Below, in pieces: positions 1 through 58,955 of a DNA stretch of 58,955 bases (within the stretch, counting starts at the first letter, position 1; each line of letters begins with the position of its first letter). The position numbers were made by a program, and so were the translations under genes. The stretch lies in the IMG/VR virus record IMGVR_UViG_3300043776_000546, positions 1 through 58,955 of that record; one strand, 5' to 3'. This DNA comes from a virus. The notes under the pieces were generated by a model that saw only the letters and a program-made list of their open reading frames with translations, searched no databases and was not told the DNA's origin.

Positions 1-2883
1 TTCGACAAGTACGACATCCACAAGCGGCCGGTGCGGCTGTACCAGTGGTTCACCGGCCTGGCCTTGAGCGACAAGTTCCTGGTGTTCGCGGGGCTCATTA
101 ACACCCCGGCCAGTTGGAACGAGCGGGCGCGGACCGTCAAGTTCGATGTCGTCTCCCAGATCGAGGACAAGGAGATCGGGTTCTCGGCTGAGGAGGGACA
201 GTTCCCGTACATCCCGGCCAACATGGTGGGGAAAGCATGGCCGATGGTGTTCGGCCTGGCCTACGATTATCCGGCGCTCAAGCTGGACATGGCGGTCCAG
301 GGCACGACCCTCACGGGCGCGGGCATCCTTGCCGGCCTGGAATATCTGTCGCCGCTCTACGAGAACGGCACGAGTTCCGACCACAAGAAACTGCAACAGT
401 TGGCCCTCGAAACGATCCACATGGGCTTCCTGTGGCAAGCGGCAAGCTGCTGGGAAGTGGGCGGCAACGACACCCCGGCCGCGCAGACGAAGATCAAGGA
501 ATACTTGGACGCCGGCAACCAGATCAGCGCGCAGATCGGCGCACAGACCGCGCAGATCAAGACGCAGGAGTTGTGCGCCCAGCAGCGATTGCAACTCCAG
601 ATTTACAACGCCAATCTCGCGGGCACCGGGGCCAATCCGATCCAGGTGCTTGGCGGCGAGGACTTCCCGCAGAACACGCCGCTGACCATCAACATCAACG
701 GCGGCCTGTTCTACGGCCATTTCGAGGGCCAGGCATTCTACGTCAGCGCCAGCATCAATCCGCAGTTGGAGGCCCAGGTCGAAGCGATCATCGCCAACAA
801 CTTGACGGACCAGAAGTACCAGCAGGCGCGGCTTCCGTTCTGCACGCCGCCGCTCCAGAGCCAGGCGCAGGCTTACGATTACCGTGCGCCCGTGCCGTGC
901 GGCACGTCGAACGACTTCTTCAATCCCTGCGAGTTGCGGTCGTATGGCTGGCTGATCCCGCGGCCCACGTCGAGCATTTCGGCACCGGGCAACATCGTCA
1001 TGCAGCAATTCTGGGCGGACGCCGGCTCGAAGGTTGAACTTTACACGACGACGGCTGTGACGTATATCGCGTCGATTACGCCCGGAACCGTGCTGGCGGT
1101 GAAAGCCTTCCAGACGGTGGACGGCGTGCGGCGGCTGACGCTGGTGCCGGACGACCTGTACACGATCACGACGCAGACTTACGGCAGCGTCACGGCCACG
1201 CAGGTCACGTTGAAACAGAAGTTGAGCCAAGTGTGGTTCACGAACGCCAAGGGCGACTGGGTGCAAGGCTGGTCGGACGAGTTGTACGTGACCTTCCAGT
1301 CCTCGGTCGGCCCGAACATCGTGGACATCCTGGAGTACATCATCGACAACTACTCGGCCTTGACCTACGACACGGAGAGTTTCAATTACGTCCGCACGAA
1401 GCTGGCCCCCTTCCCGGCGAACTTCCCGCTCTTGCAACGCAAGAACGTGGTGCAGGTGCTCAAGGAAATTTGCTTCCAGTCCCGGTGTGCGCTGCACCTG
1501 GAAGATAACGTGGTTTACCTGACGTACCTGCCGGAAGAGCCGACGCCTGTGGACACGATCACGGTGAGCGACATCGACGCAGACGCCGGGATACAAGTGG
1601 ACCTGGCCGTCAGGACGGAGGACATCATCACGAAGATGAACATACGCTGGCGCTGGACCAATGTGCCGGGCTTCGAGGCGTCCGCCGAACAGACGCCTTC
1701 CGACCAGTTCATCACGCTCCGCCACAACGTAACGAAGTACGGCCTCTGGGAGCGCGAGTACGAGTGGTACATTTTCAATCAGCCTGACATCGTGCTCAAG
1801 ATGGCGACGTTCTGGCTGATTCGCTTGTCGAGCGCATGGAAGCAAGTGAAGTTCCGCACGTATCTGCACAAGTTGGCGCTGGAGGCGTTCGACTGTGTGA
1901 CGCTCGACGCACCGGGCTACGTTGCAACAGACCCGGTGAAGATGGTCGTCACGAAGGCAGCCTACAATTCGGCGGACAACTGCATTGATATTGAGTGTGC
2001 TACGCCGGTGAAGGCGGGGACCCTGGTGCCGGATGTCTACTACTGGCCCTCGAATCTGCCGGTGACGACGCTCTGGCCGTCGGAGTTGGACATCGACAGC
2101 GGCAATGCAGGCGGCGGCGGCATTGGGACGAACGCCAGCGGACAGCTTCCGGTTGGGATGGTTGGGACACTGGGGATGGTCGGTTTCAATCCGGTCGGCT
2201 TGCCGAACGGTGGAAACGTCACCGTCAACATGCCCCAACTTGGGCCGATTTCGCTGGCCCCTGGCGCGAACTTCCAGAGTTTCCGTCCGCAGTCCGTGAT
2301 CTTCGTGGGTGGTCCGAACGTGGTGTTCACTGGTCCTGCGGATTGGGGCGACCGCACGCCAACGGACCTGGGATTTGTGGCGCAAGCCCTGCCGCTTGCG
2401 CCAGCGTTTGGCGGGATAGCAGCGAGTAGTCGCCCTGTCCTGAATATGCGGACATATCCGCTGCGTGATTCCGAGCCGATGCAAGTCGCAAAAGACCCGG
2501 TGCCGGTCGTGCTTGATCTGGACAAGACGCAGATCGTCTCTTCCGTCGCTGGCGACCATCGGATGGCTTACCTGGCGGATGTGTTCAACATACCGGCTGC
2601 GTCGGACAACGACCCAGGCGGGTTGCGGATTGATCTGGCCCGTGCGCGTGTCATGGACAGCACGCCCGCGGACTCGACGACTACCTGGTCGGATGCGTTG
2701 AATCAGGTGTTCGTGCTGACGGATGGACCGGATGGCGGCACGACCCTGATGATCGACGGGCGATCTGACCAGGGCACGTTGATTCTCACGGATGATGCCA
2801 CGACTGGTGCGCGGTTTGACTTCAAGTACGACACCACCGGTCAGAAATTGGGTGCAGGGACGGCCTTCTTGCAGTCACCTTAA
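1..2883 (+). CDS. Phage tail/baseplate-type structural protein, 5' end outside window
   Basis: The frame is open from the first base, so the true start lies upstream; 960 residues are visible. The N-terminal part is dense in aromatic residues and resembles phage tail or tail-tip proteins, with WFTGLALSDKFLVFAG near the left edge. A middle segment (visible residues about 450-670) has the mixed alpha/beta look of tail hub proteins. It is followed by a Gly-rich linker (GNAGGGGIGTNASG) and a C-terminal domain of about 220 residues that may contact the host or other tail proteins. No enzymatic motif was seen. The gene is followed by several tiny phage-type ORFs. The structural assignment is by general resemblance only; the exact family is not recognised. 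Confidence 0.55.
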   Translation, partial: FDKYDIHKRPVRLYQWFTGLALSDKFLVFAGLINTPASWNERARTVKFDVVSQIEDKEIGFSAEEGQFPYIPANMVGKAWPMVFGLAYDYPALKLDMAVQGTTLTGAGILAGLEYLSPLYENGTSSDHKKLQQLALETIHMGFLWQAASCWEVGGNDTPAAQTKIKEYLDAGNQISAQIGAQTAQIKTQELCAQQRLQLQIYNANLAGTGANPIQVLGGEDFPQNTPLTININGGLFYGHFEGQAFYVSASINPQLEAQVEAIIANNLTDQKYQQARLPFCTPPLQSQAQAYDYRAPVPCGTSNDFFNPCELRSYGWLIPRPTSSISAPGNIVMQQFWADAGSKVELYTTTAVTYIASITPGTVLAVKAFQTVDGVRRLTLVPDDLYTITTQTYGSVTATQVTLKQKLSQVWFTNAKGDWVQGWSDELYVTFQSSVGPNIVDILEYIIDNYSALTYDTESFNYVRTKLAPFPANFPLLQRKNVVQVLKEICFQSRCALHLEDNVVYLTYLPEEPTPVDTITVSDIDADAGIQVDLAVRTEDIITKMNIRWRWTNVPGFEASAEQTPSDQFITLRHNVTKYGLWEREYEWYIFNQPDIVLKMATFWLIRLSSAWKQVKFRTYLHKLALEAFDCVTLDAPGYVATDPVKMVVTKAAYNSADNCIDIECATPVKAGTLVPDVYYWPSNLPVTTLWPSELDIDSGNAGGGGIGTNASGQLPVGMVGTLGMVGFNPVGLPNGGNVTVNMPQLGPISLAPGANFQSFRPQSVIFVGGPNVVFTGPADWGDRTPTDLGFVAQALPLAPAFGGIAASSRPVLNMRTYPLRDSEPMQVAKDPVPVVLDLDKTQIVSSVAGDHRMAYLADVFNIPAASDNDPGGLRIDLARARVMDSTPADSTTTWSDALNQVFVLTDGPDGGTTLMIDGRSDQGTLILTDDATTGARFDFKYDTTGQKLGAGTAFLQSP

Positions 2884-2906
2884 CCATCAACAGGAGGGCC
2901 AAGCCA

Positions 2907-3089
2907 ATGGCCGAGAAATGGATTCAGGGTGCAATCAAGCACCCTGGGGCCTTGAAAGCCAAGGCCAAGCGGGCTGGTGAGAGCCTTTCGCAGTTCATGC
3001 GGGAGGCCCACAAGGACCCGACGACCAAGCGCCAGGTCGCAATGGCGCAAACCCTGATGGCGATGTCCCATCGCCGGAAGGGCAAGTAG
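2907..3089 (+). CDS. Small basic phage protein
   Basis: Sixty residues, Lys/Arg-rich, beginning MAEKWIQGAIKHPGALKAKA. This resembles a widespread tiny phage protein family (MAEKWIQ.AIK.PGAL) often found close to structural genes; its function is unknown. A good ribosome binding site (aggagg) precedes the ATG. It lies 24 bases after the tail gene and probably shares its transcript. Confidence 0.75.
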   Translation: MAEKWIQGAIKHPGALKAKAKRAGESLSQFMREAHKDPTTKRQVAMAQTLMAMSHRRKGK

Positions 3090-3156
3090 CGTCAGCCGGC
3101 GTTCGGTTGACGTGCGTTTTGTTCGATCCTGTTTCTACTGCGAAAGGTTCACTACG

Positions 3157-3345
3157 ATGCAGAACATCGGAGCCCCCGCCGGCAACGGCAAACTCGACAC
3201 CATCCTCGTCCAGGCCCAAGGCGAGACCGGCGATCACGTTGACCGCCAGCCCGCGCTGAGCGAAGCCCTGAAGGACTCCGCCGAAGTCAAGGCCCCCGAG
3301 GTCAACAAGGCCGCCAAGTACGACGGTCAGTGGAAGGGCCTGTAA
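3157..3345 (+). CDS. Hypothetical small phage protein
   Basis: Sixty-two residues, no recognised domain. The ATG at 3157 is preferred over an in-frame GTG at 3112 because gaaagg lies at suitable spacing before it and the N-terminal extension is Cys/Arg-rich and unlike a phage protein start. The protein is hydrophilic, with an acidic middle and a Lys-rich end (NKAAKYDGQWKGL). It sits between other tiny genes at the end of the structural module. Confidence 0.55.
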   Translation: MQNIGAPAGNGKLDTILVQAQGETGDHVDRQPALSEALKDSAEVKAPEVNKAAKYDGQWKGL

Positions 3346-3348
3346 ACC

Positions 3349-3552
3349 ATGCAGGAGATCTGCAAGAACCCTCAACCGACCCATGATGACATGGCGCTGA
3401 TTGCGGCCCAGGGGCGTGACCCCGCGGTTGTCAACCAGGATGTCGCCGATGCCCGCGCCAGCGATCATGCGAAGAAGATGGAGCCAGAGTATCCCGGCCC
3501 GCAGTGGGTCCATGATGACCCCAGCCCGGATCGTGGCTACGCGGGGGAGTAA
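3349..3552 (+). CDS. Hypothetical protein, tandem paralogue of next gene
   Basis: Sixty-seven residues starting 3 bases after the previous stop. Its N-terminal 40 residues (MQEICKNPQPTHDDMALIAA...) align with the next gene (MQAINSPRPTHEDVVLVQSS...). Both share the pattern MQxI-PxPTHxD-L-GR-D-AR. The pair therefore looks like a tandem duplication. Function unknown. Confidence 0.6.
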   Translation: MQEICKNPQPTHDDMALIAAQGRDPAVVNQDVADARASDHAKKMEPEYPGPQWVHDDPSPDRGYAGE

Positions 3553-3555
3553 GCC

Positions 3556-3732
3556 ATGCAGGCGATCAACTCCCCCAGACCAACCCACGAGGATGTGGTC
3601 CTCGTCCAATCCTCCGGGCGTGAGACGGTCCAGCAGGACTTGACCACGGCCCGGAAGGCAGCCGAGGCGATCCGCGCGGAACGTGTGGCAGCCCAGGGTC
3701 CTGACCCTGACTGCCCGGTGCCAATTCCATAG
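3556..3732 (+). CDS. Hypothetical protein, tandem paralogue of preceding gene
   Basis: Fifty-eight residues, read from ATG at 3556, three bases after the preceding stop, to TAG at 3730-3732. It begins MQAINSPRPTHEDVVLVQSS and shares the N-terminal PTH[DE]D...GR...AR pattern with the gene at 3349. The homology of the short product to its neighbour and the tight spacing support it as a real gene. It is the last gene before the terminator. Confidence 0.6.
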   Translation: MQAINSPRPTHEDVVLVQSSGRETVQQDLTTARKAAEAIRAERVAAQGPDPDCPVPIP

Positions 3733-3752
3733 TTGGGAGTCCAGAAGCAGAG

Positions 3753-3792
3753 AAAGGGCAGCCAGGCGTTCGCCTGGCTGCCCTTTTGTTTT
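3753..3792 (+). terminator. Rho-independent terminator of structural module
   Basis: A near-perfect hairpin (aaagggcagccagg, small loop around ttcg, cctggctgccctt) is followed by TTTTGTTTT at 3784-3792. It closes the plus-strand genes ending at 3732. The T-tract is also the target duplication of the MITE-like insertion that follows. Confidence 0.85.
3784..3792. repeat. Left 9-bp target-site duplication
   Basis: TTTTGTTTT directly abuts the left terminal inverted repeat (3793-3814). The same nine bases directly abut the right terminal inverted repeat at 4049-4057. Confidence 0.7.
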
Positions 3793-4048
3793 GGGTGTGA
3801 CCGGCCTTCCGCTCCCCGCAACCCCTTAAATTCACGGGATTTACGATCTGGTGGTTGACCGAATGTCCAATGTTTTGGCCAAACATTGCCGACGAGCGTC
3901 GCGCGGGCTCAGCGATGTTCGGAAGTTCCGACCTATGTTCAACGTCAACCCTCGATTTCTCCGGTGATTTTCAATCCGAAGACACGGAAACACGATCCCA
4001 CACACACCCCAAAGCCCCCAAATTCAGAGCGGAAGGCCGGTTACACCC
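3793..4048. mobile_element. MITE-like non-autonomous element, 256 bp
   Basis: The ends are 22-bp inverted repeats with one mismatch: 3793-3814 (gggtgtgaccggccttccgc...) and 4027-4048 in reverse complement. Both are flanked immediately by the identical 9-mer TTTTGTTTT (3784-3792 and 4049-4057), as expected of a transposition with a 9-bp target duplication. The interior has no convincing gene. It is more AT-rich than its surroundings and carries a palindrome at 3868-3888 (arms caatgttt/aaacattg). Removing the element plus one duplication restores a continuous terminator T-tract. No transposase is encoded here, so mobilisation would need a host transposase; I cannot name the IS family. This accounts for most of the gene-free stretch 3733-4065. 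Confidence 0.65.
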
Positions 4049-4057
4049 TTTTGTTTT
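4049..4057. repeat. Right 9-bp target-site duplication
   Basis: TTTTGTTTT, identical to 3784-3792, directly after the right inverted repeat of the 256-bp element. Confidence 0.7.
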
Positions 4058-4065
4058 GTGCGGTG

Positions 4066-4596
4066 CTACTTCTTGGCCTGGATGCGGGCCTCCGTGACCG
4101 GCTTTCCCTTGGCGATCATGGCGGCCACCATTTCCGCGACCGTGGACGGCCGGGGCTTGTAGACCTTGGCCGGCTGCCGCTCGGGGCAGGCTGCGCACTG
4201 GTCGAGCGTGACCGGGTGGGAGCAGAGGGCCGCCCGGGGATTGTGGCACTTCCCCGCGATCTTGAGTTGCTTTTCGTGGATGAAGACCCCGAGTATCCGG
4301 TGGATGCACTCCGGCCACGCCGGGTGGAACCGCCGCGGGTTCGTGCCGTCGCGGGTGTAGCCGTAGAGATCGCCAGGCTCGCCGGTTGGGAATTCGAGCG
4401 ATCCATCGTCATGGCCGATGGGCCGCCCGCATTCCAACTCACCTTCAGGAATCGCGTATGCCACCGACCGGTAAATGTCGATCTGTGGCCCGTCGTAATT
4501 GAGGAGCACGTTCAACTGGTGCCCGGATTGTTTGGTGCCGGGCATCGGTAGCAGAGTGGGTGGGCAGTCGGTGCAAGGTTGGATGGGCTCGGTCAT
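4066..4596 (-). CDS. Cys-rich protein, shares module with 4593 gene
   Basis: 176 residues. The C-terminal half contains a module of about 80 residues with RFHPAWPECIHR, then AGKCHNPRAALC and DQCAACP, closely matching the C-terminus of the upstream neighbour (RFLPLWPICTLR ... MRCNNP ... CETCP). The pairs of Cys could bind zinc or form disulfides; which is not decidable here. The start ATG overlaps the stop of the upstream gene (ATGA), indicating translational coupling. It is the last gene of the minus-strand block. Function unknown; proximity to the tail gene makes a virion-associated role possible. Confidence 0.65.
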   Translation of the reverse strand: MTEPIQPCTDCPPTLLPMPGTKQSGHQLNVLLNYDGPQIDIYRSVAYAIPEGELECGRPIGHDDGSLEFPTGEPGDLYGYTRDGTNPRRFHPAWPECIHRILGVFIHEKQLKIAGKCHNPRAALCSHPVTLDQCAACPERQPAKVYKPRPSTVAEMVAAMIAKGKPVTEARIQAKK

Positions 4597-5372
4597 GGCT
4601 TACTCTTCACGGGACAGGTCTCGCAGGTTGTGTGCGGCAGACGTTGCCCGAACATGGGCGACTGCGGATTGTTGCACCGCATGATAAGGTCGATGCAGCC
4701 GCAGTTGGCCTTGAGAAAGGCGCTCTGCACACGCAACGTGCAGATCGGCCAGAGCGGCAGGAACCGCCAGGCGTTGTTGGGATCGCGGGCGTAGCCGTTG
4801 ATGTTAGCGGGCGGCTCCCAGTCGTTGTCGGCGTGCGGATAGATGATGGAGCCGTCCGCCTCGAACACCGGCCGCCTGAAGGTCTGTTCCTTGGCAGGTT
4901 CCGCCGGTGGCAGCGTGTTGGCGATGGCCTGCAAGTCTGGTCTTGGTTCTACAGGCGGTGGCGTGGGGGTGGCGACTGGGAAGGTCGCGGGCCACGGAAG
5001 CGGGGTCGGCGTCCAGACGACGCCGCCGATAGGTTTTCCCTTGTCGTCAACCGGGACTGAGCGGTCAGGCTGCTTGTTGACCCGCAGTGTACCGATCTCT
5101 TTTCCGTCAGCATCAACTTGTGGGACGGTCACGAGTTCAAGGGTCTCGGCCTGATTACACGCAAGGCAGTCCTGGATGGTGCCGGTCAAGTGTAAGAGGA
5201 GACAGTGGACGGCGACCCACGGCCGGTCGTTGTGGCTCCCGTAGGAGAGGCAGCGGTAGCCGCAAGGCGGCCATGTCGGCACATAGCGGCCGTCACGCTG
5301 GACCCAGCCGGCGGGGATCGGCGTGTCGGGGTCGGCTTGAAAGGAGCCGTCGTCATTGAAGGTGATGCTCAT
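4593..5372 (-). CDS. Cys-rich protein with two copies of a WP-C-R module
   Basis: 259 residues. An N-terminal module (WVQRDGRYVPTWPPCGYRC ... CLACN) and a C-terminal module (GYARDPNNAWRFLPLWPICT ... CETCP) share the pattern RD-P-WP-C-R followed by C-x2-C. They are separated by a Pro-rich linker at about residues 120-160. The 4066 gene carries one copy of the same module. This suggests internal duplication plus gene duplication. No family is recognised. The gene is coupled to the downstream 4066 gene by an ATGA overlap. Confidence 0.65.
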   Translation of the reverse strand: MSITFNDDGSFQADPDTPIPAGWVQRDGRYVPTWPPCGYRCLSYGSHNDRPWVAVHCLLLHLTGTIQDCLACNQAETLELVTVPQVDADGKEIGTLRVNKQPDRSVPVDDKGKPIGGVVWTPTPLPWPATFPVATPTPPPVEPRPDLQAIANTLPPAEPAKEQTFRRPVFEADGSIIYPHADNDWEPPANINGYARDPNNAWRFLPLWPICTLRVQSAFLKANCGCIDLIMRCNNPQSPMFGQRLPHTTCETCPVKSKP

Positions 5373-5375
5373 GGC

Positions 5376-6494
5376 TTACCCGTACTGGGGCTGCGTGATA
5401 AGGAGTTGGGCCTGCCCATTGGAGGTTTGCTGGCAGATGGGCAGCGTGCTGCCCACGCTACAATGGTTGGAGTAGCAGGTGTAGGTGCCGAAAATCGGGG
5501 CCTCCTCCAGGTAAAGAAAGTAGGGGTGGCCGTCTGGTGTAAAGGACCCACCTGCGATGGAGGCCCACGGGAACTGAACGCCAAGGATGTTTTGGCCCAG
5601 AGGACCGTTGGTGTAGCGGTACTGCAACGAAAAGTTTGCCGAGCAATTCAGGGGCAGGCAGCAGTTCGTGGGCGGGATGAACGGCCAGCCAAATATGGTC
5701 GTTTGGGCGGCGTACCAGGTCTGGATCATGGAGGCCAGGTTGACGAAGGAGGAGCCGTCTGACGATGCGAGGGCTGCCGCCAGCGACATGCTGAGATCAG
5801 CGGCGTTGTTGGCCTTGGTCTTGAGGGCGACGGCGCTTATTTCAAGGAGGCCCCGTTGTGTGCTTATCGCCGCCACCACGTCCTGTTGGGCGTTGACGGC
5901 TTGAATTGCAGCCTGACAGGGTAGCAAGGGCGCTTCTTCACCTTCACATGCGAGATCGCGGGCGTGGCCTAAGCTGGCTAACTTAGCCATTTCAATAACA
6001 ATCTGCGCTTCGAGTTTGCACATTTGTTGCACGGCGAGGGCGTACTGGTAGACGTAGCCTGACGCCTGACTGCCCGCGTTGGTGATGGCCTTCAGCACCG
6101 AGCTACCGGGCAACGGTGGATTCCAGAGGGATTCGGTGCAGCCGGCGACGGTCCAACTGCCGAGGAAGGCCGTGCTCTGGACCGGCTTGACATGGTTGGA
6201 GCAACAGTTCTGGTTGCAGGAGCACCAGCCGGCGGCGAGGGCCGTATTGATCTCGTCAATCGTGGACTGCTTCCAGAGTGGATTGATGGGGCTGGCGAAG
6301 ACGACCGTGTTGCACATGGCCTTCAAGGTCGTCTGCACGGTCTGGATGTCCGTTACGGACCAGCGGTGCGGTGCAGTCGCCAAGGGGATGGCCGCCTGTG
6401 CCGAGCAGCCCGGAGGCGGATTCGTTGCGAGCGTATTGATAGCCGTGACGAGGCCATTCCAGTCAGTAAGATGTTCAACGACAGTGGCAGGCAT
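5376..6494 (-). CDS. Hypothetical Cys-rich protein, possibly virion-associated
   Basis: 372 residues from the ATG at 6494; an in-frame GTG lies one codon upstream. The spacing to taggag favours the ATG. Helical, Ala-rich stretches (about 140-250) are followed by a region rich in aromatic and beta-type residues. Cys clusters occur at WCSCNQNCCSNH, TNCCLPLNCS and YTCYSNHCS. No known domain was recognised. It is transcribed with the two Cys-rich proteins downstream and with the exonuclease upstream, in the minus-strand block next to the tail genes. Confidence 0.6.
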   Translation of the reverse strand: MPATVVEHLTDWNGLVTAINTLATNPPPGCSAQAAIPLATAPHRWSVTDIQTVQTTLKAMCNTVVFASPINPLWKQSTIDEINTALAAGWCSCNQNCCSNHVKPVQSTAFLGSWTVAGCTESLWNPPLPGSSVLKAITNAGSQASGYVYQYALAVQQMCKLEAQIVIEMAKLASLGHARDLACEGEEAPLLPCQAAIQAVNAQQDVVAAISTQRGLLEISAVALKTKANNAADLSMSLAAALASSDGSSFVNLASMIQTWYAAQTTIFGWPFIPPTNCCLPLNCSANFSLQYRYTNGPLGQNILGVQFPWASIAGGSFTPDGHPYFLYLEEAPIFGTYTCYSNHCSVGSTLPICQQTSNGQAQLLITQPQYG

Positions 6495-6503
6495 CACGGA
6501 CTC

Positions 6504-7115
6504 CTAGAACATTTGCAGCAGTGCCCGGTAGATTTCGGCCTCGGCTAAGGCGTCGGCCAGGGCGTCGTGGGCGTTGGCGTTGACGACGTTGAACTTGGCA
6601 CAGAGCGATCCCAACCCCACGCGGTTGAACGGGATCGCCTCGCCACGCATGGCGGCCCGGTCGTTGATGGCGATGGCCAGCAGCATCCCGTCGCGGGCAT
6701 GGCTGAACCAGATGTCGTCGAAGAGCGTGACGCCCAGCCATTCCTTGAGCCAACTCGCCTCGAAGGCCCAGTTGTGCGCCATCGGCACCAGGCTTTTCTT
6801 GAAGGGCAGGTCCAGGCCCTCGAACCATTCGACGAACAGGTCCTTCACCTTGTCCTGGTCGGGGGCATGAAGGAGCAGTTGCTCCATCGGGATGTTGTGC
6901 TTGAACTGTGCCTGCTGCTCGGCCCGCTCGGGGAAGTTGGGCTTGATCTCGGTGTAGAAGGGACGGAGATTGGCCGCGGGCTTCAATTCGGCGTCCAGCG
7001 GCACGCAGGCGACCTGGATGATCTCGTGGTAGCCTGGCCGCCGGCCGGTCGTCTCCAAGTCCACGGACACGAGCAGATTGCCATTGAGATTCAGAAGTCC
7101 GGGATAGGTTTTCAT
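6504..7115 (-). CDS. DnaQ-like DEDDh 3'-5' exonuclease
   Basis: 203 residues of the RNase T/DNA polymerase III epsilon superfamily. Exo I is SVDLETTG (Asp19, Glu21). Exo II is AHNWAFE. Exo III is HDALADALAEA, with the His-x4-Asp spacing of the DEDDh type. It probably trims DNA or RNA 3' ends; it could proofread or recycle nucleic acid. It lies in the minus-strand block with the primase-helicase and a nucleotide hydrolase. A second DEDD enzyme is encoded at 46821. The start ATG has no strong ribosome binding site and follows an intergenic hairpin. Confidence 0.85.
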   Translation of the reverse strand: MKTYPGLLNLNGNLLVSVDLETTGRRPGYHEIIQVACVPLDAELKPAANLRPFYTEIKPNFPERAEQQAQFKHNIPMEQLLLHAPDQDKVKDLFVEWFEGLDLPFKKSLVPMAHNWAFEASWLKEWLGVTLFDDIWFSHARDGMLLAIAINDRAAMRGEAIPFNRVGLGSLCAKFNVVNANAHDALADALAEAEIYRALLQMF

Positions 7116-7137
7116 GGGGGTTTGCTCGGTCGGATGC

Positions 7138-7165
7138 CTCCGGCCCCGCGTGTGCGGGGCCGGAG
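7138..7165 (-). promoter_or_regulatory. Perfect 12-bp hairpin between minus-strand genes
   Basis: Arms ctccggccccgc and gcggggccggag with a 4-base loop lie between the stop of the 7180 gene and the start of the exonuclease gene. There is no T-run after it on the minus strand, so simple intrinsic termination is unlikely. It could stabilise or separate mRNA segments. Confidence 0.5.
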
Positions 7166-7179
7166 CGGCTGGGATTGGG

Positions 7180-7629
7180 TCAGGATTTGCGGGTCTGCCT
7201 TGCGGCCTTCTTCGCCGACCTGGGCCTGGCGTGCTTCCCCGCCTTCCGCCTGACGGCCCTCAAGGCGGCCTTGATAACGGCACGGTAGGTCGGCATGTCG
7301 TTCAGGCTGGCGGGCAACACGCCGCGCTCGATCATCTCTTCGTAGTGGATCAGGGCCATCGCGTTGAACATGATCGCCGCCAGGTGATCCTCGTCCTTCA
7401 ATCCCTGCTGGAACTTCATCAGGTGCCGCTTCAGGGAGGCCACGCACCGGCTGAACGGCATCCCGTTCTCCCAATTGCGCTCGGCATATTTCGCGGCTCC
7501 CATGCGGAGCCAGTGGCCCTGCCGCTCTTCGGCGAAGGGGGAGATCAGGTCGGGCCGCGGCTTGTCGTCCGCGGTGTCGCGGATCGCCATGCCCTTGCCG
7601 AAGGACTGTCGCTTGCCATTGTCAGCCAT
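7180..7629 (-). CDS. dATP/dGTP diphosphohydrolase-like protein (DUF5664, MazZ-like)
   Basis: 149 residues. The core RPDLISPFAEERQGHWLRMG, AAKYAERNWENGMPFSR and DEDHLAAIMFNAMALIHYEE is the signature of the phage DUF5664 family. As I recall, this family includes the dATP/dGTP pyrophosphohydrolase (MazZ) of phages with 2-aminoadenine DNA. The Glu/Asp-rich helices fit the MazG-type metal site. The C-terminal tail is very basic. I chose ATG at 7629 because it overlaps the upstream stop (ATGGCTGA), repeating the coupling one gene earlier; a GTG at 7644 with a better ribosome binding site is the alternative. Many phages carry this family without modified DNA, so it does not prove base replacement. 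Confidence 0.75.
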   Translation of the reverse strand: MADNGKRQSFGKGMAIRDTADDKPRPDLISPFAEERQGHWLRMGAAKYAERNWENGMPFSRCVASLKRHLMKFQQGLKDEDHLAAIMFNAMALIHYEEMIERGVLPASLNDMPTYRAVIKAALRAVRRKAGKHARPRSAKKAARQTRKS

Positions 7630-7807
7630 GCTGTACTTGCTCACGGTCTTCTTCTCCAGGTGCAACTTCGAGGTGATCGCCGCCGTGCTCGTCGGCGAAG
7701 TTCTGGGGATCGTCCGGGAAGGCGTCCACTTCGACTTCGGTGACGGGCCGTGCGAGCAGGATGGAGCGGGTAAGATGGTCAGTGGTTTGGTAGACGTGGA
7801 TCAGCAT
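7622..7807 (-). CDS. Hypothetical small acidic protein
   Basis: Sixty-one residues, acidic, no recognised domain. The ATG overlaps the stop of the primase-helicase (ATGCTGA), and its own stop overlaps the ATG of the nucleotide hydrolase (ATGGCTGA). These two junctions make translation as part of the operon credible even though the product is not recognised. Confidence 0.6.
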   Translation of the reverse strand: MLIHVYQTTDHLTRSILLARPVTEVEVDAFPDDPQNFADEHGGDHLEVAPGEEDREQVQHG

Positions 7808-10482
7808 GGCTCGCCCTCCACTGGTGCCTTGAATACCAGGTCTTGGACATAGCGTTCATGTGCATGTCCCTCGACGACACGGTGCCGGTTGGGCATTTCA
7901 CGTCGCACCTTGATCTTGGACCACAGGTGTTTTTCACCCATCTCCAGGGACTTTTGGAAGCCGTCGTAGAATTCGCCGAATCGCAGGCTTTGAGCGCCCC
8001 GCTTTACCTGGCAGTATTCGAGAACGAACTTCTGCAATGCGGTCAGGTTCATTTCTTCCGTGGCGGCCTTGCTGGGAGTGGCCACCACCGGCAGCCGTAG
8101 CCGGGTGGTAGGCGGCGGAAGCTGCATGTTCATCAGCGTGTACATGAAGTGCGGGCCTTCCTCCTTCAACTTGATTTTCATAAGCGGCTTGGGGACTTCG
8201 GTGTCCGGTATCAGGTCGCTGACTTCAATCACCGTGATGCGCGTGTCGCCGGGAATCACGGGGCACGCCCCTTGCTTGTTGGAGGTCTGAATCCAGTGCG
8301 TGGTGTTGGGCACGCTGTAGACATCCCGCCGCATCTGGCGGATGGACAACGTGGTGGCGGTGACAAACTCCTTGATCCGGGCATGTGCGCCGGGCGTGAG
8401 GGAGACATCCTTCTCTTCCACGGCGCAGATGATGGCCCCCACCAACTCCGCGTTGAATTCGTTGTTGCTGGTGAGGGACTTGTCTGCCTTGACCACGCCC
8501 TTGGTCACGAGAAGTTCCAGGGCTTCATGGAGGATGCTTTTCCCGGACAACTCGTTGCCCCACAGGAAGAGATAGGGAAGCGGCTCGAAGGGCTCGCGGA
8601 AGGCACAGGCCACCCACGCCCTCAAGTAGTCGCCCCCGGTCTTGATGTTGGCCTTTTGTGCCCAGGGAAGCTGCCGCAGGGCGGGCGTCAGTTCGACGCC
8701 GATGTGGTCGAAGATCATGTCCCAGTGCGGATGCACCGGCGTCTGATCGGGCTCCAAGGCGGCCGGCGGATAGAGGAATTGTGCGGCATCCAGGTTCCAT
8801 TGACGGCCGCCCGGGTACTCTTCGCGGAAGGGCAGGCTCACCAACCGCCAGCCCTTGCTAACGGCACCGCCCATGATGCACTCCGCGGCGTCCTTGGCGT
8901 TGCCGAGGTTTTGCAACACCATCTTGATGTTGGCCGCCGGCTGTCCGACCCATTCGCCGTCCTTGTGGATAACCCAGCCGACGAATTGCTTGGCTGAGGT
9001 CTCGATGGCACGAAGGAGGTTGTCGTACTCGGTCAGGCCGAGGTCATCGTTCTCCTTCTTGTCGTTGATGGTGGTCTCGAAGATGCGGACCCATTTGGTC
9101 TTCTTGGCGAGCCATCCGTCCGGTTCAGCTAGTTCCGCGTCCCCTTTCTTTCGGTCGATCTCCATGACCAGGCGGCCGTCCTTGTGTGCCTTGAGTTGCG
9201 TCCTGCGGCCCTCGAAAATAGGGGCGATTGTGATGTCGTCCTGGCCCAAGACCTTGGCGACCTGAACCGCCTCGTCGGGCGTCTTGAACGTGAAGCCAAC
9301 CTTGTCCGGGTCTTCCATGCCGCCGTGGGCCTTGGCAACGGTCGCCAGGTCCGGCAGCCGGTTGAAGTAACACGTCGTCCAACCCTGGCCGTCCTGGCTC
9401 CAGGTGTCGGCCTCGGCCACGCCGGGCGAGAAGCGGAAGACCCGCCAGCCGCCATTACTCAGGGGGAAGAGGAAGCAGTTGGGGTTGCCGGGGTTGCGGC
9501 CGGCGGAGTTGGTCTCGAAGAGACCGATCAGCCCCAATTCCTTGCCTTCACCCTCCATCAACTCTTCCAGGGCCTTTGTGTGTGTCTGCAACAGGTGGTG
9601 GTCGTCGATCCAGAGGGTCGTGTAGCCGGAGCGTTGCAGGGCCTCGATCTGCTTCTTGTGGCTGTCGTCCAGGGGGATGATTTTCCGGCTGGATGCCAGG
9701 GCCTCAAAGGGTTTCATGTCCTCGTCGGCGATCTCGTTGATGCGGACCTTGGAACGCTTGCGATTGACGACTTCAATGTTGTCCCGCCAGTTGGCCGGCA
9801 GGTCGGCTTCGCTGAGCAGCTTGGTGGCCGGCTTAATCAGCGTGAGGCCCTGGTTCTCGGGCGACATCTTGCGATGCCATATCCACATCACACCGCCGCA
9901 GCAGTCGATCTGTGAGGCGAAATCGAAGTTGCAGTCGCGGGACATCATGCCCAGGACGCACCGGGCCAGCGCGGCGTGGACTGTATGGTTCTCACATGGG
10001 ATGCCGGCATCGTCGCACCGTACATATAGATGTATGCCGCCGCCGCCCGTGCTCTTGCGCACCTCAACGTAGGGAAGCTGCATTGCCGCCTGCTTGACGT
10101 TTTCCAAGTCAGCAGCCGTAAGGCCCACGCCTACGGCGTGGTTGGTCAAGGCGTCGAAGTCAAAGCCGAACCAGCAGGAGCGCAGCGCCTGCCAGTCCCA
10201 GCCCGTGCAGCCGATCCCCTCGGCGTGCTCGGCGATCGAGAAAGAGAGGTTGTAGTCCCGCCATGACGGCTCCGAGTTGGCGTCCTTGGGGATACGGATG
10301 GAATGCCAAGAGTCGATGCCGTTGGAGTAGGTGGACCGTTTCCCGGCCATCGGCTCCCCGTCGTCGGCCGCCACATTGACCTGCGTTTCTTTCGCAACGG
10401 ACCACTGCGCGATCAGGTCGGCATTAGCCGGCGTCTTACGGGCTTGCAGGAAGGCTCCAATGGCTTCGCTGACTCGGACCAT
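7801..10482 (-). CDS. Primase-polymerase / SF3 (D5-like) helicase
   Basis: 893 residues joining an N-terminal archaeo-eukaryotic-type primase and a C-terminal superfamily 3 helicase. Primase motif I is WFGFDFDA (Asp at about 108-110) and motif II is KSTGGGGIHLYV (His151). The helicase has Walker A GNELSGKS (about 642-649), an acidic Walker B-like strand (AIICAVEEKDV) and a motif C-like WIQTSN. SF3 helicases of the D5 class act as hexamers at viral and plasmid origins, so this is the likely replication initiator. It is transcribed divergently from a ParB-like gene across a palindromic region that may be the origin or an operator. Confidence 0.88.
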   Translation of the reverse strand: MVRVSEAIGAFLQARKTPANADLIAQWSVAKETQVNVAADDGEPMAGKRSTYSNGIDSWHSIRIPKDANSEPSWRDYNLSFSIAEHAEGIGCTGWDWQALRSCWFGFDFDALTNHAVGVGLTAADLENVKQAAMQLPYVEVRKSTGGGGIHLYVRCDDAGIPCENHTVHAALARCVLGMMSRDCNFDFASQIDCCGGVMWIWHRKMSPENQGLTLIKPATKLLSEADLPANWRDNIEVVNRKRSKVRINEIADEDMKPFEALASSRKIIPLDDSHKKQIEALQRSGYTTLWIDDHHLLQTHTKALEELMEGEGKELGLIGLFETNSAGRNPGNPNCFLFPLSNGGWRVFRFSPGVAEADTWSQDGQGWTTCYFNRLPDLATVAKAHGGMEDPDKVGFTFKTPDEAVQVAKVLGQDDITIAPIFEGRRTQLKAHKDGRLVMEIDRKKGDAELAEPDGWLAKKTKWVRIFETTINDKKENDDLGLTEYDNLLRAIETSAKQFVGWVIHKDGEWVGQPAANIKMVLQNLGNAKDAAECIMGGAVSKGWRLVSLPFREEYPGGRQWNLDAAQFLYPPAALEPDQTPVHPHWDMIFDHIGVELTPALRQLPWAQKANIKTGGDYLRAWVACAFREPFEPLPYLFLWGNELSGKSILHEALELLVTKGVVKADKSLTSNNEFNAELVGAIICAVEEKDVSLTPGAHARIKEFVTATTLSIRQMRRDVYSVPNTTHWIQTSNKQGACPVIPGDTRITVIEVSDLIPDTEVPKPLMKIKLKEEGPHFMYTLMNMQLPPPTTRLRLPVVATPSKAATEEMNLTALQKFVLEYCQVKRGAQSLRFGEFYDGFQKSLEMGEKHLWSKIKVRREMPNRHRVVEGHAHERYVQDLVFKAPVEGEPC

Positions 10483-10543
10483 GAATCGCTCCGTTTGATG
10501 CGTTTACACGCAGTTCGGCCGTGCAGTGCAACTGTCTCCGATA

Positions 10544-10620
10544 CCTTTACCAGAGGGCAGAAATCGGAGACTTTCCACGTTCTTTGTGGAAATAGGATCG
10601 TTTCTGCCCTCTGGTAAGGG
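10544..10620. repeat. Large nested palindrome between primase and ParB-like genes
   Basis: Outer arms of 20 bases with one mismatch lie at 10544-10563 and 10601-10620; the core taccagagggcagaaa and its complement match exactly. Inside is a second inverted repeat, tttccac (10572-10578) and gtggaaa (10586-10592). It fills the divergent intergenic region 10483-10621. It could be an operator for the ParB-like protein, a replication origin or overlapping divergent promoter control. Confidence 0.75.
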
Positions 10621-10621
10621 T

Positions 10622-11512
10622 GTGAACGATGAACTCCGGTGGATAGCGACAGATCAGCTTGTTGACCCGCCCGTGGTTCTCCGCTTGGTGAATCGCGGGT
10701 CGCTCGCCTACGTGGAACTGCGGGACTCGATTGCCGACCGTGGCATCCTGAACCCGATCCTGGTTCGGCCGTCCGCCCGCTTTCCCGGGAAGTACGACGT
10801 GGCGGATGGCCTTTACCGCGTCACGGGCTCCCGTGAAGTCGGCCTGCCGACGATGCCGTGCCTGGTGAAGGACTTGACGGACGACGACCTGCTGGCGATC
10901 CAGATTCAGGCGAACGCCCTGCGGCCAGAAACGACGCCGATCGAGTATGCCCGTCAGATCAAGCGGATCATGGAGGCCCGTCCCGAGGCCACCTTGGCGG
11001 AGATCAGCACCCGCATCCTCCACAAGAGCCCCGGCTGGGTCAGCGAGACCTTGGGGCTGCTGGCCTTGAGGAAGGAGTATCAGACGGCGGTGGATCGCGG
11101 CGAGATGCCGTTGGGGTCCGCCTATGAGTTGGCACGGGTGCCCTACAAACACCAGGCGCAGTTCTTCGACCTGGCGCGGACGATGCCGGTCGGCGAGTTC
11201 CGGGCCGCCGTCCAAGCGTTCCTGAAGCAGTTCCAAGAGGCCGTGCGGCAAGGAAAGCTGGACGCCTTCTTCACGGAAGACTTCACACCACAGCCCTACA
11301 TGCGGCCCCTGAAGGAGATCCAACCGGAGCATGAGCGGCCAACCGTCTCGGCCCTCGTCATGGCCGCCGAGAACTGCAAGACACTGCTGGACGCCTGGCG
11401 GGCGGCGCTGGCCTGGGTGATGCACCTGGATCGCGCGAGCGTTGAGAACCAACGCCAGGTTGTGATGAACCGCAACCGCAAGCGAAAGGAGCCTTCCGAC
11501 AAGCAAATCTGA
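10622..11512 (+). CDS. ParB/Spo0J-like nuclease or DNA-binding protein
   Basis: 296 residues. Residues 1-100 carry the ParB N-terminal pattern: VELRDSIADRGILNPILVRP, then DGLYRVTGSREVGL where ParB has GxRR, and IQANALRPETTPIEYARQI. The middle is helical with a predicted HTH (ATLAEISTRILHKSPGWVSE). I chose GTG at 10622 because upstream codons lie inside the palindrome and the next usable starts would delete the domain; a GTG at 10586 is possible. It heads the rightward block and may bind the palindrome immediately upstream. A second ParB-like gene is at 23286. Confidence 0.75.
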   Translation: MNDELRWIATDQLVDPPVVLRLVNRGSLAYVELRDSIADRGILNPILVRPSARFPGKYDVADGLYRVTGSREVGLPTMPCLVKDLTDDDLLAIQIQANALRPETTPIEYARQIKRIMEARPEATLAEISTRILHKSPGWVSETLGLLALRKEYQTAVDRGEMPLGSAYELARVPYKHQAQFFDLARTMPVGEFRAAVQAFLKQFQEAVRQGKLDAFFTEDFTPQPYMRPLKEIQPEHERPTVSALVMAAENCKTLLDAWRAALAWVMHLDRASVENQRQVVMNRNRKRKEPSDKQI

Positions 11513-11566
11513 TCCCCTGACTGTCTTGTTTCTCTGTTGCTATTCACCTGTTTCGAGGCCACATCA

Positions 11567-12325
11567 ATGTCAGCACATGAGCACACGAACACGGACACCT
11601 CTCTGGTCCCCGTGAACCTGGACCAACTCCCTTCCACGCAGATTGGCAGCGACGATCAGTTCGCCGATCTCGCCAAGAGCGCCGACTACATCGGCCGCCT
11701 GCAACTGTTCACCAAGGGCAAGGCGGTCAACCGGAACCTCGTGCGGCCGGGCAACTACGGCATTCCCGAGTCCGACGAGGAAGTGATCGACATGGGCGAC
11801 TGTATCGACATCATCCCGCTGGCCCGCCGGCCGAAGGCCATCGACATGACCGACAGCGAGGCGATCATCGTCAACTACGCCCCGGATTCGGCGGAGTTCA
11901 AGCGGATCGCCGAGCAGTCGTTGGAGAAGGAAAGCCACTGCATGTACGGCCCGTCGTTCCTCGTCTTCGAGAAGGGCACCTGCCGCTTCCTGGAGTTCTT
12001 CTGCGGCAACAAGTCGAGCCGCAGCGAGGCCAAGAAGCTCTACCCCTACCTGCCCCTGTCGCAGGCCGACATCGACGCCAAGGCGGCGAAAGGCGACGAC
12101 GTGGGCGACCTGACGCCACACGGTCCGCTGCCGCTCACGCTCAAGAGCCGGCTGGTGGAGAAGGGCACGTACTCGTGGCACGTCCCGGTCGTCGTGAAGT
12201 GCGGCACGGTGTTCCCGAAGCTGCCGCCGATGGACCGCATCGTGAAGGAGATCAACGCCTTCTTGACCGTGAAGGACAACGGAGTGGAACGCGCTGCCCC
12301 GGCACCGACCGGCCGCGCCCGCTAA
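11567..12325 (+). CDS. Hypothetical phage protein of early region
   Basis: 252 residues from the ATG at 11567, with gagg upstream. No known motif. The middle holds hydrophobic strands (DCIDIIPLARRPKAIDMTDS, SFLVFEKGTCRFLEFFCGNK) and a VPVVVKC segment near the C-terminus, giving the look of a compact beta-rich protein. The tail (ERAAPAPTGRAR) is disordered. Its place after the ParB-like gene and before a methyltransferase suggests a DNA-metabolism role, for example ssDNA binding, but nothing in the sequence shows this. Confidence 0.55.
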   Translation: MSAHEHTNTDTSLVPVNLDQLPSTQIGSDDQFADLAKSADYIGRLQLFTKGKAVNRNLVRPGNYGIPESDEEVIDMGDCIDIIPLARRPKAIDMTDSEAIIVNYAPDSAEFKRIAEQSLEKESHCMYGPSFLVFEKGTCRFLEFFCGNKSSRSEAKKLYPYLPLSQADIDAKAAKGDDVGDLTPHGPLPLTLKSRLVEKGTYSWHVPVVVKCGTVFPKLPPMDRIVKEINAFLTVKDNGVERAAPAPTGRAR

Positions 12326-12468
12326 CACACCCGCTGCACCGCTCCCGCAAGACGCCGGCCGACAGCGCATCGGCAACCAGCGCTCGGTGACGTGCATCAT
12401 GGGCGGGTATCTGTTCCCCGCCGGACCTGCCGCAAGGCCCCGGCGGGGTTGTTGAATCACCACCTCGT

Positions 12469-12495
12469 CTTGCGGTGGGAATCTCCCACCGCAAG
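12469..12495. promoter_or_regulatory. Perfect 12-bp hairpin in intergenic region
   Basis: Arms cttgcggtggga and tcccaccgcaag with a 3-base loop lie in the 194-base gap 12326-12519. No T-run follows. It may terminate or attenuate transcription or be a protein-binding palindrome. I see nothing else distinctive in the gap. Confidence 0.5.
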
Positions 12496-12519
12496 GCGAG
12501 CACTTCTTGCGTGGTCGCC

Positions 12520-13044
12520 ATGAATCCTGAATGCCTCTTGATAACGATGCCCGCCGTGGACTTCCGCACTTTCACTGGCGTCTGCCAGCAAGTGCTGGGG
12601 TACTCGCCGCTGCGCGCAGCAGACGCCTCACCACGCGAATTGTCCGAGGCCGAGAAGTTTCTGAGTTGCCTGGCGGCATTGCGGGACAAGAAGGCTCCGG
12701 CCGGGTTCGCGGCGAATCTCTTGTCACACGCAGCATTCAGCGTGTTCCTGGTCGCGGACGACCGTGATCTGCTCGACATCCTGGAACGCTGTTCCGGGAT
12801 GTCGTTTGTTACGGCGGACACGACGGTGCGTGGCGTGACGGCAGCGGTCGTGAGCGGCACCTTGGCTCAATGGCGTGATGCCGTGGCCGCGGGGTCTACG
12901 CGCACTGTGGAGCCGGCCGTTCGTTTCGGCTTCAACAAGCTCTACGGCATCTTCTGCGGCGCGGGCCTCGACGTGTGGAGTGATTACCGCACCCGCGAGG
13001 CCCCCGACAAGACTCTTCTCTTGGAATACAAGCCACAACGATGA
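12520..13044 (+). CDS. Hypothetical protein coupled to DNA methyltransferase
   Basis: 174 residues from the ATG at 12520; ATG 12547 is an alternative and neither has a strong ribosome binding site. Mostly helical with no recognised domain. Its stop overlaps the methyltransferase start (ATGA), so the two are co-translated and may act together. Confidence 0.5.
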   Translation: MNPECLLITMPAVDFRTFTGVCQQVLGYSPLRAADASPRELSEAEKFLSCLAALRDKKAPAGFAANLLSHAAFSVFLVADDRDLLDILERCSGMSFVTADTTVRGVTAAVVSGTLAQWRDAVAAGSTRTVEPAVRFGFNKLYGIFCGAGLDVWSDYRTREAPDKTLLLEYKPQR

Positions 13045-14234
13045 ATCCCTACTACCAGCGTGACAACATCACTCTCTACTGCGGCGACAACCGCGAGATC
13101 GTGCCGACGTTGCCCGAGGCGTCGATGGACTTCATTTGCACCGATCCGCCCTACGGGCTGGGCTTCATGGGCCATGAATGGGACCACGGTGTCCCTGGCC
13201 CACTGTTCTGGGAGAACTTCCTTCGGGTGTGCAAGCCGGGCGCGATGATGTTGGCTTTCGGCGGCACCCGCACGTATCACCGGCTCGTCTGCGCGATCGA
13301 AGACGCGGGGTGGGAGGTTCGTGACTGTCTCATGTGGCTCCAAGGCCAGGGCTTTCCCAAGGCCCCGGACGTGGGCCTGATGATCGACAAGGCGAAGGGA
13401 GCCAAGCGGGAGGTGGTCGGTACGAAGGTCGGCCAGCCTGGCTATTCGTTGGCCGATAACGGCCGCACGAACGAGGTCTACGGCGATCTCCATAACCCGG
13501 CGGCCGAGTGTGCGATCACGGCCCCGGCCACCGATCTGGCGAAGTTGTGGACCGGTTGGGCCAATTCGCTGAAGCCCGCCTGGGAGCCTATCACGCTGGC
13601 GATGAAGTGCCTGGACGGCACGCTGGCCCACAACGCCGAGCAGTGGGGCGTGGCCGGGCTGAACATCAATGCCAGCCGGATCGGGACGGACAGCACGATC
13701 CGCACCCATAGTCCGGCGTCCAATTCGGACGGCGGCTGGGTCAGTGTCAACCGGCCTCCTGTGGGCGGCTCCGAATGCGGGCGCTGGCCGGCAAACCTGC
13801 TCCTGGACGAAGGGGCGGCGGCCCTGCTGGACCGACAAACCGGCACGCTCAAGAGCGGCATGATGAAGGCCGGGCAGCAGCGCTCGGATGGCAAGGACGG
13901 CGGCTATCACCGCGGCTTTCCGCCTACGGCCACGGCTGCGGGCACCTACGGAGACTCGGGCGGGGCCAGCCGGTTCTTCTACACGGCGAAGGCCAACAAG
14001 AAGGAGCGCAACCCGCCGGGGATGAAGAATGACCACCCCACGGTCAAGCCCCTCGCGCTGATGGAATATCTCCTGACGCTGCTGTCTACGCCTACGGGCG
14101 GGATGGTGCTGGACCCGTTTGCCGGCAGCGGCTCGACGCTGCTCGCCGCCAAACGGCTCGGACGGCCCTGCATTGGCATCGAGCTAAGCGGGCACAACTG
14201 CGAAATCGCTGCTGCCCGGTTGGAAGCACTCTAA
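13041..14234 (+). CDS. Beta-class DNA (N6-adenine/N4-cytosine) methyltransferase
   Basis: 397 residues. Motif IV TDPPYGLGF (residues 34-42) precedes the target-recognition region, and motif I DPFAGSGST lies near the C-terminus, the order that defines the beta class. DPPY favours adenine-N6 methylation, although the class also holds N4-cytosine enzymes. The LDPFAGSGSTLLAAKRLG and CIGIEL strands form the SAM pocket. No cognate restriction endonuclease lies beside it, so an orphan, protective or regulatory methylase is likely. Its last codons overlap the first copy of the promoter-like motif. Confidence 0.9.
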   Translation: MNPYYQRDNITLYCGDNREIVPTLPEASMDFICTDPPYGLGFMGHEWDHGVPGPLFWENFLRVCKPGAMMLAFGGTRTYHRLVCAIEDAGWEVRDCLMWLQGQGFPKAPDVGLMIDKAKGAKREVVGTKVGQPGYSLADNGRTNEVYGDLHNPAAECAITAPATDLAKLWTGWANSLKPAWEPITLAMKCLDGTLAHNAEQWGVAGLNINASRIGTDSTIRTHSPASNSDGGWVSVNRPPVGGSECGRWPANLLLDEGAAALLDRQTGTLKSGMMKAGQQRSDGKDGGYHRGFPPTATAAGTYGDSGGASRFFYTAKANKKERNPPGMKNDHPTVKPLALMEYLLTLLSTPTGGMVLDPFAGSGSTLLAAKRLGRPCIGIELSGHNCEIAAARLEAL

Positions 14235-14265
14235 TTCCCAGCCGGAACGTTGATTTAACTAATAG
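14228..14265 (+). promoter_or_regulatory. Promoter-like motif, copy 1
   Basis: ACTCTAA, 14 bases, then GTTGATTTAACTAATAG. It begins inside the stop region of the methyltransferase gene and ends 36 bases before the helicase GTG. Four further copies with the same 14-base spacing lie at 30148, 43184, 51638 and 53814, all on this strand. Confidence 0.75.
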
Positions 14266-14301
14266 GCAGCGATTTTGTCCAAGTGACCAATAAGCCATGA
14301 A

Positions 14302-16269
14302 GTGCGTGTAAACGTGACAACAGGACTTGTCCAAACCAAACTGCGAACCACAACCTCCTCCGGGACGGCGATCCTGGTGTCGGCCACCTTGGAGTACAAG
14401 GACGGTCGGATCTTCTTCGTCAAGTCGCCCTACAGCCTGAAGGACGAGATCAAGGCCATGCGCGGCTCGCGCTGGCACGGCTACGAGGAGGAGAACCCCC
14501 GCAAGATTTGGTCCGTGGAAGACTGCCAGCGTAACCGCTTCCAGCTTTCCTTCCTCGTGGGCGAGGACGCCTACGCCTGGTTCGACCGGCCGCTCGTGCG
14601 GCACGAGTACACGCGGCCGTTGAAGGACCATCAGAAGGACTTGACCGACAACGGGCTGACGTACCACTACCACATCTTCGCAGCCGAAATGGGCACGGGC
14701 AAAACCCTGTCGGCCCAGGAAGTCATCGAGCGCTCCGGCGTCGATTGGTGGTTTTGGGTCGGTCCGAAGACCAGCCTGCCGAACATCAAGCGGGAGTTCC
14801 GCATCTGGAACTTCCCTTCCGACCGGTTCAACGTCGAGTTCTTCACCTACGAGGGTCTAAAGACTTGGGTTGACCTGTGGAAGCCGGGTCAGCCAATCCC
14901 GGCGGGGATGATTTGCGACGAATCGAGCCGCTGCAAGAACTCTGGCTCACAGCGCTCCGAAGCCTGCCAACGCCTTGCGGACATGATCCGCGAGCACTTC
15001 GGGTTGGAACACGGCTACGTGATCGAAATGAGCGGTACGCCGTCGCCGAAGTCGCCCGTCGATTGGTGGAGCCAGTGCGAGATTGCCTGGCCCGGCTTCC
15101 TCCGCGAAGGCAGTGCGAAGGCAATGGAAGAGCGGCTAGCTTTCATGGTCCAGCAGTCGCTTGAAGACAGGACGACGTTCAAGAAGCGCATCGGCTGGAA
15201 GGACGACGAGACGAAGTGCGCCGAGTGCGGCGAGACCCGTGAAGCGGGGCCCCACGAGTTGGACGGCATCACGGAGCCGGACGCCTACCATCCCTTCAAG
15301 CCGAGCAAGAACGAGGTTGCCTACCTGTACGAACGGCTCAAGGGGCTGGTCACGATCAAGCACAAGAAGGACTGCCTGCAACTGCCCGACAAGCGTTACC
15401 GCAAGATCATCTGCCGGCCGACCGCGAGTACCCTGCGCGTGGCCGAGGCCATCGTGCAATCGGCCCCCAATGCCATCACCGGCATGACACTCCTGCGCGA
15501 GTTGAGCGACGGCTTCCAGTACCGCGAAGAGCAGGACGGCATGACGCGCTGCACGCATTGCACGGATGGGACCGTGAACGACTGGTACGAGCCGGACAAC
15601 CCTGACCACCGGTATTCGCAAATTGAGTTGCTGGACCCGGAGGTTGTAGCCCGGCTCGTTCAGGAGACGGTGCCTTGCCCGGTCTGCGGCGGAGCGAAGG
15701 AAGTGCCCAAACTGGTCCGCACGGCCCGCGAGGTTCCGTGCCCAAAGGACGCCGCCCTGAAGATGCTGCTGGACGAGAACGAAGAGACCGGCCGTATTGT
15801 GGTCTTCGCCGGCTTTACGGGTTCGGTGGACCGGATAGCCCGGCTGTGCCACAAGGAAAAGTGGAACGTGGTCCGTTGCGACCAGGGCACGTTTCAAGTG
15901 CTCACGCACGACGGCGAGCCGGTCAGCGAAGAGCCACTGGACTACTGGGCCAACATGAATCACCCACGGGTGGCCTTTGACGCCAACCCGGAGTCCGGCG
16001 GCATGAGCCTGACGTTGGTGGAAGCACGCACTGCGGTCTACTGGTCCAACTCCTATAAACCGGAGTACCGCATCCAGAGCGAGGACCGGATTCACCGCAT
16101 CGGTATGGACCTGAACCTGGGTTGCCTGATTGTGGACCTGATCCACCTGCCCACGGATAACCGCGTGCTCGACGTGATCCGCGAGAACCGACGCCTGGAA
16201 CTGATGTCAATGGGTGAGTTGATGTCGGGCATCCAGTGGGAAACGGATGGCGCGGAAGGAACGATGTAG
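14302..16269 (+). CDS. SNF2-like SF2 helicase with Cys4 insertion
   Basis: 655 residues. An N-terminal HARP-like segment (GRIFFVKSPY ... RGSRWHG ... RKIWSV) precedes Walker A AAEMGTGKT (130-135), motif II ICDESS (Asp206, Glu207), motif III EMSGTPSPKSPVDWW, and C-terminal motif VI RIQSEDRIHRIGM. This is the layout of phage SNF2/SMARCAL1-like translocases, which remodel forks or anneal strands. Between the two RecA lobes lies a Cys4 insert (C407, C410, C439, C442), with a further CAEC at 296-299, likely zinc-binding. It starts at GTG 14302 without a clear ribosome binding site, just downstream of motif copy 1. Confidence 0.88.
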   Translation: MRVNVTTGLVQTKLRTTTSSGTAILVSATLEYKDGRIFFVKSPYSLKDEIKAMRGSRWHGYEEENPRKIWSVEDCQRNRFQLSFLVGEDAYAWFDRPLVRHEYTRPLKDHQKDLTDNGLTYHYHIFAAEMGTGKTLSAQEVIERSGVDWWFWVGPKTSLPNIKREFRIWNFPSDRFNVEFFTYEGLKTWVDLWKPGQPIPAGMICDESSRCKNSGSQRSEACQRLADMIREHFGLEHGYVIEMSGTPSPKSPVDWWSQCEIAWPGFLREGSAKAMEERLAFMVQQSLEDRTTFKKRIGWKDDETKCAECGETREAGPHELDGITEPDAYHPFKPSKNEVAYLYERLKGLVTIKHKKDCLQLPDKRYRKIICRPTASTLRVAEAIVQSAPNAITGMTLLRELSDGFQYREEQDGMTRCTHCTDGTVNDWYEPDNPDHRYSQIELLDPEVVARLVQETVPCPVCGGAKEVPKLVRTAREVPCPKDAALKMLLDENEETGRIVVFAGFTGSVDRIARLCHKEKWNVVRCDQGTFQVLTHDGEPVSEEPLDYWANMNHPRVAFDANPESGGMSLTLVEARTAVYWSNSYKPEYRIQSEDRIHRIGMDLNLGCLIVDLIHLPTDNRVLDVIRENRRLELMSMGELMSGIQWETDGAEGTM

Positions 16270-16286
16270 ATTGTGGAGGCCGTGCC

Positions 16287-16577
16287 GTGAATCGTTTCAC
16301 CTACCACATTCACCTGTCACAGGGAACCTGGGGTCGGCCACCGACGCCAAGCCGCGTGCGAGAGAGCGTGAGTACGTGCGGGAACAATGATGGCGGTCTC
16401 TGCCACCTCACGTTCTTTGAACCTGATGACGAAGAAACGCGGCTCGAATGCCGTGCGTGCTTCGAGGCGAAATGGTCCCATTCCGAGATCATACGGGACA
16501 AGTTGATTGAAACCCTGTCACTCCGGTTCCAGCCGGAATATGACAGCATGGTCGAGGTGGAGGTCATAGACGACTAG
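16287..16577 (+). CDS. Hypothetical protein with possible Cys cluster
   Basis: 96 residues from GTG 16287, preceded by tggagg. Cys at STCGNNDGGLC and LECRACF may form a metal site. The C-terminus is acidic (EYDSMVEVEVIDD). No family recognised. It follows the helicase by 17 bases. Confidence 0.55.
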   Translation: MNRFTYHIHLSQGTWGRPPTPSRVRESVSTCGNNDGGLCHLTFFEPDDEETRLECRACFEAKWSHSEIIRDKLIETLSLRFQPEYDSMVEVEVIDD

Positions 16578-16680
16578 CGGCTCGTCCCCGTGGGGGTTGT
16601 CCCGTGTGGCAAGACCCTGTGCCCATGTGGTATCAGTGCCGAGAACATTTCTTACCTTTTCACCTTTTGGAGTTGCACCG

Positions 16681-17610
16681 ATGAAGAGCAGCCTGTTTCT
16701 GGTTTTCGCCCTCTTCCTGTTGGGCGGCACGGCCCTGGCGGGCGTGCCCGATGACTTGCAGCAGATCAGCGTGACCATCAAGTCCGGGGAGGCCCAGGGT
16801 TCCGGCAACCTCGTCACCCGAAGGATCGGCGACGATACCGTGAGCTTCGTCTGGACGGCGGCCCACGTCGTTGACAATCTGCGCACGTCGCGCACGGTCG
16901 TCACCGCCAACGGCACCACGCGGACCCTGATCGAATACAAGGACGCCGAGATCGTCCAGGAGCGGCAGGAAAGCGGCCGGCGGGTCGGCGAAGTGAAGTT
17001 CGACGCCAAGGTCATCAAGGTGTCGGACGCCGATTACGGCGAAGACCTGGCCCTGCTCATGGTCCGCTGCAAGAATGCCTACCCCATCACGCTGAATACG
17101 AAGTTCCACCTGGAGAAGGACTACATCCCGGCCATCGGCGTCGAACTTGCCCACTGTGGCAGTCTCCTCGGCCAATTCGGGGCCAACAGCTACACAACTG
17201 GCGTGCTCAGCCAGGTGGGGCGGACGTTGCCGATGAAAGGCGCGAACGTCAAGGTCTTCGACCAGGTGACGGCCGTGGCTTTCCCCGGTAGCTCGGGCGG
17301 CGGCGTGTACATCAAGGCGGATGGCGTCTACGTCGGGATGCTGACCCAGGGCGTGCAGCGGCTCCAGGGCTTCAACTTCATCGTTCCCGTGCGGCGCATC
17401 CATGCCTTCGCCAAGGAAGCCAAGATCGAATGGGCCATCGACCCGACCGCCAGGATGCCCAGCCTGAAAGAGATCGAGGCCATTCCGGTGGAAGACGCCG
17501 CGGTTGTCGGCTCCGGGCGCGGCGGCCCCGACTTGTCCGAACCCTGTCTGGGCGGCTTCAACTTCGCGGCCGTGCGTAGCTGGATCGAGCAGTTCGTTCG
17601 CACACAGTAA
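16681..17610 (+). CDS. Secreted trypsin-like serine protease
   Basis: 309 residues. Residues 1-20 form a clear signal peptide (MKSSLFLVFALFLLGGTALA). The chymotrypsin fold triad is visible: His62 in WTAAHVV, Asp122 in YGEDLALLM, Ser205 in FPGSSGGGVY. It resembles the DegP/HtrA-like S1C catalytic domain without a PDZ domain. A phage-encoded secreted protease is unusual; it could modify host envelope proteins during lysogeny or aid lysis. The ATG at 16681 is chosen for the signal peptide and the upstream ttggag. A 103-base gap before it has no obvious motif. Confidence 0.88.
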   Translation: MKSSLFLVFALFLLGGTALAGVPDDLQQISVTIKSGEAQGSGNLVTRRIGDDTVSFVWTAAHVVDNLRTSRTVVTANGTTRTLIEYKDAEIVQERQESGRRVGEVKFDAKVIKVSDADYGEDLALLMVRCKNAYPITLNTKFHLEKDYIPAIGVELAHCGSLLGQFGANSYTTGVLSQVGRTLPMKGANVKVFDQVTAVAFPGSSGGGVYIKADGVYVGMLTQGVQRLQGFNFIVPVRRIHAFAKEAKIEWAIDPTARMPSLKEIEAIPVEDAAVVGSGRGGPDLSEPCLGGFNFAAVRSWIEQFVRTQ

Positions 17611-17625
17611 GTCCAGCCCTCCCAT

Positions 17626-17657
17626 GCCGGACGGTCCCGTCCCAGGGGCCGTCCGGC
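17626..17657 (+). terminator. Strong hairpin, probable terminator
   Basis: A 13-bp stem (gccggacggtccc with ggggccgtccggc, one GT pair) with a 6-base loop lies 16 bases after the protease stop. Only a weak T-rich tract (gttctccattt) follows, so termination may be partial. It fills most of the 90-base gap. Confidence 0.55.
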
Positions 17658-17700
17658 GTTCTCCATTTCCTGTCACCGGCGAGGCGAGAGCGGAGTCACC

Positions 17701-19014
17701 ATGCGCTTGTCCAAGAGAACAGTCGTGAAGATCAAGACGGCGATCGCCGCGGGCGTATCGCAGCCGGTCATTGCCAAGCGGCACAAGGTCAGCCGATCCA
17801 TCGTGTCCGACATCGCCACCGGCCGCGTGCATAAGGACGTGCCGTGGCCCGATGGGGAAGCCCCCGGACCCAAGGCAGCCGGCGGCCAGCACAAGGCACT
17901 CCCCGACTATGACCCGACCGACAGGAAGATCATGGAGTTGGAGGCCGAGGTCATCCACCTGACCGAAGAGCGCAACCGCGAGCGGCAGAAGGTCAAGGCC
18001 AGCGCCAAAAGCGCCGGCCTGTTCAAGGCCATTGTCGGTGAAATGGAGCAGCGGGTAACGCCGTTCGCCGCCCTCCCGCCGGTTCTGGACTTCCGCCGCA
18101 AGGCGAAGATTACCGAGCATGTCGTCATGCACCTTTCGGACGGCCACCACGATCAAGTCGTGCGGCCGGAGGAAGTCGGCGGCCTGGAAGACTACAGCTT
18201 CCCGGTGAGTTGTGCCCGCGCCGAGCGGTACGTGGACACCGTGGTCGAATGGACCCAGGACACCCTGGTGCCGAAGTTCTATTTCCCGGTGCTCTGGGTA
18301 CTGGCCTACGGCGACTACACCAGCGGTGAAATCCACCGGGCGTGTGAGCGGTCCTACTACCGCAACCAGTTCAAGAACTGCCTGGCCATCGGCCAACTCC
18401 ACGCCCTGATGTACCGCGACCTGGCGGCCCACTTCGAGCAGGTCCATATCCTGTACCTGGCGGGCAATCACGGCCGGCGGACGCCGAAGAAGGACTACCT
18501 CGGCGCGCAGGACAATTGGGACTATCTGGTCGCCGAGGTGGCCCGCTTGCACTGCCGTGAAATGGGCAACGTCCATTTCACCATCCCCGATGCGTGGTCG
18601 GCGAACCTGAACATCAACGGCGTCGGGTTCAACGTCTCGCACGGCGACGACGTGCGATCGAACCTGGGCATCCCGTGGTACGGCATGGTCCGCCGCCAGA
18701 AGGGCCTGATCGCCCTGGGGGCCGCGGCCGGCGCACAACGCTGCCGGTACTTCTGCTGCGGCCATCACCATGCCGCCAGCATCCTCTCCGACGTGGACGG
18801 CGAATTGCTGGTCAACGGTTCGTGGGTCGGCACCGACGCCTTCGCCTACAACTCGCTGTCCGGCTACCGCGAGCCGTCGCAATGGATTCACGGCGTCAAT
18901 GCCAAGCACGGCATCACCTGGCGGATGAACGTCAAGCTGCGGCACGAGCGCGAGAAGCAAGGACCGCGGCGCTACCTGATCGACGGCGGCCGTGACGTGG
19001 GGCCGTTGCAATAG
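17701..19014 (+). CDS. HTH plus calcineurin-like phosphoesterase
   Basis: 437 residues. The N-terminus (SKRTVVKIKTAIAAGVSQPV, then IAKRHKVSRSIVSDIATGR) is a helix-turn-helix of resolvase/transposase type. A coiled-coil-like stretch follows at about 75-110. The metallophosphatase core has SDGHHD, YGDYT, LAGNHGR, SHGDD and CGHHH, the five blocks of the calcineurin-like fold with two metals. Such phage enzymes may act on DNA ends (SbcD/Mre11-like) or nucleotides; the HTH supports a DNA substrate. Its C-terminus overlaps nothing and no partner of SbcC type is nearby. Confidence 0.82.
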   Translation: MRLSKRTVVKIKTAIAAGVSQPVIAKRHKVSRSIVSDIATGRVHKDVPWPDGEAPGPKAAGGQHKALPDYDPTDRKIMELEAEVIHLTEERNRERQKVKASAKSAGLFKAIVGEMEQRVTPFAALPPVLDFRRKAKITEHVVMHLSDGHHDQVVRPEEVGGLEDYSFPVSCARAERYVDTVVEWTQDTLVPKFYFPVLWVLAYGDYTSGEIHRACERSYYRNQFKNCLAIGQLHALMYRDLAAHFEQVHILYLAGNHGRRTPKKDYLGAQDNWDYLVAEVARLHCREMGNVHFTIPDAWSANLNINGVGFNVSHGDDVRSNLGIPWYGMVRRQKGLIALGAAAGAQRCRYFCCGHHHAASILSDVDGELLVNGSWVGTDAFAYNSLSGYREPSQWIHGVNAKHGITWRMNVKLRHEREKQGPRRYLIDGGRDVGPLQ

Positions 19015-19051
19015 AACGAGTCGTTTCCGTTCCTCTAACCCCGAGTGTTCT

Positions 19052-19333
19052 ATGTTCAACAAGGTCTCCTTGTCCCTGTCTTTTCTGCTGGGAACTATCT
19101 GCCTGATCGTGGCCGCAGCGATGGTCCGCGGGTTCTGTCTGTCGGTCCTGTGGGGCTGGCTGATCGTTCCCGTCTTCGGGCTACCGAAGCTGACCATTGC
19201 CGCCGCCCTGGGCGTGGCCCTGGTCATCAATTACTTCCTCCGCACGACGAAGGAAGGCGGCAACATTCTGAACGTGTTCGCCGAAGGGGCCGTGGTCCTG
19301 GGCCTGGGCTTCCTGTTTCACCTTTTCATCTGA
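19052..19333 (+). CDS. Small membrane protein, two to three TM segments
   Basis: 93 residues from ATG 19052. Hydrophobic stretches at about 4-27, 32-57 and 76-93 could each span the membrane; a Lys/Arg loop (RTTKEGG) separates the last two. No family recognised. A holin-like role is conceivable from size and topology but not shown. Confidence 0.6.
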   Translation: MFNKVSLSLSFLLGTICLIVAAAMVRGFCLSVLWGWLIVPVFGLPKLTIAAALGVALVINYFLRTTKEGGNILNVFAEGAVVLGLGFLFHLFI

Positions 19334-19347
19334 GACCCTGAGCGAGC

Positions 19348-19566
19348 ATGAGAGCGATCTTCCTGAGCGGCCCATGCGATGCGCAAGAGCGGGTGGCCAA
19401 CGGCGACCAGCGCTTCCGCGACGTGCGGATGCAGACCGGTGAACTGGTTCGCTACGAGTTGGTCATGCGGTACGGCGACACGCTGATTTATGCCCACGGC
19501 CTGACGCTGTATCAGGTCATGGACCTGCTCGTCAACTATTACGTGATTGGAGATACCGGTGCGTGA
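19348..19566 (+). CDS. Hypothetical small protein
   Basis: 72 residues with no recognised domain. Its stop overlaps the GTG start of the MT-A70 gene by eight bases, indicating coupled translation. Confidence 0.5.
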   Translation: MRAIFLSGPCDAQERVANGDQRFRDVRMQTGELVRYELVMRYGDTLIYAHGLTLYQVMDLLVNYYVIGDTGA

Positions 19567-20113
19567 CACCTATCGCACGATTGTTGCTGACCCGCCGTGG
19601 CAGCCGGTCATGGCGATCATCAATAGCCCTGCGTCGGGTGTCGGTGCGCCAAAGGCGAGTCCCCAACGGCATTACCCGACCATGAGTACGCAGGACATTG
19701 CCGCCCTGCAAGTACCGGCTGCCGAGAAGGCCCATTTGTGGCTGTGGGTGCTGAGTCAGCACATCGACTGGGGCTATCTCGTCGCAAGGGCTTGGGGCTT
19801 CGAGCCGCTGCAAACGATAACGTGGTGCAAGCCGGGACTTGGCGCAGGACGGTTCCAGTGCAACACGGAGCATGTTCTGGTGTGTCGAAAAGGAACTCGC
19901 CAGGGGAATCCGTTTGGGATGACAGGCGGGACATGGTTCGCATGGCCGAGAGGACGCCACAGCGAGAAGCCGGATGATTTCTTCCGGCTTGTTGAGTTAG
20001 TATCACCAGGCCCATATCTGGAATTGTTTGCTCGCACACGTCGCCCTGGGTGGGATGCCTTCGGCAACGAGGTGGCCGGCTCGATTCAGCTTGAGGAGAG
20101 TATCCATGCGTGA
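19559..20113 (+). CDS. MT-A70-type DNA adenine methyltransferase
   Basis: 184 residues from GTG 19559, with ttggag seven bases upstream. The MT-A70 signature VADPPWQ (Asp11-Pro-Pro-Trp14) and the C-terminal HSEKPDDFFRLVELVSP with YLELFARTRRPGWDAFGNE are both present. These phage enzymes methylate adenine N6. It is the second DNA methyltransferase in the window. The next gene starts inside its end (eight-base overlap). Confidence 0.88.
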   Translation: MRDTYRTIVADPPWQPVMAIINSPASGVGAPKASPQRHYPTMSTQDIAALQVPAAEKAHLWLWVLSQHIDWGYLVARAWGFEPLQTITWCKPGLGAGRFQCNTEHVLVCRKGTRQGNPFGMTGGTWFAWPRGRHSEKPDDFFRLVELVSPGPYLELFARTRRPGWDAFGNEVAGSIQLEESIHA

Positions 20114-20450
20114 TCTTTCCCAGTACGACTTTTACAAGTTCATCCGCGCGGCCGCGCACCGCGATCCGTGGAGCGAGCAGGTGGGCTTCCTGCTAGTGGA
20201 GCATGTGAGCGGCCAGCCACGGCGGATCGCCAAGCCCCTGGAGTTCGTGGAGTTGCCGGACGGCGCACCGCTCGATCCGACCTTTCGCCTTCAGGGAATG
20301 GAGGCCCAGGAGCTAATGGACATGCTCTGGGATTGCGGGCTGCGGCCCACCCAGAGTAGGAGCAGCATCGGGCAAGCCGAGGCCGTCCAACGGCACCTGG
20401 CAGACATGCGGACCATCGCCTTCAACCGCCTGGAGATCGAGAGACCATGA
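20106..20450 (+). CDS. Hypothetical protein downstream of MT-A70
   Basis: 114 residues, ATG overlapping the MT-A70 stop by eight bases and stop overlapping the next ATG (ATGA). A mixed alpha/beta sequence with no recognised motif. Confidence 0.5.
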   Translation: MRDLSQYDFYKFIRAAAHRDPWSEQVGFLLVEHVSGQPRRIAKPLEFVELPDGAPLDPTFRLQGMEAQELMDMLWDCGLRPTQSRSSIGQAEAVQRHLADMRTIAFNRLEIERP

Positions 20451-20704
20451 GTACGCTCCGCTACTACCTCAAGCAGATTTTGCCGTTGACCTACCGCACC
20501 CGCTACTGGGACGCCCAGCATCAGCTTCACTTTTGCGTCTGGCGGCAGTGGTTCGGCCGCTGCTTCAACGTGGACGACGTTGTGGTCGTCTACGACGCCG
20601 AAATGGAGCGCCGGTGCATCGCCGCAATCGAGCGCGGCGAATATCAGACGCTCGACGAGGTGCTCGGCGAGTTGCGAGCCAAGACCCGTGAGGTGACGCC
20701 ATGA
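20447..20704 (+). CDS. Hypothetical small protein
   Basis: 85 residues, basic and aromatic N-terminus (MSTLRYYLKQILPLTYRTRY), acidic C-terminal helix. ATGA junctions on both sides. No family recognised. Confidence 0.5.
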   Translation: MSTLRYYLKQILPLTYRTRYWDAQHQLHFCVWRQWFGRCFNVDDVVVVYDAEMERRCIAAIERGEYQTLDEVLGELRAKTREVTP

Positions 20705-21210
20705 AGTATCTCTTGACCATCATCCTGATTCTGACCGCCGGCCTCGTGCAGGCAGCGACCGTGAGCCTGCCCAAGGGCGCAGTGCTCGTCTTGGCGGATG
20801 GCATCCGTTATCTGGTTCCTGCGGGGGCCCGCTTGGAGATCACAGACAGCGAGCCTATGCCGGCACCGCCGACGCCGAGCTACCACGTCACCAACCCCTA
20901 CGTGGATGGTTCATCTTGGATCTTCTACCCGTCTCTGTGCAGCGACCCGTATTACGGCCACCGGTACGAGGACGGCTACTACTCCGGCTACTCTGGCTGG
21001 ACACCGAGATCGAACGGTCCGTCGTGCTACCCGCCGTGGCACGACTCGTATCCGAGGCCGCACGACGACCCACATCCAGGGTCAGGGCCCCATACAGGGC
21101 CAGGATTAGGACCCGGGCCAGGCCCACACTCGGGCGGCCGCGCGGGGTCGCCGTCTGCCGGCAGCCATGCGGCCGGCGGTGGCGGTGGACGTGGCGGCGG
21201 GCACCGTTGA
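20701..21210 (+). CDS. Secreted Gly/Pro/His-rich protein
   Basis: 169 residues with a signal peptide (MKYLLTIILILTAGLVQAAT). A short folded part (VSLPKGAVLVLADGIRYL) is followed by Tyr/Gly/Pro-rich and then Gly/His-rich low-complexity sequence to the C-terminus. His and Tyr clusters could bind metal or the cell surface. No enzyme motif. Function unknown. Confidence 0.6.
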   Translation: MKYLLTIILILTAGLVQAATVSLPKGAVLVLADGIRYLVPAGARLEITDSEPMPAPPTPSYHVTNPYVDGSSWIFYPSLCSDPYYGHRYEDGYYSGYSGWTPRSNGPSCYPPWHDSYPRPHDDPHPGSGPHTGPGLGPGPGPHSGGRAGSPSAGSHAAGGGGGRGGGHR

Positions 21211-21294
21211 ACCATTGTGGCGGTGGGTTCTTGGTTCGAGACCAGCCGTTACCGCTTCTGTTCCTGTTCCTTGCACCGCGTTCAGGAGTTCCCC

Positions 21295-21546
21295 ATGACC
21301 GACGCCGAGAAGCCCGTGAACGATCTGACCACTCAGCCCGTCGAGCAGCCCGAGGAATGGGACGACGAGGACGAGTTCGACGATGACGAGGACGAGTTCG
21401 ACGATGACTTCGACCCCTACTTCGACAACCTGGATGACGAAGACGAGGACCTGGACGACGAGGACTGGGACGACCCGTATGGCGACGAGGACGACGAAGA
21501 TGACGATGCCTACGAGGACCCGGGGCGGTTTCAAGAGAAGCCCTAG
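21295..21546 (+). CDS. Hyperacidic low-complexity protein
   Basis: 83 residues from ATG 21295, preceded by aggag. About half of the residues are Asp or Glu in runs such as DDEDEFDDD. This composition suits a DNA mimic (anti-restriction or nucleoid-protein decoy) or a chaperone-like tail; neither is proven. Confidence 0.6.
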   Translation: MTDAEKPVNDLTTQPVEQPEEWDDEDEFDDDEDEFDDDFDPYFDNLDDEDEDLDDEDWDDPYGDEDDEDDDAYEDPGRFQEKP

Positions 21547-21611
21547 CTGATCCGCCATTGCGGAAACAGCACCCGCACCGTGGCCCAGACAGGTTGCGGT
21601 GCGAGCCGTTC

Positions 21612-21684
21612 TGCATCGTAGCTCAATTGGTAGAGCACCGCACTGTTAATGCGGCGGTTCCAGGTTCGAGTCCTGGCGATGCAG
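21612..21684 (+). tRNA. tRNA-Asn (GTT)
   Basis: Complete cloverleaf: acceptor TGCATCG/CGATGCA, D arm GCTC-AATTGGTA-GAGC, anticodon arm CCGCA-CTGTTAA-TGCGG, T arm CCAGG-TTCGAGT-CCTGG, discriminator G. Anticodon GTT reads AAC/AAT. No encoded CCA. The U1-A72 pair and discriminator G match bacterial tRNA-Asn. Confidence 0.95.
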
Positions 21685-21687
21685 CTT

Positions 21688-21849
21688 ATGAACATCCGCG
21701 TGGTTCTGCAACTCGACAACATGCCGGACGACGCCGCTCTGCACTCGGTCACTGACATCCTGCGGGCACAAGTCTGCGAATGGCTGGGCTTTGACACCCA
21801 TCCAGCCGACGTGCATGTCCTCACCGTGGAGAAGACGGATGAAACGTAA
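21688..21849 (+). CDS. Hypothetical small protein
   Basis: 53 residues starting three bases after the tRNA and overlapping the ClpP-like gene start. Acidic, no recognised domain. The close packing suggests co-transcription with the ClpP-like gene. Confidence 0.45.
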   Translation: MNIRVVLQLDNMPDDAALHSVTDILRAQVCEWLGFDTHPADVHVLTVEKTDET

Positions 21850-22513
21850 ACCGCGCCGCAGCATCTCGCAACGTTCGGAACTGGTCTACGACCTCCATGA
21901 GTTCGGGATCAATCCCGATACGCGCGAGATCGTACTGATGAGTCCTGCCGCGAATGAGGAGGACGGCATTGATTTCGCCTGCGCCAACACGTTCATCAAG
22001 AACCTTCTCTTTCTGAATTCGCTGAACCATCAGTCCATCCTCGTGCATCAATGCACCTGTGGCGGCGACTGGAATTACGGCATCGCCATCTACGATGCCA
22101 TCACGGCCAGTCAATCGCCCGTTACACTGCTCGCCTACGCCCACGCGCGAAGCATGTCGAGCATCATTCCGCAGGCCGCCAAGAAGCGGGTCATCATGCC
22201 CAACGCGGACTTCATGGTCCACTTTGGCACGGCCGCCTATGAAGGCGATGCCCGCAGCTTTCTGGCGGAGGCCAAGCAGAATGATCGCCTGGACGGCCAG
22301 ATGCTCGCCATCTACACGGCCAAGTGCTACCGCGGCTCGTTCTTCCGGCGCAACAAATACTCCAAGGACCGTGTGCGCGAGTACCTACGGCAGCGCATGA
22401 ACGAGGTCCGGGAGTGGTACATGCCTGCGGCGGAGGCCGTTGACAAAGGGTTCATGGACGGCGTATTCGGGACACCCGGCTTCCGCACGCTGGACGAAAT
22501 CAGACCACGCTAA
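21839..22513 (+). CDS. ClpP-like protease homologue
   Basis: 224 residues from ATG 21839, which lies inside the end of the previous gene. The ClpP fold is indicated by QCTCGGDWNYGIAIYDAI, the Ser block AYAHARSMSSI (Ser105 candidate), the His block NADFMVHFG (His128) and the C-terminal AAEAVDKGFMDGVF. At the position expected for the catalytic Asp (N-E-V-R-E, residues about ten before AEA) I read Asn, so activity is uncertain. It is not beside head genes, so it is probably not a prohead protease; it may degrade or redirect host proteins. Confidence 0.78.
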   Translation: MKRKPRRSISQRSELVYDLHEFGINPDTREIVLMSPAANEEDGIDFACANTFIKNLLFLNSLNHQSILVHQCTCGGDWNYGIAIYDAITASQSPVTLLAYAHARSMSSIIPQAAKKRVIMPNADFMVHFGTAAYEGDARSFLAEAKQNDRLDGQMLAIYTAKCYRGSFFRRNKYSKDRVREYLRQRMNEVREWYMPAAEAVDKGFMDGVFGTPGFRTLDEIRPR

Positions 22514-22530
22514 CCCAGAGAGCCAGACTC

Positions 22531-23319
22531 ATGCCGCACTTTTGTGTCAGTGACCTGCACGCTTGTGACAAGGGCCCGCGGGATGCGTTCGCCTTCCAGG
22601 ACCGGGAGGTGCGGTTCGGCAAGTTCCTTGACATGGTGGAGAACGAACACGGCCGGCTGCTGATCCTTGGCGATCTGCTCGATTTCTGGCAGGTTCCGGT
22701 TGGGGCTGCGATCGTGGCGCACCGCCTGCTGTTGGATCGGCTCGATGCAATGGGGGCGACCTGGATTGTGGGGAACCATGACAACGCCCTGGCCCCGCTG
22801 ATCGGCACGCCGCTGATGATCGACCACCCGCTGTTCCAGCGGTCCTGCCATCCGTTCGAGGAAACCATCGGCGGCCGGAGGTTTGCCTTCCTCCACGGCC
22901 ATGAAGCCGATCCGTACTGCTGCGAGCCGAATCCCGGCATCGGTGAAATCACGGCCATCATCAGTGGGATGCTGGAAGATCGCAACAAGAGCCCGTTCAC
23001 GCACAAGGGTCATGCGGTCGCCGACGAGTTTGTCGGCACGCTGGAGAGCGCCCTGACGCTGTGGAGGACGCTGACGTTCCAGCACGGTCGGCAGGCTGAG
23101 ATGGTCGAGGGCGTGGAGAAGTACCGCCAGGAAAAGCGGTGCGACGTAGTGGTCTACGGCCATACGCACGCCCCAGGTCGAATCGGCGACTACCACTTCA
23201 ACACCGGGTCGTGGGCCCGTCAAAACGACACCTATGTCAAGATCGAAGACGACGGCACCACCAACGTCTTGGAGTGGCTTGGAACATGGCCGAAGCCGTG
23301 CAACACGAAGCTGGGCTAG
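22531..23319 (+). CDS. Calcineurin-like (LpxH-type) metallophosphoesterase
   Basis: 262 residues. Metal motifs SDLHACD, ILGDLLDFW, IVGNHDN, LHGHEAD and VYGHTHAP follow the order of UDP-2,3-diacylglucosamine hydrolase and related phosphoesterases. Phage members of this group have varied or unknown substrates. The second phosphoesterase of the window (17701) is more distant and carries an HTH. The following ParB-like gene starts within its last 34 bases. Confidence 0.82.
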   Translation: MPHFCVSDLHACDKGPRDAFAFQDREVRFGKFLDMVENEHGRLLILGDLLDFWQVPVGAAIVAHRLLLDRLDAMGATWIVGNHDNALAPLIGTPLMIDHPLFQRSCHPFEETIGGRRFAFLHGHEADPYCCEPNPGIGEITAIISGMLEDRNKSPFTHKGHAVADEFVGTLESALTLWRTLTFQHGRQAEMVEGVEKYRQEKRCDVVVYGHTHAPGRIGDYHFNTGSWARQNDTYVKIEDDGTTNVLEWLGTWPKPCNTKLG

Positions 23320-24107
23320 ATCGCCTGCCGCAGTACGACGCCTACGCGGTGCCGATCGCCAGCATTTTCTACGACGAGAGTTTCAATTGCCGTGGTCCGT
23401 TCACGCTGCAATCCGTCGAGGACCTGGCGGCGAGCATCCGAGACAGCATCCTGCAATTCCCCGTAGTCGTCGAACCGTGGGACCGCGACAACTATGCCTA
23501 CCGTTTGCTGGCCGGGCACCGGCGCTTCGTCGCTGTGGCCCAAATCCTCAAATGGAAGACGATACCCGCAGGCGTCCGGCGCAACCTCACCGAGCGTCAG
23601 GCACGCATCCTGAACTTTACCGAGAACCTTGAACGCAAGGACCTGAACCCGTTGGAAGAGGCGCAGGCGCTAGGCCGCCTGTTTCCTGAAGGTGTGAGCC
23701 TGCGGACGGCCGCCGCCGAACTGAAGCGACCGACCCGCTGGGTCCATGACCGGCAACGGCTGCTGATGCTCCCCGCGGAGGTCCAGCAGCTTGCCGCCGC
23801 CGGACTGCTGGGCATGGTCCACGTCCAAGTCCTGCTGGCCCTGCCGCCGGACGAGCAGACCGTCGCCGCCCGCAAGATCGTGGACGCCAAGCGCGAGCAC
23901 GGCAAGACGGCCTCATTGAAGCACCTGGACCCGAAGTACCGCCGCAAGTTCGGCTATCGGAAGTCCAAGGCAGAGATCAACAACATGGTCGGCAAGATGC
24001 TGGGACGCGGCATCACGGGACTCGGGCCGCGGATGGGCGCATGGTGCGCGGGTTACATCAGCGATGCGGAACTGGAAGAAGACATTCAAGCGGCAACTCT
24101 GACGTGA
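23286..24107 (+). CDS. ParB/Spo0J-like protein
   Basis: 273 residues from ATG 23286. ParB blocks are VEDLAASIRDSILQFPVVV (helix 1), LLAGHRRFVAV (ParB GxRR box) and NFTENLERKDLNPLEEAQAL, the classical NxxRxDLxPxEEA block. An HTH-like segment follows (SLRTAAAELKRPTRWVHDR). It could partition a plasmid-like prophage or act as a regulator or nuclease. No ParA is visible in the window. It is more canonical than the ParB-like protein at 10622. Confidence 0.85.
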   Translation: MAEAVQHEAGLDRLPQYDAYAVPIASIFYDESFNCRGPFTLQSVEDLAASIRDSILQFPVVVEPWDRDNYAYRLLAGHRRFVAVAQILKWKTIPAGVRRNLTERQARILNFTENLERKDLNPLEEAQALGRLFPEGVSLRTAAAELKRPTRWVHDRQRLLMLPAEVQQLAAAGLLGMVHVQVLLALPPDEQTVAARKIVDAKREHGKTASLKHLDPKYRRKFGYRKSKAEINNMVGKMLGRGITGLGPRMGAWCAGYISDAELEEDIQAATLT

Positions 24108-24140
24108 GCACAACCGCTGATTGTAGGGGTGGAGCGTGAC

Positions 24141-24482
24141 ATGAAGACCTTGGCGGACAAGTTGCGACAAGAGCCCGGCATCGACGTGAAGCGGCTCAAG
24201 GTCGGTATGCGCCTGCTGGTGGAGACGGAGCAGGCTATTTATGAGATGCGCGTGCTACACCAGGGCTTGAGCCTGGTGGAAATCTCGTCAAGCGATCCCG
24301 TCCTGCGGCAACCTACCGTGGGGCAGTTCATCGGCAGTCAGCTTCCGCCCGCGTGCGCGGTCCCGAATTGGATCGGCAAGGGGCTGTCCATGCACCTCCG
24401 TTTTCGTAACGGGGACTACTTCTCGGCCCCTGTCCTCAGTGCAGAAGTGAAAGGCGACACCTGGCATTACGACCTGTTCTAG
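24141..24482 (+). CDS. Hypothetical protein
   Basis: 113 residues from ATG 24141, ggag six bases upstream. Beta-rich, no recognised motif. Confidence 0.5.
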   Translation: MKTLADKLRQEPGIDVKRLKVGMRLLVETEQAIYEMRVLHQGLSLVEISSSDPVLRQPTVGQFIGSQLPPACAVPNWIGKGLSMHLRFRNGDYFSAPVLSAEVKGDTWHYDLF

Positions 24483-24491
24483 GCAGCCGGA

Positions 24492-24614
24492 CTCCCGGCA
24501 TGTGCCCACCGGGCACTGAACCCATAACCGCACGGCGGGTGATTGGGGTGGCTACGCCTGAGCCGTAACAGTATCCGCAGGCCGGCGACCTGGGCGTCGT
24601 GCGACGGCCGGGAG
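24492..24614 (+). ncRNA. Candidate structured RNA 1
   Basis: The 166-base gap 24483-24648 contains an 8-bp closing stem (ctcccggc 24492-24499 with gccgggag 24607-24614). It encloses hairpins gtgccc-acc-gggcac (24502-24516), ggct/agcc and cgtcg-tg-cgacg. There is no coding signal. It may be a non-coding RNA or 5' leader of the next gene; GC-rich chance pairing is not excluded. Confidence 0.35.
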
Positions 24615-24648
24615 CCCTGCTGCTCAATCCCTTTTCTGGAGACTCTGT

Positions 24649-25116
24649 ATGTACCCTGCGTTGCTCTTGGTGCTGGTCGTGAGTTTGGCAGCCTTGGCTT
24701 TGATCGGCCGTTACCGCCGCGCGATGCGGGCGGCCCAGAACGAACTGTACGAAAGCCGGCAACAGACGCAACTCGCTCTGCGATGCGCCGAGGGCTACAA
24801 GCGGTTGCTTGCCGACGCCCGAGCGTTCTACGCAATGGATTCAGCCTGCGCGACGATGGAGCACCAGCGGCAATTGGGGGAGCAGGCCGTGAAGCATGAC
24901 GAGCAGGTCACAGCGCTGCTCGGTGAAATCGGCATGGCGGTCCTGGAAAGGATGCACGCGGAAACGCTGGCCGAAACCTGGAAGTCCTACGCCCTTGCCT
25001 ACGAAGTGCTCTGCGAGGCCGCGGCCGAAAAGGATTCCGCTGGGGCATCCAACGCCGGTGCCGCCGTTGCCGAGGCGCGCCGTATCCTTTCGGCCCTGGG
25101 TCAGTACGACGCATGA
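24649..25116 (+). CDS. N-terminal TM plus coiled-coil protein
   Basis: 155 residues. A hydrophobic segment (YPALLLVLVVSLAALALIG) is followed by a basic anchor and a long helical, coiled-coil-like region. This topology is like that of an inner-membrane spanin, but the gene sits beside the polymerase, not a lysis cassette. The ATGA junction couples it to the polymerase gene. Confidence 0.55.
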   Translation: MYPALLLVLVVSLAALALIGRYRRAMRAAQNELYESRQQTQLALRCAEGYKRLLADARAFYAMDSACATMEHQRQLGEQAVKHDEQVTALLGEIGMAVLERMHAETLAETWKSYALAYEVLCEAAAEKDSAGASNAGAAVAEARRILSALGQYDA

Positions 25117-27692
25117 GCAAGCTGTACATCGACTCTGAAACGTGCGGGCTGCACAGCATGATGGTGCTGTTGCAGTATGCGCAGGACGAGGGGCCGATCA
25201 ACCTCCATGAGGTCTGGCGGCGGCCAATCCGTGAGACGTTGCGCCTGATCGAATGGCTGTGCGAACACACGGTCGTGGGCTTCAACTTGTCGTTCGACTG
25301 GTTCCATATCGCCAAAATCTACACCATCTTCCGCCTTTGCAACCCGGACTGGATTCCGCGGGAGCACATCAACGAGATCGCCCTGCTGGAGCGCCGCGGG
25401 CAGGATGGGCCGTGCGTCAAGCCGGCCTGTGCCCTGGACCTGATGCTCCATTCCCGCAAGGGGCCGTACCAGTCGCTCATGGCCCGCGAGGACATCCGCA
25501 TCAAGCGGGTGCCTTCCGCGCTGGCCTACGCCCTCGCTTCTGAGTTGGAGGGCCGTGTCCAACTGGATAACATCTACTTTGCCAAGTCGGCTGACCCGAA
25601 CGCTCCCAAGTGGCAGGTCTTCGACCGCAAGGATCGCTACGGCGACATCGACACCGATTTCAAGGATGTCGTGTTGCGCTTCAACCCAGCCGGCGGCCTC
25701 AAGTTCCTCGCCGAACACGCGATGGGATTCAAGCCCAAGTTCCACTTCAAGGACGTTGAGCCTTCTACGGCTTGGCGGCCTTACGAGCTGGGCTATGCGC
25801 CCACGGCGTTGGCCGTTTCGTCGCCCGACAAGAATTGGGAGGTGTGGGGCAAGAAGAAGGGCAAGCGGGTCAAGGTGGCCGTCGAAGAGCAACTGACGGA
25901 CCCAGCCCTGAACCTGGACGACCCGCACGACGACGAGGAAGTGGTCCCCAAGAAGGCGAAGCCCAAGCCAGGCGATGATGTCTTGTTGGGATATGCCTGG
26001 CCCGGCGTGATCGACAAGCACATTGAGCACTGGGCCACGCGGCCGGACGCCCGCGAGTACGCCAACGATGACATCGTTTACACGCGGGCGCTCGACAAGC
26101 ACTTCGGCTGTCCGACGCCAGGCGACAACGACTCGACGCTGGCCTGCATGGTCCCGGTCGTCCGATGGCACGGCTTCTCCATCAACAAGGCCGGCATGGG
26201 CGAACTGCTCGCCAAGGCCGAGGCCGTGGTCGCCAACTCCCCGGTCAACATCAACAAGCCAGGTGAGGTCCGAGCCTACATCACGGCCGCAATGGACTCC
26301 ACCGAGACGATCATCCTCGAAGAGTCCACCAAGAAAAGCAATCTGGAGGCCATCAACAACTGGGAGATCGCGGCTCCCGAGCCCTGCGGCCGATGCGAAG
26401 GCAGGCCGGGCTGCGTCCGCTGCGGCGGCACGGGCACGATCCAGCCGGGCAAGCACCCGGCCGCCGTCCGGTCCAAGGCAATCCTGGACGTGAAGGTCGC
26501 CGCCAAGGAAGTGGAACTGTACAAGAAGCTGCTGCTGGCCGGCAAGTTCCACGCCAGCTTCGTCGTGATCGGCACGCTCTCAAGCCGCATGGCCGGGGCT
26601 GACGGCCTGAACCCGCAGGGCATCAAGCACGCCAAGGACGTGCGCAAGATGTTCCCGTTGTTCTGGGAGGACATGATCCTCTGCGGCGGCGACTTCGACT
26701 CGTTCGAGGTGACGATTGCCGACGCCGTGTACAACGATCCGGCCCTCCGCAAGGACCTGACCACCAAAGGCCCCTGCCCGAAGTGCGGCGGCACCGGTAT
26801 CGAAAAGAAGAAGGGCGGCCCTTGCGGCGAGTGCGAGACCACCGGCATGACGCCGCAGAAGCTCCATGCCCTGTTCGGCATGGCCCTGTCCGGTCTGTCC
26901 TATGCCGAGGTCATCAATTCCAGCGGCACGGAGAACGACTGGTACGACAAGGGCAAACGTGGCGTGTTCGCCCTGGTATACGGCGGCGACTGGAATACGC
27001 TGGTGCAGAAACTCGGTGTTACCGAGGCTCGGGCCAAGGCCGCCTACGCGGACTTCGTGAAGCGCTACCCCGGCATCGACAAGGCCCGCCGCAAGACCTT
27101 TGACGCCTTCTGCTCCATGCGGCAACCCGCAGGCATCGGGAGTGCGGTGGTCTGGGCAACGCCGGCCGAGTACATCGAAACCTTCCTCGGCTTCCGCCGC
27201 TACTTCAGTCTGGAAAACAAAATCTGCCAGGCCCTCTTCGACCTGGCCCGCAACCCGCCGAAGCATTGGCGAGCGTGCAAGGTCAAGGTGGTGCGGCGGG
27301 ATCGCGTGCAGACAGCCGGCGGGGCCGTCGCCAGCGCACTCTATGGTGCCGCATTCCAGATGCAGGCGGCCAACATGCGAGCGGCGGCCAACCACGAAAT
27401 CCAGAGCCCTGGTGCGGAAATTACGAAGTCTGTCCAGCGGCGGCTGTGGGACTTGCAGCCTGCGGGTGTCCATCCGTTGCGGCTTGCCCCGCTGAACGTC
27501 CACGATGAATTGATGGTCGTGGCGATGCACAGCATCGTCACCGCGATCACGGCCAATGTCCGCGAGGTCGTGGAATCCTTCCGCGGCCATGTCCCGCTGG
27601 TGGGCATGACCTGGTTCGAGGGAATGGACAACTGGGCCGAGAAGAAGGGCGGTGCCGCCCCGGTCAAGATTCGAGCCCCGGAGATGATGTAA
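25113..27692 (+). CDS. Family A DNA polymerase with zinc-ribbon insertions
   Basis: 859 residues. The 3'-5' exonuclease has Exo I YIDSET (Asp7, Glu9), Exo II FNLSFD (Asn58, Asp62) and Exo III YANDD (316-320). Polymerase motif A is GGDFDSFE (Asp527, Glu532), motif B KGKRGVFALVYGG (613-625) and motif C VHDE (797-799). Two Cys4 clusters are inserted: CGRCEGRPGCVRCGGTG (425-441) before motif A and CPKCGGTG with CGEC (555-574) between motifs A and B. These look like DnaJ-type zinc ribbons. An acidic/Lys-rich linker (about 260-290) separates Exo II from Exo III. It is the main phage replicative polymerase and is coupled to its neighbours by ATGA and TAATG overlaps. Confidence 0.93.
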   Translation: MSKLYIDSETCGLHSMMVLLQYAQDEGPINLHEVWRRPIRETLRLIEWLCEHTVVGFNLSFDWFHIAKIYTIFRLCNPDWIPREHINEIALLERRGQDGPCVKPACALDLMLHSRKGPYQSLMAREDIRIKRVPSALAYALASELEGRVQLDNIYFAKSADPNAPKWQVFDRKDRYGDIDTDFKDVVLRFNPAGGLKFLAEHAMGFKPKFHFKDVEPSTAWRPYELGYAPTALAVSSPDKNWEVWGKKKGKRVKVAVEEQLTDPALNLDDPHDDEEVVPKKAKPKPGDDVLLGYAWPGVIDKHIEHWATRPDAREYANDDIVYTRALDKHFGCPTPGDNDSTLACMVPVVRWHGFSINKAGMGELLAKAEAVVANSPVNINKPGEVRAYITAAMDSTETIILEESTKKSNLEAINNWEIAAPEPCGRCEGRPGCVRCGGTGTIQPGKHPAAVRSKAILDVKVAAKEVELYKKLLLAGKFHASFVVIGTLSSRMAGADGLNPQGIKHAKDVRKMFPLFWEDMILCGGDFDSFEVTIADAVYNDPALRKDLTTKGPCPKCGGTGIEKKKGGPCGECETTGMTPQKLHALFGMALSGLSYAEVINSSGTENDWYDKGKRGVFALVYGGDWNTLVQKLGVTEARAKAAYADFVKRYPGIDKARRKTFDAFCSMRQPAGIGSAVVWATPAEYIETFLGFRRYFSLENKICQALFDLARNPPKHWRACKVKVVRRDRVQTAGGAVASALYGAAFQMQAANMRAAANHEIQSPGAEITKSVQRRLWDLQPAGVHPLRLAPLNVHDELMVVAMHSIVTAITANVREVVESFRGHVPLVGMTWFEGMDNWAEKKGGAAPVKIRAPEMM

Positions 27693-28003
27693 TGCGCTAC
27701 ACAGACAGCTACGAGATCGAGTTCAAGACACCCGGCGGCGAGTGGGAAAGTGTGGGCCACGTCTATCCTCACTACGTCTGGCAGATCGTTTGCCCTTGGT
27801 ACTTCCTCGGGCTGGTCCGCTGGCCGCGGATTGTCAACGCGGCGGCTGTTGAAGACCTACAGGCGCGCCACACTGCCGTGATGGCAGCCGTAGCCTTTTG
27901 CCTGACGGGCCCGAGAACCTACTACCGCATCTGGCGATGGGAGCGTCGTGGCTGGCGGCTGCGACGGACGCTGGACGGCGGCTGGGAAGGCATGTTGCCG
28001 TGA
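27692..28003 (+). CDS. Hypothetical protein coupled to polymerase
   Basis: 103 residues rich in Trp and Tyr. Starts on the last base of the polymerase stop (TAATG) and ends in a GTGA junction with the nuclease gene. No domain recognised. Confidence 0.5.
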   Translation: MRYTDSYEIEFKTPGGEWESVGHVYPHYVWQIVCPWYFLGLVRWPRIVNAAAVEDLQARHTAVMAAVAFCLTGPRTYYRIWRWERRGWRLRRTLDGGWEGMLP

Positions 28004-28410
28004 AGAAGGTTTGCCGCCCGAAGCACGGCCCAGAATGGCATATCCAGAAGGACGTTATCAGGTATCTGATCGCCCGCGGCTGGCACGTTGAACACACCCA
28101 CGGCAATCTCTATCAGACCGGCTTTCCTGATCTGTTCGCGGCCCACAAGAAATGGGGCACCCGCTGGATCGACTGCAAGCAGCCGAAGAAGTACAGCTTC
28201 ACCAAAGCACAAAAACAGAAGTGGCCTCTGTGGGAGTCCTTTGGCATCGGAATCTGGATTCTGACGGCGGGCACCCAAGCGGAATACGACAAGTTGTTCA
28301 ACCTGCCGAATTGGCGTGCCTATTGGAAGGAGTCCTGGGGCCGGATTCCTACGCAGGCTGACATCGACCGGATGCTCGACGAGCTAGTGCGCGAAGGCCA
28401 ATCAGCCTGA
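28000..28410 (+). CDS. VRR-NUC-type PD-(D/E)XK nuclease
   Basis: 136 residues from GTG 28000 (GTGA overlap). PEWHIQKDVIRYLIARGW, GFPDLFAAHKKW and RWIDCKQPKKY carry the Glu, PD and D-x-K residues of a VRR-NUC/PD-(D/E)XK core (about 12, 43-44, 58-60). It is likely to cut branched or flap DNA during replication or recombination, consistent with its place after the polymerase. Confidence 0.78.
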   Translation: MKKVCRPKHGPEWHIQKDVIRYLIARGWHVEHTHGNLYQTGFPDLFAAHKKWGTRWIDCKQPKKYSFTKAQKQKWPLWESFGIGIWILTAGTQAEYDKLFNLPNWRAYWKESWGRIPTQADIDRMLDELVREGQSA

Positions 28411-28455
28411 TCTACCGCGCCAGCACACCGCTCAACCTTCAACTGCGGAGACGCT

Positions 28456-28935
28456 ATGCGCCTATTACGCAAGCCGGAACGCTGGATGTGTCTGCCGGCA
28501 TCCTTTGCGATAGTCCTGGATCTGCCGCTCAGCGACATCTTCAGGGAGATCGGCCACGACGGCAGCCAGATCATGTGGCCTGATCTGCTGGAGCCCACTT
28601 GTCGGCGCGCCTTTCACCCCCAGGAGTTGATCCACGTTTGCTTGAGTCACGGCCACGCTGCCACGCGAATCGAGTTGTTTCCCGTCCTGTGTCCGACGCC
28701 TAACGGCGGCAAGCACATTATCGACTACCCGGATGACAACTGGGTCCGCTTCACACGGGTCATTGATCTCAGCCGCGGCGTGATTGAAGGCGTCGGCCAG
28801 CGTTGCGGTCATGCGGTCGCCTATGAGTACGGGCACATCTTCGACCCGGATGGCCACGAGTACGACTACTCGCGCGAAGCCTGTGAGCAACGAGGCTTCT
28901 TCACACAGCATCTCTGGCGCATTGACAGGATTTGA
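28456..28935 (+). CDS. Peptidase C39-like (cysteine-protease-fold) protein
   Basis: 159 residues. WMCLPASFAIVLDLPL (Cys12), GHAVAYEYGHIFDPDG (His, then Asp) give the Cys-His-Asp layout of a papain/C39-like fold seen in many phage proteins. The substrate is unknown. A second protein of this kind is at 50613. A short 45-base gap precedes it. Confidence 0.55.
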   Translation: MRLLRKPERWMCLPASFAIVLDLPLSDIFREIGHDGSQIMWPDLLEPTCRRAFHPQELIHVCLSHGHAATRIELFPVLCPTPNGGKHIIDYPDDNWVRFTRVIDLSRGVIEGVGQRCGHAVAYEYGHIFDPDGHEYDYSREACEQRGFFTQHLWRIDRI

Positions 28936-28937
28936 GC

Positions 28938-29564
28938 ATGGCATCCAGTGTTGACCGGAATAACGAACTGTTCCCCTTGGTCGTCGCCGGGAATGCCGCA
29001 GCCCGCACGGCGCTGATCGACGAGAACATGGTTCTCGTGGTACTCAAAGCAGACTCGTTGATTAAGCAAGTCCCGAGCATCAGCTACCTCCGCGATGATT
29101 TGATTAGTGCAGGTTACATCGGTCTGGTGATTGCTGTCAATAAAGTGGCACAGGGCAGGATGACAAATGCGCGCGGCTTGAACTGCTACCTTGGTCGCTG
29201 TGTGCGGCGCGAAATGTTGGAATTGCTGCCGCACGAGCGGCCGATTCACGTCCCCAAACGATCTAGTGCTGTCGCCCGCAACCCGGCGAGTGTGTCCTGG
29301 AACGTGCAGCCAATTGAAATACCGGTGGTTGTGAACACCCTTCCTGACGGTCTCCAAACCGATTCACCCACCGCTGCCGTGGAGCTACGAGACATTTTTG
29401 CGGTGTGCTGCAAATCAGACCGGGAGCGCGAATGCCTGCGACTACGGGAAGAAGGCTACACGTTCGTGGAAATCGGTGAGCACCTGGGCATCGGCAAATC
29501 CCTGGCGCAACGGATATTCACCCGGCTACGCGCCCGCATCTATTCACACCTGGAAAAGCCATGA
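28938..29564 (+). CDS. Sigma-70-family RNA polymerase sigma factor
   Basis: 208 residues from ATG 28938. Region 2-like DLISAGYIGLVIAVNKV, an intervening region with basic patches (VPKRSSAVARN) and region 4-like RECLRLREEGYTFVEIGEHL with GIGKSLAQRIFTRLRARI. The layout fits a compact alternative (group 3/4-like) sigma factor. Phage sigma factors redirect host RNA polymerase to phage promoters. The five-copy motif ACTCTAA-N14-GTTGATTTAACTAWTAG is the obvious candidate target. It overlaps the next gene by ATGA. Confidence 0.82.
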   Translation: MASSVDRNNELFPLVVAGNAAARTALIDENMVLVVLKADSLIKQVPSISYLRDDLISAGYIGLVIAVNKVAQGRMTNARGLNCYLGRCVRREMLELLPHERPIHVPKRSSAVARNPASVSWNVQPIEIPVVVNTLPDGLQTDSPTAAVELRDIFAVCCKSDRERECLRLREEGYTFVEIGEHLGIGKSLAQRIFTRLRARIYSHLEKP

Positions 29565-30133
29565 TCCGACGCATCTTCTTGGACCTGGATGATACCTGCA
29601 ACACGCTGGCCATGCACGTCTTGTACTGCGTGGGTTGCCCGGTCAATCCCCGAGACTACCGGCAGCATCCTGTGGCCTTCGGCTACGAAATCCACGAGGC
29701 AGCCAATCATTTGCTCGGCCGTCCCAAGTTCGCCAACGCCGGCCAGTTCTGGTCCACCATCACCCGGACCGATTGGGCCGAGTGTCCCACCTCCGAAATC
29801 TTCCCGCGGATTCTGTTGCGGGCGGCCCGGCTGGTCGGGCGCGAGAACGTCTGCATTGCCACGGGCCCGACGAAATGCCCCGAGAGCCTATCCGGTAAGC
29901 TGGATTGGATTCACCGGGTCATGCCGCATTGGATGCACCGCCAATACGCAATCACGCCTCGCAAGCACCTCTTCGCCCGCCCGGACGCCCTGCTGATCGA
30001 CGATCTGGAAGCCAATCTGGATCGTTTCCAGGCTGGCGGTGGTCATGGCATCCTGGTGCCCCGGCCGTGGAACAGGCTACGGGGCGCGGACCCGTTCGAT
30101 GCGATCGATGGGCAACTGGAAAATCTTTTCTGA
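29561..30133 (+). CDS. HAD-like 5'(3')-deoxyribonucleotidase
   Basis: 190 residues. HAD motifs FLDLDDT (Asp8, Asp10), IATGP and the acidic ALLIDD are those of the NT5C-type deoxyribonucleotidase group. It would dephosphorylate dNMPs or 3'-phosphates. It could also trim 3' phosphates for the RNA or DNA ligases encoded downstream. It ends just before motif copy 2. Confidence 0.72.
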   Translation: MIRRIFLDLDDTCNTLAMHVLYCVGCPVNPRDYRQHPVAFGYEIHEAANHLLGRPKFANAGQFWSTITRTDWAECPTSEIFPRILLRAARLVGRENVCIATGPTKCPESLSGKLDWIHRVMPHWMHRQYAITPRKHLFARPDALLIDDLEANLDRFQAGGGHGILVPRPWNRLRGADPFDAIDGQLENLF

Positions 30134-30147
30134 TTTTCCACGGACTC

Positions 30148-30185
30148 ACTCTAATTTTGGCCCCCGGCGTTGATTTAACTAATAG
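30148..30185 (+). promoter_or_regulatory. Promoter-like motif, copy 2
   Basis: ACTCTAA, 14 bases, GTTGATTTAACTAATAG, in the gap 30134-30212. It heads the ligase block, 27 bases before the next ATG. Confidence 0.75.
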
Positions 30186-30212
30186 GCACCCATTTTGACC
30201 GGAGATCAAACG

Positions 30213-30392
30213 ATGCACGAAGTCGAGTTCATTCCCGCGGAATGGCTGGAACGCTCCCTGTGGGCGGCAATGCGCGGTCAGACGTTGCTTTGCTACAGCC
30301 GGCCGGTGATGGTCGAACGCCGCATCCAGACCCGGCGGACGGCCGACATGACATTGCTGATTCAATCCGCACTCTTGGCAAAGGCGGCATGA
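30213..30392 (+). CDS. Hypothetical small protein
   Basis: 59 residues from ATG 30213, ggag at eight bases upstream. No domain recognised. Its stop overlaps the ligase ATG (ATGA). Confidence 0.5.
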   Translation: MHEVEFIPAEWLERSLWAAMRGQTLLCYSRPVMVERRIQTRRTADMTLLIQSALLAKAA

Positions 30393-31543
30393 TGGCGCGA
30401 CGCGAATTCCTGCAACTGGCCGACCATTACGACCCATCCAAGAGTACGGTGGCCGGCTGGTTCATTTCCGAGAAACTCGACGGCACCCGTTGCTTCTGGG
30501 ACGGCGGCCTGTCCCGCGGACTGGCCACGGACACCATCCCTTGGGCCAGCATCATCGACCCGAAGACCGGCAAGCGAAAGGCGAAGATCAAGCCGGTGGC
30601 CACGGGGCTCTGGTCCCGCTACGGCAATCCGATCCTCGCCCCGGACACGTTCCTAAACCAGCTTCCGTGCTGTCCGCTCGACGGCGAGCTATGGGCCAGG
30701 CGGGGCAACTTCCAACTGTGCCGGTCGATCTGCGGTGGCGACGAGCCCGATCCCCGTTTCGAGAAGCAGATCGTCTATGCCGTCTACTCGGCCCCGCCGC
30801 TGGCAGCCGTGTTCGGCACGGGCGAGATCAAGAACACCAACATGGTGTGCAATCTCGACTACATCGGCATCGAGCAGTGGGTTCGCCGCCGGGTGGACGC
30901 ACTGGGTCGGGAGCCGGCCTGCGAGGGCGTGCCGATCCCGAAACGCTGCCTGGCCGACGACTACAAGTACCTGCCCCTGGGTGTGCCGTTCTCGGATGAA
31001 GTCCGCTTCCTGGCCGGCAACTTGGACAATGGCCCCGAGTCCAAGTGCTATCTCCATCCGCAAACGAAGTTGATCGACATTGCCGACGAGGCCGCCCAGC
31101 AGGTGGAGGCGTTCCTGCAACGGGTTCTGGACAAGGGCGGCGAAGGCGTCGTGATTCGCAATCCGAATGCCGTGTGGACGCCAAAGCGCCACAAGGGCCT
31201 GCTGAAATACAAGCCCTTCGAGGACGCCGAGGCCCGCATCATCGGCTTCACTTCCGGCCGCGAGACAACGAAGGGCAGCAAGCACCTCGGTCGGATTGGG
31301 GCGCTCATCACCGACTACAAGGGCAAGCGGCTCGAATTGTCCGGTTTGACCGACGCCGAGCGCGAGTTCTCGTCCAGCGAGATGGGCGTCTTCGCATCGG
31401 CCAACCCCGGCATGGACATGCCCGACTGGTTTCAGGGCCGTGCCTTCAAGAAGGGCCAGGCGGTCACGTTCAAGTACCGCGAGCTATCGGATGACGGCAT
31501 CCCGAAAGAGGCGCGGTACTGGCGACCGAGGGACGTGGAATGA
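30389..31543 (+). CDS. ATP-dependent DNA ligase
   Basis: 384 residues. Adenylation motif SEKLDGTR (Lys29), motif III-like LDGELW, motif IV GGEGVVIR and motif V LLKYKPFE, followed by an OB-type C-terminus. It seals nicked DNA during replication and repair. It is the second gene downstream of motif copy 2. It starts at ATG 30389 (ATGA overlap); a second ATG follows immediately. Confidence 0.9.
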   Translation: MMARREFLQLADHYDPSKSTVAGWFISEKLDGTRCFWDGGLSRGLATDTIPWASIIDPKTGKRKAKIKPVATGLWSRYGNPILAPDTFLNQLPCCPLDGELWARRGNFQLCRSICGGDEPDPRFEKQIVYAVYSAPPLAAVFGTGEIKNTNMVCNLDYIGIEQWVRRRVDALGREPACEGVPIPKRCLADDYKYLPLGVPFSDEVRFLAGNLDNGPESKCYLHPQTKLIDIADEAAQQVEAFLQRVLDKGGEGVVIRNPNAVWTPKRHKGLLKYKPFEDAEARIIGFTSGRETTKGSKHLGRIGALITDYKGKRLELSGLTDAEREFSSSEMGVFASANPGMDMPDWFQGRAFKKGQAVTFKYRELSDDGIPKEARYWRPRDVE

Positions 31544-32058
31544 AGACGGGTATCGGCAGTCACACCCGCGCCGTCCGGGGAGCAACCGACTGCTGGCTGA
31601 CGCCGCCGGAGGTCATCAGGGCACTGGCGCCTTTCGACCTTGACCCCTGTGCCGCTCCCGGCCAGCCGTGGACGACAGCAAAGCATCAGTACACCCCGCC
31701 GCAAGACGGCCTGCAACTGCCGTGGTTCGGCCGAGTGTGGCTTAATCCGCCCTATGGCCAACAGACAGGGCTGTGGTTGGATCGTCTGAGTCAGCACGGC
31801 AACGGAATCGCTTTGGTTTTCGCCCGAACCGAGACGGCAATGTTCTTTGAGCATGTCTGGAGCAAAGTCGCCGGAGTCCTGTTTCTGGAGGGCCGGTTGT
31901 ATTTCTGCCAACTGGACGGAACCAGGGCCAAAGGCAACGCTGGCGGGCCATCTGTGTTATTGGCCTACGGCGCGGAGAACGCCCAAGTGTTGCAGGGCTG
32001 CTCATTAGAGGGCGCGTACTGCACGACGATCGAGAGGCCGCGAAGGAAACAGCCATGA
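31540..32058 (+). CDS. Phage Dam-type N6-adenine methyltransferase
   Basis: 172 residues of the phage N-6-adenine methyltransferase family (Dam/PF05869 type): DCWLTPPEVIRAL, FDLDPCAAP and VWLNPPYG (Asn69-Pro-Pro-Tyr72). Third DNA methyltransferase of the window. ATGA overlap with the ligase gene and with the next gene. Confidence 0.85.
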   Translation: MKTGIGSHTRAVRGATDCWLTPPEVIRALAPFDLDPCAAPGQPWTTAKHQYTPPQDGLQLPWFGRVWLNPPYGQQTGLWLDRLSQHGNGIALVFARTETAMFFEHVWSKVAGVLFLEGRLYFCQLDGTRAKGNAGGPSVLLAYGAENAQVLQGCSLEGAYCTTIERPRRKQP

Positions 32059-32834
32059 CGAGTCGCACCTCAGTACCTTCAGCGAGAAAGCCACCAATGT
32101 CCGTCCGTAACCCGAAGCAGGAAGGCACGCCGTTCTGGGACTGTATCCCACAGGTTGGCCCATGCCCGATCGCCTGCGACCAGTGTTTCTACAACCGCCC
32201 CGGTGCGTACTACGTGCCCATCGACCGGCCGCACGTCCCAACAGGCACGGAGGTCGGCGATGGCATCGTGCGGATGAACTGCGGCAACGATTCCAACAAC
32301 CAGCGGGAGTTGGTGATCGAGACCGCCCAGCGGTACAAGCGGTTCTTCTTCAACACCAGCATCCCGCGATACGACTTCCCCGGCCCCGTCGTCCTGACGG
32401 CCAACCCGAAGGAGGAAGACGAGAGCAAGTACGCCATGCCGAACTGGCACATGGACGACTGGTACTCGCCGGCCGCAAACCTGATGTTCGTGCGGCTCCG
32501 CACGTCGGCCACCAACCTGCTCCTGGTGGACAAGGCCGTGGCAGCGTGGACGGCCGCCAAGGTGCCGTGCGTCATTACCTTCATGGCCTACTACGACCAT
32601 GAGCCGAACCTGCCGGCGGACCTGGCGTTCAAGGGCCAGTGCTACGAGTGGCGCGTGCGGCACATCAACTCGTACTGGTGCCCGACGAAAGAGTTCATGC
32701 GCTGGGTCATGCTTCGCTACGCCGGCAATCGCCTGGTGAGCATGTGCAGCAGCATTGGGTCCGCCTACTGCCGCGATTGCCGCAACTGCGAGACCCACTA
32801 CCTGCAAACCATGAAGAGGCTCCGCCGTGAGTAA
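32055..32834 (+). CDS. Radical-SAM-like protein
   Basis: 259 residues. CPIACDQC (Cys37, Cys41, Cys44) is a CX3CX2C motif as in radical SAM enzymes. A second set of Cys lies near the C-terminus (YCRDCRNC), which could hold an auxiliary cluster. The central alpha/beta strands fit a partial TIM barrel. The substrate is unknown; a nucleic-acid or nucleotide modification is plausible because it lies between a DNA methyltransferase and ligases. It is not the DUF5131/Gp37 type. The first ATG (32055) overlaps the previous stop; M15 is an alternative start. Confidence 0.6.
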   Translation: MTSRTSVPSARKPPMSVRNPKQEGTPFWDCIPQVGPCPIACDQCFYNRPGAYYVPIDRPHVPTGTEVGDGIVRMNCGNDSNNQRELVIETAQRYKRFFFNTSIPRYDFPGPVVLTANPKEEDESKYAMPNWHMDDWYSPAANLMFVRLRTSATNLLLVDKAVAAWTAAKVPCVITFMAYYDHEPNLPADLAFKGQCYEWRVRHINSYWCPTKEFMRWVMLRYAGNRLVSMCSSIGSAYCRDCRNCETHYLQTMKRLRRE

Positions 32835-32982
32835 CGGGCTCGTCACCATCACCATCGCTGGCCTGGTGGCAGGTGTCGTCATCACGATCACCGCCCCGCC
32901 GGTCGCGGCCGTCCTCATGGTCGGCTGGATTTCCACTGTCTGGCTGATCGGCTACCTGATCCTCAAGAAGCAAGGGGGTTGA
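32827..32982 (+). CDS. Small membrane protein, one or two TM
   Basis: 51 residues, GTG start inside the end of the radical-SAM gene. Hydrophobic stretches at about 5-20 and 28-46, ending LKKQGG. A small phage membrane protein; role unknown. Confidence 0.55.
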   Translation: MSNGLVTITIAGLVAGVVITITAPPVAAVLMVGWISTVWLIGYLILKKQGG

Positions 32983-32985
32983 ACA

Positions 32986-33210
32986 ATGGCGTCCGCGCAA
33001 CAGAACCGCGACTTCACCACGGCCGTCGTTAGCCAGTATCCGCTGGACGAGGCCATCGACTGGATTCGCAGCAACATGGAGCCGGAGGACGTGTTCGAGC
33101 CCGAGACGCTCTTGGCCTGGGCCAAGGAGAACGCCCCCAGCCCCGAGGAAGTCTGCTCGCAGCGGGACCTGGAGAACTGGGCCGAAGAGAACGGCTTCAC
33201 CCAAGCATGA
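32986..33210 (+). CDS. Hypothetical small acidic phage protein
   Basis: 74 residues, acidic, ending LENWAEENGF. This kind of small protein (AIDWIRSNMEPEDVF) is familiar from phage early regions, but function is unknown. ATGA overlap with the next gene. Confidence 0.55.
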   Translation: MASAQQNRDFTTAVVSQYPLDEAIDWIRSNMEPEDVFEPETLLAWAKENAPSPEEVCSQRDLENWAEENGFTQA

Positions 33211-33386
33211 ACCTTCAGGCCGCAGTGAAACAGATCGACACGACGCTCGGCGAGGGTTACGCCAAGGCGCACCCCGAGCTTCTGGCCGCCTACGTGGTGG
33301 CGGACGCGCTGACCGAGATCGACAAAACGCTGGTCGAGACCGCCCAGACCATCGCCGACCTGGCCAAGCGATTCAGCCTCTTCTAA
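33207..33386 (+). CDS. Hypothetical helical protein
   Basis: 59 residues, ATG overlapping the previous stop, helical throughout. No domain recognised. Confidence 0.5.
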   Translation: MNLQAAVKQIDTTLGEGYAKAHPELLAAYVVADALTEIDKTLVETAQTIADLAKRFSLF

Positions 33387-33398
33387 GGGATTCCCTGC

Positions 33399-34508
33399 AT
33401 GTCCGACATCACGGTCACGATCCAAACTATCAGCAGTATTGTCCCACATCCAAATGCGGACAAGCTGGAGATCGCCACCATTCTCGGCACCCAGACGATC
33501 GTGCCCAAGGGGCAGTACAGGGTCGGCGAGCCGGTGGTCTACTTCCCGCCGGACATCTGCCTGCCCGAAGACGAAGCCAACTGGCTGGGCGTGTTCAAGT
33601 ATCTCAAGTCGGGCGGCCGGGTGGCGGCCTGCCGGCTGCGCGGCGTCCCATCCTACGGCTTCGTGGCCCCGGTGCCTCCGCGCTTGGCCAGCATGGTCGA
33701 TCATGCCGACGCCGACTTGACGGAGCACTATCACGCTTGGAAGTACGAGCCGCCCGTGCGGGTCTACCGCGGCCACGGCGGCGGCACGGGCGAGGTGTGG
33801 GGCGGCCTGGCCCGCGAGCCGGAGAACTTCCACCACTACACCGACATCCAGGCGTTCTGGAAACACCACCGCGAGTTCACCGCCGACGTGCCGGTGCGGG
33901 TGACGGAGAAGATTCACGGCACTAACAGCCGCGTGGCCCTGCTCAAGGTTGATGACGAATGGGACTTCTACGCCGGCAGCCATAAGAAGTGCCGCCGGTG
34001 GCATGACACCGAGGGGCGTGATTCCGTCTACTGGCATCCGTTCAACATCCCGGGCGTCATGGACCTGCTCACTGAGTTGTGCAACTGCAATGACGACCCG
34101 ACCAGGGACGTGATCCTCTTCGGCGAACTGTTCGGCCCCGGCGTCCAGGACCTTGACTACGGGATTCCTGCGGGTGAGATCGGCTGGCGGTGCTACGACT
34201 GCTCGGTCAACGGTTGCTATCTCGATTGGCCCGTCCTCGTCGCCTACTGCATTGCCTTCGGCGTGCAGACGGTCCCCGTGCTCTACACCGGCCGGTTCAA
34301 GGCTGACTTGGTGGAGGAGTGGACCAACGGCCCGACGATCGCCGTGGACCCGGCCACTGTCAAGGCCAAGTTCAAGGGCCGCGAAGGCTGCGTGATTACC
34401 CCGCTCACTGAGACCTACAGCAAGGCTCTCGGCGGACGGCTGATTCTCAAGAGCGTGTCGGCGGACTACCGCGACCGGAAAGGGGCAAGAGATGAAGGCG
34501 AACTGTAA
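33399..34508 (+). CDS. RNA ligase, Rnl5/DraRnl-like
   Basis: 369 residues. An N-terminal domain (IVPHPNADKLEIATILG) is followed by the adenylyltransferase: VTEKIHGTNSR (Lys171 of KxxG), LFGELFG, REGCVITP and LILKSVS. It resembles the DRB0094 (Rnl5) type, which has an N-terminal OB-like module and seals nicks with 3'-RNA. With a phage tRNA-Asn and several nucleases nearby, it may repair RNA damaged by host anticodon nucleases. Its end overlaps the next gene by 17 bases. Confidence 0.85.
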   Translation: MSDITVTIQTISSIVPHPNADKLEIATILGTQTIVPKGQYRVGEPVVYFPPDICLPEDEANWLGVFKYLKSGGRVAACRLRGVPSYGFVAPVPPRLASMVDHADADLTEHYHAWKYEPPVRVYRGHGGGTGEVWGGLAREPENFHHYTDIQAFWKHHREFTADVPVRVTEKIHGTNSRVALLKVDDEWDFYAGSHKKCRRWHDTEGRDSVYWHPFNIPGVMDLLTELCNCNDDPTRDVILFGELFGPGVQDLDYGIPAGEIGWRCYDCSVNGCYLDWPVLVAYCIAFGVQTVPVLYTGRFKADLVEEWTNGPTIAVDPATVKAKFKGREGCVITPLTETYSKALGGRLILKSVSADYRDRKGARDEGEL

Positions 34509-34992
34509 GTCCTGGATTCAAGTCACGCTGATGGGGGTGCTCTACGGCATCATCGTGCAACTCAGCCTGCCGTTCATCGGCGGCCTGTACTACGCCACCT
34601 GCGGCGACCATGACGACGAGCAGATGTACTTGGACCACTGTATCCAGCACTTGAAGCTGCTCCGCCATTGCACGCATGACCCCGACTTGCAAGGCGTCCT
34701 GGACTACGCGATCCAGCGCTACAACAGGGTCGGCCCCTGGGACGTGATGTTCATGCCGCTCAACGGGCCGCCCGGCGGCAAGACACTTGGCTGCAACTGC
34801 CCCTGGTGCCCCGGCATCACGCTCGATCCCTGCCTACTGCGCTGGGAGCCGGAAGACACGGCCCTCGTCATCGCGCACGAGGCCATGCACGACTACTACC
34901 CGTTCTTCGGCCATTCCTTTCACGCCACACGCGAACCGGTGCTCTACGAGTTGTCCTATGCTCTCCGACGCCTTTATCGAAGTCACCTGTGA
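34492..34992 (+). CDS. Membrane-anchored HExxH metallopeptidase-like protein
   Basis: 166 residues. One N-terminal TM segment (about 8-32) precedes a Cys-rich region (LGCNCPWCPG) and the zinc-binding helix VIAHEAMHDY (HEAMH). A third ligand could come from the later HSFH or Glu residues. This is one of three HExxH proteins in the window (see 42156 and 51364). Starts inside the RNA-ligase gene. Confidence 0.55.
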   Translation: MKANCKSWIQVTLMGVLYGIIVQLSLPFIGGLYYATCGDHDDEQMYLDHCIQHLKLLRHCTHDPDLQGVLDYAIQRYNRVGPWDVMFMPLNGPPGGKTLGCNCPWCPGITLDPCLLRWEPEDTALVIAHEAMHDYYPFFGHSFHATREPVLYELSYALRRLYRSHL

Positions 34993-35089
34993 CGGCTGCC
35001 ATGTCGTTGAAGTGGTCCCGTTGACGGCCAACGGCGACGAGCACTGGTGCGACGAGTGTACCAAGATCAACCGCCACCAACCGAGTTAG
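34958..35089 (+). CDS. Small zinc-ribbon protein
   Basis: 43 residues with CDGC and CDEC pairs at spacing compatible with one zinc ribbon. It overlaps the end of the previous gene by 35 bases. Too short for a confident family; likely real because of the regular Cys spacing. Confidence 0.5.
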   Translation: MLSDAFIEVTCDGCHVVEVVPLTANGDEHWCDECTKINRHQPS

Positions 35090-35098
35090 GAGGTTCCG

Positions 35099-35269
35099 AT
35101 GGCCCAAGGCGATTTCACGAAAGAGGAAGCCAACGAGATCGAGAGGGTTTTCAAGGAAGTCTTCGACGCGCTGCCCAAGCGCAAGCAGATCGAGTTCATC
35201 GGGCACGCCAACGACATCTACCTGTTCCTGGCCGCCTGCCAGCGCGAGTGTCCCGCGGAGAAGAAGTAG
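35099..35269 (+). CDS. Hypothetical small protein
   Basis: 56 residues with an excellent ribosome binding site (taggagg). Helical and acidic, ending RECPAEKK. Stop TAG shares its G with the next GTG start. Confidence 0.6.
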   Translation: MAQGDFTKEEANEIERVFKEVFDALPKRKQIEFIGHANDIYLFLAACQRECPAEKK

Positions 35270-35931
35270 TGGCAAGTCCGCTGACCGTCAAACGAAACGA
35301 CTACCTCAGCCGTCCGAAGGAAAGCGCGGTGTATACACCAAATGGCGTGTCGCGCTTCCTCTACGAGACGCTGTGCAATGCCCACCCGTTGCGGTCGGCC
35401 AGCGGGCCGTCCGCGGGCGGCGGTCGCTGCCTGCCCACGTTCTACTTCGTCCTGGACCCCGCCATCGGCACCGGCCACCTGACGGCCCCGTGGCTCCACG
35501 GCCACCCGCATCACTACATCTACGGCTGCGACATCAAGGCCCACGGCAAGGACTACTGCCACCAATTCTACCACGGCCGGTACGAGGAACAGACGGAAAT
35601 GGGCCGCCCCGACCTGGTGCTGTGCAATCCGCCCTTCAACGGAGCTGCGGGCCGGAAGCTGTACCCGGAAGTCTTCCTGGCGCACACGTTCAAGCTGTTC
35701 GGTCCCGAGACGCCCACGGTCCTGTTCGCACCGATGGGGATGCGGCTGAATCAGCGGCGCAAGAGCACCCGTTGGCGGTGGCTGCGGGACTGTGGCGCGA
35801 AACTGTCCAGCATCGTGTCGCTCCCGCTGGACACGTTCCCCGACGTGGAGTTCCACGCCGAAATCCTGATCTTCAACGTCAAGGGCATCGCCCCGCATTA
35901 CTTCCTCCCCGAGAAGGCCCTTTATGACTGA
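35269..35931 (+). CDS. N6-adenine-type DNA methyltransferase
   Basis: 220 residues from GTG 35269 (TAGTG). SAM motif LDPAIGTGHL (from Asp63) and catalytic LCNPPFNG (Asn120-Pro-Pro-Phe123), as in type I HsdM-like methylases, but without the specificity domains. Fourth DNA methyltransferase. It overlaps the aldolase start by eight bases. Confidence 0.82.
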   Translation: MASPLTVKRNDYLSRPKESAVYTPNGVSRFLYETLCNAHPLRSASGPSAGGGRCLPTFYFVLDPAIGTGHLTAPWLHGHPHHYIYGCDIKAHGKDYCHQFYHGRYEEQTEMGRPDLVLCNPPFNGAAGRKLYPEVFLAHTFKLFGPETPTVLFAPMGMRLNQRRKSTRWRWLRDCGAKLSSIVSLPLDTFPDVEFHAEILIFNVKGIAPHYFLPEKALYD

Positions 35932-36631
35932 CATCCCGACCGACGTGATCCAAGAGAACGCAGTGCCGCGGGAAGTCCCGCAGGCCAGCCGTGGGCAGAT
36001 CATCGCCGCCTTGGACATCGCCGTCTTGAAGCCGGACGCCCGGCTGGAAGACGTGACCAATGCCGCCAGGGTCGTCGAAGACCTGGGGGCCGCTTCCGTC
36101 TGCGTGGCGAGCTACAACGTCGCGGTCGCCAGGCCGATCACCCCGCGGGTCTGCGCCGTCGTCGGCTTTCCGCACGGCAATACGTCGCCGGACATCAAGT
36201 TTCAAGAGGCCCGCGCCGCGATGGAAGACGGGGCGACGGAGGTGGATGTCGTCATCAACTACGGCCGCTTCCTGGAGGGCCGTGCGATCTCCGCTGTCCA
36301 GGAGCTAGGCCGCATCGTGCAGTTGGCGCGTCGCTTGAACGTGAAGGTCAAGGCCATCCTGGAGACGTGCTACTACCAGCCGAGACAGATTACGGACGCC
36401 TGCAACCTGTGCCTGGACGCCCGCGTGGATTGGGTGAAGACCTCCACTGGCTTCGGGCCTGGCGGCGCGACGCCTTGGGCCGTGCAATTGATGGTCGAGG
36501 CCGTCAAAGGGGCGGCACAAGTCAAGGCGAGCGGCGGCATCAAGACCTACGAGGACGCCTGCCTGTACCTCGCTCTCGGCTGCACGCGGCTCGGGGTTGG
36601 CGTGGCCAGCTACAAGGGCTTGCTGCCGTGA
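35924..36631 (+). CDS. deoC: Deoxyribose-phosphate aldolase
   Basis: 235 residues with the DERA pattern: GFPHGNTSPDIKFQEARAA, EVDVVINYGRFLEGR, VDWVKTSTGF (Schiff-base Lys172) and VKASGGIKTYED (Lys201). It cleaves 2-deoxyribose-5-phosphate into acetaldehyde and glyceraldehyde-3-phosphate. A phage-borne DERA would recover carbon and energy from degraded deoxynucleosides. It lies near a deoxyribosyltransferase-like protein and other nucleotide enzymes, which supports a catabolic set. GTGA overlap with the next gene. Confidence 0.9.
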   Translation: MTDIPTDVIQENAVPREVPQASRGQIIAALDIAVLKPDARLEDVTNAARVVEDLGAASVCVASYNVAVARPITPRVCAVVGFPHGNTSPDIKFQEARAAMEDGATEVDVVINYGRFLEGRAISAVQELGRIVQLARRLNVKVKAILETCYYQPRQITDACNLCLDARVDWVKTSTGFGPGGATPWAVQLMVEAVKGAAQVKASGGIKTYEDACLYLALGCTRLGVGVASYKGLLP

Positions 36632-36810
36632 GAAGTGTGCTCCACGACGTTTATGCGCTACCGCCTGCCAAGGTGCTCCGATTCTTCACCCGCGATGAAC
36701 GGAACTGGCACGAGTACCTCCAGCGGTCGGACGCCTTTACACCGGAAGCCTTTGCCGAGTTGCAGCAGAAACAACGGGCCATCCTTGACGACTTGCAGAG
36801 CGCACCATGA
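36628..36810 (+). CDS. Hypothetical small protein
   Basis: 60 residues, GTG start overlapping the aldolase stop (GTGA) and stop overlapping the next ATG (ATGA). Helical, with a polar C-terminus. No domain recognised. Confidence 0.5.
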   Translation: MRSVLHDVYALPPAKVLRFFTRDERNWHEYLQRSDAFTPEAFAELQQKQRAILDDLQSAP

Positions 36811-37424
36811 GAAAGATGAACCGACTCGCCTTGAACCGCGGCTACCTGTGCGGCGCGATGGATCGCGTACTGGACGGCGGCGTAGGCTGGCGTCAACACC
36901 TAATTCAGAGCCTCAAGGACCTGAAGATCCTCTGGCTCGATCCCACACGCAAGCCCATCGACATCGGCGTGGAGGACCTGGAGAACCGTGCCCTCCGCCA
37001 CAAGGCGAAACGGGCCGGCGACTTCGAGTGCGTCCGCGGCCAGATGAAGCAGATTCGCCCGGTCGATCTGCGGATGGTGGACATCTGCGACTTCCTGGTC
37101 GTCAACCTGGACATGCAGGTCCACGCCTGCGGCACCTACGAGGAGTTGTTCTGGGCGAACCGGATGAAGAAGCCGGTGTTGATACGCATTGAGCAGGGCA
37201 TCGAGCACACGCCGGACTGGCTCTTCGGCACCTTCCCCTTCGAGATGATCTTCTCGACCTGGGACCAGGTGACAACGTACCTCCGGCACATTGCCCACGA
37301 TCCGGTAATCGACCGGCTCAATCGCTGGTACTTCTTCAACTGGATGGGTGAGAACTGCTTGGACGGCCACAACCACGGCAAGCCGGCGCGGCGCGGCGGC
37401 ATCGTGACGCGGAGGAAGAAATGA
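36807..37424 (+). CDS. Nucleoside 2-deoxyribosyltransferase-like protein
   Basis: 205 residues. YLCGAMD at the N-terminus, MVDICDFLVVNLDM, and ACGTYEELFWANRMKKPVLI match the nucleoside deoxyribosyltransferase pattern (G-A-x-D, D-x-V-x-A-N, GT-x-E-E, KPV). This enzyme would exchange bases on deoxyribose. It is encoded just after the aldolase and may feed it or help salvage unusual bases. Confidence 0.72.
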   Translation: MRKMNRLALNRGYLCGAMDRVLDGGVGWRQHLIQSLKDLKILWLDPTRKPIDIGVEDLENRALRHKAKRAGDFECVRGQMKQIRPVDLRMVDICDFLVVNLDMQVHACGTYEELFWANRMKKPVLIRIEQGIEHTPDWLFGTFPFEMIFSTWDQVTTYLRHIAHDPVIDRLNRWYFFNWMGENCLDGHNHGKPARRGGIVTRRKK

Positions 37425-37636
37425 AACCAGACACGAGCAGCCGTAAACGAACTGTCGTCAAGGGATTGTCGTTTGAGATCGTCAGCAATCTGGCGGGCCT
37501 TGGACTCGCCTACGCGGTCTTCGGCAACTTTGGTAGCTGTGCGGTCTTCACGCTGGTCTGCTTCGTCGTGAAGCTGATCCTTTTCTATTACCACGAACGC
37601 ATTTGGCATCAATGCGATTGGGGAAAGCGAGCGTAA
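37421..37636 (+). CDS. DUF2061 membrane protein
   Basis: 71 residues with two hydrophobic segments and the DUF2061 signature KLILFYYHERIWHQCDW at the C-terminus. Function unknown. It is coupled to the deoxyribosyltransferase by ATGA. Confidence 0.7.
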   Translation: MKPDTSSRKRTVVKGLSFEIVSNLAGLGLAYAVFGNFGSCAVFTLVCFVVKLILFYYHERIWHQCDWGKRA

Positions 37637-37642
37637 GTCCGT

Positions 37643-37769
37643 GAGCGGGTGAGGGTGCCCAGCAAGGTTTCGGTAGTAGCTGGGCCGGGTGGGAGCCATT
37701 TAACGGCCGCAGGGCGCGTGGAGTAGCGGAGATTATACCGGCATAGCGAAACGCGCAAGTAACCCGCTC
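37643..37769 (+). ncRNA. Candidate structured RNA 2
   Basis: The 153-base gap 37637-37789 has a perfect 8-bp closing stem (gagcgggt 37643-37650 with acccgctc 37762-37769), enclosing gcccagc/gctgggc (37657-37663, 37679-37685) and gcgcgt/acgcgc (37714-37719, 37751-37756). The 3' closing arm is followed by catttt. There is no coding signal in any frame that I trust. Confidence 0.4.
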
Positions 37770-37789
37770 CATTTTCAGAGAGGCAAGCG

Positions 37790-38419
37790 ATGGCGGACTG
37801 GAACGAGACTCAGAAGCACGAGGCCGAGTATTGGGGCAACTGCCTCGGTATGCGGGCGTGGGGAGAGTTTGTCAAGCAGGAGATGTACGCGCGGGAGATG
37901 GGGCTGTGGGAAGCCTACGGCAACGGCACCGGCGAATTGGTCATGGGGCAGCGGTCCGTACTCGATGTCGGTGGCGGCCCGGTGTCCATGACCCTTCGCT
38001 GCCTCAACGCCCGTTACCCCACGGTCGTGGACCCGTGCGATTGGCCAGCCTCCGTTGAGCGCCGCTACCGCAACTATGGCATCCACTTCGTCCGTGCGCC
38101 TGGCGAAGAGTTGGACAAGCAGCACCTTGCCTTGACGCACTACGACGAGGTGTGGCTGTACAACGTCCTGCAACACGTCCAGGACCCGGCGAAGGTTATC
38201 GCTAACGCCGTGGCCCGCGTGGACCCGAATGGCGGCGTGCTCCGCATCTTCGAGTGGCCCAACATCCCGGCCGACGCCTGCCACCCGCACATCCTGACGC
38301 CGGAGGGCCTCCTGAACTGGCTTCACGGCTGCCAGATCGTGAAAGTCGGGCTCCCGCACCTCAAGGAATACTGGTCCGACTCCGTGGCGTTCACGGGAAT
38401 CTTTTCGAGGCCGTTCTAA
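37790..38419 (+). CDS. Class I SAM-dependent methyltransferase
   Basis: 209 residues. SAM motif I SVLDVGGGPVSM and acidic motif II (VVDPCDWP), then the motif-like DEVWLYNVLQHV and GGVLRIFEWPN. Typical small-molecule or protein/sugar methyltransferase layout, not a DNA methylase. Substrate unknown. Confidence 0.72.
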   Translation: MADWNETQKHEAEYWGNCLGMRAWGEFVKQEMYAREMGLWEAYGNGTGELVMGQRSVLDVGGGPVSMTLRCLNARYPTVVDPCDWPASVERRYRNYGIHFVRAPGEELDKQHLALTHYDEVWLYNVLQHVQDPAKVIANAVARVDPNGGVLRIFEWPNIPADACHPHILTPEGLLNWLHGCQIVKVGLPHLKEYWSDSVAFTGIFSRPF

Positions 38420-38432
38420 CTGGAGGACAATC

Positions 38433-38717
38433 GTGCGCTACCTTTCGCTGCTATTGCTCCTTGTGCTGGCCGGCTGTTGGATCGAGCCGCCGCAACCGCG
38501 GCGTCCCCTGCCGCTTCGCCCGATCCTTGTGCCCAAGCCGATCATCGTGCCCGCGCCAATTATCGTGCCGGAGCCGCCGGTCATCGTCGTGCCGGTGATC
38601 CCGGATCGCCGCCGGCCGCACCCGATCCCCGATCAGCCCCGGCCGCCGCGCCCGCAGCCGGACCATCCCCGGCCGCCGGCACCGCGTCCGCATCCAACCC
38701 CGGCACCTCACAGGTAG
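38433..38717 (+). CDS. Proline-rich lipoprotein
   Basis: 94 residues, GTG start, signal plus lipobox LLVLAGC and then a Pro/Arg/His-rich chain (PRRPLPLRP, PDHPRPPAPRP). The architecture is like o-spanin-type or other small lipoproteins. No partner is apparent next to it. Confidence 0.6.
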   Translation: MRYLSLLLLLVLAGCWIEPPQPRRPLPLRPILVPKPIIVPAPIIVPEPPVIVVPVIPDRRRPHPIPDQPRPPRPQPDHPRPPAPRPHPTPAPHR

Positions 38718-38724
38718 GACACGC

Positions 38725-39159
38725 ATGAACGCAAGACGAGCCAACACCCGCCGGCAAGGTCCCATCCTGCCCGTGCAGCCCCGTATGGACATCCGCCGCA
38801 ACCAGCCGTGCCCTTGCGGAAGCGGCCGGAAGGCAAAGAAGTGCTGCCTGGCGCGACTCAAGATGATGGCGGCCCTGCCGCCCGTCGTCCGCACCCAGGC
38901 CATTGTCGCTGGCATCCTCGGCCGCTGGCCGATAACAGCGCCGCCGCCCCCGGTCCCCGCGGCCGTCAAGCAGCGGTACGACGACCTGGTGGCCAAGCAG
39001 ACCGCCAAGACAGTCATTCCTTTCGAGAGCGGCATCATTCAATCCGGCAACACGGTCATCGACACCGGCCCCGGCACCCTCACCCTGACAACGGAGGACA
39101 CCCATGCGGCGACGACACCGGAGACACCGGCTGCGGCGACTGATCTGCCGGTTGCATGA
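38725..39159 (+). CDS. SEC-C zinc-motif protein
   Basis: 144 residues. RNQPCPCGSGRKAKKCC is a SEC-C zinc-binding motif. The rest is Pro/Thr/Ala-rich and probably disordered. SEC-C domains occur in SecA-related and nucleic-acid-associated proteins. The next gene starts 56 bases before its end in another frame. Confidence 0.7.
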   Translation: MNARRANTRRQGPILPVQPRMDIRRNQPCPCGSGRKAKKCCLARLKMMAALPPVVRTQAIVAGILGRWPITAPPPPVPAAVKQRYDDLVAKQTAKTVIPFESGIIQSGNTVIDTGPGTLTLTTEDTHAATTPETPAAATDLPVA

Positions 39160-39541
39160 CGCCTGGTACTGGCTGAAGTGCCGGCTCTGGCATCGCTACA
39201 ACGTCGTGGTCTGCCGGGACCTGCCGCCGACCTGGTGCGACCGCGACCACCTGCTGCTCTATGCCGCCTTCACGATCCTCGAAGAGTTCGTGGAGAAGGA
39301 AGAGGGGCATTTCAACGAGCCCGACGTATTCGCCCTCTACGCCGACTACAACGGCGACGATCCCGACGAGAAGGCAGCCAACGACGAGTACGCCCGCAAG
39401 ATGGAGGCAAACTGGAAGACCATCCACGAGTTGTACGCCTGGTGGAAGGGTCGCAAGAACGACAACGACCACGATGACTACGAGCAAGACAACGCCATGC
39501 TGCATCGCCTCGTGGATATTCGCGGACACCTTTGGACTTGA
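39104..39541 (+). CDS. Hypothetical phage protein
   Basis: 145 residues with a very basic N-terminus (MRRRHRRHRLRRLICRLHDA) and an acidic C-terminal half. No family. It overlaps the SEC-C gene and is three bases from the nuclease gene. Confidence 0.5.
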   Translation: MRRRHRRHRLRRLICRLHDAWYWLKCRLWHRYNVVVCRDLPPTWCDRDHLLLYAAFTILEEFVEKEEGHFNEPDVFALYADYNGDDPDEKAANDEYARKMEANWKTIHELYAWWKGRKNDNDHDDYEQDNAMLHRLVDIRGHLWT

Positions 39542-39544
39542 ACC

Positions 39545-40543
39545 ATGAAGACACCGCGCTCACTTTCCTATTCGTCCATGACCCTCTGGGAAAAGAACCC
39601 CGAGGAGTTCTACCTCCGCTACCTGGCGGAGCACGCGGCCCCGCGGCTGCCCCAAGAGCCGCCGATGGCCGTGGGCAGCAGCTTTGACGCCCGCGTCAAG
39701 TCTGCCCTGCACGCCGATCTGTTCGGCGCAGGCAGCGACCCGCGGTTCGCCTTCGAGGCGGTCTTCGAGAGTCAGGTCGAGCCACAATGCCGGGATTTCG
39801 CCCTGACGGCTGGCCAGGTCGTCTTCGACGCCTACAAGCTGTCCGGCAGCTATGACGAATTGCTCGGGCTGCTGAAACAGTCTGTCGAGCCGCCCCGCTT
39901 CGAGTTCAAGGTCGATGGCACCATTGGCGGCGTGCCGTTCACGGGCAAGCCGGACTGCCGCTTCATCCTGGACTTCGGCCTCGGACGCATCGACTGCATC
40001 GAGGACTGGAAGGTCCGCGGGTATTGCAGCAAGTATGCCACCAGCCCGTCCAAGGGCTACATGCTCTGCCGGGACGGATTCCAGAGCGACAAGCCGAGCA
40101 AGAGCCACGGCACGCAGCACACCAACTACCTGGCGTTCAACCACCGGGGCCTGACGATCAACGCCGGCTACATGGAGTATTGCAACGACGAGTACGCCGA
40201 CCAGCTTTGCCTTTACGGCTGGCTGCTGGGCGAGAAGCCCGGTGACGAGGACATGGTGGGCATGATCGAGGAAATCGTCGCCAAGCCGGGCACGCCCGCG
40301 CCGACCCTCCGGGTGGCCAACCACCGCAGTCGCATTAAGGCGGACCATCAGCAGAAGCTCCAAGACCGCGTGGCCCGCTGCTGGAACGCCATCACCACCG
40401 GCGACATCTTCCCCGACCTGAACCACGAGGAAAACGAGAGCCGGCGCGAAGTGCTGGAGGACATGGCCGTGAGCCTCGGCAAGAGCGCCGGCCCCTACGA
40501 CGACTGGTTCAACGAGGTCACGAGACCGCAACTCAAGTTCTAA
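39545..40543 (+). CDS. PD-(D/E)XK (RecB/Cas4-like) nuclease
   Basis: 332 residues. SYSSMTLWEKNPEEFYLRYL is the helical N-terminal block common to RecB-like nucleases; GKPDCRF and IEDWKV provide PD and (E/D)XK residues, and ADQLCLYGWLLG is the QxxxY-type motif. It would process DNA ends during recombination or repair. No Cys cluster of Cas4 type was seen. Confidence 0.82.
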   Translation: MKTPRSLSYSSMTLWEKNPEEFYLRYLAEHAAPRLPQEPPMAVGSSFDARVKSALHADLFGAGSDPRFAFEAVFESQVEPQCRDFALTAGQVVFDAYKLSGSYDELLGLLKQSVEPPRFEFKVDGTIGGVPFTGKPDCRFILDFGLGRIDCIEDWKVRGYCSKYATSPSKGYMLCRDGFQSDKPSKSHGTQHTNYLAFNHRGLTINAGYMEYCNDEYADQLCLYGWLLGEKPGDEDMVGMIEEIVAKPGTPAPTLRVANHRSRIKADHQQKLQDRVARCWNAITTGDIFPDLNHEENESRREVLEDMAVSLGKSAGPYDDWFNEVTRPQLKF

Positions 40544-40559
40544 CCCGCAGGAAACTTCG

Positions 40560-40814
40560 ATGCCGTTCACGATTCCGCAAAACATCCGTCAACGTCTGCT
40601 GCTGGCCCACCTCACGCCGGCCAAGGTCACGTCGATCATCGACGCATTGGAGAAGGGCATCAACGAGCGCCGCCTGGACGACGCCGCCGTGGACTTCGAG
40701 TTCGTGATGGAAGGCGAAGTGTTCGGCGCATCGGACCTGCTGCCGACCATCACCTTCGGCCTGCGGAAGGCCGTGCCACCGCCGCCTGCGCCCAAGTTGG
40801 AATTGCCCGGGTGA
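40560..40814 (+). CDS. Hypothetical protein
   Basis: 84 residues, N-terminal helices and a Pro-rich C-terminus (AVPPPPAPKLELPG). No family recognised. It is adjacent to the nuclease gene. Confidence 0.5.
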   Translation: MPFTIPQNIRQRLLLAHLTPAKVTSIIDALEKGINERRLDDAAVDFEFVMEGEVFGASDLLPTITFGLRKAVPPPPAPKLELPG

Positions 40815-40842
40815 AGAAGAGACCCGCGTAGGAGGGTGACTT

Positions 40843-41151
40843 ATGCCGTGGTGGAGCATCGTGACATTCGCGTTCGCTTGCGGGTTCCTCATGGACGTTG
40901 TGTGGACCCTCTGCGTCACCGCCGTGACCTGCAAGAAGCCCCTGACGGCCGCCAACTTCAGCGCCCTGCTTTACCTCTGCACCGTCGTCTCGACGGTGCT
41001 GATCGTGGAGAGGTGTACTACCGCCGTGGCCGCCTACATCGTTGGCGGCTGGCTAGGAACGTACTTCGTCGTGGCCCACCGCAGGCACAGCCCCAGCAAC
41101 CCGAGACAGCAACAAAGCCACAGGAATCCTGAAGGTGAACAAGCACGTTGA
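40843..41151 (+). CDS. Small membrane protein, three TM
   Basis: 102 residues with hydrophobic stretches at about 4-28, 38-57 and 60-79 and a polar, Arg/Gln-rich tail. Its end overlaps the next gene by 17 bases. Preceded by aggagg. Confidence 0.55.
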   Translation: MPWWSIVTFAFACGFLMDVVWTLCVTAVTCKKPLTAANFSALLYLCTVVSTVLIVERCTTAVAAYIVGGWLGTYFVVAHRRHSPSNPRQQQSHRNPEGEQAR

Positions 41152-41407
41152 CATCCTGATCTACCACGGCAAGCACGGCGACCAGTTCTGGCTCGTAGAC
41201 ACGCCGGCCCGCATGAATGCGGCAATGAGGTCGCTGTTCAAGCAGCTTGACGACATGCGTTGCTACAAGAGCGAGAACACCCGCTTCAACGAGATGCTCG
41301 CCCTTGCCCGCAACGGCGGCGTGTGCTGCATCAAGGCGATCCTGGAATCCCGTTGTGGCTATGAGTATGAGTCGTGGGACATCGAGGCCGCGGAGATCGC
41401 CGAATGA
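41135..41407 (+). CDS. Hypothetical protein
   Basis: 90 residues, GTG start within the previous gene; stop overlaps the methyltransferase ATG (ATGA). No domain recognised. Confidence 0.5.
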   Translation: MNKHVDILIYHGKHGDQFWLVDTPARMNAAMRSLFKQLDDMRCYKSENTRFNEMLALARNGGVCCIKAILESRCGYEYESWDIEAAEIAE

Positions 41408-42159
41408 GATACCACCTCTACAACGGCGACTGCCTGGAAGTGCTCCAAACCCTGGAGTCCGTGGACACGCTGTTCGCGGACCCGCCGGACAACATCGGAC
41501 TCGACTACAGCGAGTACCGGGACCGCCGGACGGAGAGCGACTACATCGACTTGCTCCGCAAGTGGCTCAACGCCTTCTTGTTGAAAGCCCAGACGGTGTG
41601 GTTCTCGTACAACTCGAAATGGACCTTCCACGTCGGCCGCATCGTGACCGAGATCGAAGGGAAGCATGGCAAGTTGATCGAGGCCAAGCCTTGCGTCCAG
41701 GCGTTCACCTTCGGGCAGCACAACCACCATGACCTGGGCAATAACCACCGGCCGCTCCTGCGGCTCCGCTGGTCCCACGCCCCGCTCTTCCCGGACGCCA
41801 TCCGCGTGCCGTCATGGCGGCAAGAGAACGGCGACAAGCGGGCCGATCCCCGCGGGCGGGTCCCCGGCGACGTATTCGACTTCACCCGCGTCGTGGGCAA
41901 CAGCAAGCAACGGCGGACCTGGCACCCCACACAACTGAACGAGGGCCTGGTGGAGCGGTGCCTGAAACTCACCACGCCCGAAGGCGGGACAGTTTGTGAT
42001 CCTTTTGCGGGCACCGGTACGACGCTGCGTGTGTGTAAACGCATCAATCTGCCTTGCACCCTGATCGAACTGGATCGGGAGTATTGCAAGAAGATCGCCG
42101 CCGAGAACGACTTGGCCCCGCTCAATTACGCGCACCGAGCCGTGTGGGAGGGCGTATGA
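41404..42159 (+). CDS. Beta-class DNA methyltransferase with DPPD motif
   Basis: 251 residues. Motif IV FADPPDNIGL (Asp26-Pro-Pro-Asp29; a variant of DPPY) precedes motif I CDPFAGTGTT near residue 203, the beta-class order. The Tyr-to-Asp change at the catalytic motif is notable, although DPPDN is also seen in phage relatives. Fifth DNA methyltransferase. ATGA junctions on both sides. Confidence 0.85.
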   Translation: MRYHLYNGDCLEVLQTLESVDTLFADPPDNIGLDYSEYRDRRTESDYIDLLRKWLNAFLLKAQTVWFSYNSKWTFHVGRIVTEIEGKHGKLIEAKPCVQAFTFGQHNHHDLGNNHRPLLRLRWSHAPLFPDAIRVPSWRQENGDKRADPRGRVPGDVFDFTRVVGNSKQRRTWHPTQLNEGLVERCLKLTTPEGGTVCDPFAGTGTTLRVCKRINLPCTLIELDREYCKKIAAENDLAPLNYAHRAVWEGV

Positions 42160-42893
42160 GGGTCCTGGTCGTCTGCCTCGTGCTGTTGGCGGGCTGTGGG
42201 CCTGCGGCCGTGCCACCGGCTCCCCGGCCGCCTGCGCCTGCCTGGACGCCCTGGCCGCCCCTGCGGGACGCCAGCGGCCTGGAACCGGTCGTGCGGGACA
42301 TCGAATCCCACCTGCCCGCCGGCCACCCCTATCACAGTGCCGACCGGATCATCTGGGTGCATGAGGGGACGCACGGCGTCAACAGCCGGCTGCGCAACGC
42401 CTACCAGTGCCCCGGCTTCTATGTCCTGGGCAACCGGGCCGTTCTGCTGCGGGAGCCGGCCACAACCCTTGCGACCGTGGCAGCACTCGTACCGCCTTCG
42501 CTGCGGGGCGAGGTCTACCGGGACTACCTGTTGCAGACGCAAGGTGACTGGGGCGATCAGCCATCCTATGTCTTCGACGAATGGACCGCCTACACGAACG
42601 GCTTGGAGGCCCGCTACCGCCTCGGGATCACCGAGCACGCAGAGACAGGCCGCTTTGCCTTGGAGTTCGTCGTCTATGCCGTCTGCGTCCCCTGGGCCGC
42701 GCGATCGCAGGACCCGCTGACGAAAACCTTCCTCCAATGGCAGACCGAGCGGACCTTGGACCTGTGCCGCAAGTCAGGCATCCATTCAGCCATCTTCGAC
42801 CGTCTCCGTACCGCCTCCGATGCTGCGATGCTCCGCAGCTTCACACGGCAATACTTCGACCCCGATTGGACCCGCAGGACTCTGGGATTCTGA
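42156..42893 (+). CDS. Lipoprotein with HExxH metallopeptidase motif
   Basis: 245 residues from ATG 42156. Signal with lipobox (VLLAGCG), then VHEGTHGVNS (HEGTH zinc helix) at about residue 69-73, and FDEWTAYTNGLEAR, where Glu could be the third ligand as in gluzincins. A surface-anchored zinc protease is plausible. ATGA overlap with the methyltransferase gene. Confidence 0.6.
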   Translation: MRVLVVCLVLLAGCGPAAVPPAPRPPAPAWTPWPPLRDASGLEPVVRDIESHLPAGHPYHSADRIIWVHEGTHGVNSRLRNAYQCPGFYVLGNRAVLLREPATTLATVAALVPPSLRGEVYRDYLLQTQGDWGDQPSYVFDEWTAYTNGLEARYRLGITEHAETGRFALEFVVYAVCVPWAARSQDPLTKTFLQWQTERTLDLCRKSGIHSAIFDRLRTASDAAMLRSFTRQYFDPDWTRRTLGF

Positions 42894-42938
42894 GATGCAC
42901 AATCCGCACAATCCCGACGACCCGATGGGGTGCTGCTG

Positions 42939-43190
42939 ATGCTCCGAATCACCATCGAACTGCTGCCTGGCGGCTGCGAGGCCCGAAAACGGACGCTCGC
43001 CACGGGCACGATTGCCAACGTCGGCACCGGGAGCCTGTCCCAAGGCGACTATTTTGCCGATTTTCGGGACGCCGCCGGCCGCCCGTGGAAGCATTGCACC
43101 GTGACCGGCTTCCCGCGTAAACGCCTGCTTGCGTGGGATTTGCTGTTCCGCGTGCTGAAAATTTTGGTCGGTCCACGAAATCCACTCTAA
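42939..43190 (+). CDS. Hypothetical protein ending in promoter motif
   Basis: 83 residues from ATG 42939. A tiny 14-codon ORF (42895-42939) ends at its start (TGATG) and may be a leader. Its last codons, CCACTCTAA, form the start of motif copy 3. Confidence 0.5.
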   Translation: MLRITIELLPGGCEARKRTLATGTIANVGTGSLSQGDYFADFRDAAGRPWKHCTVTGFPRKRLLAWDLLFRVLKILVGPRNPL

Positions 43191-43221
43191 TTTCGCCCCG
43201 CCGCGTTGATTTAACTAATAG
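43184..43221 (+). promoter_or_regulatory. Promoter-like motif, copy 3
   Basis: ACTCTAA, 14 bases, GTTGATTTAACTAATAG; begins in the stop region of the previous gene and ends 35 bases before the next ATG. Confidence 0.75.
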
Positions 43222-43256
43222 GCACCCATCAGCAACGCAACACAAGGGGACATGAA

Positions 43257-43499
43257 ATGACAACCAAGAAGTTGGAACTGATCCTGGAGCAAAACGGCAT
43301 CCACCCGAAGTTCTGGCCCGAGATGAAGGCCCTGGTCTTCGACGGCACGCGGCCGTCCGCCGAGTTGAAGACCCGCTTGAACCATGTCGTCAACTACAAG
43401 ACTGCCCTCGACACCATCCTGGCGGAACTGTCGAAGCAGGTCCATTTCAAGTTTCCGCCGCCTGTCCACCACTACGAAAGTCTGGAGGTTCCCGCATGA
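43257..43499 (+). CDS. Hypothetical protein
   Basis: 80 residues with aagggga upstream; first gene after motif copy 3. No domain recognised. ATGA to the next gene. Confidence 0.5.
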   Translation: MTTKKLELILEQNGIHPKFWPEMKALVFDGTRPSAELKTRLNHVVNYKTALDTILAELSKQVHFKFPPPVHHYESLEVPA

Positions 43500-43708
43500 C
43501 ACCCGCCGTCGATTTCACGGGCCGCACCATCGAGGCCGGTCACGTCGTCGTCTACCCCGTTCGCCGGGGCAGCAGCATGTGGCTCAATAAGTTGAACGTC
43601 ACGCAGGTCCGCGACGACAGCATCGCCGGCTACAACACCGCCGGTCGCCTGCTGACCATCAGGAACTTGCAGAACGTGGTCATCGTCCCCAAGGCGGAGA
43701 CGGTCTGA
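43496..43708 (+). CDS. Hypothetical small beta-rich protein
   Basis: 70 residues, ATGA overlap with the previous gene. Beta-rich with GHVVVYPVRRGSSMWL, which could be a small SH3/KOW-like barrel. No family assigned. Confidence 0.5.
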   Translation: MTPAVDFTGRTIEAGHVVVYPVRRGSSMWLNKLNVTQVRDDSIAGYNTAGRLLTIRNLQNVVIVPKAETV

Positions 43709-43710
43709 GC

Positions 43711-43917
43711 ATGACGCTGTACGACATCCACTGCAATGCCTGTGACGCCTACTCGGAGGTGTGGCAGGACCGGAGCGCCAAAGGCCCCTTCCGGTGCCCA
43801 AAATGCGGCAAGCGGCGCGCCTACCGCACCATCCTCGCGCCGCCGGCCTTCCGGGACACTTATTCACCGATGCACCCGCGAAGAGGCCGCGGGAGCGGCA
43901 TCGGGAAGAAAGGCTAG
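43711..43917 (+). CDS. FmdB-type zinc-ribbon protein
   Basis: 68 residues. YDIHCNACDAYSEVW and RCPKCGKRRAYRTI form the FmdB-like zinc ribbon; a basic tail (HPRRGRGSGIGKKG) follows. Probably DNA- or RNA-binding. Stop TAG shares G with the next GTG. Confidence 0.7.
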   Translation: MTLYDIHCNACDAYSEVWQDRSAKGPFRCPKCGKRRAYRTILAPPAFRDTYSPMHPRRGRGSGIGKKG

Positions 43918-44627
43918 TGACGGCAGACACTCGGCTGAACGAACTGCGATCGCAGGTCAAGCGGAAAGCCCGCTTCATCGGCCGCAAGCCGGACTCGCAC
44001 AACATCGTCGGCTTGACGCTTGCAGAGATCGCGCAGACGTTCGGCCGGGCCAAGGTCAACAAGGCTGTCCGTGACTTCACCCTAAAAGCCAAAGGCTTCA
44101 ACGAGGAACCCGAGGGAGAGCAAATGGCTATTGACATCAAGAAGTTCATCGAAAGTAGTACACAGCCGGCACCGGACGGAATCATCCCGATAGTGCGGCT
44201 CTTTAGACATTTCTACCGTTCCTTGACCGCCGCGGAACAGCAGAAATGGACACGCAGCCGCTTTCTCGTTGCGCTGACACAAGCCGGTTATACACCCCTC
44301 CTGGACTCCAAATTGCAATCGGTAATTGTTGGCCGCCGGTGCCTTGACAAATGTTTGGTCGTCACAGACGGCATCGTCGCCATCCGACCGCTTCCACCCA
44401 TCCTGCGCCCAGCGTCGGCCAACCTCCTTCGCTCTTGGAGAGCAGTGATTGGGCGTGATGCCGAGGGCAACGTCCAAAGACGCTTTGTGTCACTGGCCGA
44501 GGCTAAACGGACTGGTTTTTCGCGGGAGGCGATTGAAAAAGCCATACACGCTGGGCAACCGTATCAAAAGCTCCACTGGTCCTATGTCAGCGCCGATACC
44601 ACGGAACCCGAGAGCCTAACACCATGA
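43917..44627 (+). CDS. Two-part protein: paralogue module plus NUMOD1-like repeat
   Basis: 236 residues from GTG 43917. Residues 1-60 (LRSQVKRKARFIGRK ... AVRDFTLKAKGFNEEPEG) resemble the products at 45641 and 45976 (LRxxIKxxAR ... RALREFNLTFKG ... PEEG). The C-terminus SLAEAKRTGFSREAIEKAIH and YQKLHWSYVS is NUMOD1-like, the motif of homing-endonuclease-associated DNA binding. No nuclease domain is apparent. Confidence 0.55.
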   Translation: MTADTRLNELRSQVKRKARFIGRKPDSHNIVGLTLAEIAQTFGRAKVNKAVRDFTLKAKGFNEEPEGEQMAIDIKKFIESSTQPAPDGIIPIVRLFRHFYRSLTAAEQQKWTRSRFLVALTQAGYTPLLDSKLQSVIVGRRCLDKCLVVTDGIVAIRPLPPILRPASANLLRSWRAVIGRDAEGNVQRRFVSLAEAKRTGFSREAIEKAIHAGQPYQKLHWSYVSADTTEPESLTP

Positions 44628-44803
44628 ACCCAACTGACGCCGAAGATGCCGTGGCCGCCTACATCCACTTCCGCGAAAAAGTCCAGCAAGCAGGGCTGCG
44701 TATGGAGCCAGCCACGATCATCCTGCTGATGATCGCCGAGCGCTTGAATCAGATCGGCCGCCGCTTGGACGACATCGACGAAAGCATCGACGAGCGCAAG
44801 TAA
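44624..44803 (+). CDS. Hypothetical small helical protein
   Basis: 59 residues, ATGA at the start and TAATG at the end; helical with an acidic C-terminus (LDDIDESIDERK). No domain recognised. Confidence 0.5.
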   Translation: MNPTDAEDAVAAYIHFREKVQQAGLRMEPATIILLMIAERLNQIGRRLDDIDESIDERK

Positions 44804-45630
44804 TGCAATTCGTCCGCAAGAAGAAGCGTGGCGTCAACCACAAGGTTGCCCGGATGTGGTTCTCGAAGGAGGGCTACCGGATTACCTGGCGTAAGGAAGC
44901 CTTCGGCATTCGCGTGCCCGCGCGCTTCAAGGCGTGCGTCCGCGTGATGGTCCCCAACTACAGCGGCGAACATGGAACGTCGCGGGAGGTGTGGGACTTC
45001 CTCGGCAAGCCCCGTTTGTACAAGACGATGAATGCCGCCAAGGAGGATTGCGAACGGCACCTGCAATTATGGACGAAGGCGTGCGAGGCCACCGGCGTTC
45101 GGGGGCTGCTCGACGTGTTCGGCAAGCTGCCGGTAGTGATTCCCCTTTGGGCGCGAAAGAAGCTGAACCGCAAGGCACTGGCCATTTTGCTCGCTCCCAA
45201 TACCAATGACCGCGCGGAGGAAGATGACGAATGCCCCGAGAGTTCATCACCGGCTGGCGGCGAACCGAACCGAAGCGAAGCTGCCGCAGCCTCGCCGATT
45301 TCCGACGCCAACTCTTCCTCTGGAAGCCCGCGGCCTGGGTCGCCGCCAACCCCGACAAGTGGCCCTGCCTCGCCTGCCGAGGACGGGGATGGAACTACGA
45401 CCCCACGGACCCGCCGTGCCCGATCGAAGGCAACCGCTCACGACGAACCCTGGAATGTGCCACTTGCGGAGGAAGCGGCTGCGGCCCCCGCAAAGCAGTC
45501 GCGGAAGCGTACCGCCAACTCGTCGAAGCGTTCAAGACCGAGAAAGCCGACTACGACCGGCTCGTCAAAGTCTACAAAGCGGCGATCAAGAGGCTCACGG
45601 TCAAGCAAATCCGAGCCCTCAAAGAACTAG
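44803..45630 (+). CDS. Basic protein with disordered tail overprinted on next gene
   Basis: 275 residues. The N-terminal 140 residues are ordered (GYRITWRKEAFGIRVPARFK, VWDFLGKPRLYKTMNAAKED). From about residue 143 the tail is Ser/Pro/Arg/Lys-rich and has almost the whole of the 45231 gene in another frame beneath it. The tail has no stop, so if the gene is real it is translated. The composition of the tail suits overprinting. Confidence 0.6.
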   Translation: MQFVRKKKRGVNHKVARMWFSKEGYRITWRKEAFGIRVPARFKACVRVMVPNYSGEHGTSREVWDFLGKPRLYKTMNAAKEDCERHLQLWTKACEATGVRGLLDVFGKLPVVIPLWARKKLNRKALAILLAPNTNDRAEEDDECPESSSPAGGEPNRSEAAAASPISDANSSSGSPRPGSPPTPTSGPASPAEDGDGTTTPRTRRARSKATAHDEPWNVPLAEEAAAAPAKQSRKRTANSSKRSRPRKPTTTGSSKSTKRRSRGSRSSKSEPSKN

Positions 45631-45638
45631 GAATCTGA
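45231..45638 (+). CDS. DnaJ-like zinc-finger protein
   Basis: 135 residues. CLACRGRGWNYD, CPIEG and ECATCGGSGCGP form CxxCxGxG-type zinc ribbons as in DnaJ. A long helical C-terminus (QLVEAFKTEKADYDRLVKVY) follows. It overlaps the previous gene in another frame for about 400 bases, and similar Cys modules occur in the polymerase and SNF2 helicase. Confidence 0.7.
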   Translation: MPREFITGWRRTEPKRSCRSLADFRRQLFLWKPAAWVAANPDKWPCLACRGRGWNYDPTDPPCPIEGNRSRRTLECATCGGSGCGPRKAVAEAYRQLVEAFKTEKADYDRLVKVYKAAIKRLTVKQIRALKELGI

Positions 45639-45640
45639 CG

Positions 45641-45970
45641 ATGGGAAAAGCCCTCGCACGACAGACCGACAACCGCGTGAGCATGGAAACCGCCACCAGC
45701 CTTAGCGGCCGGCGAGCGGAAATGGCCGCCCGCAAGCGAGCATTCCTTGCCGGCGACGAACACAGCCAAGGCAACCTAGCGGCCCTGCGTGAGAAGTTGC
45801 GGTCCGCGGACAAGGCCACGACCATCGCCACCCTCCACAAGATCGCGGACCAACACGGCCCGATGGAATACGACCGCGCCCTGAAACTTATCAACCCGAC
45901 TTACCGCGGCATGGACGTGATCCCCGAGAAGATCGCCGACATGAAGAGCATGAAGAAAGGAAAGAGGTGA
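45641..45970 (+). CDS. Small phage paralogue family protein, copy A
   Basis: 109 residues from ATG 45641. Begins MGKALARQTDNRV and has LREKLRSADKATT ... HKIADQHGPMEYDRALKLIN ... TYRG, matching the next gene and the N-terminus of the 43917 gene. Ends in a basic tail (KSMKKGKR). Confidence 0.6.
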   Translation: MGKALARQTDNRVSMETATSLSGRRAEMAARKRAFLAGDEHSQGNLAALREKLRSADKATTIATLHKIADQHGPMEYDRALKLINPTYRGMDVIPEKIADMKSMKKGKR

Positions 45971-45975
45971 CACCG

Positions 45976-46293
45976 ATGGGGAAAGCTCGCGCACGCCAAC
46001 TGCCGCTGACCAAGAGGAACCTGGCCGTCTCCGATGCCCAGTTCAAGACCGTGGGCAACCAGAAGGACCGCGGCAAGACGGAACTGATGGCCTTGCGGGA
46101 GACCATCAAGGCCCAGGCCCGCAGCCGGAAGGCCGCGCCCGTCAAGGTGCAAACCCTCCTGGGCCGCATCAAGAAGCAGTACGGCGATGCCGAGCTTCAG
46201 CGGGCACTGCGCGAGTTCAACCTGACGTTCAAGGGCATTACCCGCGATCCCGAGGAGGGCAAGAACCCGAGCCACTACGGCGGCGACAGGTGA
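45976..46293 (+). CDS. Small phage paralogue family protein, copy B
   Basis: 105 residues. ATG 45976 is chosen because it aligns with copy A (MGKARARQ vs MGKALARQ) and has agagg upstream; GTG 45967 overlaps the previous stop. LRETIKAQAR ... RALREFNLTFKG ... PEEG matches the 43917 module. Confidence 0.6.
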   Translation: MGKARARQLPLTKRNLAVSDAQFKTVGNQKDRGKTELMALRETIKAQARSRKAAPVKVQTLLGRIKKQYGDAELQRALREFNLTFKGITRDPEEGKNPSHYGGDR

Positions 46294-46308
46294 GGGGATT
46301 TTACCACG

Positions 46309-46824
46309 ATGGCTGAATTCTGTCCCAAATGTGGAACGCCCTTAGAAACGGCCCAGGACCCGGCCCGGCTGTGCGACCTCTGCGGCTGGTTCGGCGATTG
46401 GACGGAGGTGCTCAGCAAGCCGCCGGCCGCAACGGAGGTCCAACCCGTCCGCTCCGTCATGCAGGCGCTCGCCTTCTACCGTGACGTTTGCCGGAAAGAG
46501 TTGGAAGCCGAAATCGTTTGCCGGGCGGGGAGAGTCACGGAGGCTGATCTGCGGAAGGTCCGCGTAGCAGCCCGCGAATGCCGAGATGCACTGGTCCAGT
46601 TATTCACAGCCCTGCACCGGCCGCACGCCGCGCCGCCGGCCGTCTTGAAGTACGTGAACGGCCTGGTGCCGTGGCCCCGCGAGTGGACCGACTACCGCTA
46701 CAACGCCTGCAACGAGCCGTGCGACATGCTCGTCGGCCCCTGTGCCTGTGGAGCTTGGCACCAGGATTCCGAGGATTGGGTCCGCGAAGTCTTAGCCCGA
46801 CACAACACGGTGATCCGACCATGA
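46309..46824 (+). CDS. Zinc-ribbon protein
   Basis: 171 residues. CPKCGTPLETAQ plus CDLCGW form an N-terminal zinc ribbon; CNEPCDMLVGPCACGAWH near the C-terminus is a second Cys cluster. No enzymatic motif. ATGA to the exonuclease gene. Confidence 0.6.
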   Translation: MAEFCPKCGTPLETAQDPARLCDLCGWFGDWTEVLSKPPAATEVQPVRSVMQALAFYRDVCRKELEAEIVCRAGRVTEADLRKVRVAARECRDALVQLFTALHRPHAAPPAVLKYVNGLVPWPREWTDYRYNACNEPCDMLVGPCACGAWHQDSEDWVREVLARHNTVIRP

Positions 46825-47609
46825 AGAACCCGAAACTCTGTCCTGAGTGCGAGCGACCGTTGCAGATCGACCCGCGTTACTCCGTGTTGAGCGCCGAAGG
46901 CGTCGTGGCGGCGAACCCGACCGCGAAATGCTCGTGCGGCTGGCAAGGTGCATTCTCCTACGGCTTGACCGAGCCGCAGATACCGAATCCGAAGCCCGCC
47001 ATTCCCTATGTCTCCATCGACATCGAGACCACGGGGCTGGACCCCGAAACCTGCCAAATCCTGGAGATCGGGGCCGTCTTCGACGATTGGACGCTTTCAA
47101 TCCGGGACCTGCCCACGTTCCATTGCTACGTGGTCCACAAGCAGATCGTCGGCCAGCCGTTCGCCCTGGCACTGAACACGGCCATCCTCCGCAAGCTGGC
47201 CAATCCACCGCCCAACAACGGCCGGCACTGGCCGCCCACCAGCGATGCGTACAATCCGGGCGACATTTTCCTGCGGCCGGACGACGTGGCCGGCGACATG
47301 GCCACCTGGCTTCAGTGTCTCGGATGGGACATGAGCAAGGCCATTACACCGGCCGGCAAGAACTTCGCCTCCTTCGACCGGCAATTCCTCAAGCGGCTCG
47401 ACGGTTTGGAGAGGAAGTTCCGTTTGCACCACCGCACGCTGGACCCGGCCCCGCTCTACTGGTTGCCGACCGACGAGAAGCTGCCCGACAGCAAGGCGTG
47501 CTACGAGCGGGCCGGCATGAATCCCACGGTGGCCCACACCGCCGTGGAAGACGCGATAAGCGTGGTGCAACTGCTCCGCACGGGCGTCAAACGCTTGAGG
47601 CCCCACTGA
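46821..47609 (+). CDS. DEDDh 3'-5' exonuclease with N-terminal zinc ribbon
   Basis: 262 residues. CPEC and CSCGW (Cys7, 10, 37, 39) form a ribbon, followed by the exonuclease: SIDIETTGLD (Asp67, Glu69), GKNFASFDRQF and HTAVEDAISV. Similar to DnaQ but with a zinc-binding extension. Its role could be DNA or RNA turnover; it is distinct from the 6504 enzyme. Confidence 0.82.
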   Translation: MKNPKLCPECERPLQIDPRYSVLSAEGVVAANPTAKCSCGWQGAFSYGLTEPQIPNPKPAIPYVSIDIETTGLDPETCQILEIGAVFDDWTLSIRDLPTFHCYVVHKQIVGQPFALALNTAILRKLANPPPNNGRHWPPTSDAYNPGDIFLRPDDVAGDMATWLQCLGWDMSKAITPAGKNFASFDRQFLKRLDGLERKFRLHHRTLDPAPLYWLPTDEKLPDSKACYERAGMNPTVAHTAVEDAISVVQLLRTGVKRLRPH

Positions 47610-48283
47610 TGCACCGCCAAACCCTGCTCAACGGAGCCATCGAACTGCACTCCCAGCCGGCCACCCGGCAGGACGAGTGGGTGATTGAGCACACCCACGG
47701 TCTGAAGGGCGGCTACTTCATCGAGTGCGGCATCAACGACGGTCTGCGGCACAGCAACACGCTGGCCCTGGAGCGATCCTTCGGCTGGACCGGCCTGCTT
47801 GTCGAGGCCGACCCGTACTTGAGCGATCAGGCGCAAGAGAATCGCCCCGCCTGCCAGCACGCGACCCGCGCCTTGAGCGTGACGACGGATTCCACGGTGC
47901 AGTTCACCCGCGGCGGCCAGTGGGGCGGCCTGACGGCCTTCCTCCCGGACGCCTGGCGGCGCGAGCACGAGCATCGGCGGGCACCGATCATCTGGGTCAC
48001 GACCATCACGCTTTACGACCTGCTTCGCCAATACAAGGCCCCAGAGACGATCGACTATTTCTCGCTCGACATCGAAGGGGCCGAGGTGCCGGTCTTGGAG
48101 GACTATTTCCACCATGCGATGCACCGCTTCCGCTGCCTCACGGTCGAGTACCGCGAGGATGCCGGCGAACTGATGCGGCTCCGCCGCATCCTGGAACCCC
48201 ACGGCTACATCCTGGATCGCACCCGCGCGTGGGATGCGTTCTTCTACCATGAGTCCCTCACCCGATTTGGAGACCGCTCGTGA
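47609..48283 (+). CDS. FkbM-type methyltransferase
   Basis: 224 residues from ATG 47609 (TGATG). GYFIECGINDGLRHSNTLAL, GLLVEADP, DYFSLDIEGAEVPVL match FkbM-family SAM methyltransferases, which act on sugars or small molecules. A surface-glycan role is possible. Confidence 0.75.
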   Translation: MHRQTLLNGAIELHSQPATRQDEWVIEHTHGLKGGYFIECGINDGLRHSNTLALERSFGWTGLLVEADPYLSDQAQENRPACQHATRALSVTTDSTVQFTRGGQWGGLTAFLPDAWRREHEHRRAPIIWVTTITLYDLLRQYKAPETIDYFSLDIEGAEVPVLEDYFHHAMHRFRCLTVEYREDAGELMRLRRILEPHGYILDRTRAWDAFFYHESLTRFGDRS

Positions 48284-48720
48284 ACAATCAGCCCGTTGCC
48301 GCGACAACCATTGCCGCCCGAACCCTCACCGAACTTGCCACCGGCATCATCGCGGACCTGGAAGCGAATCCGCCGCAGAGCCTCACCGAGGCCCGCCTGA
48401 AGCTGAAAGACCTGCTGGCGGCCTTGCGCGGCTCCATCGAGGAGCAGATGGTCAGGACGAAGACGCAGAATGCGCCCGACTACCAGGCCGCCATCGGCGA
48501 CGTGCAAATCCGCATGGAGGCCGTGGCCGCCGTGCTGCTGGCCATCACCGATCTGGAGAAGGCCGAGACCGCGGCGGCTGCCGCCTTGGAGCGGACCTTC
48601 AAGAAGCTCCACGCGCCCCGCACGGAAGCCCGTGTCTGGCGGAAGCTGGCCATCGCCACCGAAGTCGCGCTTGTGTCCGCCATGTCGGCCGACACCAGCC
48701 CCAACACCACCGTTTCCTGA
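48280..48720 (+). CDS. Hypothetical helical protein
   Basis: 146 residues, GTGA at the start, almost all helix (LTEARLKLKDLLAALRGSIE). No domain recognised. Confidence 0.5.
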   Translation: MNNQPVAATTIAARTLTELATGIIADLEANPPQSLTEARLKLKDLLAALRGSIEEQMVRTKTQNAPDYQAAIGDVQIRMEAVAAVLLAITDLEKAETAAAAALERTFKKLHAPRTEARVWRKLAIATEVALVSAMSADTSPNTTVS

Positions 48721-48749
48721 CTCGTTCCTGTCACCTTTGGAGAAGTCCC

Positions 48750-49055
48750 ATGTTCGAGAAGCTGAATCAGGCCGCTCAAGCGGCCGAGGCCGCCGTGGAG
48801 AAAGTTGTCACGGCCGTCGAAACCGAAGTCGGAGCCCTGACGCAGGCCGCCAAGCCCGCCGAGCAGGCGGCATCCGCCGCCGTGCAGCAGGCCGCCCCCG
48901 CCATGCAGCAGGCCACCGCAACCGTCGAGCAGGCGGCGTCTGCCGCCATGCAGCAGGCCGAGACCGCCGTGCAACAGGCCGCCGCCCCGGCCACCCCGCC
49001 GGCCCCCGCGGCTCCCGCCGCCCCGGCTGCCCCGGACGCCCCGGCGTCCGTGTAG
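48750..49055 (+). CDS. Ala/Gln-rich coiled-coil protein
   Basis: 101 residues from ATG 48750 (ggag upstream). Repeated QAA and EQAA units suggest a coiled coil or phasin-like helix, ending in a Pro/Ala-rich tail. Function unknown. Confidence 0.55.
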   Translation: MFEKLNQAAQAAEAAVEKVVTAVETEVGALTQAAKPAEQAASAAVQQAAPAMQQATATVEQAASAAMQQAETAVQQAAAPATPPAPAAPAAPAAPDAPASV

Positions 49056-49081
49056 CGTGCAAGGGTTCGCGGCTACCCGTA

Positions 49082-49221
49082 GGGCGCAATCGTCCAAACC
49101 GCCGGAGACGGCCGCCGTGACCGGGGACCAGCACAAGATGCTGGCGAGACCGGAACCGACCTACGACTTACCGCTCCCGTGAGAGCGGCTTCGCCGGTCC
49201 ACAAGACCGGCTCTTGCGCTC
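49082..49221 (+). ncRNA. Candidate structured RNA 3
   Basis: The 196-base gap 49056-49251 contains a closing stem (gggcgcaa 49082-49089 with ttgcgctc 49214-49221, one GT pair). It encloses gccg-gaga-cggc (GNRA-like loop), an extended CCGG/ccagca-caaga-tgctgg/CCGG hairpin, ccgctc-ccgtga-gagcgg and gccggtc-cacaa-gaccggc. That is four helices in a closed multi-branch. No gene fits here. Confidence 0.45.
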
Positions 49222-49251
49222 ATCGTCTAAGCATCTCCCGCGGGGCATCCC

Positions 49252-49638
49252 ATGCGCGACACGTACACCGATCGCCTCCTCAGCTATTGGGACCCGGGCC
49301 TTCGTGGCTTCAAGCATGAGGGCTACACGCACGGGGCGTCCGACGTGAGCAGCATGTGCGGCGATGAAGTCGAGTTCCGACTGGTCATTGGCGAAGGCGG
49401 CCTGGAAGTCGTGGATGTCGTGGCGAGCGGTTGCTGCATCAGCGAGTGCTGCGCCGCCATGCTCGCCGAGTTGGCCCGCGGGAAGCCGCTGGCCTGGCTC
49501 GACACGTTCTATGACGCCGACTGGGACCGGCACGTCAATGTCCTGGTGCCCGCCAGCCGGCGGAAGTCGTGCATGATGTTGCCCCTGCAATGTCTGCGCA
49601 AGGCCGCAGGCACGGAGTTGACCGATGCCCAGCACTGA
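49252..49638 (+). CDS. IscU/SufU-like Fe-S scaffold protein
   Basis: 128 residues. SSMCGDEVEF (Cys36, Asp38), ASGCCISECCAAMLAELARG (Cys61/62) and RRKSCMML (Cys107) correspond to the three conserved Cys plus Asp of IscU/NifU-N (37, 39, 63 and 106 in E. coli IscU). A phage-borne Fe-S scaffold is unusual. It could supply clusters to the radical-SAM-like protein at 32055. Extra Cys (CC at 66-67) are atypical. Confidence 0.7.
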   Translation: MRDTYTDRLLSYWDPGLRGFKHEGYTHGASDVSSMCGDEVEFRLVIGEGGLEVVDVVASGCCISECCAAMLAELARGKPLAWLDTFYDADWDRHVNVLVPASRRKSCMMLPLQCLRKAAGTELTDAQH

Positions 49639-49786
49639 CGTTGACAGCAGCAAGATTGTGATTCTCACCGAGGCCGAAGCCCGGCGAGTCTACGAGTACC
49701 TCAGTGGGCCTTGTCCGCGCGACGCCTTGGAACAAAGGCTGGCGGACAAGATTGCCCGCGACCTGGACCTTCCACCCCTGGAGTAA
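49625..49786 (+). CDS. Hypothetical small protein
   Basis: 53 residues, ATG inside the end of the scaffold gene. Helical, no recognised domain. Confidence 0.45.
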   Translation: MPSTDVDSSKIVILTEAEARRVYEYLSGPCPRDALEQRLADKIARDLDLPPLE

Positions 49787-49792
49787 GCACCG

Positions 49793-50293
49793 ATGTTTTT
49801 GCACGACCATCCCGACCTGGAAGCCGTGAAGGGTCTCGACGGCAGCCACGTCATCGTGGACCGAGTTGAGTGGCAGCAGGCACGGCTCCAATTGGACGCC
49901 GGAACGCCCAACTACCTCGCCCTCAGCAAGCGGAACCTGCTCACCCTCTTGCACAAGCTGGTCATGGGCGACAGCGAGCGGGCCTTGATTAAGCCGGGTC
50001 TGGGTGGCCCCACCTACGTCACGGTGGTCACGGACGAGGAAGCCTACCGGAACCGTGCGCCGGGCCCGATGCACCCGCAGACCGAGACGTTCATTCGTCT
50101 CGCCGACCGGGCCCTGAAGGTGGCCGCGAAGCAGATGCAGACCGACGCGAATCCGCCGACCTGGGCCATCAACGCCGCCCGCGACCTAGCCAAACGGGAC
50201 GGCTTCTGCGCCTCCGACACCTGCTGTTGTTCCGAAATGGTCCGGGACGCCAAGGTCATCGCCGCGGCCCACGACGCCTACTTCGAGGAGTAG
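49793..50293 (+). CDS. Hypothetical protein
   Basis: 166 residues. The N-terminal part is mixed alpha/beta, and a Cys cluster (FCASDTCCCSEM) occurs near the C-terminus. No family recognised. Confidence 0.5.
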   Translation: MFLHDHPDLEAVKGLDGSHVIVDRVEWQQARLQLDAGTPNYLALSKRNLLTLLHKLVMGDSERALIKPGLGGPTYVTVVTDEEAYRNRAPGPMHPQTETFIRLADRALKVAAKQMQTDANPPTWAINAARDLAKRDGFCASDTCCCSEMVRDAKVIAAAHDAYFEE

Positions 50294-50299
50294 AGGGCG

Positions 50300-50494
50300 T
50301 TGAACCACTACTACGTCCGCGCGATCGTGTGTGACCGTGACACGGAGAAGATGGTCGCCGAAGACCGCATCTTCGACGTGTTCTTCGACCACGGCGACTG
50401 GTATCCCGCGTGGCAAAAGGAGTTCGGCCACCGGTGGAAGTTGCAGGAGGTCATATCCGTTGACGTAGCACACCCCGACGCAGCACTCGCATGA
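50300..50494 (+). CDS. Hypothetical small protein
   Basis: 64 residues, TTG start with tagaggg upstream. Trp/Phe-rich beta sequence (FDVFFDHGDWYPAW). ATGA overlap with the next gene. Confidence 0.45.
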   Translation: MNHYYVRAIVCDRDTEKMVAEDRIFDVFFDHGDWYPAWQKEFGHRWKLQEVISVDVAHPDAALA

Positions 50495-50613
50495 GAACCA
50501 TAGATGTTCGATGGGCCCCAGCCCATTGCGTGGAGGTGCGCACCCACGCCGGCCACAGCTACAAGAGCCACAGCGTCCGTGCGCACCGGATCGCCAAACT
50601 GCGAGGGGAGTAA
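50491..50613 (+). CDS. Hypothetical tiny protein
   Basis: 40 residues, His/Arg-rich (AHRIAKLRGE), ATGA at the start and TAATG at the end. The junctions support translation; function unknown. Confidence 0.4.
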   Translation: MRTIDVRWAPAHCVEVRTHAGHSYKSHSVRAHRIAKLRGE

Positions 50614-51083
50614 TGCGCACGCGACTAACCGGTGGGCCACGGTTCCTCGGCCAACGAGACAGCTACCATTGTGGCCCAATTGCCCTGCTCAACCTGGACA
50701 AGTGGCTCGGCTGCAAGGTGACTCGTCGTGACCTGCCGCGCTACACCCGGCTGCTGGGATGCTGCCGCCGGCACGGGACGCCGGCCGAGAACTTTTGGCG
50801 GACCACCGGCCAAAATGGCGGCCCGCTGACCTACCGCCGCTTCAAGCGCCAGATCGAATCGGGCACGGCGGCCGTGGTCCTGACAAAGTATCCAGCGCGC
50901 AATGGCCCCTGGCACTATTACCTGGTTCCCTGCACCGGCTGCCAAGTGCAAGACAAGTGGCATGGATTCATCGCCATCAACTTCGCACGCGCCCGCGGGA
51001 CAGTGACGCTGCTCACCTGGCCGCACATGAAATGGCTGCTGCGGCATAGCACCGTTTGGCTCTTTCCAAGGAAGTGCCCATGA
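50613..51083 (+). CDS. Peptidase C39-like protein
   Basis: 156 residues. Cys in SYHCGPIALLNL (Cys20), then HYYLVPCTG and KWHGFIAINF, giving a Cys/His layout like that of the 28456 product. A possible bacteriocin-type or phage cysteine peptidase fold; activity unproven. ATGA overlap with the next gene. Confidence 0.5.
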   Translation: MRTRLTGGPRFLGQRDSYHCGPIALLNLDKWLGCKVTRRDLPRYTRLLGCCRRHGTPAENFWRTTGQNGGPLTYRRFKRQIESGTAAVVLTKYPARNGPWHYYLVPCTGCQVQDKWHGFIAINFARARGTVTLLTWPHMKWLLRHSTVWLFPRKCP

Positions 51084-51367
51084 AGATTTCTCAGTGGATC
51101 GAGCTGCTTCAAGGCATGGACCCGGAAACGGAAGCCTCGTGCATGTACGAGAGCGAAGCCGCCATCGTCCTGAACGCAATGCCCACCACGGTCCCGAACC
51201 CGGACCCCATCCGCGTGCTGCACGAGTTGTTCGAGGTCGGCGACCTGGAAGACCATTTCTATGCCATCCGCGAGCGGGAAGGGCAGGGCTGGGACGGTCC
51301 ACTGATGCTCCGGTGGGGCAAAGCGTGCGCCGATGCCCGGCAAGTCCTCCAAGGTTTCAAGCCGTGA
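51080..51367 (+). CDS. Hypothetical protein
   Basis: 95 residues, acidic, ATG overlapping the previous stop and stop overlapping the next GTG. No domain recognised. Confidence 0.45.
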   Translation: MKISQWIELLQGMDPETEASCMYESEAAIVLNAMPTTVPNPDPIRVLHELFEVGDLEDHFYAIREREGQGWDGPLMLRWGKACADARQVLQGFKP

Positions 51368-51663
51368 GGCCCTGGCTGCGGATCAAAGTCTGCGACTCCA
51401 TCCCGCAAGGCTTCACGTCGTCGGACGTGGCCTGCTACCACCCCGCCAAGCGAACCATTTGGATCATTCGTCGCCTCCCGAAGCTGCAATTTGTCTGGAC
51501 CCTGATCCACGAGCTAGGCCACTGGCTGCTGGACCTGGCAGGTTGCCGATCCAACCAACACCACCACTACGACCGGCTCTGGAAGGTCCTGGACCCGTAC
51601 CCGGTCAACCGTGAAGCCCTGGGAATCGCCACGAATCACTCTAATTTCACCGCGGGACGTTGA
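51364..51663 (+). CDS. Small HExxH metallopeptidase-like protein
   Basis: 99 residues, GTG start (GTGA). TLIHELGHWLLD is a HELGH zincin helix. The remainder is short, so it may be a minimal or accessory zincin; the third ligand is not clear (HHHYD downstream is a candidate). The stop codon lies inside motif copy 4. Confidence 0.6.
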   Translation: MRPWLRIKVCDSIPQGFTSSDVACYHPAKRTIWIIRRLPKLQFVWTLIHELGHWLLDLAGCRSNQHHHYDRLWKVLDPYPVNREALGIATNHSNFTAGR

Positions 51664-51675
51664 TTTAACTATTAG
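51638..51675 (+). promoter_or_regulatory. Promoter-like motif, copy 4
   Basis: ACTCTAA, 14 bases, GTTGATTTAACTATTAG. It merges into the ribosome binding site (taggagg) of the next gene, ten bases before its ATG. Confidence 0.75.
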
Positions 51676-51685
51676 GAGGCAACAC

Positions 51686-52099
51686 ATGAGCGAAACGAAA
51701 ACCGCCCGAGCGTCGGTCGAATTGACCAAGAACGACGAGGGCACCTGGTTGAACGTCGAGATCGCCGGCCGCAAGGCCCAACTCTCGCTGAACAACAGCA
51801 ACCACGGGCCGATGGTGTCGAGCATCCTGGCCGAGTGGGGCGAGAGCCACTTCAAGCCGACCGGCTTCACGAAGAAGGCCATCGTCCTGATTACCGAATG
51901 CCTGATCGCCGGCTTTATGACCGTGCTGCTCGTCGGAATCATCGGCGGTGCCTTGTATCTCTGCTACGTCCACGCCGGCAGCATGGCCGAGGGCTTCGGC
52001 CTGGCCATCGGGGCGGGCCTGCTGGGCGGAGCCGTCCGGTACTTCAAGACGACCCGCCGGGTGCTCAGCCATCTGAGCGGAGGCAAGCTGTTCCAATGA
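51686..52099 (+). CDS. Membrane protein with soluble N-terminus
   Basis: 137 residues from ATG 51686. A soluble N-terminal part is followed by two TM segments (about 62-90 and 97-112) and a basic tail. First gene after motif copy 4. ATGA overlap with the next gene. Confidence 0.55.
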   Translation: MSETKTARASVELTKNDEGTWLNVEIAGRKAQLSLNNSNHGPMVSSILAEWGESHFKPTGFTKKAIVLITECLIAGFMTVLLVGIIGGALYLCYVHAGSMAEGFGLAIGAGLLGGAVRYFKTTRRVLSHLSGGKLFQ

Positions 52100-52239
52100 A
52101 CCGGCTCACCACCATCGTCCGTGAAATCCGCTACGACGGCAGCGTCTTCGAGGTCCGGGTCTACTTGGACGCCTGGATTGAACTGTTCATGGACGGCCAC
52201 TGCTTCAAGAGCTATCTCCACGGGCCAACCACGGCGTAA
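52096..52239 (+). CDS. Hypothetical small protein
   Basis: 47 residues, ATGA overlap with the previous gene, beta-rich. No domain recognised. Confidence 0.45.
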   Translation: MNRLTTIVREIRYDGSVFEVRVYLDAWIELFMDGHCFKSYLHGPTTA

Positions 52240-52242
52240 CCG

Positions 52243-52440
52243 ATGGCACGTTCCCAGTACATCTACTTCGTCCGCTCCAAGCAGTGCGGCACCTTGCTGG
52301 GTGCCTTTACGGTGAAGCACGAAGCGCACGCCTGGGCCAAGGACCACTCCGGCCACCCGCTGGAGACCCTGCAACTGTCGTCCATGCGGGATGGCGTCCA
52401 CGGCGACAAGACCGAGAACAAGATCGACTGGCCGGAATAG
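52243..52440 (+). CDS. Hypothetical small protein
   Basis: 65 residues starting three bases after the previous stop. No domain recognised. Confidence 0.45.
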   Translation: MARSQYIYFVRSKQCGTLLGAFTVKHEAHAWAKDHSGHPLETLQLSSMRDGVHGDKTENKIDWPE

Positions 52441-52444
52441 CAAC

Positions 52445-52921
52445 ATGGTCATCAACACAACGCCACACTTGGTCTTGCCGCCAACCAGCATCGCTGACGG
52501 CGGAAGCATCCGTGCCCTAATCGACCAGATGCTTGGCGAGATCATCGACTTGGGGCTTGATCCCGATGCTACACCGGCCAACACGAAGCGTAATCCGAAG
52601 TTCGCGCGGGTCGCAAAACTCTGGCTGAAGGACAAGCGGTGCATCGTGTGCGGCGGCCGAACGCGGCTGCAAGCACACCACAAGTTCCCGTTTCATCTGT
52701 TCCCGTCACTCGAAATGGACGAACGCTACTGGCGTCCCTTGTGTGAAGGGGATCACCGGCTGAATTGTCACCTCTTGGTTGGACACGGCGGGGACTTTTC
52801 CGGCTTCAATCCATTGGTCGATGAAGTCGCCGGCATCATGCACTTCATCCTGCGGACCAACGGCGTCTTGCTCCATGCGATCCGCGAGCAGGCCCGCCGC
52901 GAGAATCCACCCAGGAAATAG
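52445..52921 (+). CDS. HNH endonuclease
   Basis: 158 residues from ATG 52445. CIVCGGRTRLQAHHKFP, RPLCEGDH and NCHLLVGH are the Cys/His ligands and HNH catalytic residues. It may cut DNA during homing or packaging; no terminase is near, so a homing or repair role is more likely. Confidence 0.75.
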   Translation: MVINTTPHLVLPPTSIADGGSIRALIDQMLGEIIDLGLDPDATPANTKRNPKFARVAKLWLKDKRCIVCGGRTRLQAHHKFPFHLFPSLEMDERYWRPLCEGDHRLNCHLLVGHGGDFSGFNPLVDEVAGIMHFILRTNGVLLHAIREQARRENPPRK

Positions 52922-52941
52922 GTCCGCAAGGACTTCCGGCT

Positions 52942-53181
52942 ATGGGACAGCGTGAATCCGACTACGACGACATCCCCCGGCACCGCAAGCGGGCCTGCAA
53001 GCCGCGGCGCAAGAAGTTCGGCATCGAGCAGTGGTCCAAGTGGTTCAAGGAGTGGTGCCACCGGACCTGGTACGTCACCGAGAAGGCCCGCGACCAGGCC
53101 CTCGAAGACCTGAAGAAGCACACCTGCAACATCTTCAAGATGACCGGCGAAGAGCCCAAGTTCCGAAGGATCAACCGGTGA
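52942..53181 (+). CDS. Hypothetical basic protein
   Basis: 79 residues, Lys/Arg/Trp-rich (KRACKPRRKKFGIEQW). GTGA overlap with the next gene. Possibly nucleic-acid binding. Confidence 0.5.
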   Translation: MGQRESDYDDIPRHRKRACKPRRKKFGIEQWSKWFKEWCHRTWYVTEKARDQALEDLKKHTCNIFKMTGEEPKFRRINR

Positions 53182-53447
53182 GCGACCTGGCCGCCCTCCT
53201 TACCGACGTAGAAGCCGCCTTGGAGCTGGCCTACCAAATGGGCCGGCTCGAAGTCACGGGCCAGGTCAACATCCAGCGAATCCGGGCCTTGAAGGAACGC
53301 TACGACAGCCTGCGGGAGCAACTGGAAACCACCCCGAGCGACGAGTTGATCCGCAAGGCGAATCGCTTGCGACGACAGCTTCGCCGGGCCTGCGAGGTTG
53401 GCATCCGCAACGAAGCCCAATTGGAGAAACTGACCGATGCCGGGTGA
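53178..53447 (+). CDS. Coiled-coil hypothetical protein
   Basis: 89 residues, GTG start (GTGA), long helical heptad-like sequence (IRALKERYDSLREQLETTPS). Function unknown. The next gene begins 11 bases before its stop. Confidence 0.5.
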   Translation: MSDLAALLTDVEAALELAYQMGRLEVTGQVNIQRIRALKERYDSLREQLETTPSDELIRKANRLRRQLRRACEVGIRNEAQLEKLTDAG

Positions 53448-53616
53448 AGAGGAGATCCGCCGCTACCAGCAAGAGCACCCCACCAACCTGGCGTTACGGC
53501 TCATGCAAACAACCATCCCGCAGATCGAGTTCGATCCAGCGGTCGTGCGACAGAAGCTGGCCGAAGAGTTTCGTTGTCGAACAGCCCCATTGGAGAAACG
53601 GACCGACGCCCAGTGA
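53437..53616 (+). CDS. Hypothetical small protein
   Basis: 59 residues from ATG 53437, ggag upstream, overlapping the previous stop. Its C-terminus (LEKRTDAQ) resembles that of its neighbour (LEKLTDAG). No domain recognised. Confidence 0.45.
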   Translation: MPGEEEIRRYQQEHPTNLALRLMQTTIPQIEFDPAVVRQKLAEEFRCRTAPLEKRTDAQ

Positions 53617-53747
53617 AAGCGAAACCCGGCTGGCGGCCGGCGACGGCTGCAAGTGGCCGTGCCCGAGCCGCCAGCGCCCGGCGGGCGGCTAAAGGTCTGA
53701 CCGTGAAGCCCGAGCACGCTCGCGACGGCACGGACCACTCTTGCTAG
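53613..53747 (+). CDS. Possible tiny basic protein
   Basis: 44 residues from GTG 53613 (GTGA overlap). Ala/Arg-rich, with little independent support beyond the junction. It ends four bases before a terminator. Confidence 0.3.
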   Translation: MKAKPGWRPATAASGRARAASARRAAKGLTVKPEHARDGTDHSC

Positions 53748-53750
53748 CAC

Positions 53751-53773
53751 AATCGCCACAGGCGATTTCTTTA
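53751..53773 (+). terminator. Probable terminator
   Basis: Stem aatcgcc with ggcgatt, 3-base loop, followed by tcttta. It precedes motif copy 5 and the helicase gene, closing the previous block. Confidence 0.65.
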
Positions 53774-53813
53774 GACCATTCTCGGTCACAAATCTGTGGG
53801 TAGCTTTTCCGGG

Positions 53814-53851
53814 ACTCTAAGAATCGCCAGCGAGGTTGATTTAACTATTAG
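53814..53851 (+). promoter_or_regulatory. Promoter-like motif, copy 5
   Basis: ACTCTAA, 14 bases, GTTGATTTAACTATTAG, between terminator 53751 and the helicase ATG at 53887 (35 bases). Confidence 0.75.
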
Positions 53852-53886
53852 AGCCCTTGACCTTGCTCCTAATTAGGAACATCACC

Positions 53887-56406
53887 ATGAAAAGCCAGAA
53901 TCTCATTACCCACGACTTCCGCACCGCCCCTTGGACCAAGACTGCTCCCTTAACCGTGTCGGACCCGACACAGCCGTCGCTTCGTGGCTCTCAGCGGGGT
54001 GTTTTTGCTGCCCTCAAGGATCGCCAGTTCGCCATCCTCAATGCCCCCACCGGCTGGGGCAAAAGCCTGGTCATCATCTTCCTGGTGGTCTACAAACTGT
54101 TGCGACACCCGCGGCTGCGCTTCATCATTTCCGTACCCCAGACCGTGATCGCCCGCGGGTTCGTCAACAAGGATTGGAAGCTGCGGATCGACCGGAAGCT
54201 AGTCGATTGGATCGTGGGTCACAATCTTTGCCACACCCAGGCCACCGACACCATCGCCCACTTGATCCAATTCCTCCGAGGACATCATACCTTGCTCGGC
54301 AACCGCATCCTGCTCTGCACCCACGCTACTTTGGCCCAGGCGTATAAACGGCTCAAGCGCCAACACCAACTCGGCCTATTCAAGAATGTCGTGCTGTGGA
54401 TCGACGAAGGCCACCACGTTATGAACGCCCAAGTGACGGGGAGCGAGGCGACCATCAACAACTCCCTCGGCGCATTGGTCAAGTATTGCATGGCTCACGG
54501 CAACCATGTCGGCTTGGCGACCGCGACGTACCAACGGGGCGATATGCGACATATCCTATCGGATGCCGTCCAGGCGAAGTTCACTCGCGTCAGCATCCCT
54601 TACGATGTCTACTTCAACGAAGCAAAGCCCGTGGAGACGTTCGAGTTCAACATCATCGCCGGAGATGTCCTCAAGGCGATTGCCTCCATCTTCAGGAAGA
54701 AGCGGCCAACGATTCTCTACCTGGCCAAGCGCAACAGCTACTACGCCGGCCGCTGCAAGTATCAGGAAGTCAGGCAAATCGTCCGGCGATTGGGTAAGCA
54801 ACTCAAGCAGCCCGTGCGCCGCGACGGTGTGCTGATCCGCGTCGGCGACCTGAAGATTCTCGATCTTGTCACGGAGAAGAACCGGGATGCCTGCAAAGCC
54901 TACCTCGACGACAATGGCGCAGTGGACATTATCATCGCCTTGGATACCTGCAAGGAGGGCTTCGACTGGCCGGAGGCCGAGCGGTGCATCATCCTCGGCG
55001 AACGGCATTCTGTGCCGGAAATGATCCAGATGATTGGCCGGCTTTTCCGGGCCGCCAAAGGCAAGACACACGCCGAAGTCTACCAAGTCCTACCGGCTGT
55101 CGTCCCCGACAGCCACCGATTCAAGGAGCAGCGCAATGATATCCTCACAGTGATCTTCTCGGCAATGCTGCTGGAAGACGTGTTCCTGCCAATCGCCTTC
55201 ACAGATGCACAGCCGATTAAACGTGGTAAACGGGACCGCACCGACCGCCTCATATCGGCGATCCCGAATACCGACAACGCCCAAGCCTTGATGCGCGACT
55301 TCCAGGTGGCTGTCCAAGCACGAGGCTACGACTACGATAAGTCATGGCGGCTGGCCCCCGCCATCTTGAAAAAGCATGGCATTGCGAAAGCCGACTGGCA
55401 GTTCATCTGGAAACGCCTGTGGATTCGATTCGCCCTCCAAACCCGTAAAGTCAGGGGCCTGCGGACTGACGTGTCCTTCGAGATACTGAAGCGGACGAAT
55501 CTGAGCGATGGACTGCTGACCCTGGCGTCAGACCTGTGCGGAGCCATGACCTTCCAGGAATTCCGAAGAGTCATCGGCCGGGGAACCAAGACCTTGACGG
55601 AACACGTCCAAGACGCCAAGCGGCTGGCAAAGGAGCGTAGAACCGTACCCAGCCAAAAATGGCTAATCGCCCACGGTTACAAGGGTCTTTGTCACGCCAA
55701 ATGCAACCACCCCGAAGCCTTCATCGGCATCAAGTGGGACAAAAGAGGAAAATCCCCCGCCGAACACCTTCAGGCTGCCATGAGCCTGGTGAAGAAGTAT
55801 GGAGCCGTGCCCAATCCGATGTGGTTAAGAGAACATGGCCAGTCTGCCCTTGAGGTGGCTATGCGAACACACCCAAGAGTCTTTGCGCACCTCAAGCAGG
55901 AGAGAAGTAGAGAGAAAACCCTTGCGAAATGCGTCTTGGACGCCAAGCAACTGGCAAAGACACATGGAGCGGTGCCGCACCAAGGCTGGCTCATGCGACA
56001 CGGCTGGGATCAACTCGTCTACATAAAACGCCGATACCCTGACGCCTTCGCTCACATCCCGCAAGAAAGGAAGCGGAAATCCCTTGCGGAGCGTGTAGAC
56101 GAGGCCAAACAACTAGCAAAAGAGCATGGGGGGTTGCCCAGTACACAATGGCTGATCGACCACGGGCACGGGAGTCTCGTCACCATGAGACAAGCCTGCC
56201 GTGCGGCCTTCAGCCACATCAAGTTGAAACATCCAAGGGGTAAATCCCTCGCACAAAGCATCCAGGAAGCCAAGCACCTGGCGAAAGAGAACAAGGGACT
56301 GCCCAGTACAAGATGGCTGCTCGCCCACGGGCACACACAAATCGTAAGTGCGAGATACAGACACCGCGAAGCCTTCGCCAACATCCCACGGCAGCGACTC
56401 CGATGA
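53887..56406 (+). CDS. SF2 helicase with five C-terminal repeats
   Basis: 839 residues from ATG 53887. Walker A LNAPTGWGKSL (about 52-60), DEAH-like WIDEGHH (Asp173, Glu174), TAT in GLATATYQ (motif III), and the C-terminal lobe with DTCKEGFDWPEAERC and MIQMIGRLFRA (motif VI). From residue 566 five tandem repeats of 54-56 residues follow, with the consensus SLAExVxEAKxLAKExGxxPSxxWLxxHGxxxL...AFAHI. The helicase part resembles restriction or repair-type SF2 enzymes. Base composition is less GC-rich than most neighbours, hinting at separate ancestry. The next gene overlaps its stop (ATGA). Confidence 0.85.
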   Translation: MKSQNLITHDFRTAPWTKTAPLTVSDPTQPSLRGSQRGVFAALKDRQFAILNAPTGWGKSLVIIFLVVYKLLRHPRLRFIISVPQTVIARGFVNKDWKLRIDRKLVDWIVGHNLCHTQATDTIAHLIQFLRGHHTLLGNRILLCTHATLAQAYKRLKRQHQLGLFKNVVLWIDEGHHVMNAQVTGSEATINNSLGALVKYCMAHGNHVGLATATYQRGDMRHILSDAVQAKFTRVSIPYDVYFNEAKPVETFEFNIIAGDVLKAIASIFRKKRPTILYLAKRNSYYAGRCKYQEVRQIVRRLGKQLKQPVRRDGVLIRVGDLKILDLVTEKNRDACKAYLDDNGAVDIIIALDTCKEGFDWPEAERCIILGERHSVPEMIQMIGRLFRAAKGKTHAEVYQVLPAVVPDSHRFKEQRNDILTVIFSAMLLEDVFLPIAFTDAQPIKRGKRDRTDRLISAIPNTDNAQALMRDFQVAVQARGYDYDKSWRLAPAILKKHGIAKADWQFIWKRLWIRFALQTRKVRGLRTDVSFEILKRTNLSDGLLTLASDLCGAMTFQEFRRVIGRGTKTLTEHVQDAKRLAKERRTVPSQKWLIAHGYKGLCHAKCNHPEAFIGIKWDKRGKSPAEHLQAAMSLVKKYGAVPNPMWLREHGQSALEVAMRTHPRVFAHLKQERSREKTLAKCVLDAKQLAKTHGAVPHQGWLMRHGWDQLVYIKRRYPDAFAHIPQERKRKSLAERVDEAKQLAKEHGGLPSTQWLIDHGHGSLVTMRQACRAAFSHIKLKHPRGKSLAQSIQEAKHLAKENKGLPSTRWLLAHGHTQIVSARYRHREAFANIPRQRLR
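55582..56403 (+). repeat. Coding repeats, five copies of about 55 codons
   Basis: Tandem units begin about 55582, 55744, 55909, 56074 and 56236, each coding for S/T-L-A-E-x(3)-A-K-x-L-A-K-x-H-G-x-x-P-S-x-x-W-L. Amino-acid identity is moderate, so the duplications are old. Confidence 0.75.
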
Positions 56407-56975
56407 AAACATGGTCTTGTCCAAAGAAGATCGCCGCCCGCGCCGACACGATCATCGCCCTCGGCCCCGTCAAGGGCCAGTATTGGTCGATGGCCGGCTT
56501 GTGTGACGGCCCCGGCTGCGAGGTCGATCAAGTCCTGAATTCCGGGATCGTTATGCCGGAGCAGTTCCACGGCGTCGAAATCCAGCGGGACATCTACGAT
56601 GCCAACGTGGCCGTCTATCCCGAACTCCACTGGCACCACGGCGACTTCCTCCAGGTGATGCAGGCGCACCCGGACTTCCGCCCCGGGCTGGTCAACGCCG
56701 ACCTGCTGCAAAGCGTGGACACGGCTGCCGATTACGTCGCGCGGCTGCTCTACTTCCTCACGCCGCACGACGCGAAGCTGGTGGTCAACTTTGTCATGGA
56801 GTGTCGCGGCTACCGCACGACCACGGACCACGTTATCGAGCGTCTGATGCAATGCCAACAGTTTCGCTACGCCGTCCGTCGCGGCTGGACGCACGGCGAC
56901 CGCTGCTACCTGTACCCCGGCACCAGCCACCGTCCCCGCACGGTCATGGGCACTTTCATTTTCCAGCACCCCTAA
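56403..56975 (+). CDS. Putative SAM-dependent methyltransferase-like protein
   Basis: 190 residues from ATG 56403. ALGPVKGQYWSMAGL, GVEIQRDIYDANVAVY, HWHHGDFLQVM and VNADLLQSVDTAADYVARLL resemble a Rossmann methyltransferase core (acidic end of beta 2, GD loop), but no clear GxGxG is present. Weak assignment. Confidence 0.4.
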   Translation: MKTWSCPKKIAARADTIIALGPVKGQYWSMAGLCDGPGCEVDQVLNSGIVMPEQFHGVEIQRDIYDANVAVYPELHWHHGDFLQVMQAHPDFRPGLVNADLLQSVDTAADYVARLLYFLTPHDAKLVVNFVMECRGYRTTTDHVIERLMQCQQFRYAVRRGWTHGDRCYLYPGTSHRPRTVMGTFIFQHP

Positions 56976-56992
56976 ACCTCGTGAGAAACACC

Positions 56993-57337
56993 ATGAGAAA
57001 CCGGCCCCTCGCCACCATCCTCTGGCCGCACTGCGTCGTCCTGCTGCTTGTGGCCACCCTGCTGGTCATCGTCATCAATGGCGGCCTCGACACCCCGGAG
57101 CCGGTCGCGGCGTCTGTGCCGGTCACCTCCGCTGCCGTGCCGCTGCCAACCCCGGCCCCGGCCGTCCCACACGTCATGCCAGTCCGTTGCGGCACCGTCG
57201 AAGTCGTTCTATCGGCCGTCGTCCAGCCGCCAGTCGTCACGGCCGGCGCCAAGCCGGCCGTGAAGCAGAGGACAAACGACGCCAGCGGGTCGCAGCCGCG
57301 CCCCCAGCATCGCCGCGGCCTGTTTCGGAGACGCTAG
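56993..57337 (+). CDS. TM protein with Pro/Val/Ala-rich tail
   Basis: 114 residues from ATG 56993. One TM segment (ATILWPHCVVLLLVATLLVI) then a Pro/Val/Ala-rich chain and a basic end (HRRGLFRRR). Function unknown. Confidence 0.5.
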   Translation: MRNRPLATILWPHCVVLLLVATLLVIVINGGLDTPEPVAASVPVTSAAVPLPTPAPAVPHVMPVRCGTVEVVLSAVVQPPVVTAGAKPAVKQRTNDASGSQPRPQHRRGLFRRR

Positions 57338-57745
57338 ATGGACGCCACCGTTTTCACCACCTACCGCGAGTACCTGGACCAAACCGGCGGCAATGAGGCC
57401 GCCGCCGCCAGCCTGGCCCTGGCTGACGTGATGCAGCGGACGCTTGACGCCGGCCCGCGTCCATCAGCCGAACCGCCGGCCGAAAGGCCCATGACCGTAC
57501 CGGAAGTGGCACGGCTTCTGCGGGTCACGGCCGACAAGGTTCTGCGCTGGATTCACGGCGGTGAGTTGCCGGCCACCAACGTTGCCACCCGACCGACCGG
57601 CCGTGGGCGCTATCGGGTCAGTCACGCTGGTCTGGCCGCCTTCGAGCAGCACCGCGCCTCGCTCACGACGCAGAGCATTGCGCCCCGAAGGATAACACGT
57701 CGGCTGGTTCATCCATTCCCAAAAACCAGGCATCCGACGACCTGA
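57338..57745 (+). CDS. Excisionase-like HTH protein
   Basis: 135 residues. MTVPEVARLLRVTADKVLRW, then IHGGELPATNVA and RGRYRVSHAGLAAF form a MerR/excisionase-type winged HTH (HTH_17). It lies next to the integrase and converges on it with an 83-base overlap, an arrangement seen in recombination modules. It may be Xis or a regulator. Confidence 0.65.
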   Translation: MDATVFTTYREYLDQTGGNEAAAASLALADVMQRTLDAGPRPSAEPPAERPMTVPEVARLLRVTADKVLRWIHGGELPATNVATRPTGRGRYRVSHAGLAAFEQHRASLTTQSIAPRRITRRLVHPFPKTRHPTT

Positions 57746-58955
57746 GCCAATTGCGAATGCAATCGGCGACGGGCCGAATCCGCTCGTCGTCCACGTCATT
57801 CCAGTCTTCATCATAGACTGACGAGAGCATATCGTTTTCATCCGTGACGTGGCCGGTAATCATGCGGATGGCGTCCATGTCGGCAATTTCCTTGCGGGCC
57901 TGCGTGATGAACGTGTGCCGCAAGGCGTAGAAACCGGGAGCACCGTCCAAGCCCGCCTTCGTGCGAACCTTCTTGAACTCGTCGCACACGCTCAAGTCTG
58001 ACCAGGCGTTGCCACGCGCGGTAATGAATACTCGACCGGCCAGGGCAGGGCAGGGGGGGACAGGGCGCATCACCAAGGCGGCCCGCAAGGCGTCCACTGT
58101 TTCCGGCCACAAGGGACACCGCCGCTTCACGCCGGTCTTCTCGCGGATGAATGTTGCCCAGCCGCCTGCCAAGTCCAATTCCTGTTCCCGCAACACGGCA
58201 CAGTCCGTGTCGCCGAACGCACAGTTGATCCCCAGCCAGATCATGGCCTGCATGACCGACCCCGCGTTGCTCAGTAGGGCGGCTATTTGTTCGGGGAGGA
58301 AACGCCGCTTTGGCTTTCCCTTGCGTTCCAGGCGCAGCGACTTCTTCGAGGGCACCTTGAAAACCCCGTAGGCCGGCGACCTGACGATGTAGCCCGCCTC
58401 CTTCATGTAGTTGAAGAACACACGGACCTTGCGGACATCCCCCTTGAGCGAGACCAGGGATTTGTGGCCCTTGGACATTCGCTTGCGGTGGAGGGGCGAA
58501 CGGGTCTGGATCGGGTGCCCCGCGGCGAAGTGTGCCTTCAACTTGGCAAAATCCTTCAGATCGAGGCTGGCGATCGCCGTGCCGGCGCCCCACACGTCCT
58601 TGAGCCGCTGGCCGATCTTCGCGTACTCGCGATAGGTCTGCGGCTTGAGTTCGCCTGTCTTGACCAGGGAGTCCTTGGCGTCCAGGGTCAGGGCCACCAT
58701 TTGCCCAACCGTGATGCGGTGTTTTTCGGCGGCAGCGGCGGCGGCCTCTTTGCGGGGATTGCGGCCTGCATCCCACGCCGACTGCTCCCGATAGTAGAGG
58801 TCCAGGGCGGCTTGGGGGTCTGCCCACACGCCGAAGTAGACATTCCCCTGACCACGGATGGCCTTGGCCCACTGGCCGTTCCTGTGCGGGAACAGCGGAA
58901 AATTCGGGTTGGGCTTTGCCGGCTTGGTTTTCGTGGTAAAATGTTGGCGTGCCAT
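57663..58955 (-). CDS. int: Tyrosine site-specific integrase
   Basis: 430 residues. The start ATG lies at the last bases of the window. An N-terminal DNA-binding part and a SAM-like core-binding domain (about 80-190) precede the catalytic domain: EKTGVKRRCPLWPET (Lys region), YALRHTFIT (Arg, with Tyr in place of the usual His), TGHVTD (His) and SVYDE (Tyr candidate). The first catalytic Arg (usually in G-x-R) is not seen; instead LGINCAFGDTDCAVLR is present, a signature I associate with planctomycete integrases. It would integrate the element into a chromosomal att site, which I cannot locate. Confidence 0.85.
   Translation of the reverse strand: MARQHFTTKTKPAKPNPNFPLFPHRNGQWAKAIRGQGNVYFGVWADPQAALDLYYREQSAWDAGRNPRKEAAAAAAEKHRITVGQMVALTLDAKDSLVKTGELKPQTYREYAKIGQRLKDVWGAGTAIASLDLKDFAKLKAHFAAGHPIQTRSPLHRKRMSKGHKSLVSLKGDVRKVRVFFNYMKEAGYIVRSPAYGVFKVPSKKSLRLERKGKPKRRFLPEQIAALLSNAGSVMQAMIWLGINCAFGDTDCAVLREQELDLAGGWATFIREKTGVKRRCPLWPETVDALRAALVMRPVPPCPALAGRVFITARGNAWSDLSVCDEFKKVRTKAGLDGAPGFYALRHTFITQARKEIADMDAIRMITGHVTDENDMLSSVYDEDWNDVDDERIRPVADCIRNWLRSSDAWFLGMDEPADVLSFGAQCSAS

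Follow-up and report, generated by a model that had tools for sequence, protein, structure and literature searches.

The family A DNA polymerase encoded in the window, the stretch of 58,955 bases from an IMG/VR virus record analysed here, carries two four-cysteine clusters that would form small DnaJ-type zinc hairpins inserted into a Pol I core, the first at the thumb tip (site 1), the second where palm and fingers join (site 2). We put the probability at about 50% that these are zinc hairpins at the two positions, that site 1 is a docking loop, and that forms of the enzyme with a J-domain in this loop recruit DnaK. That the clusters exist is confirmed, and published work accounts for them only in part: site 1 varies a known theme, and site 2 adds another insert of the zinc type elsewhere in the enzyme. 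The J-domain found within the polymerase of some relatives is the surprising part.

The polymerase gene (25113..27692, + strand) encodes 859 aa comprising a 3'-5' exonuclease and a polymerase, without a 5'-3' exonuclease. The protein matches DNA_pol_A in Pfam (PF00476, E 4.7e-14) and the DNA polymerase family phrog_17 in PHROGs (5.6e-25). Motifs A, B and C with their catalytic Asp/Glu residues are all present, as expected of a family A member. The exonuclease motifs D7/E9 (Exo I), N58/D62 (Exo II) and Y316/D320 (Exo III), at 25131..26072 (+), were scored as invariant in the compared relatives, each of the six residues being kept in all or all but 1-2 of 80 rows. By alignment and conservation, motif A runs from D527 to E532 (26691..26708, +) and motif B, the O helix, from K615 to G624 (26955..26984, +), with F619 aligned to the position of Pol I F762; motif C, H797-D798-E799, lies at 27501..27509 (+) and was placed by conservation. 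The polymerase residues D527, E532, K615, F619, Y623, H797, D798 and E799 are likewise kept in all or all but 1-2 of 80 rows. Since the exonuclease and polymerase residues are conserved across the compared rows, the gene product looks like an intact DNA polymerase of family A with a proofreading exonuclease.

The AlphaFold2 model of the window protein is of moderate confidence (mean pLDDT 73.7, pTM 0.71), and that of the polymerase of the J-bearing relative L010 has a mean pLDDT of 72.8. Structural neighbours of the models are Pol I enzymes, the best being phage G20c Pol I (7r0k; Z 17.7, 546 aligned, rmsd 4.5), and the window enzyme shares its exonuclease and polymerase fold with this protein and with bacterial Pol I (Klenow fragments). 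Only polymerases appeared among the matches listed in the structure searches, which matched neither insert to any fold. Genes around the polymerase (22531-34508, +), all on the same strand, include those for a ParB-like protein, a sigma-70 region 4-like protein, an NT5C-like nucleotidase, an ATP-dependent DNA ligase, a Dam-like methyltransferase and an RNA ligase.

The earlier note on this sequence had placed Cys4 clusters at C425-C437 and C555-C574, and the translation of 25113-27692 contains them exactly there. Cluster 1 (CGRCEGRPGCVRCGGTG) comprises C425, C428, C434 and C437, and cluster 2 (CPKCGGTGIEKKKGGPCGEC) comprises C555, C558, C571 and C574. Two CxxC-CxxC clusters arose in 0 of 20,000 shuffles of the polymerase, while 89 shuffles gave at least one; a chance origin of the pair is thereby ruled out. 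Also as the note had it, cluster 2 lies between catalytic motifs, with motif A (D527...E532) before it and the O helix (K615...Y623) after it. In the window model both clusters have pLDDT values of 80-87 and are flanked by short strands. Judged from sequence, the clusters fit two structural zinc sites, each of which would bind one zinc through its four cysteines.

The label "DnaJ-type" given to the clusters holds at the level of the motif, with sub-threshold support from relatives, but no DnaJ Pfam model matches the window protein. PF00684 gives no match there up to E 1, and in relatives it matches site 2 at E 1e-4 to 1e-2, below the curated cut-off (best score at most 23 bits against 32.7). 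The window enzyme shares CxxCxGxG-type motifs with type I Hsp40/DnaJ proteins, although of the two CxxC pairs at its site 1 only one forms a full CXXCXGXG. The DnaJ central domain has four motifs, whereas the window enzyme has a single zinc unit per site.

To follow the clusters across the family, 88 related polymerases were gathered from IMG/VR and from genome contigs, giving a comparison set of 89 rows including the window, 81 of them distinct at 97%. Across these 81 the two clusters behave as units. Site 1 is present in 75/81, and its four cysteines are kept or lost jointly, almost without exception: loops of at most 15 residues have 0-1 Cys, and those of at least 26 residues have at least 3 and nearly always 4 or more. 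Site 2 occurs in 22/81 and is two-state, with either 7 residues and 0-1 Cys (63 rows) or 28-61 residues and at least 4 Cys (26 rows). The expectation that relatives would keep the cysteines is thus borne out for site 1, and for site 2 in close relatives but not in most of the wider family.

Site 1 (26385..26423, +; pLDDT 80-87) lies between the ST..NLE helix, the equivalent of Pol I helix H2, and helix I. By alignment, it follows "STKKSNLEAI" and precedes helix I, where H2 and I are names that we take from general knowledge of Pol I. In the insert-free relatives L138 and L157, "STKR/STKK...LE.I..W" runs almost directly into "HPAA..A..VL.AR", and the latter aligns with "PSTSEEVLEELALDYPLPKVILEYR" of E. 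coli Pol I. Because the insert-free relatives and E. coli Pol I fix the register, the alignment places site 1 in the loop between the thumb helices H2 and I, i.e., at the thumb tip. The loop takes three forms: one zinc-type hairpin, as in the window; two in tandem (four CxxC pairs), as in many family members; or a J-domain between the CxxC pairs, as in five relatives. Site 1 thus looks like an insertion-tolerant docking loop at the thumb tip, comparable to the thioredoxin-binding insert of T7.

Site 2 (about residues 551-580; 26763..26852, +) was located by alignment, and the AlphaFold2 model has strands at 552-554 and 579-581 (pLDDT 80-84). Its insertion point corresponds to "AEG|KDIH" of E. 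coli Pol I, between motif A and the O helix. Neither Cys4 insert is present in E. coli Pol I, and 7r0k has no insert over the stretch aligned to site 2. On the tree site 2 is patchy, with 9 changes, of which at least 5 are forced, counting carriers without a J-domain. Most likely, though we put this forward tentatively, it serves as a rigid element close to the fingers, either structural or in contact with DNA. The site-2 inserts of L006 and L007 have eight cysteines rather than four, and similar enlarged inserts are present in L026, L038, L118 and L158.

In L005 (with its near-copy L009), L008, L010, L034 and L040, the CxxC pairs of site 1 enclose a complete J-domain of about 60 residues. These are five distinct sequences from two polymerase clades, and PF00226 matches three of them at E 1.3e-11 to 8.5e-11 and the other two at 1.5e-8 and 8.8e-8, with scores of 32.6-44.9 bits against a cut-off of 27.8. 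The J-domain helices of the L010 model reach pLDDT 88-91 over the core. The closest solved chains are DnaJ proteins, with a weak sequence match to SV40 T antigen (1gh6). Viral J-domains are already known from the large T antigen of SV40, which carries one at its N-terminus on a helicase, and from phage RB43, whose protein Rki binds host DnaK (PMC3486835). Rki is not a polymerase, however, and unlike in Hsp40 the J-domain of the relatives is nested in a cysteine cluster inside a polymerase. In a literature search that covered few subscription journals, no DNA polymerase with an internal J-domain was found to be described. PF00226 has no match in the window, and the 25 related records contain no other J-domain and no HSP70 gene, so that any DnaK partner would be the host's. 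The L008 polymerase (L008:6001-8139) is missing some 200 residues, motif B among them; the gap is in frame and adjoins motif C, and either a true deletion or an error of assembly could explain it.

The copies of the J-domain share 45-64% pairwise identity, and the HPD motif and other J-domain residues are invariant in them. Where computable, their dN is 0.17-0.31 against a dS of about 1-3, and with dN well below dS the copies fit purifying selection. Divergence of the J-domain does not track that of the polymerase: by J-domain dN, L010 is nearer to L034 (0.18) than to L005 (0.31), whereas in the polymerase core L010 and L005 are much closer (0.07 vs 0.21). GC3 is lower in the J insert (0.56-0.72) than in the rest of the gene (0.80-0.86) in all five, and the J-domain changes 4 times on the tree, at least 2 of the changes being forced. 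Taken together, the discordant divergence, the lower GC3 and these tree changes point to repeated acquisition or exchange of J-domains. No donor was found, the IMG/VR J-domain proteins examined being other phage proteins and not polymerases; J profile matches occur in open frames in 40 of 79 Planctomycetota genomes.

We then propose a model in which the Pol I core has gained two small zinc hairpins of the DnaJ type, at the thumb tip and at the palm-fingers junction. Each would bind one zinc through four cysteines, and each is kept or lost as a unit. The insert at site 1 most likely serves to keep a partner protein or the primer-template bound to the thumb, much as T7 does with thioredoxin, and the window enzyme would use the plain short zinc form of this loop. 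Where a J-domain is present, it would draw host DnaK/Hsp70 to the polymerase and aid assembly, release or recycling; such recruitment of host DnaK is probable. The earlier proposal that the clusters recruit partners is strengthened by the J-domains in the site-1 loop, with binding itself an inference. As the earlier note also suggested, the clusters could instead sense features of the template, on which the data speak neither way. It is tempting to speculate further that the thumb tip is a swappable Hsp40-like docking module in an uncultured phage lineage and that the replisome of the J-forms recruits DnaK directly, a wider reading to which we give somewhat less than an even chance.

The docking or processivity role of site 1 is read from its position and from analogy with T7, in which the thumb-region insert of gp5 recruits host thioredoxin (PMC8867116). 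Both enzymes are phage family A polymerases with a thumb-region insert, but T7 lacks a Cys4 zinc hairpin and no sequence relation is seen. The thioredoxin-binding insert of T7 is located between helices H and H1, and we read it as a third thumb loop put to use, beside those of the window family and of HMO-2011. Lambda replication needs host DnaJ and DnaK. If the model is true, the J-bearing enzyme would have its own co-chaperone built in, joining this theme and the thumb-insert theme of T7 in one enzyme. The Pol I thumb tip would then be shown to be used for inserts in at least 3 different loops, and the J-bearing polymerases would allow a direct test of Hsp70 acting on a working replicative polymerase.

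The inserts had been called atypical of such enzymes, and they are indeed absent from the alignments of E. coli Pol I and T7 gp5, but comparable ones are published in HMO-2011-type phages (Puniceispirillum phage HMO-2011, CRP roseophages and pelagiphage HTVC033P), whose polymerases carry, between their exonuclease and polymerase domains, a partial DnaJ central domain with two CXXCXGXG motifs (PMC9038755, PMC6918029). Like the window enzyme, these are phage polymerases of family A in which a DnaJ-like Cys4 cluster lies between the exonuclease part and the polymerase part, and the similar motif in the same thumb region (PMC9038755) would be accounted for if site 1 were the HMO-2011-type insertion, inherited from a common ancestor. 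We regard this as improbable. The cluster of HMO-2011 and five relatives lies before "GFSTSKTNLELLES" (ST..NLE.L), the equivalent of H2, while that of the window family follows this helix; the two clusters therefore look as if they had been inserted independently into adjacent thumb loops. When first aligned jointly, they fell in partly shared columns, which we judge to be driven by the cysteines, because the insert-free relatives fix the helix register. In addition, the window protein has no tblastn match at 1e-5 among GenBank phages, a collection that includes HMO-2011. Helix order and this null result together disfavour direct inheritance from HMO-2011-type polymerases. HMO-2011 also differs in having no site-2 cluster in the alignment, and no J-domain is reported for the HMO-2011-type group.

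A stronger rival, though still an unlikely one, is that the hairpins are structural staples, in which zinc takes the place of a hydrophobic core in two loops at the surface, without recruiting a partner or affecting processivity. Small zinc knuckles often act as stabilisers, and polymerases that lack site 2 (most of the family) or site 1 (a few members) still keep their catalytic motifs; but the loops are optional on a Pol I core that can dispense with them, and site 1 is kept in 75 of 81 relatives, often doubled and in five relatives host to a J-domain. Alternatively, the CxxC pairs could act as a redox switch, tuning the polymerase or binding a protein akin to thioredoxin, as T7 polymerase uses host thioredoxin (PMC8867116). 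The four-cysteine units, the C.G.G-type glycines, the doubled arrays and the all-or-none loss are better explained by zinc, leaving a redox switch very improbable. For the J-domains, the patchy distribution and a GC3 typical of acquired DNA would also suit passive hitch-hikers without DnaK function. We consider this rather unlikely, given the invariant HPD and other J-domain residues in five divergent copies, the low dN relative to dS, and the identical site and frame of the J-domains in contigs from different metagenomes. Docking at site 1, with recruitment of DnaK by the J-bearing forms, is our preferred reading.

Five of the related polymerases (L159-L163) come from genome contigs, in bins called Planctomycetota (four) and Anaerolinea (one). 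These bins are a lead to a possible host only, as bins can hold stray phage contigs; among 392 Planctomycetota genomes sampled, the polymerase was found in 1, the genome used as the search centre. Elsewhere in the window, a 254-aa open reading frame without a Pfam match (45206-45970, +) carries two more CxxCxGxG motifs, at 45366 and 45456.
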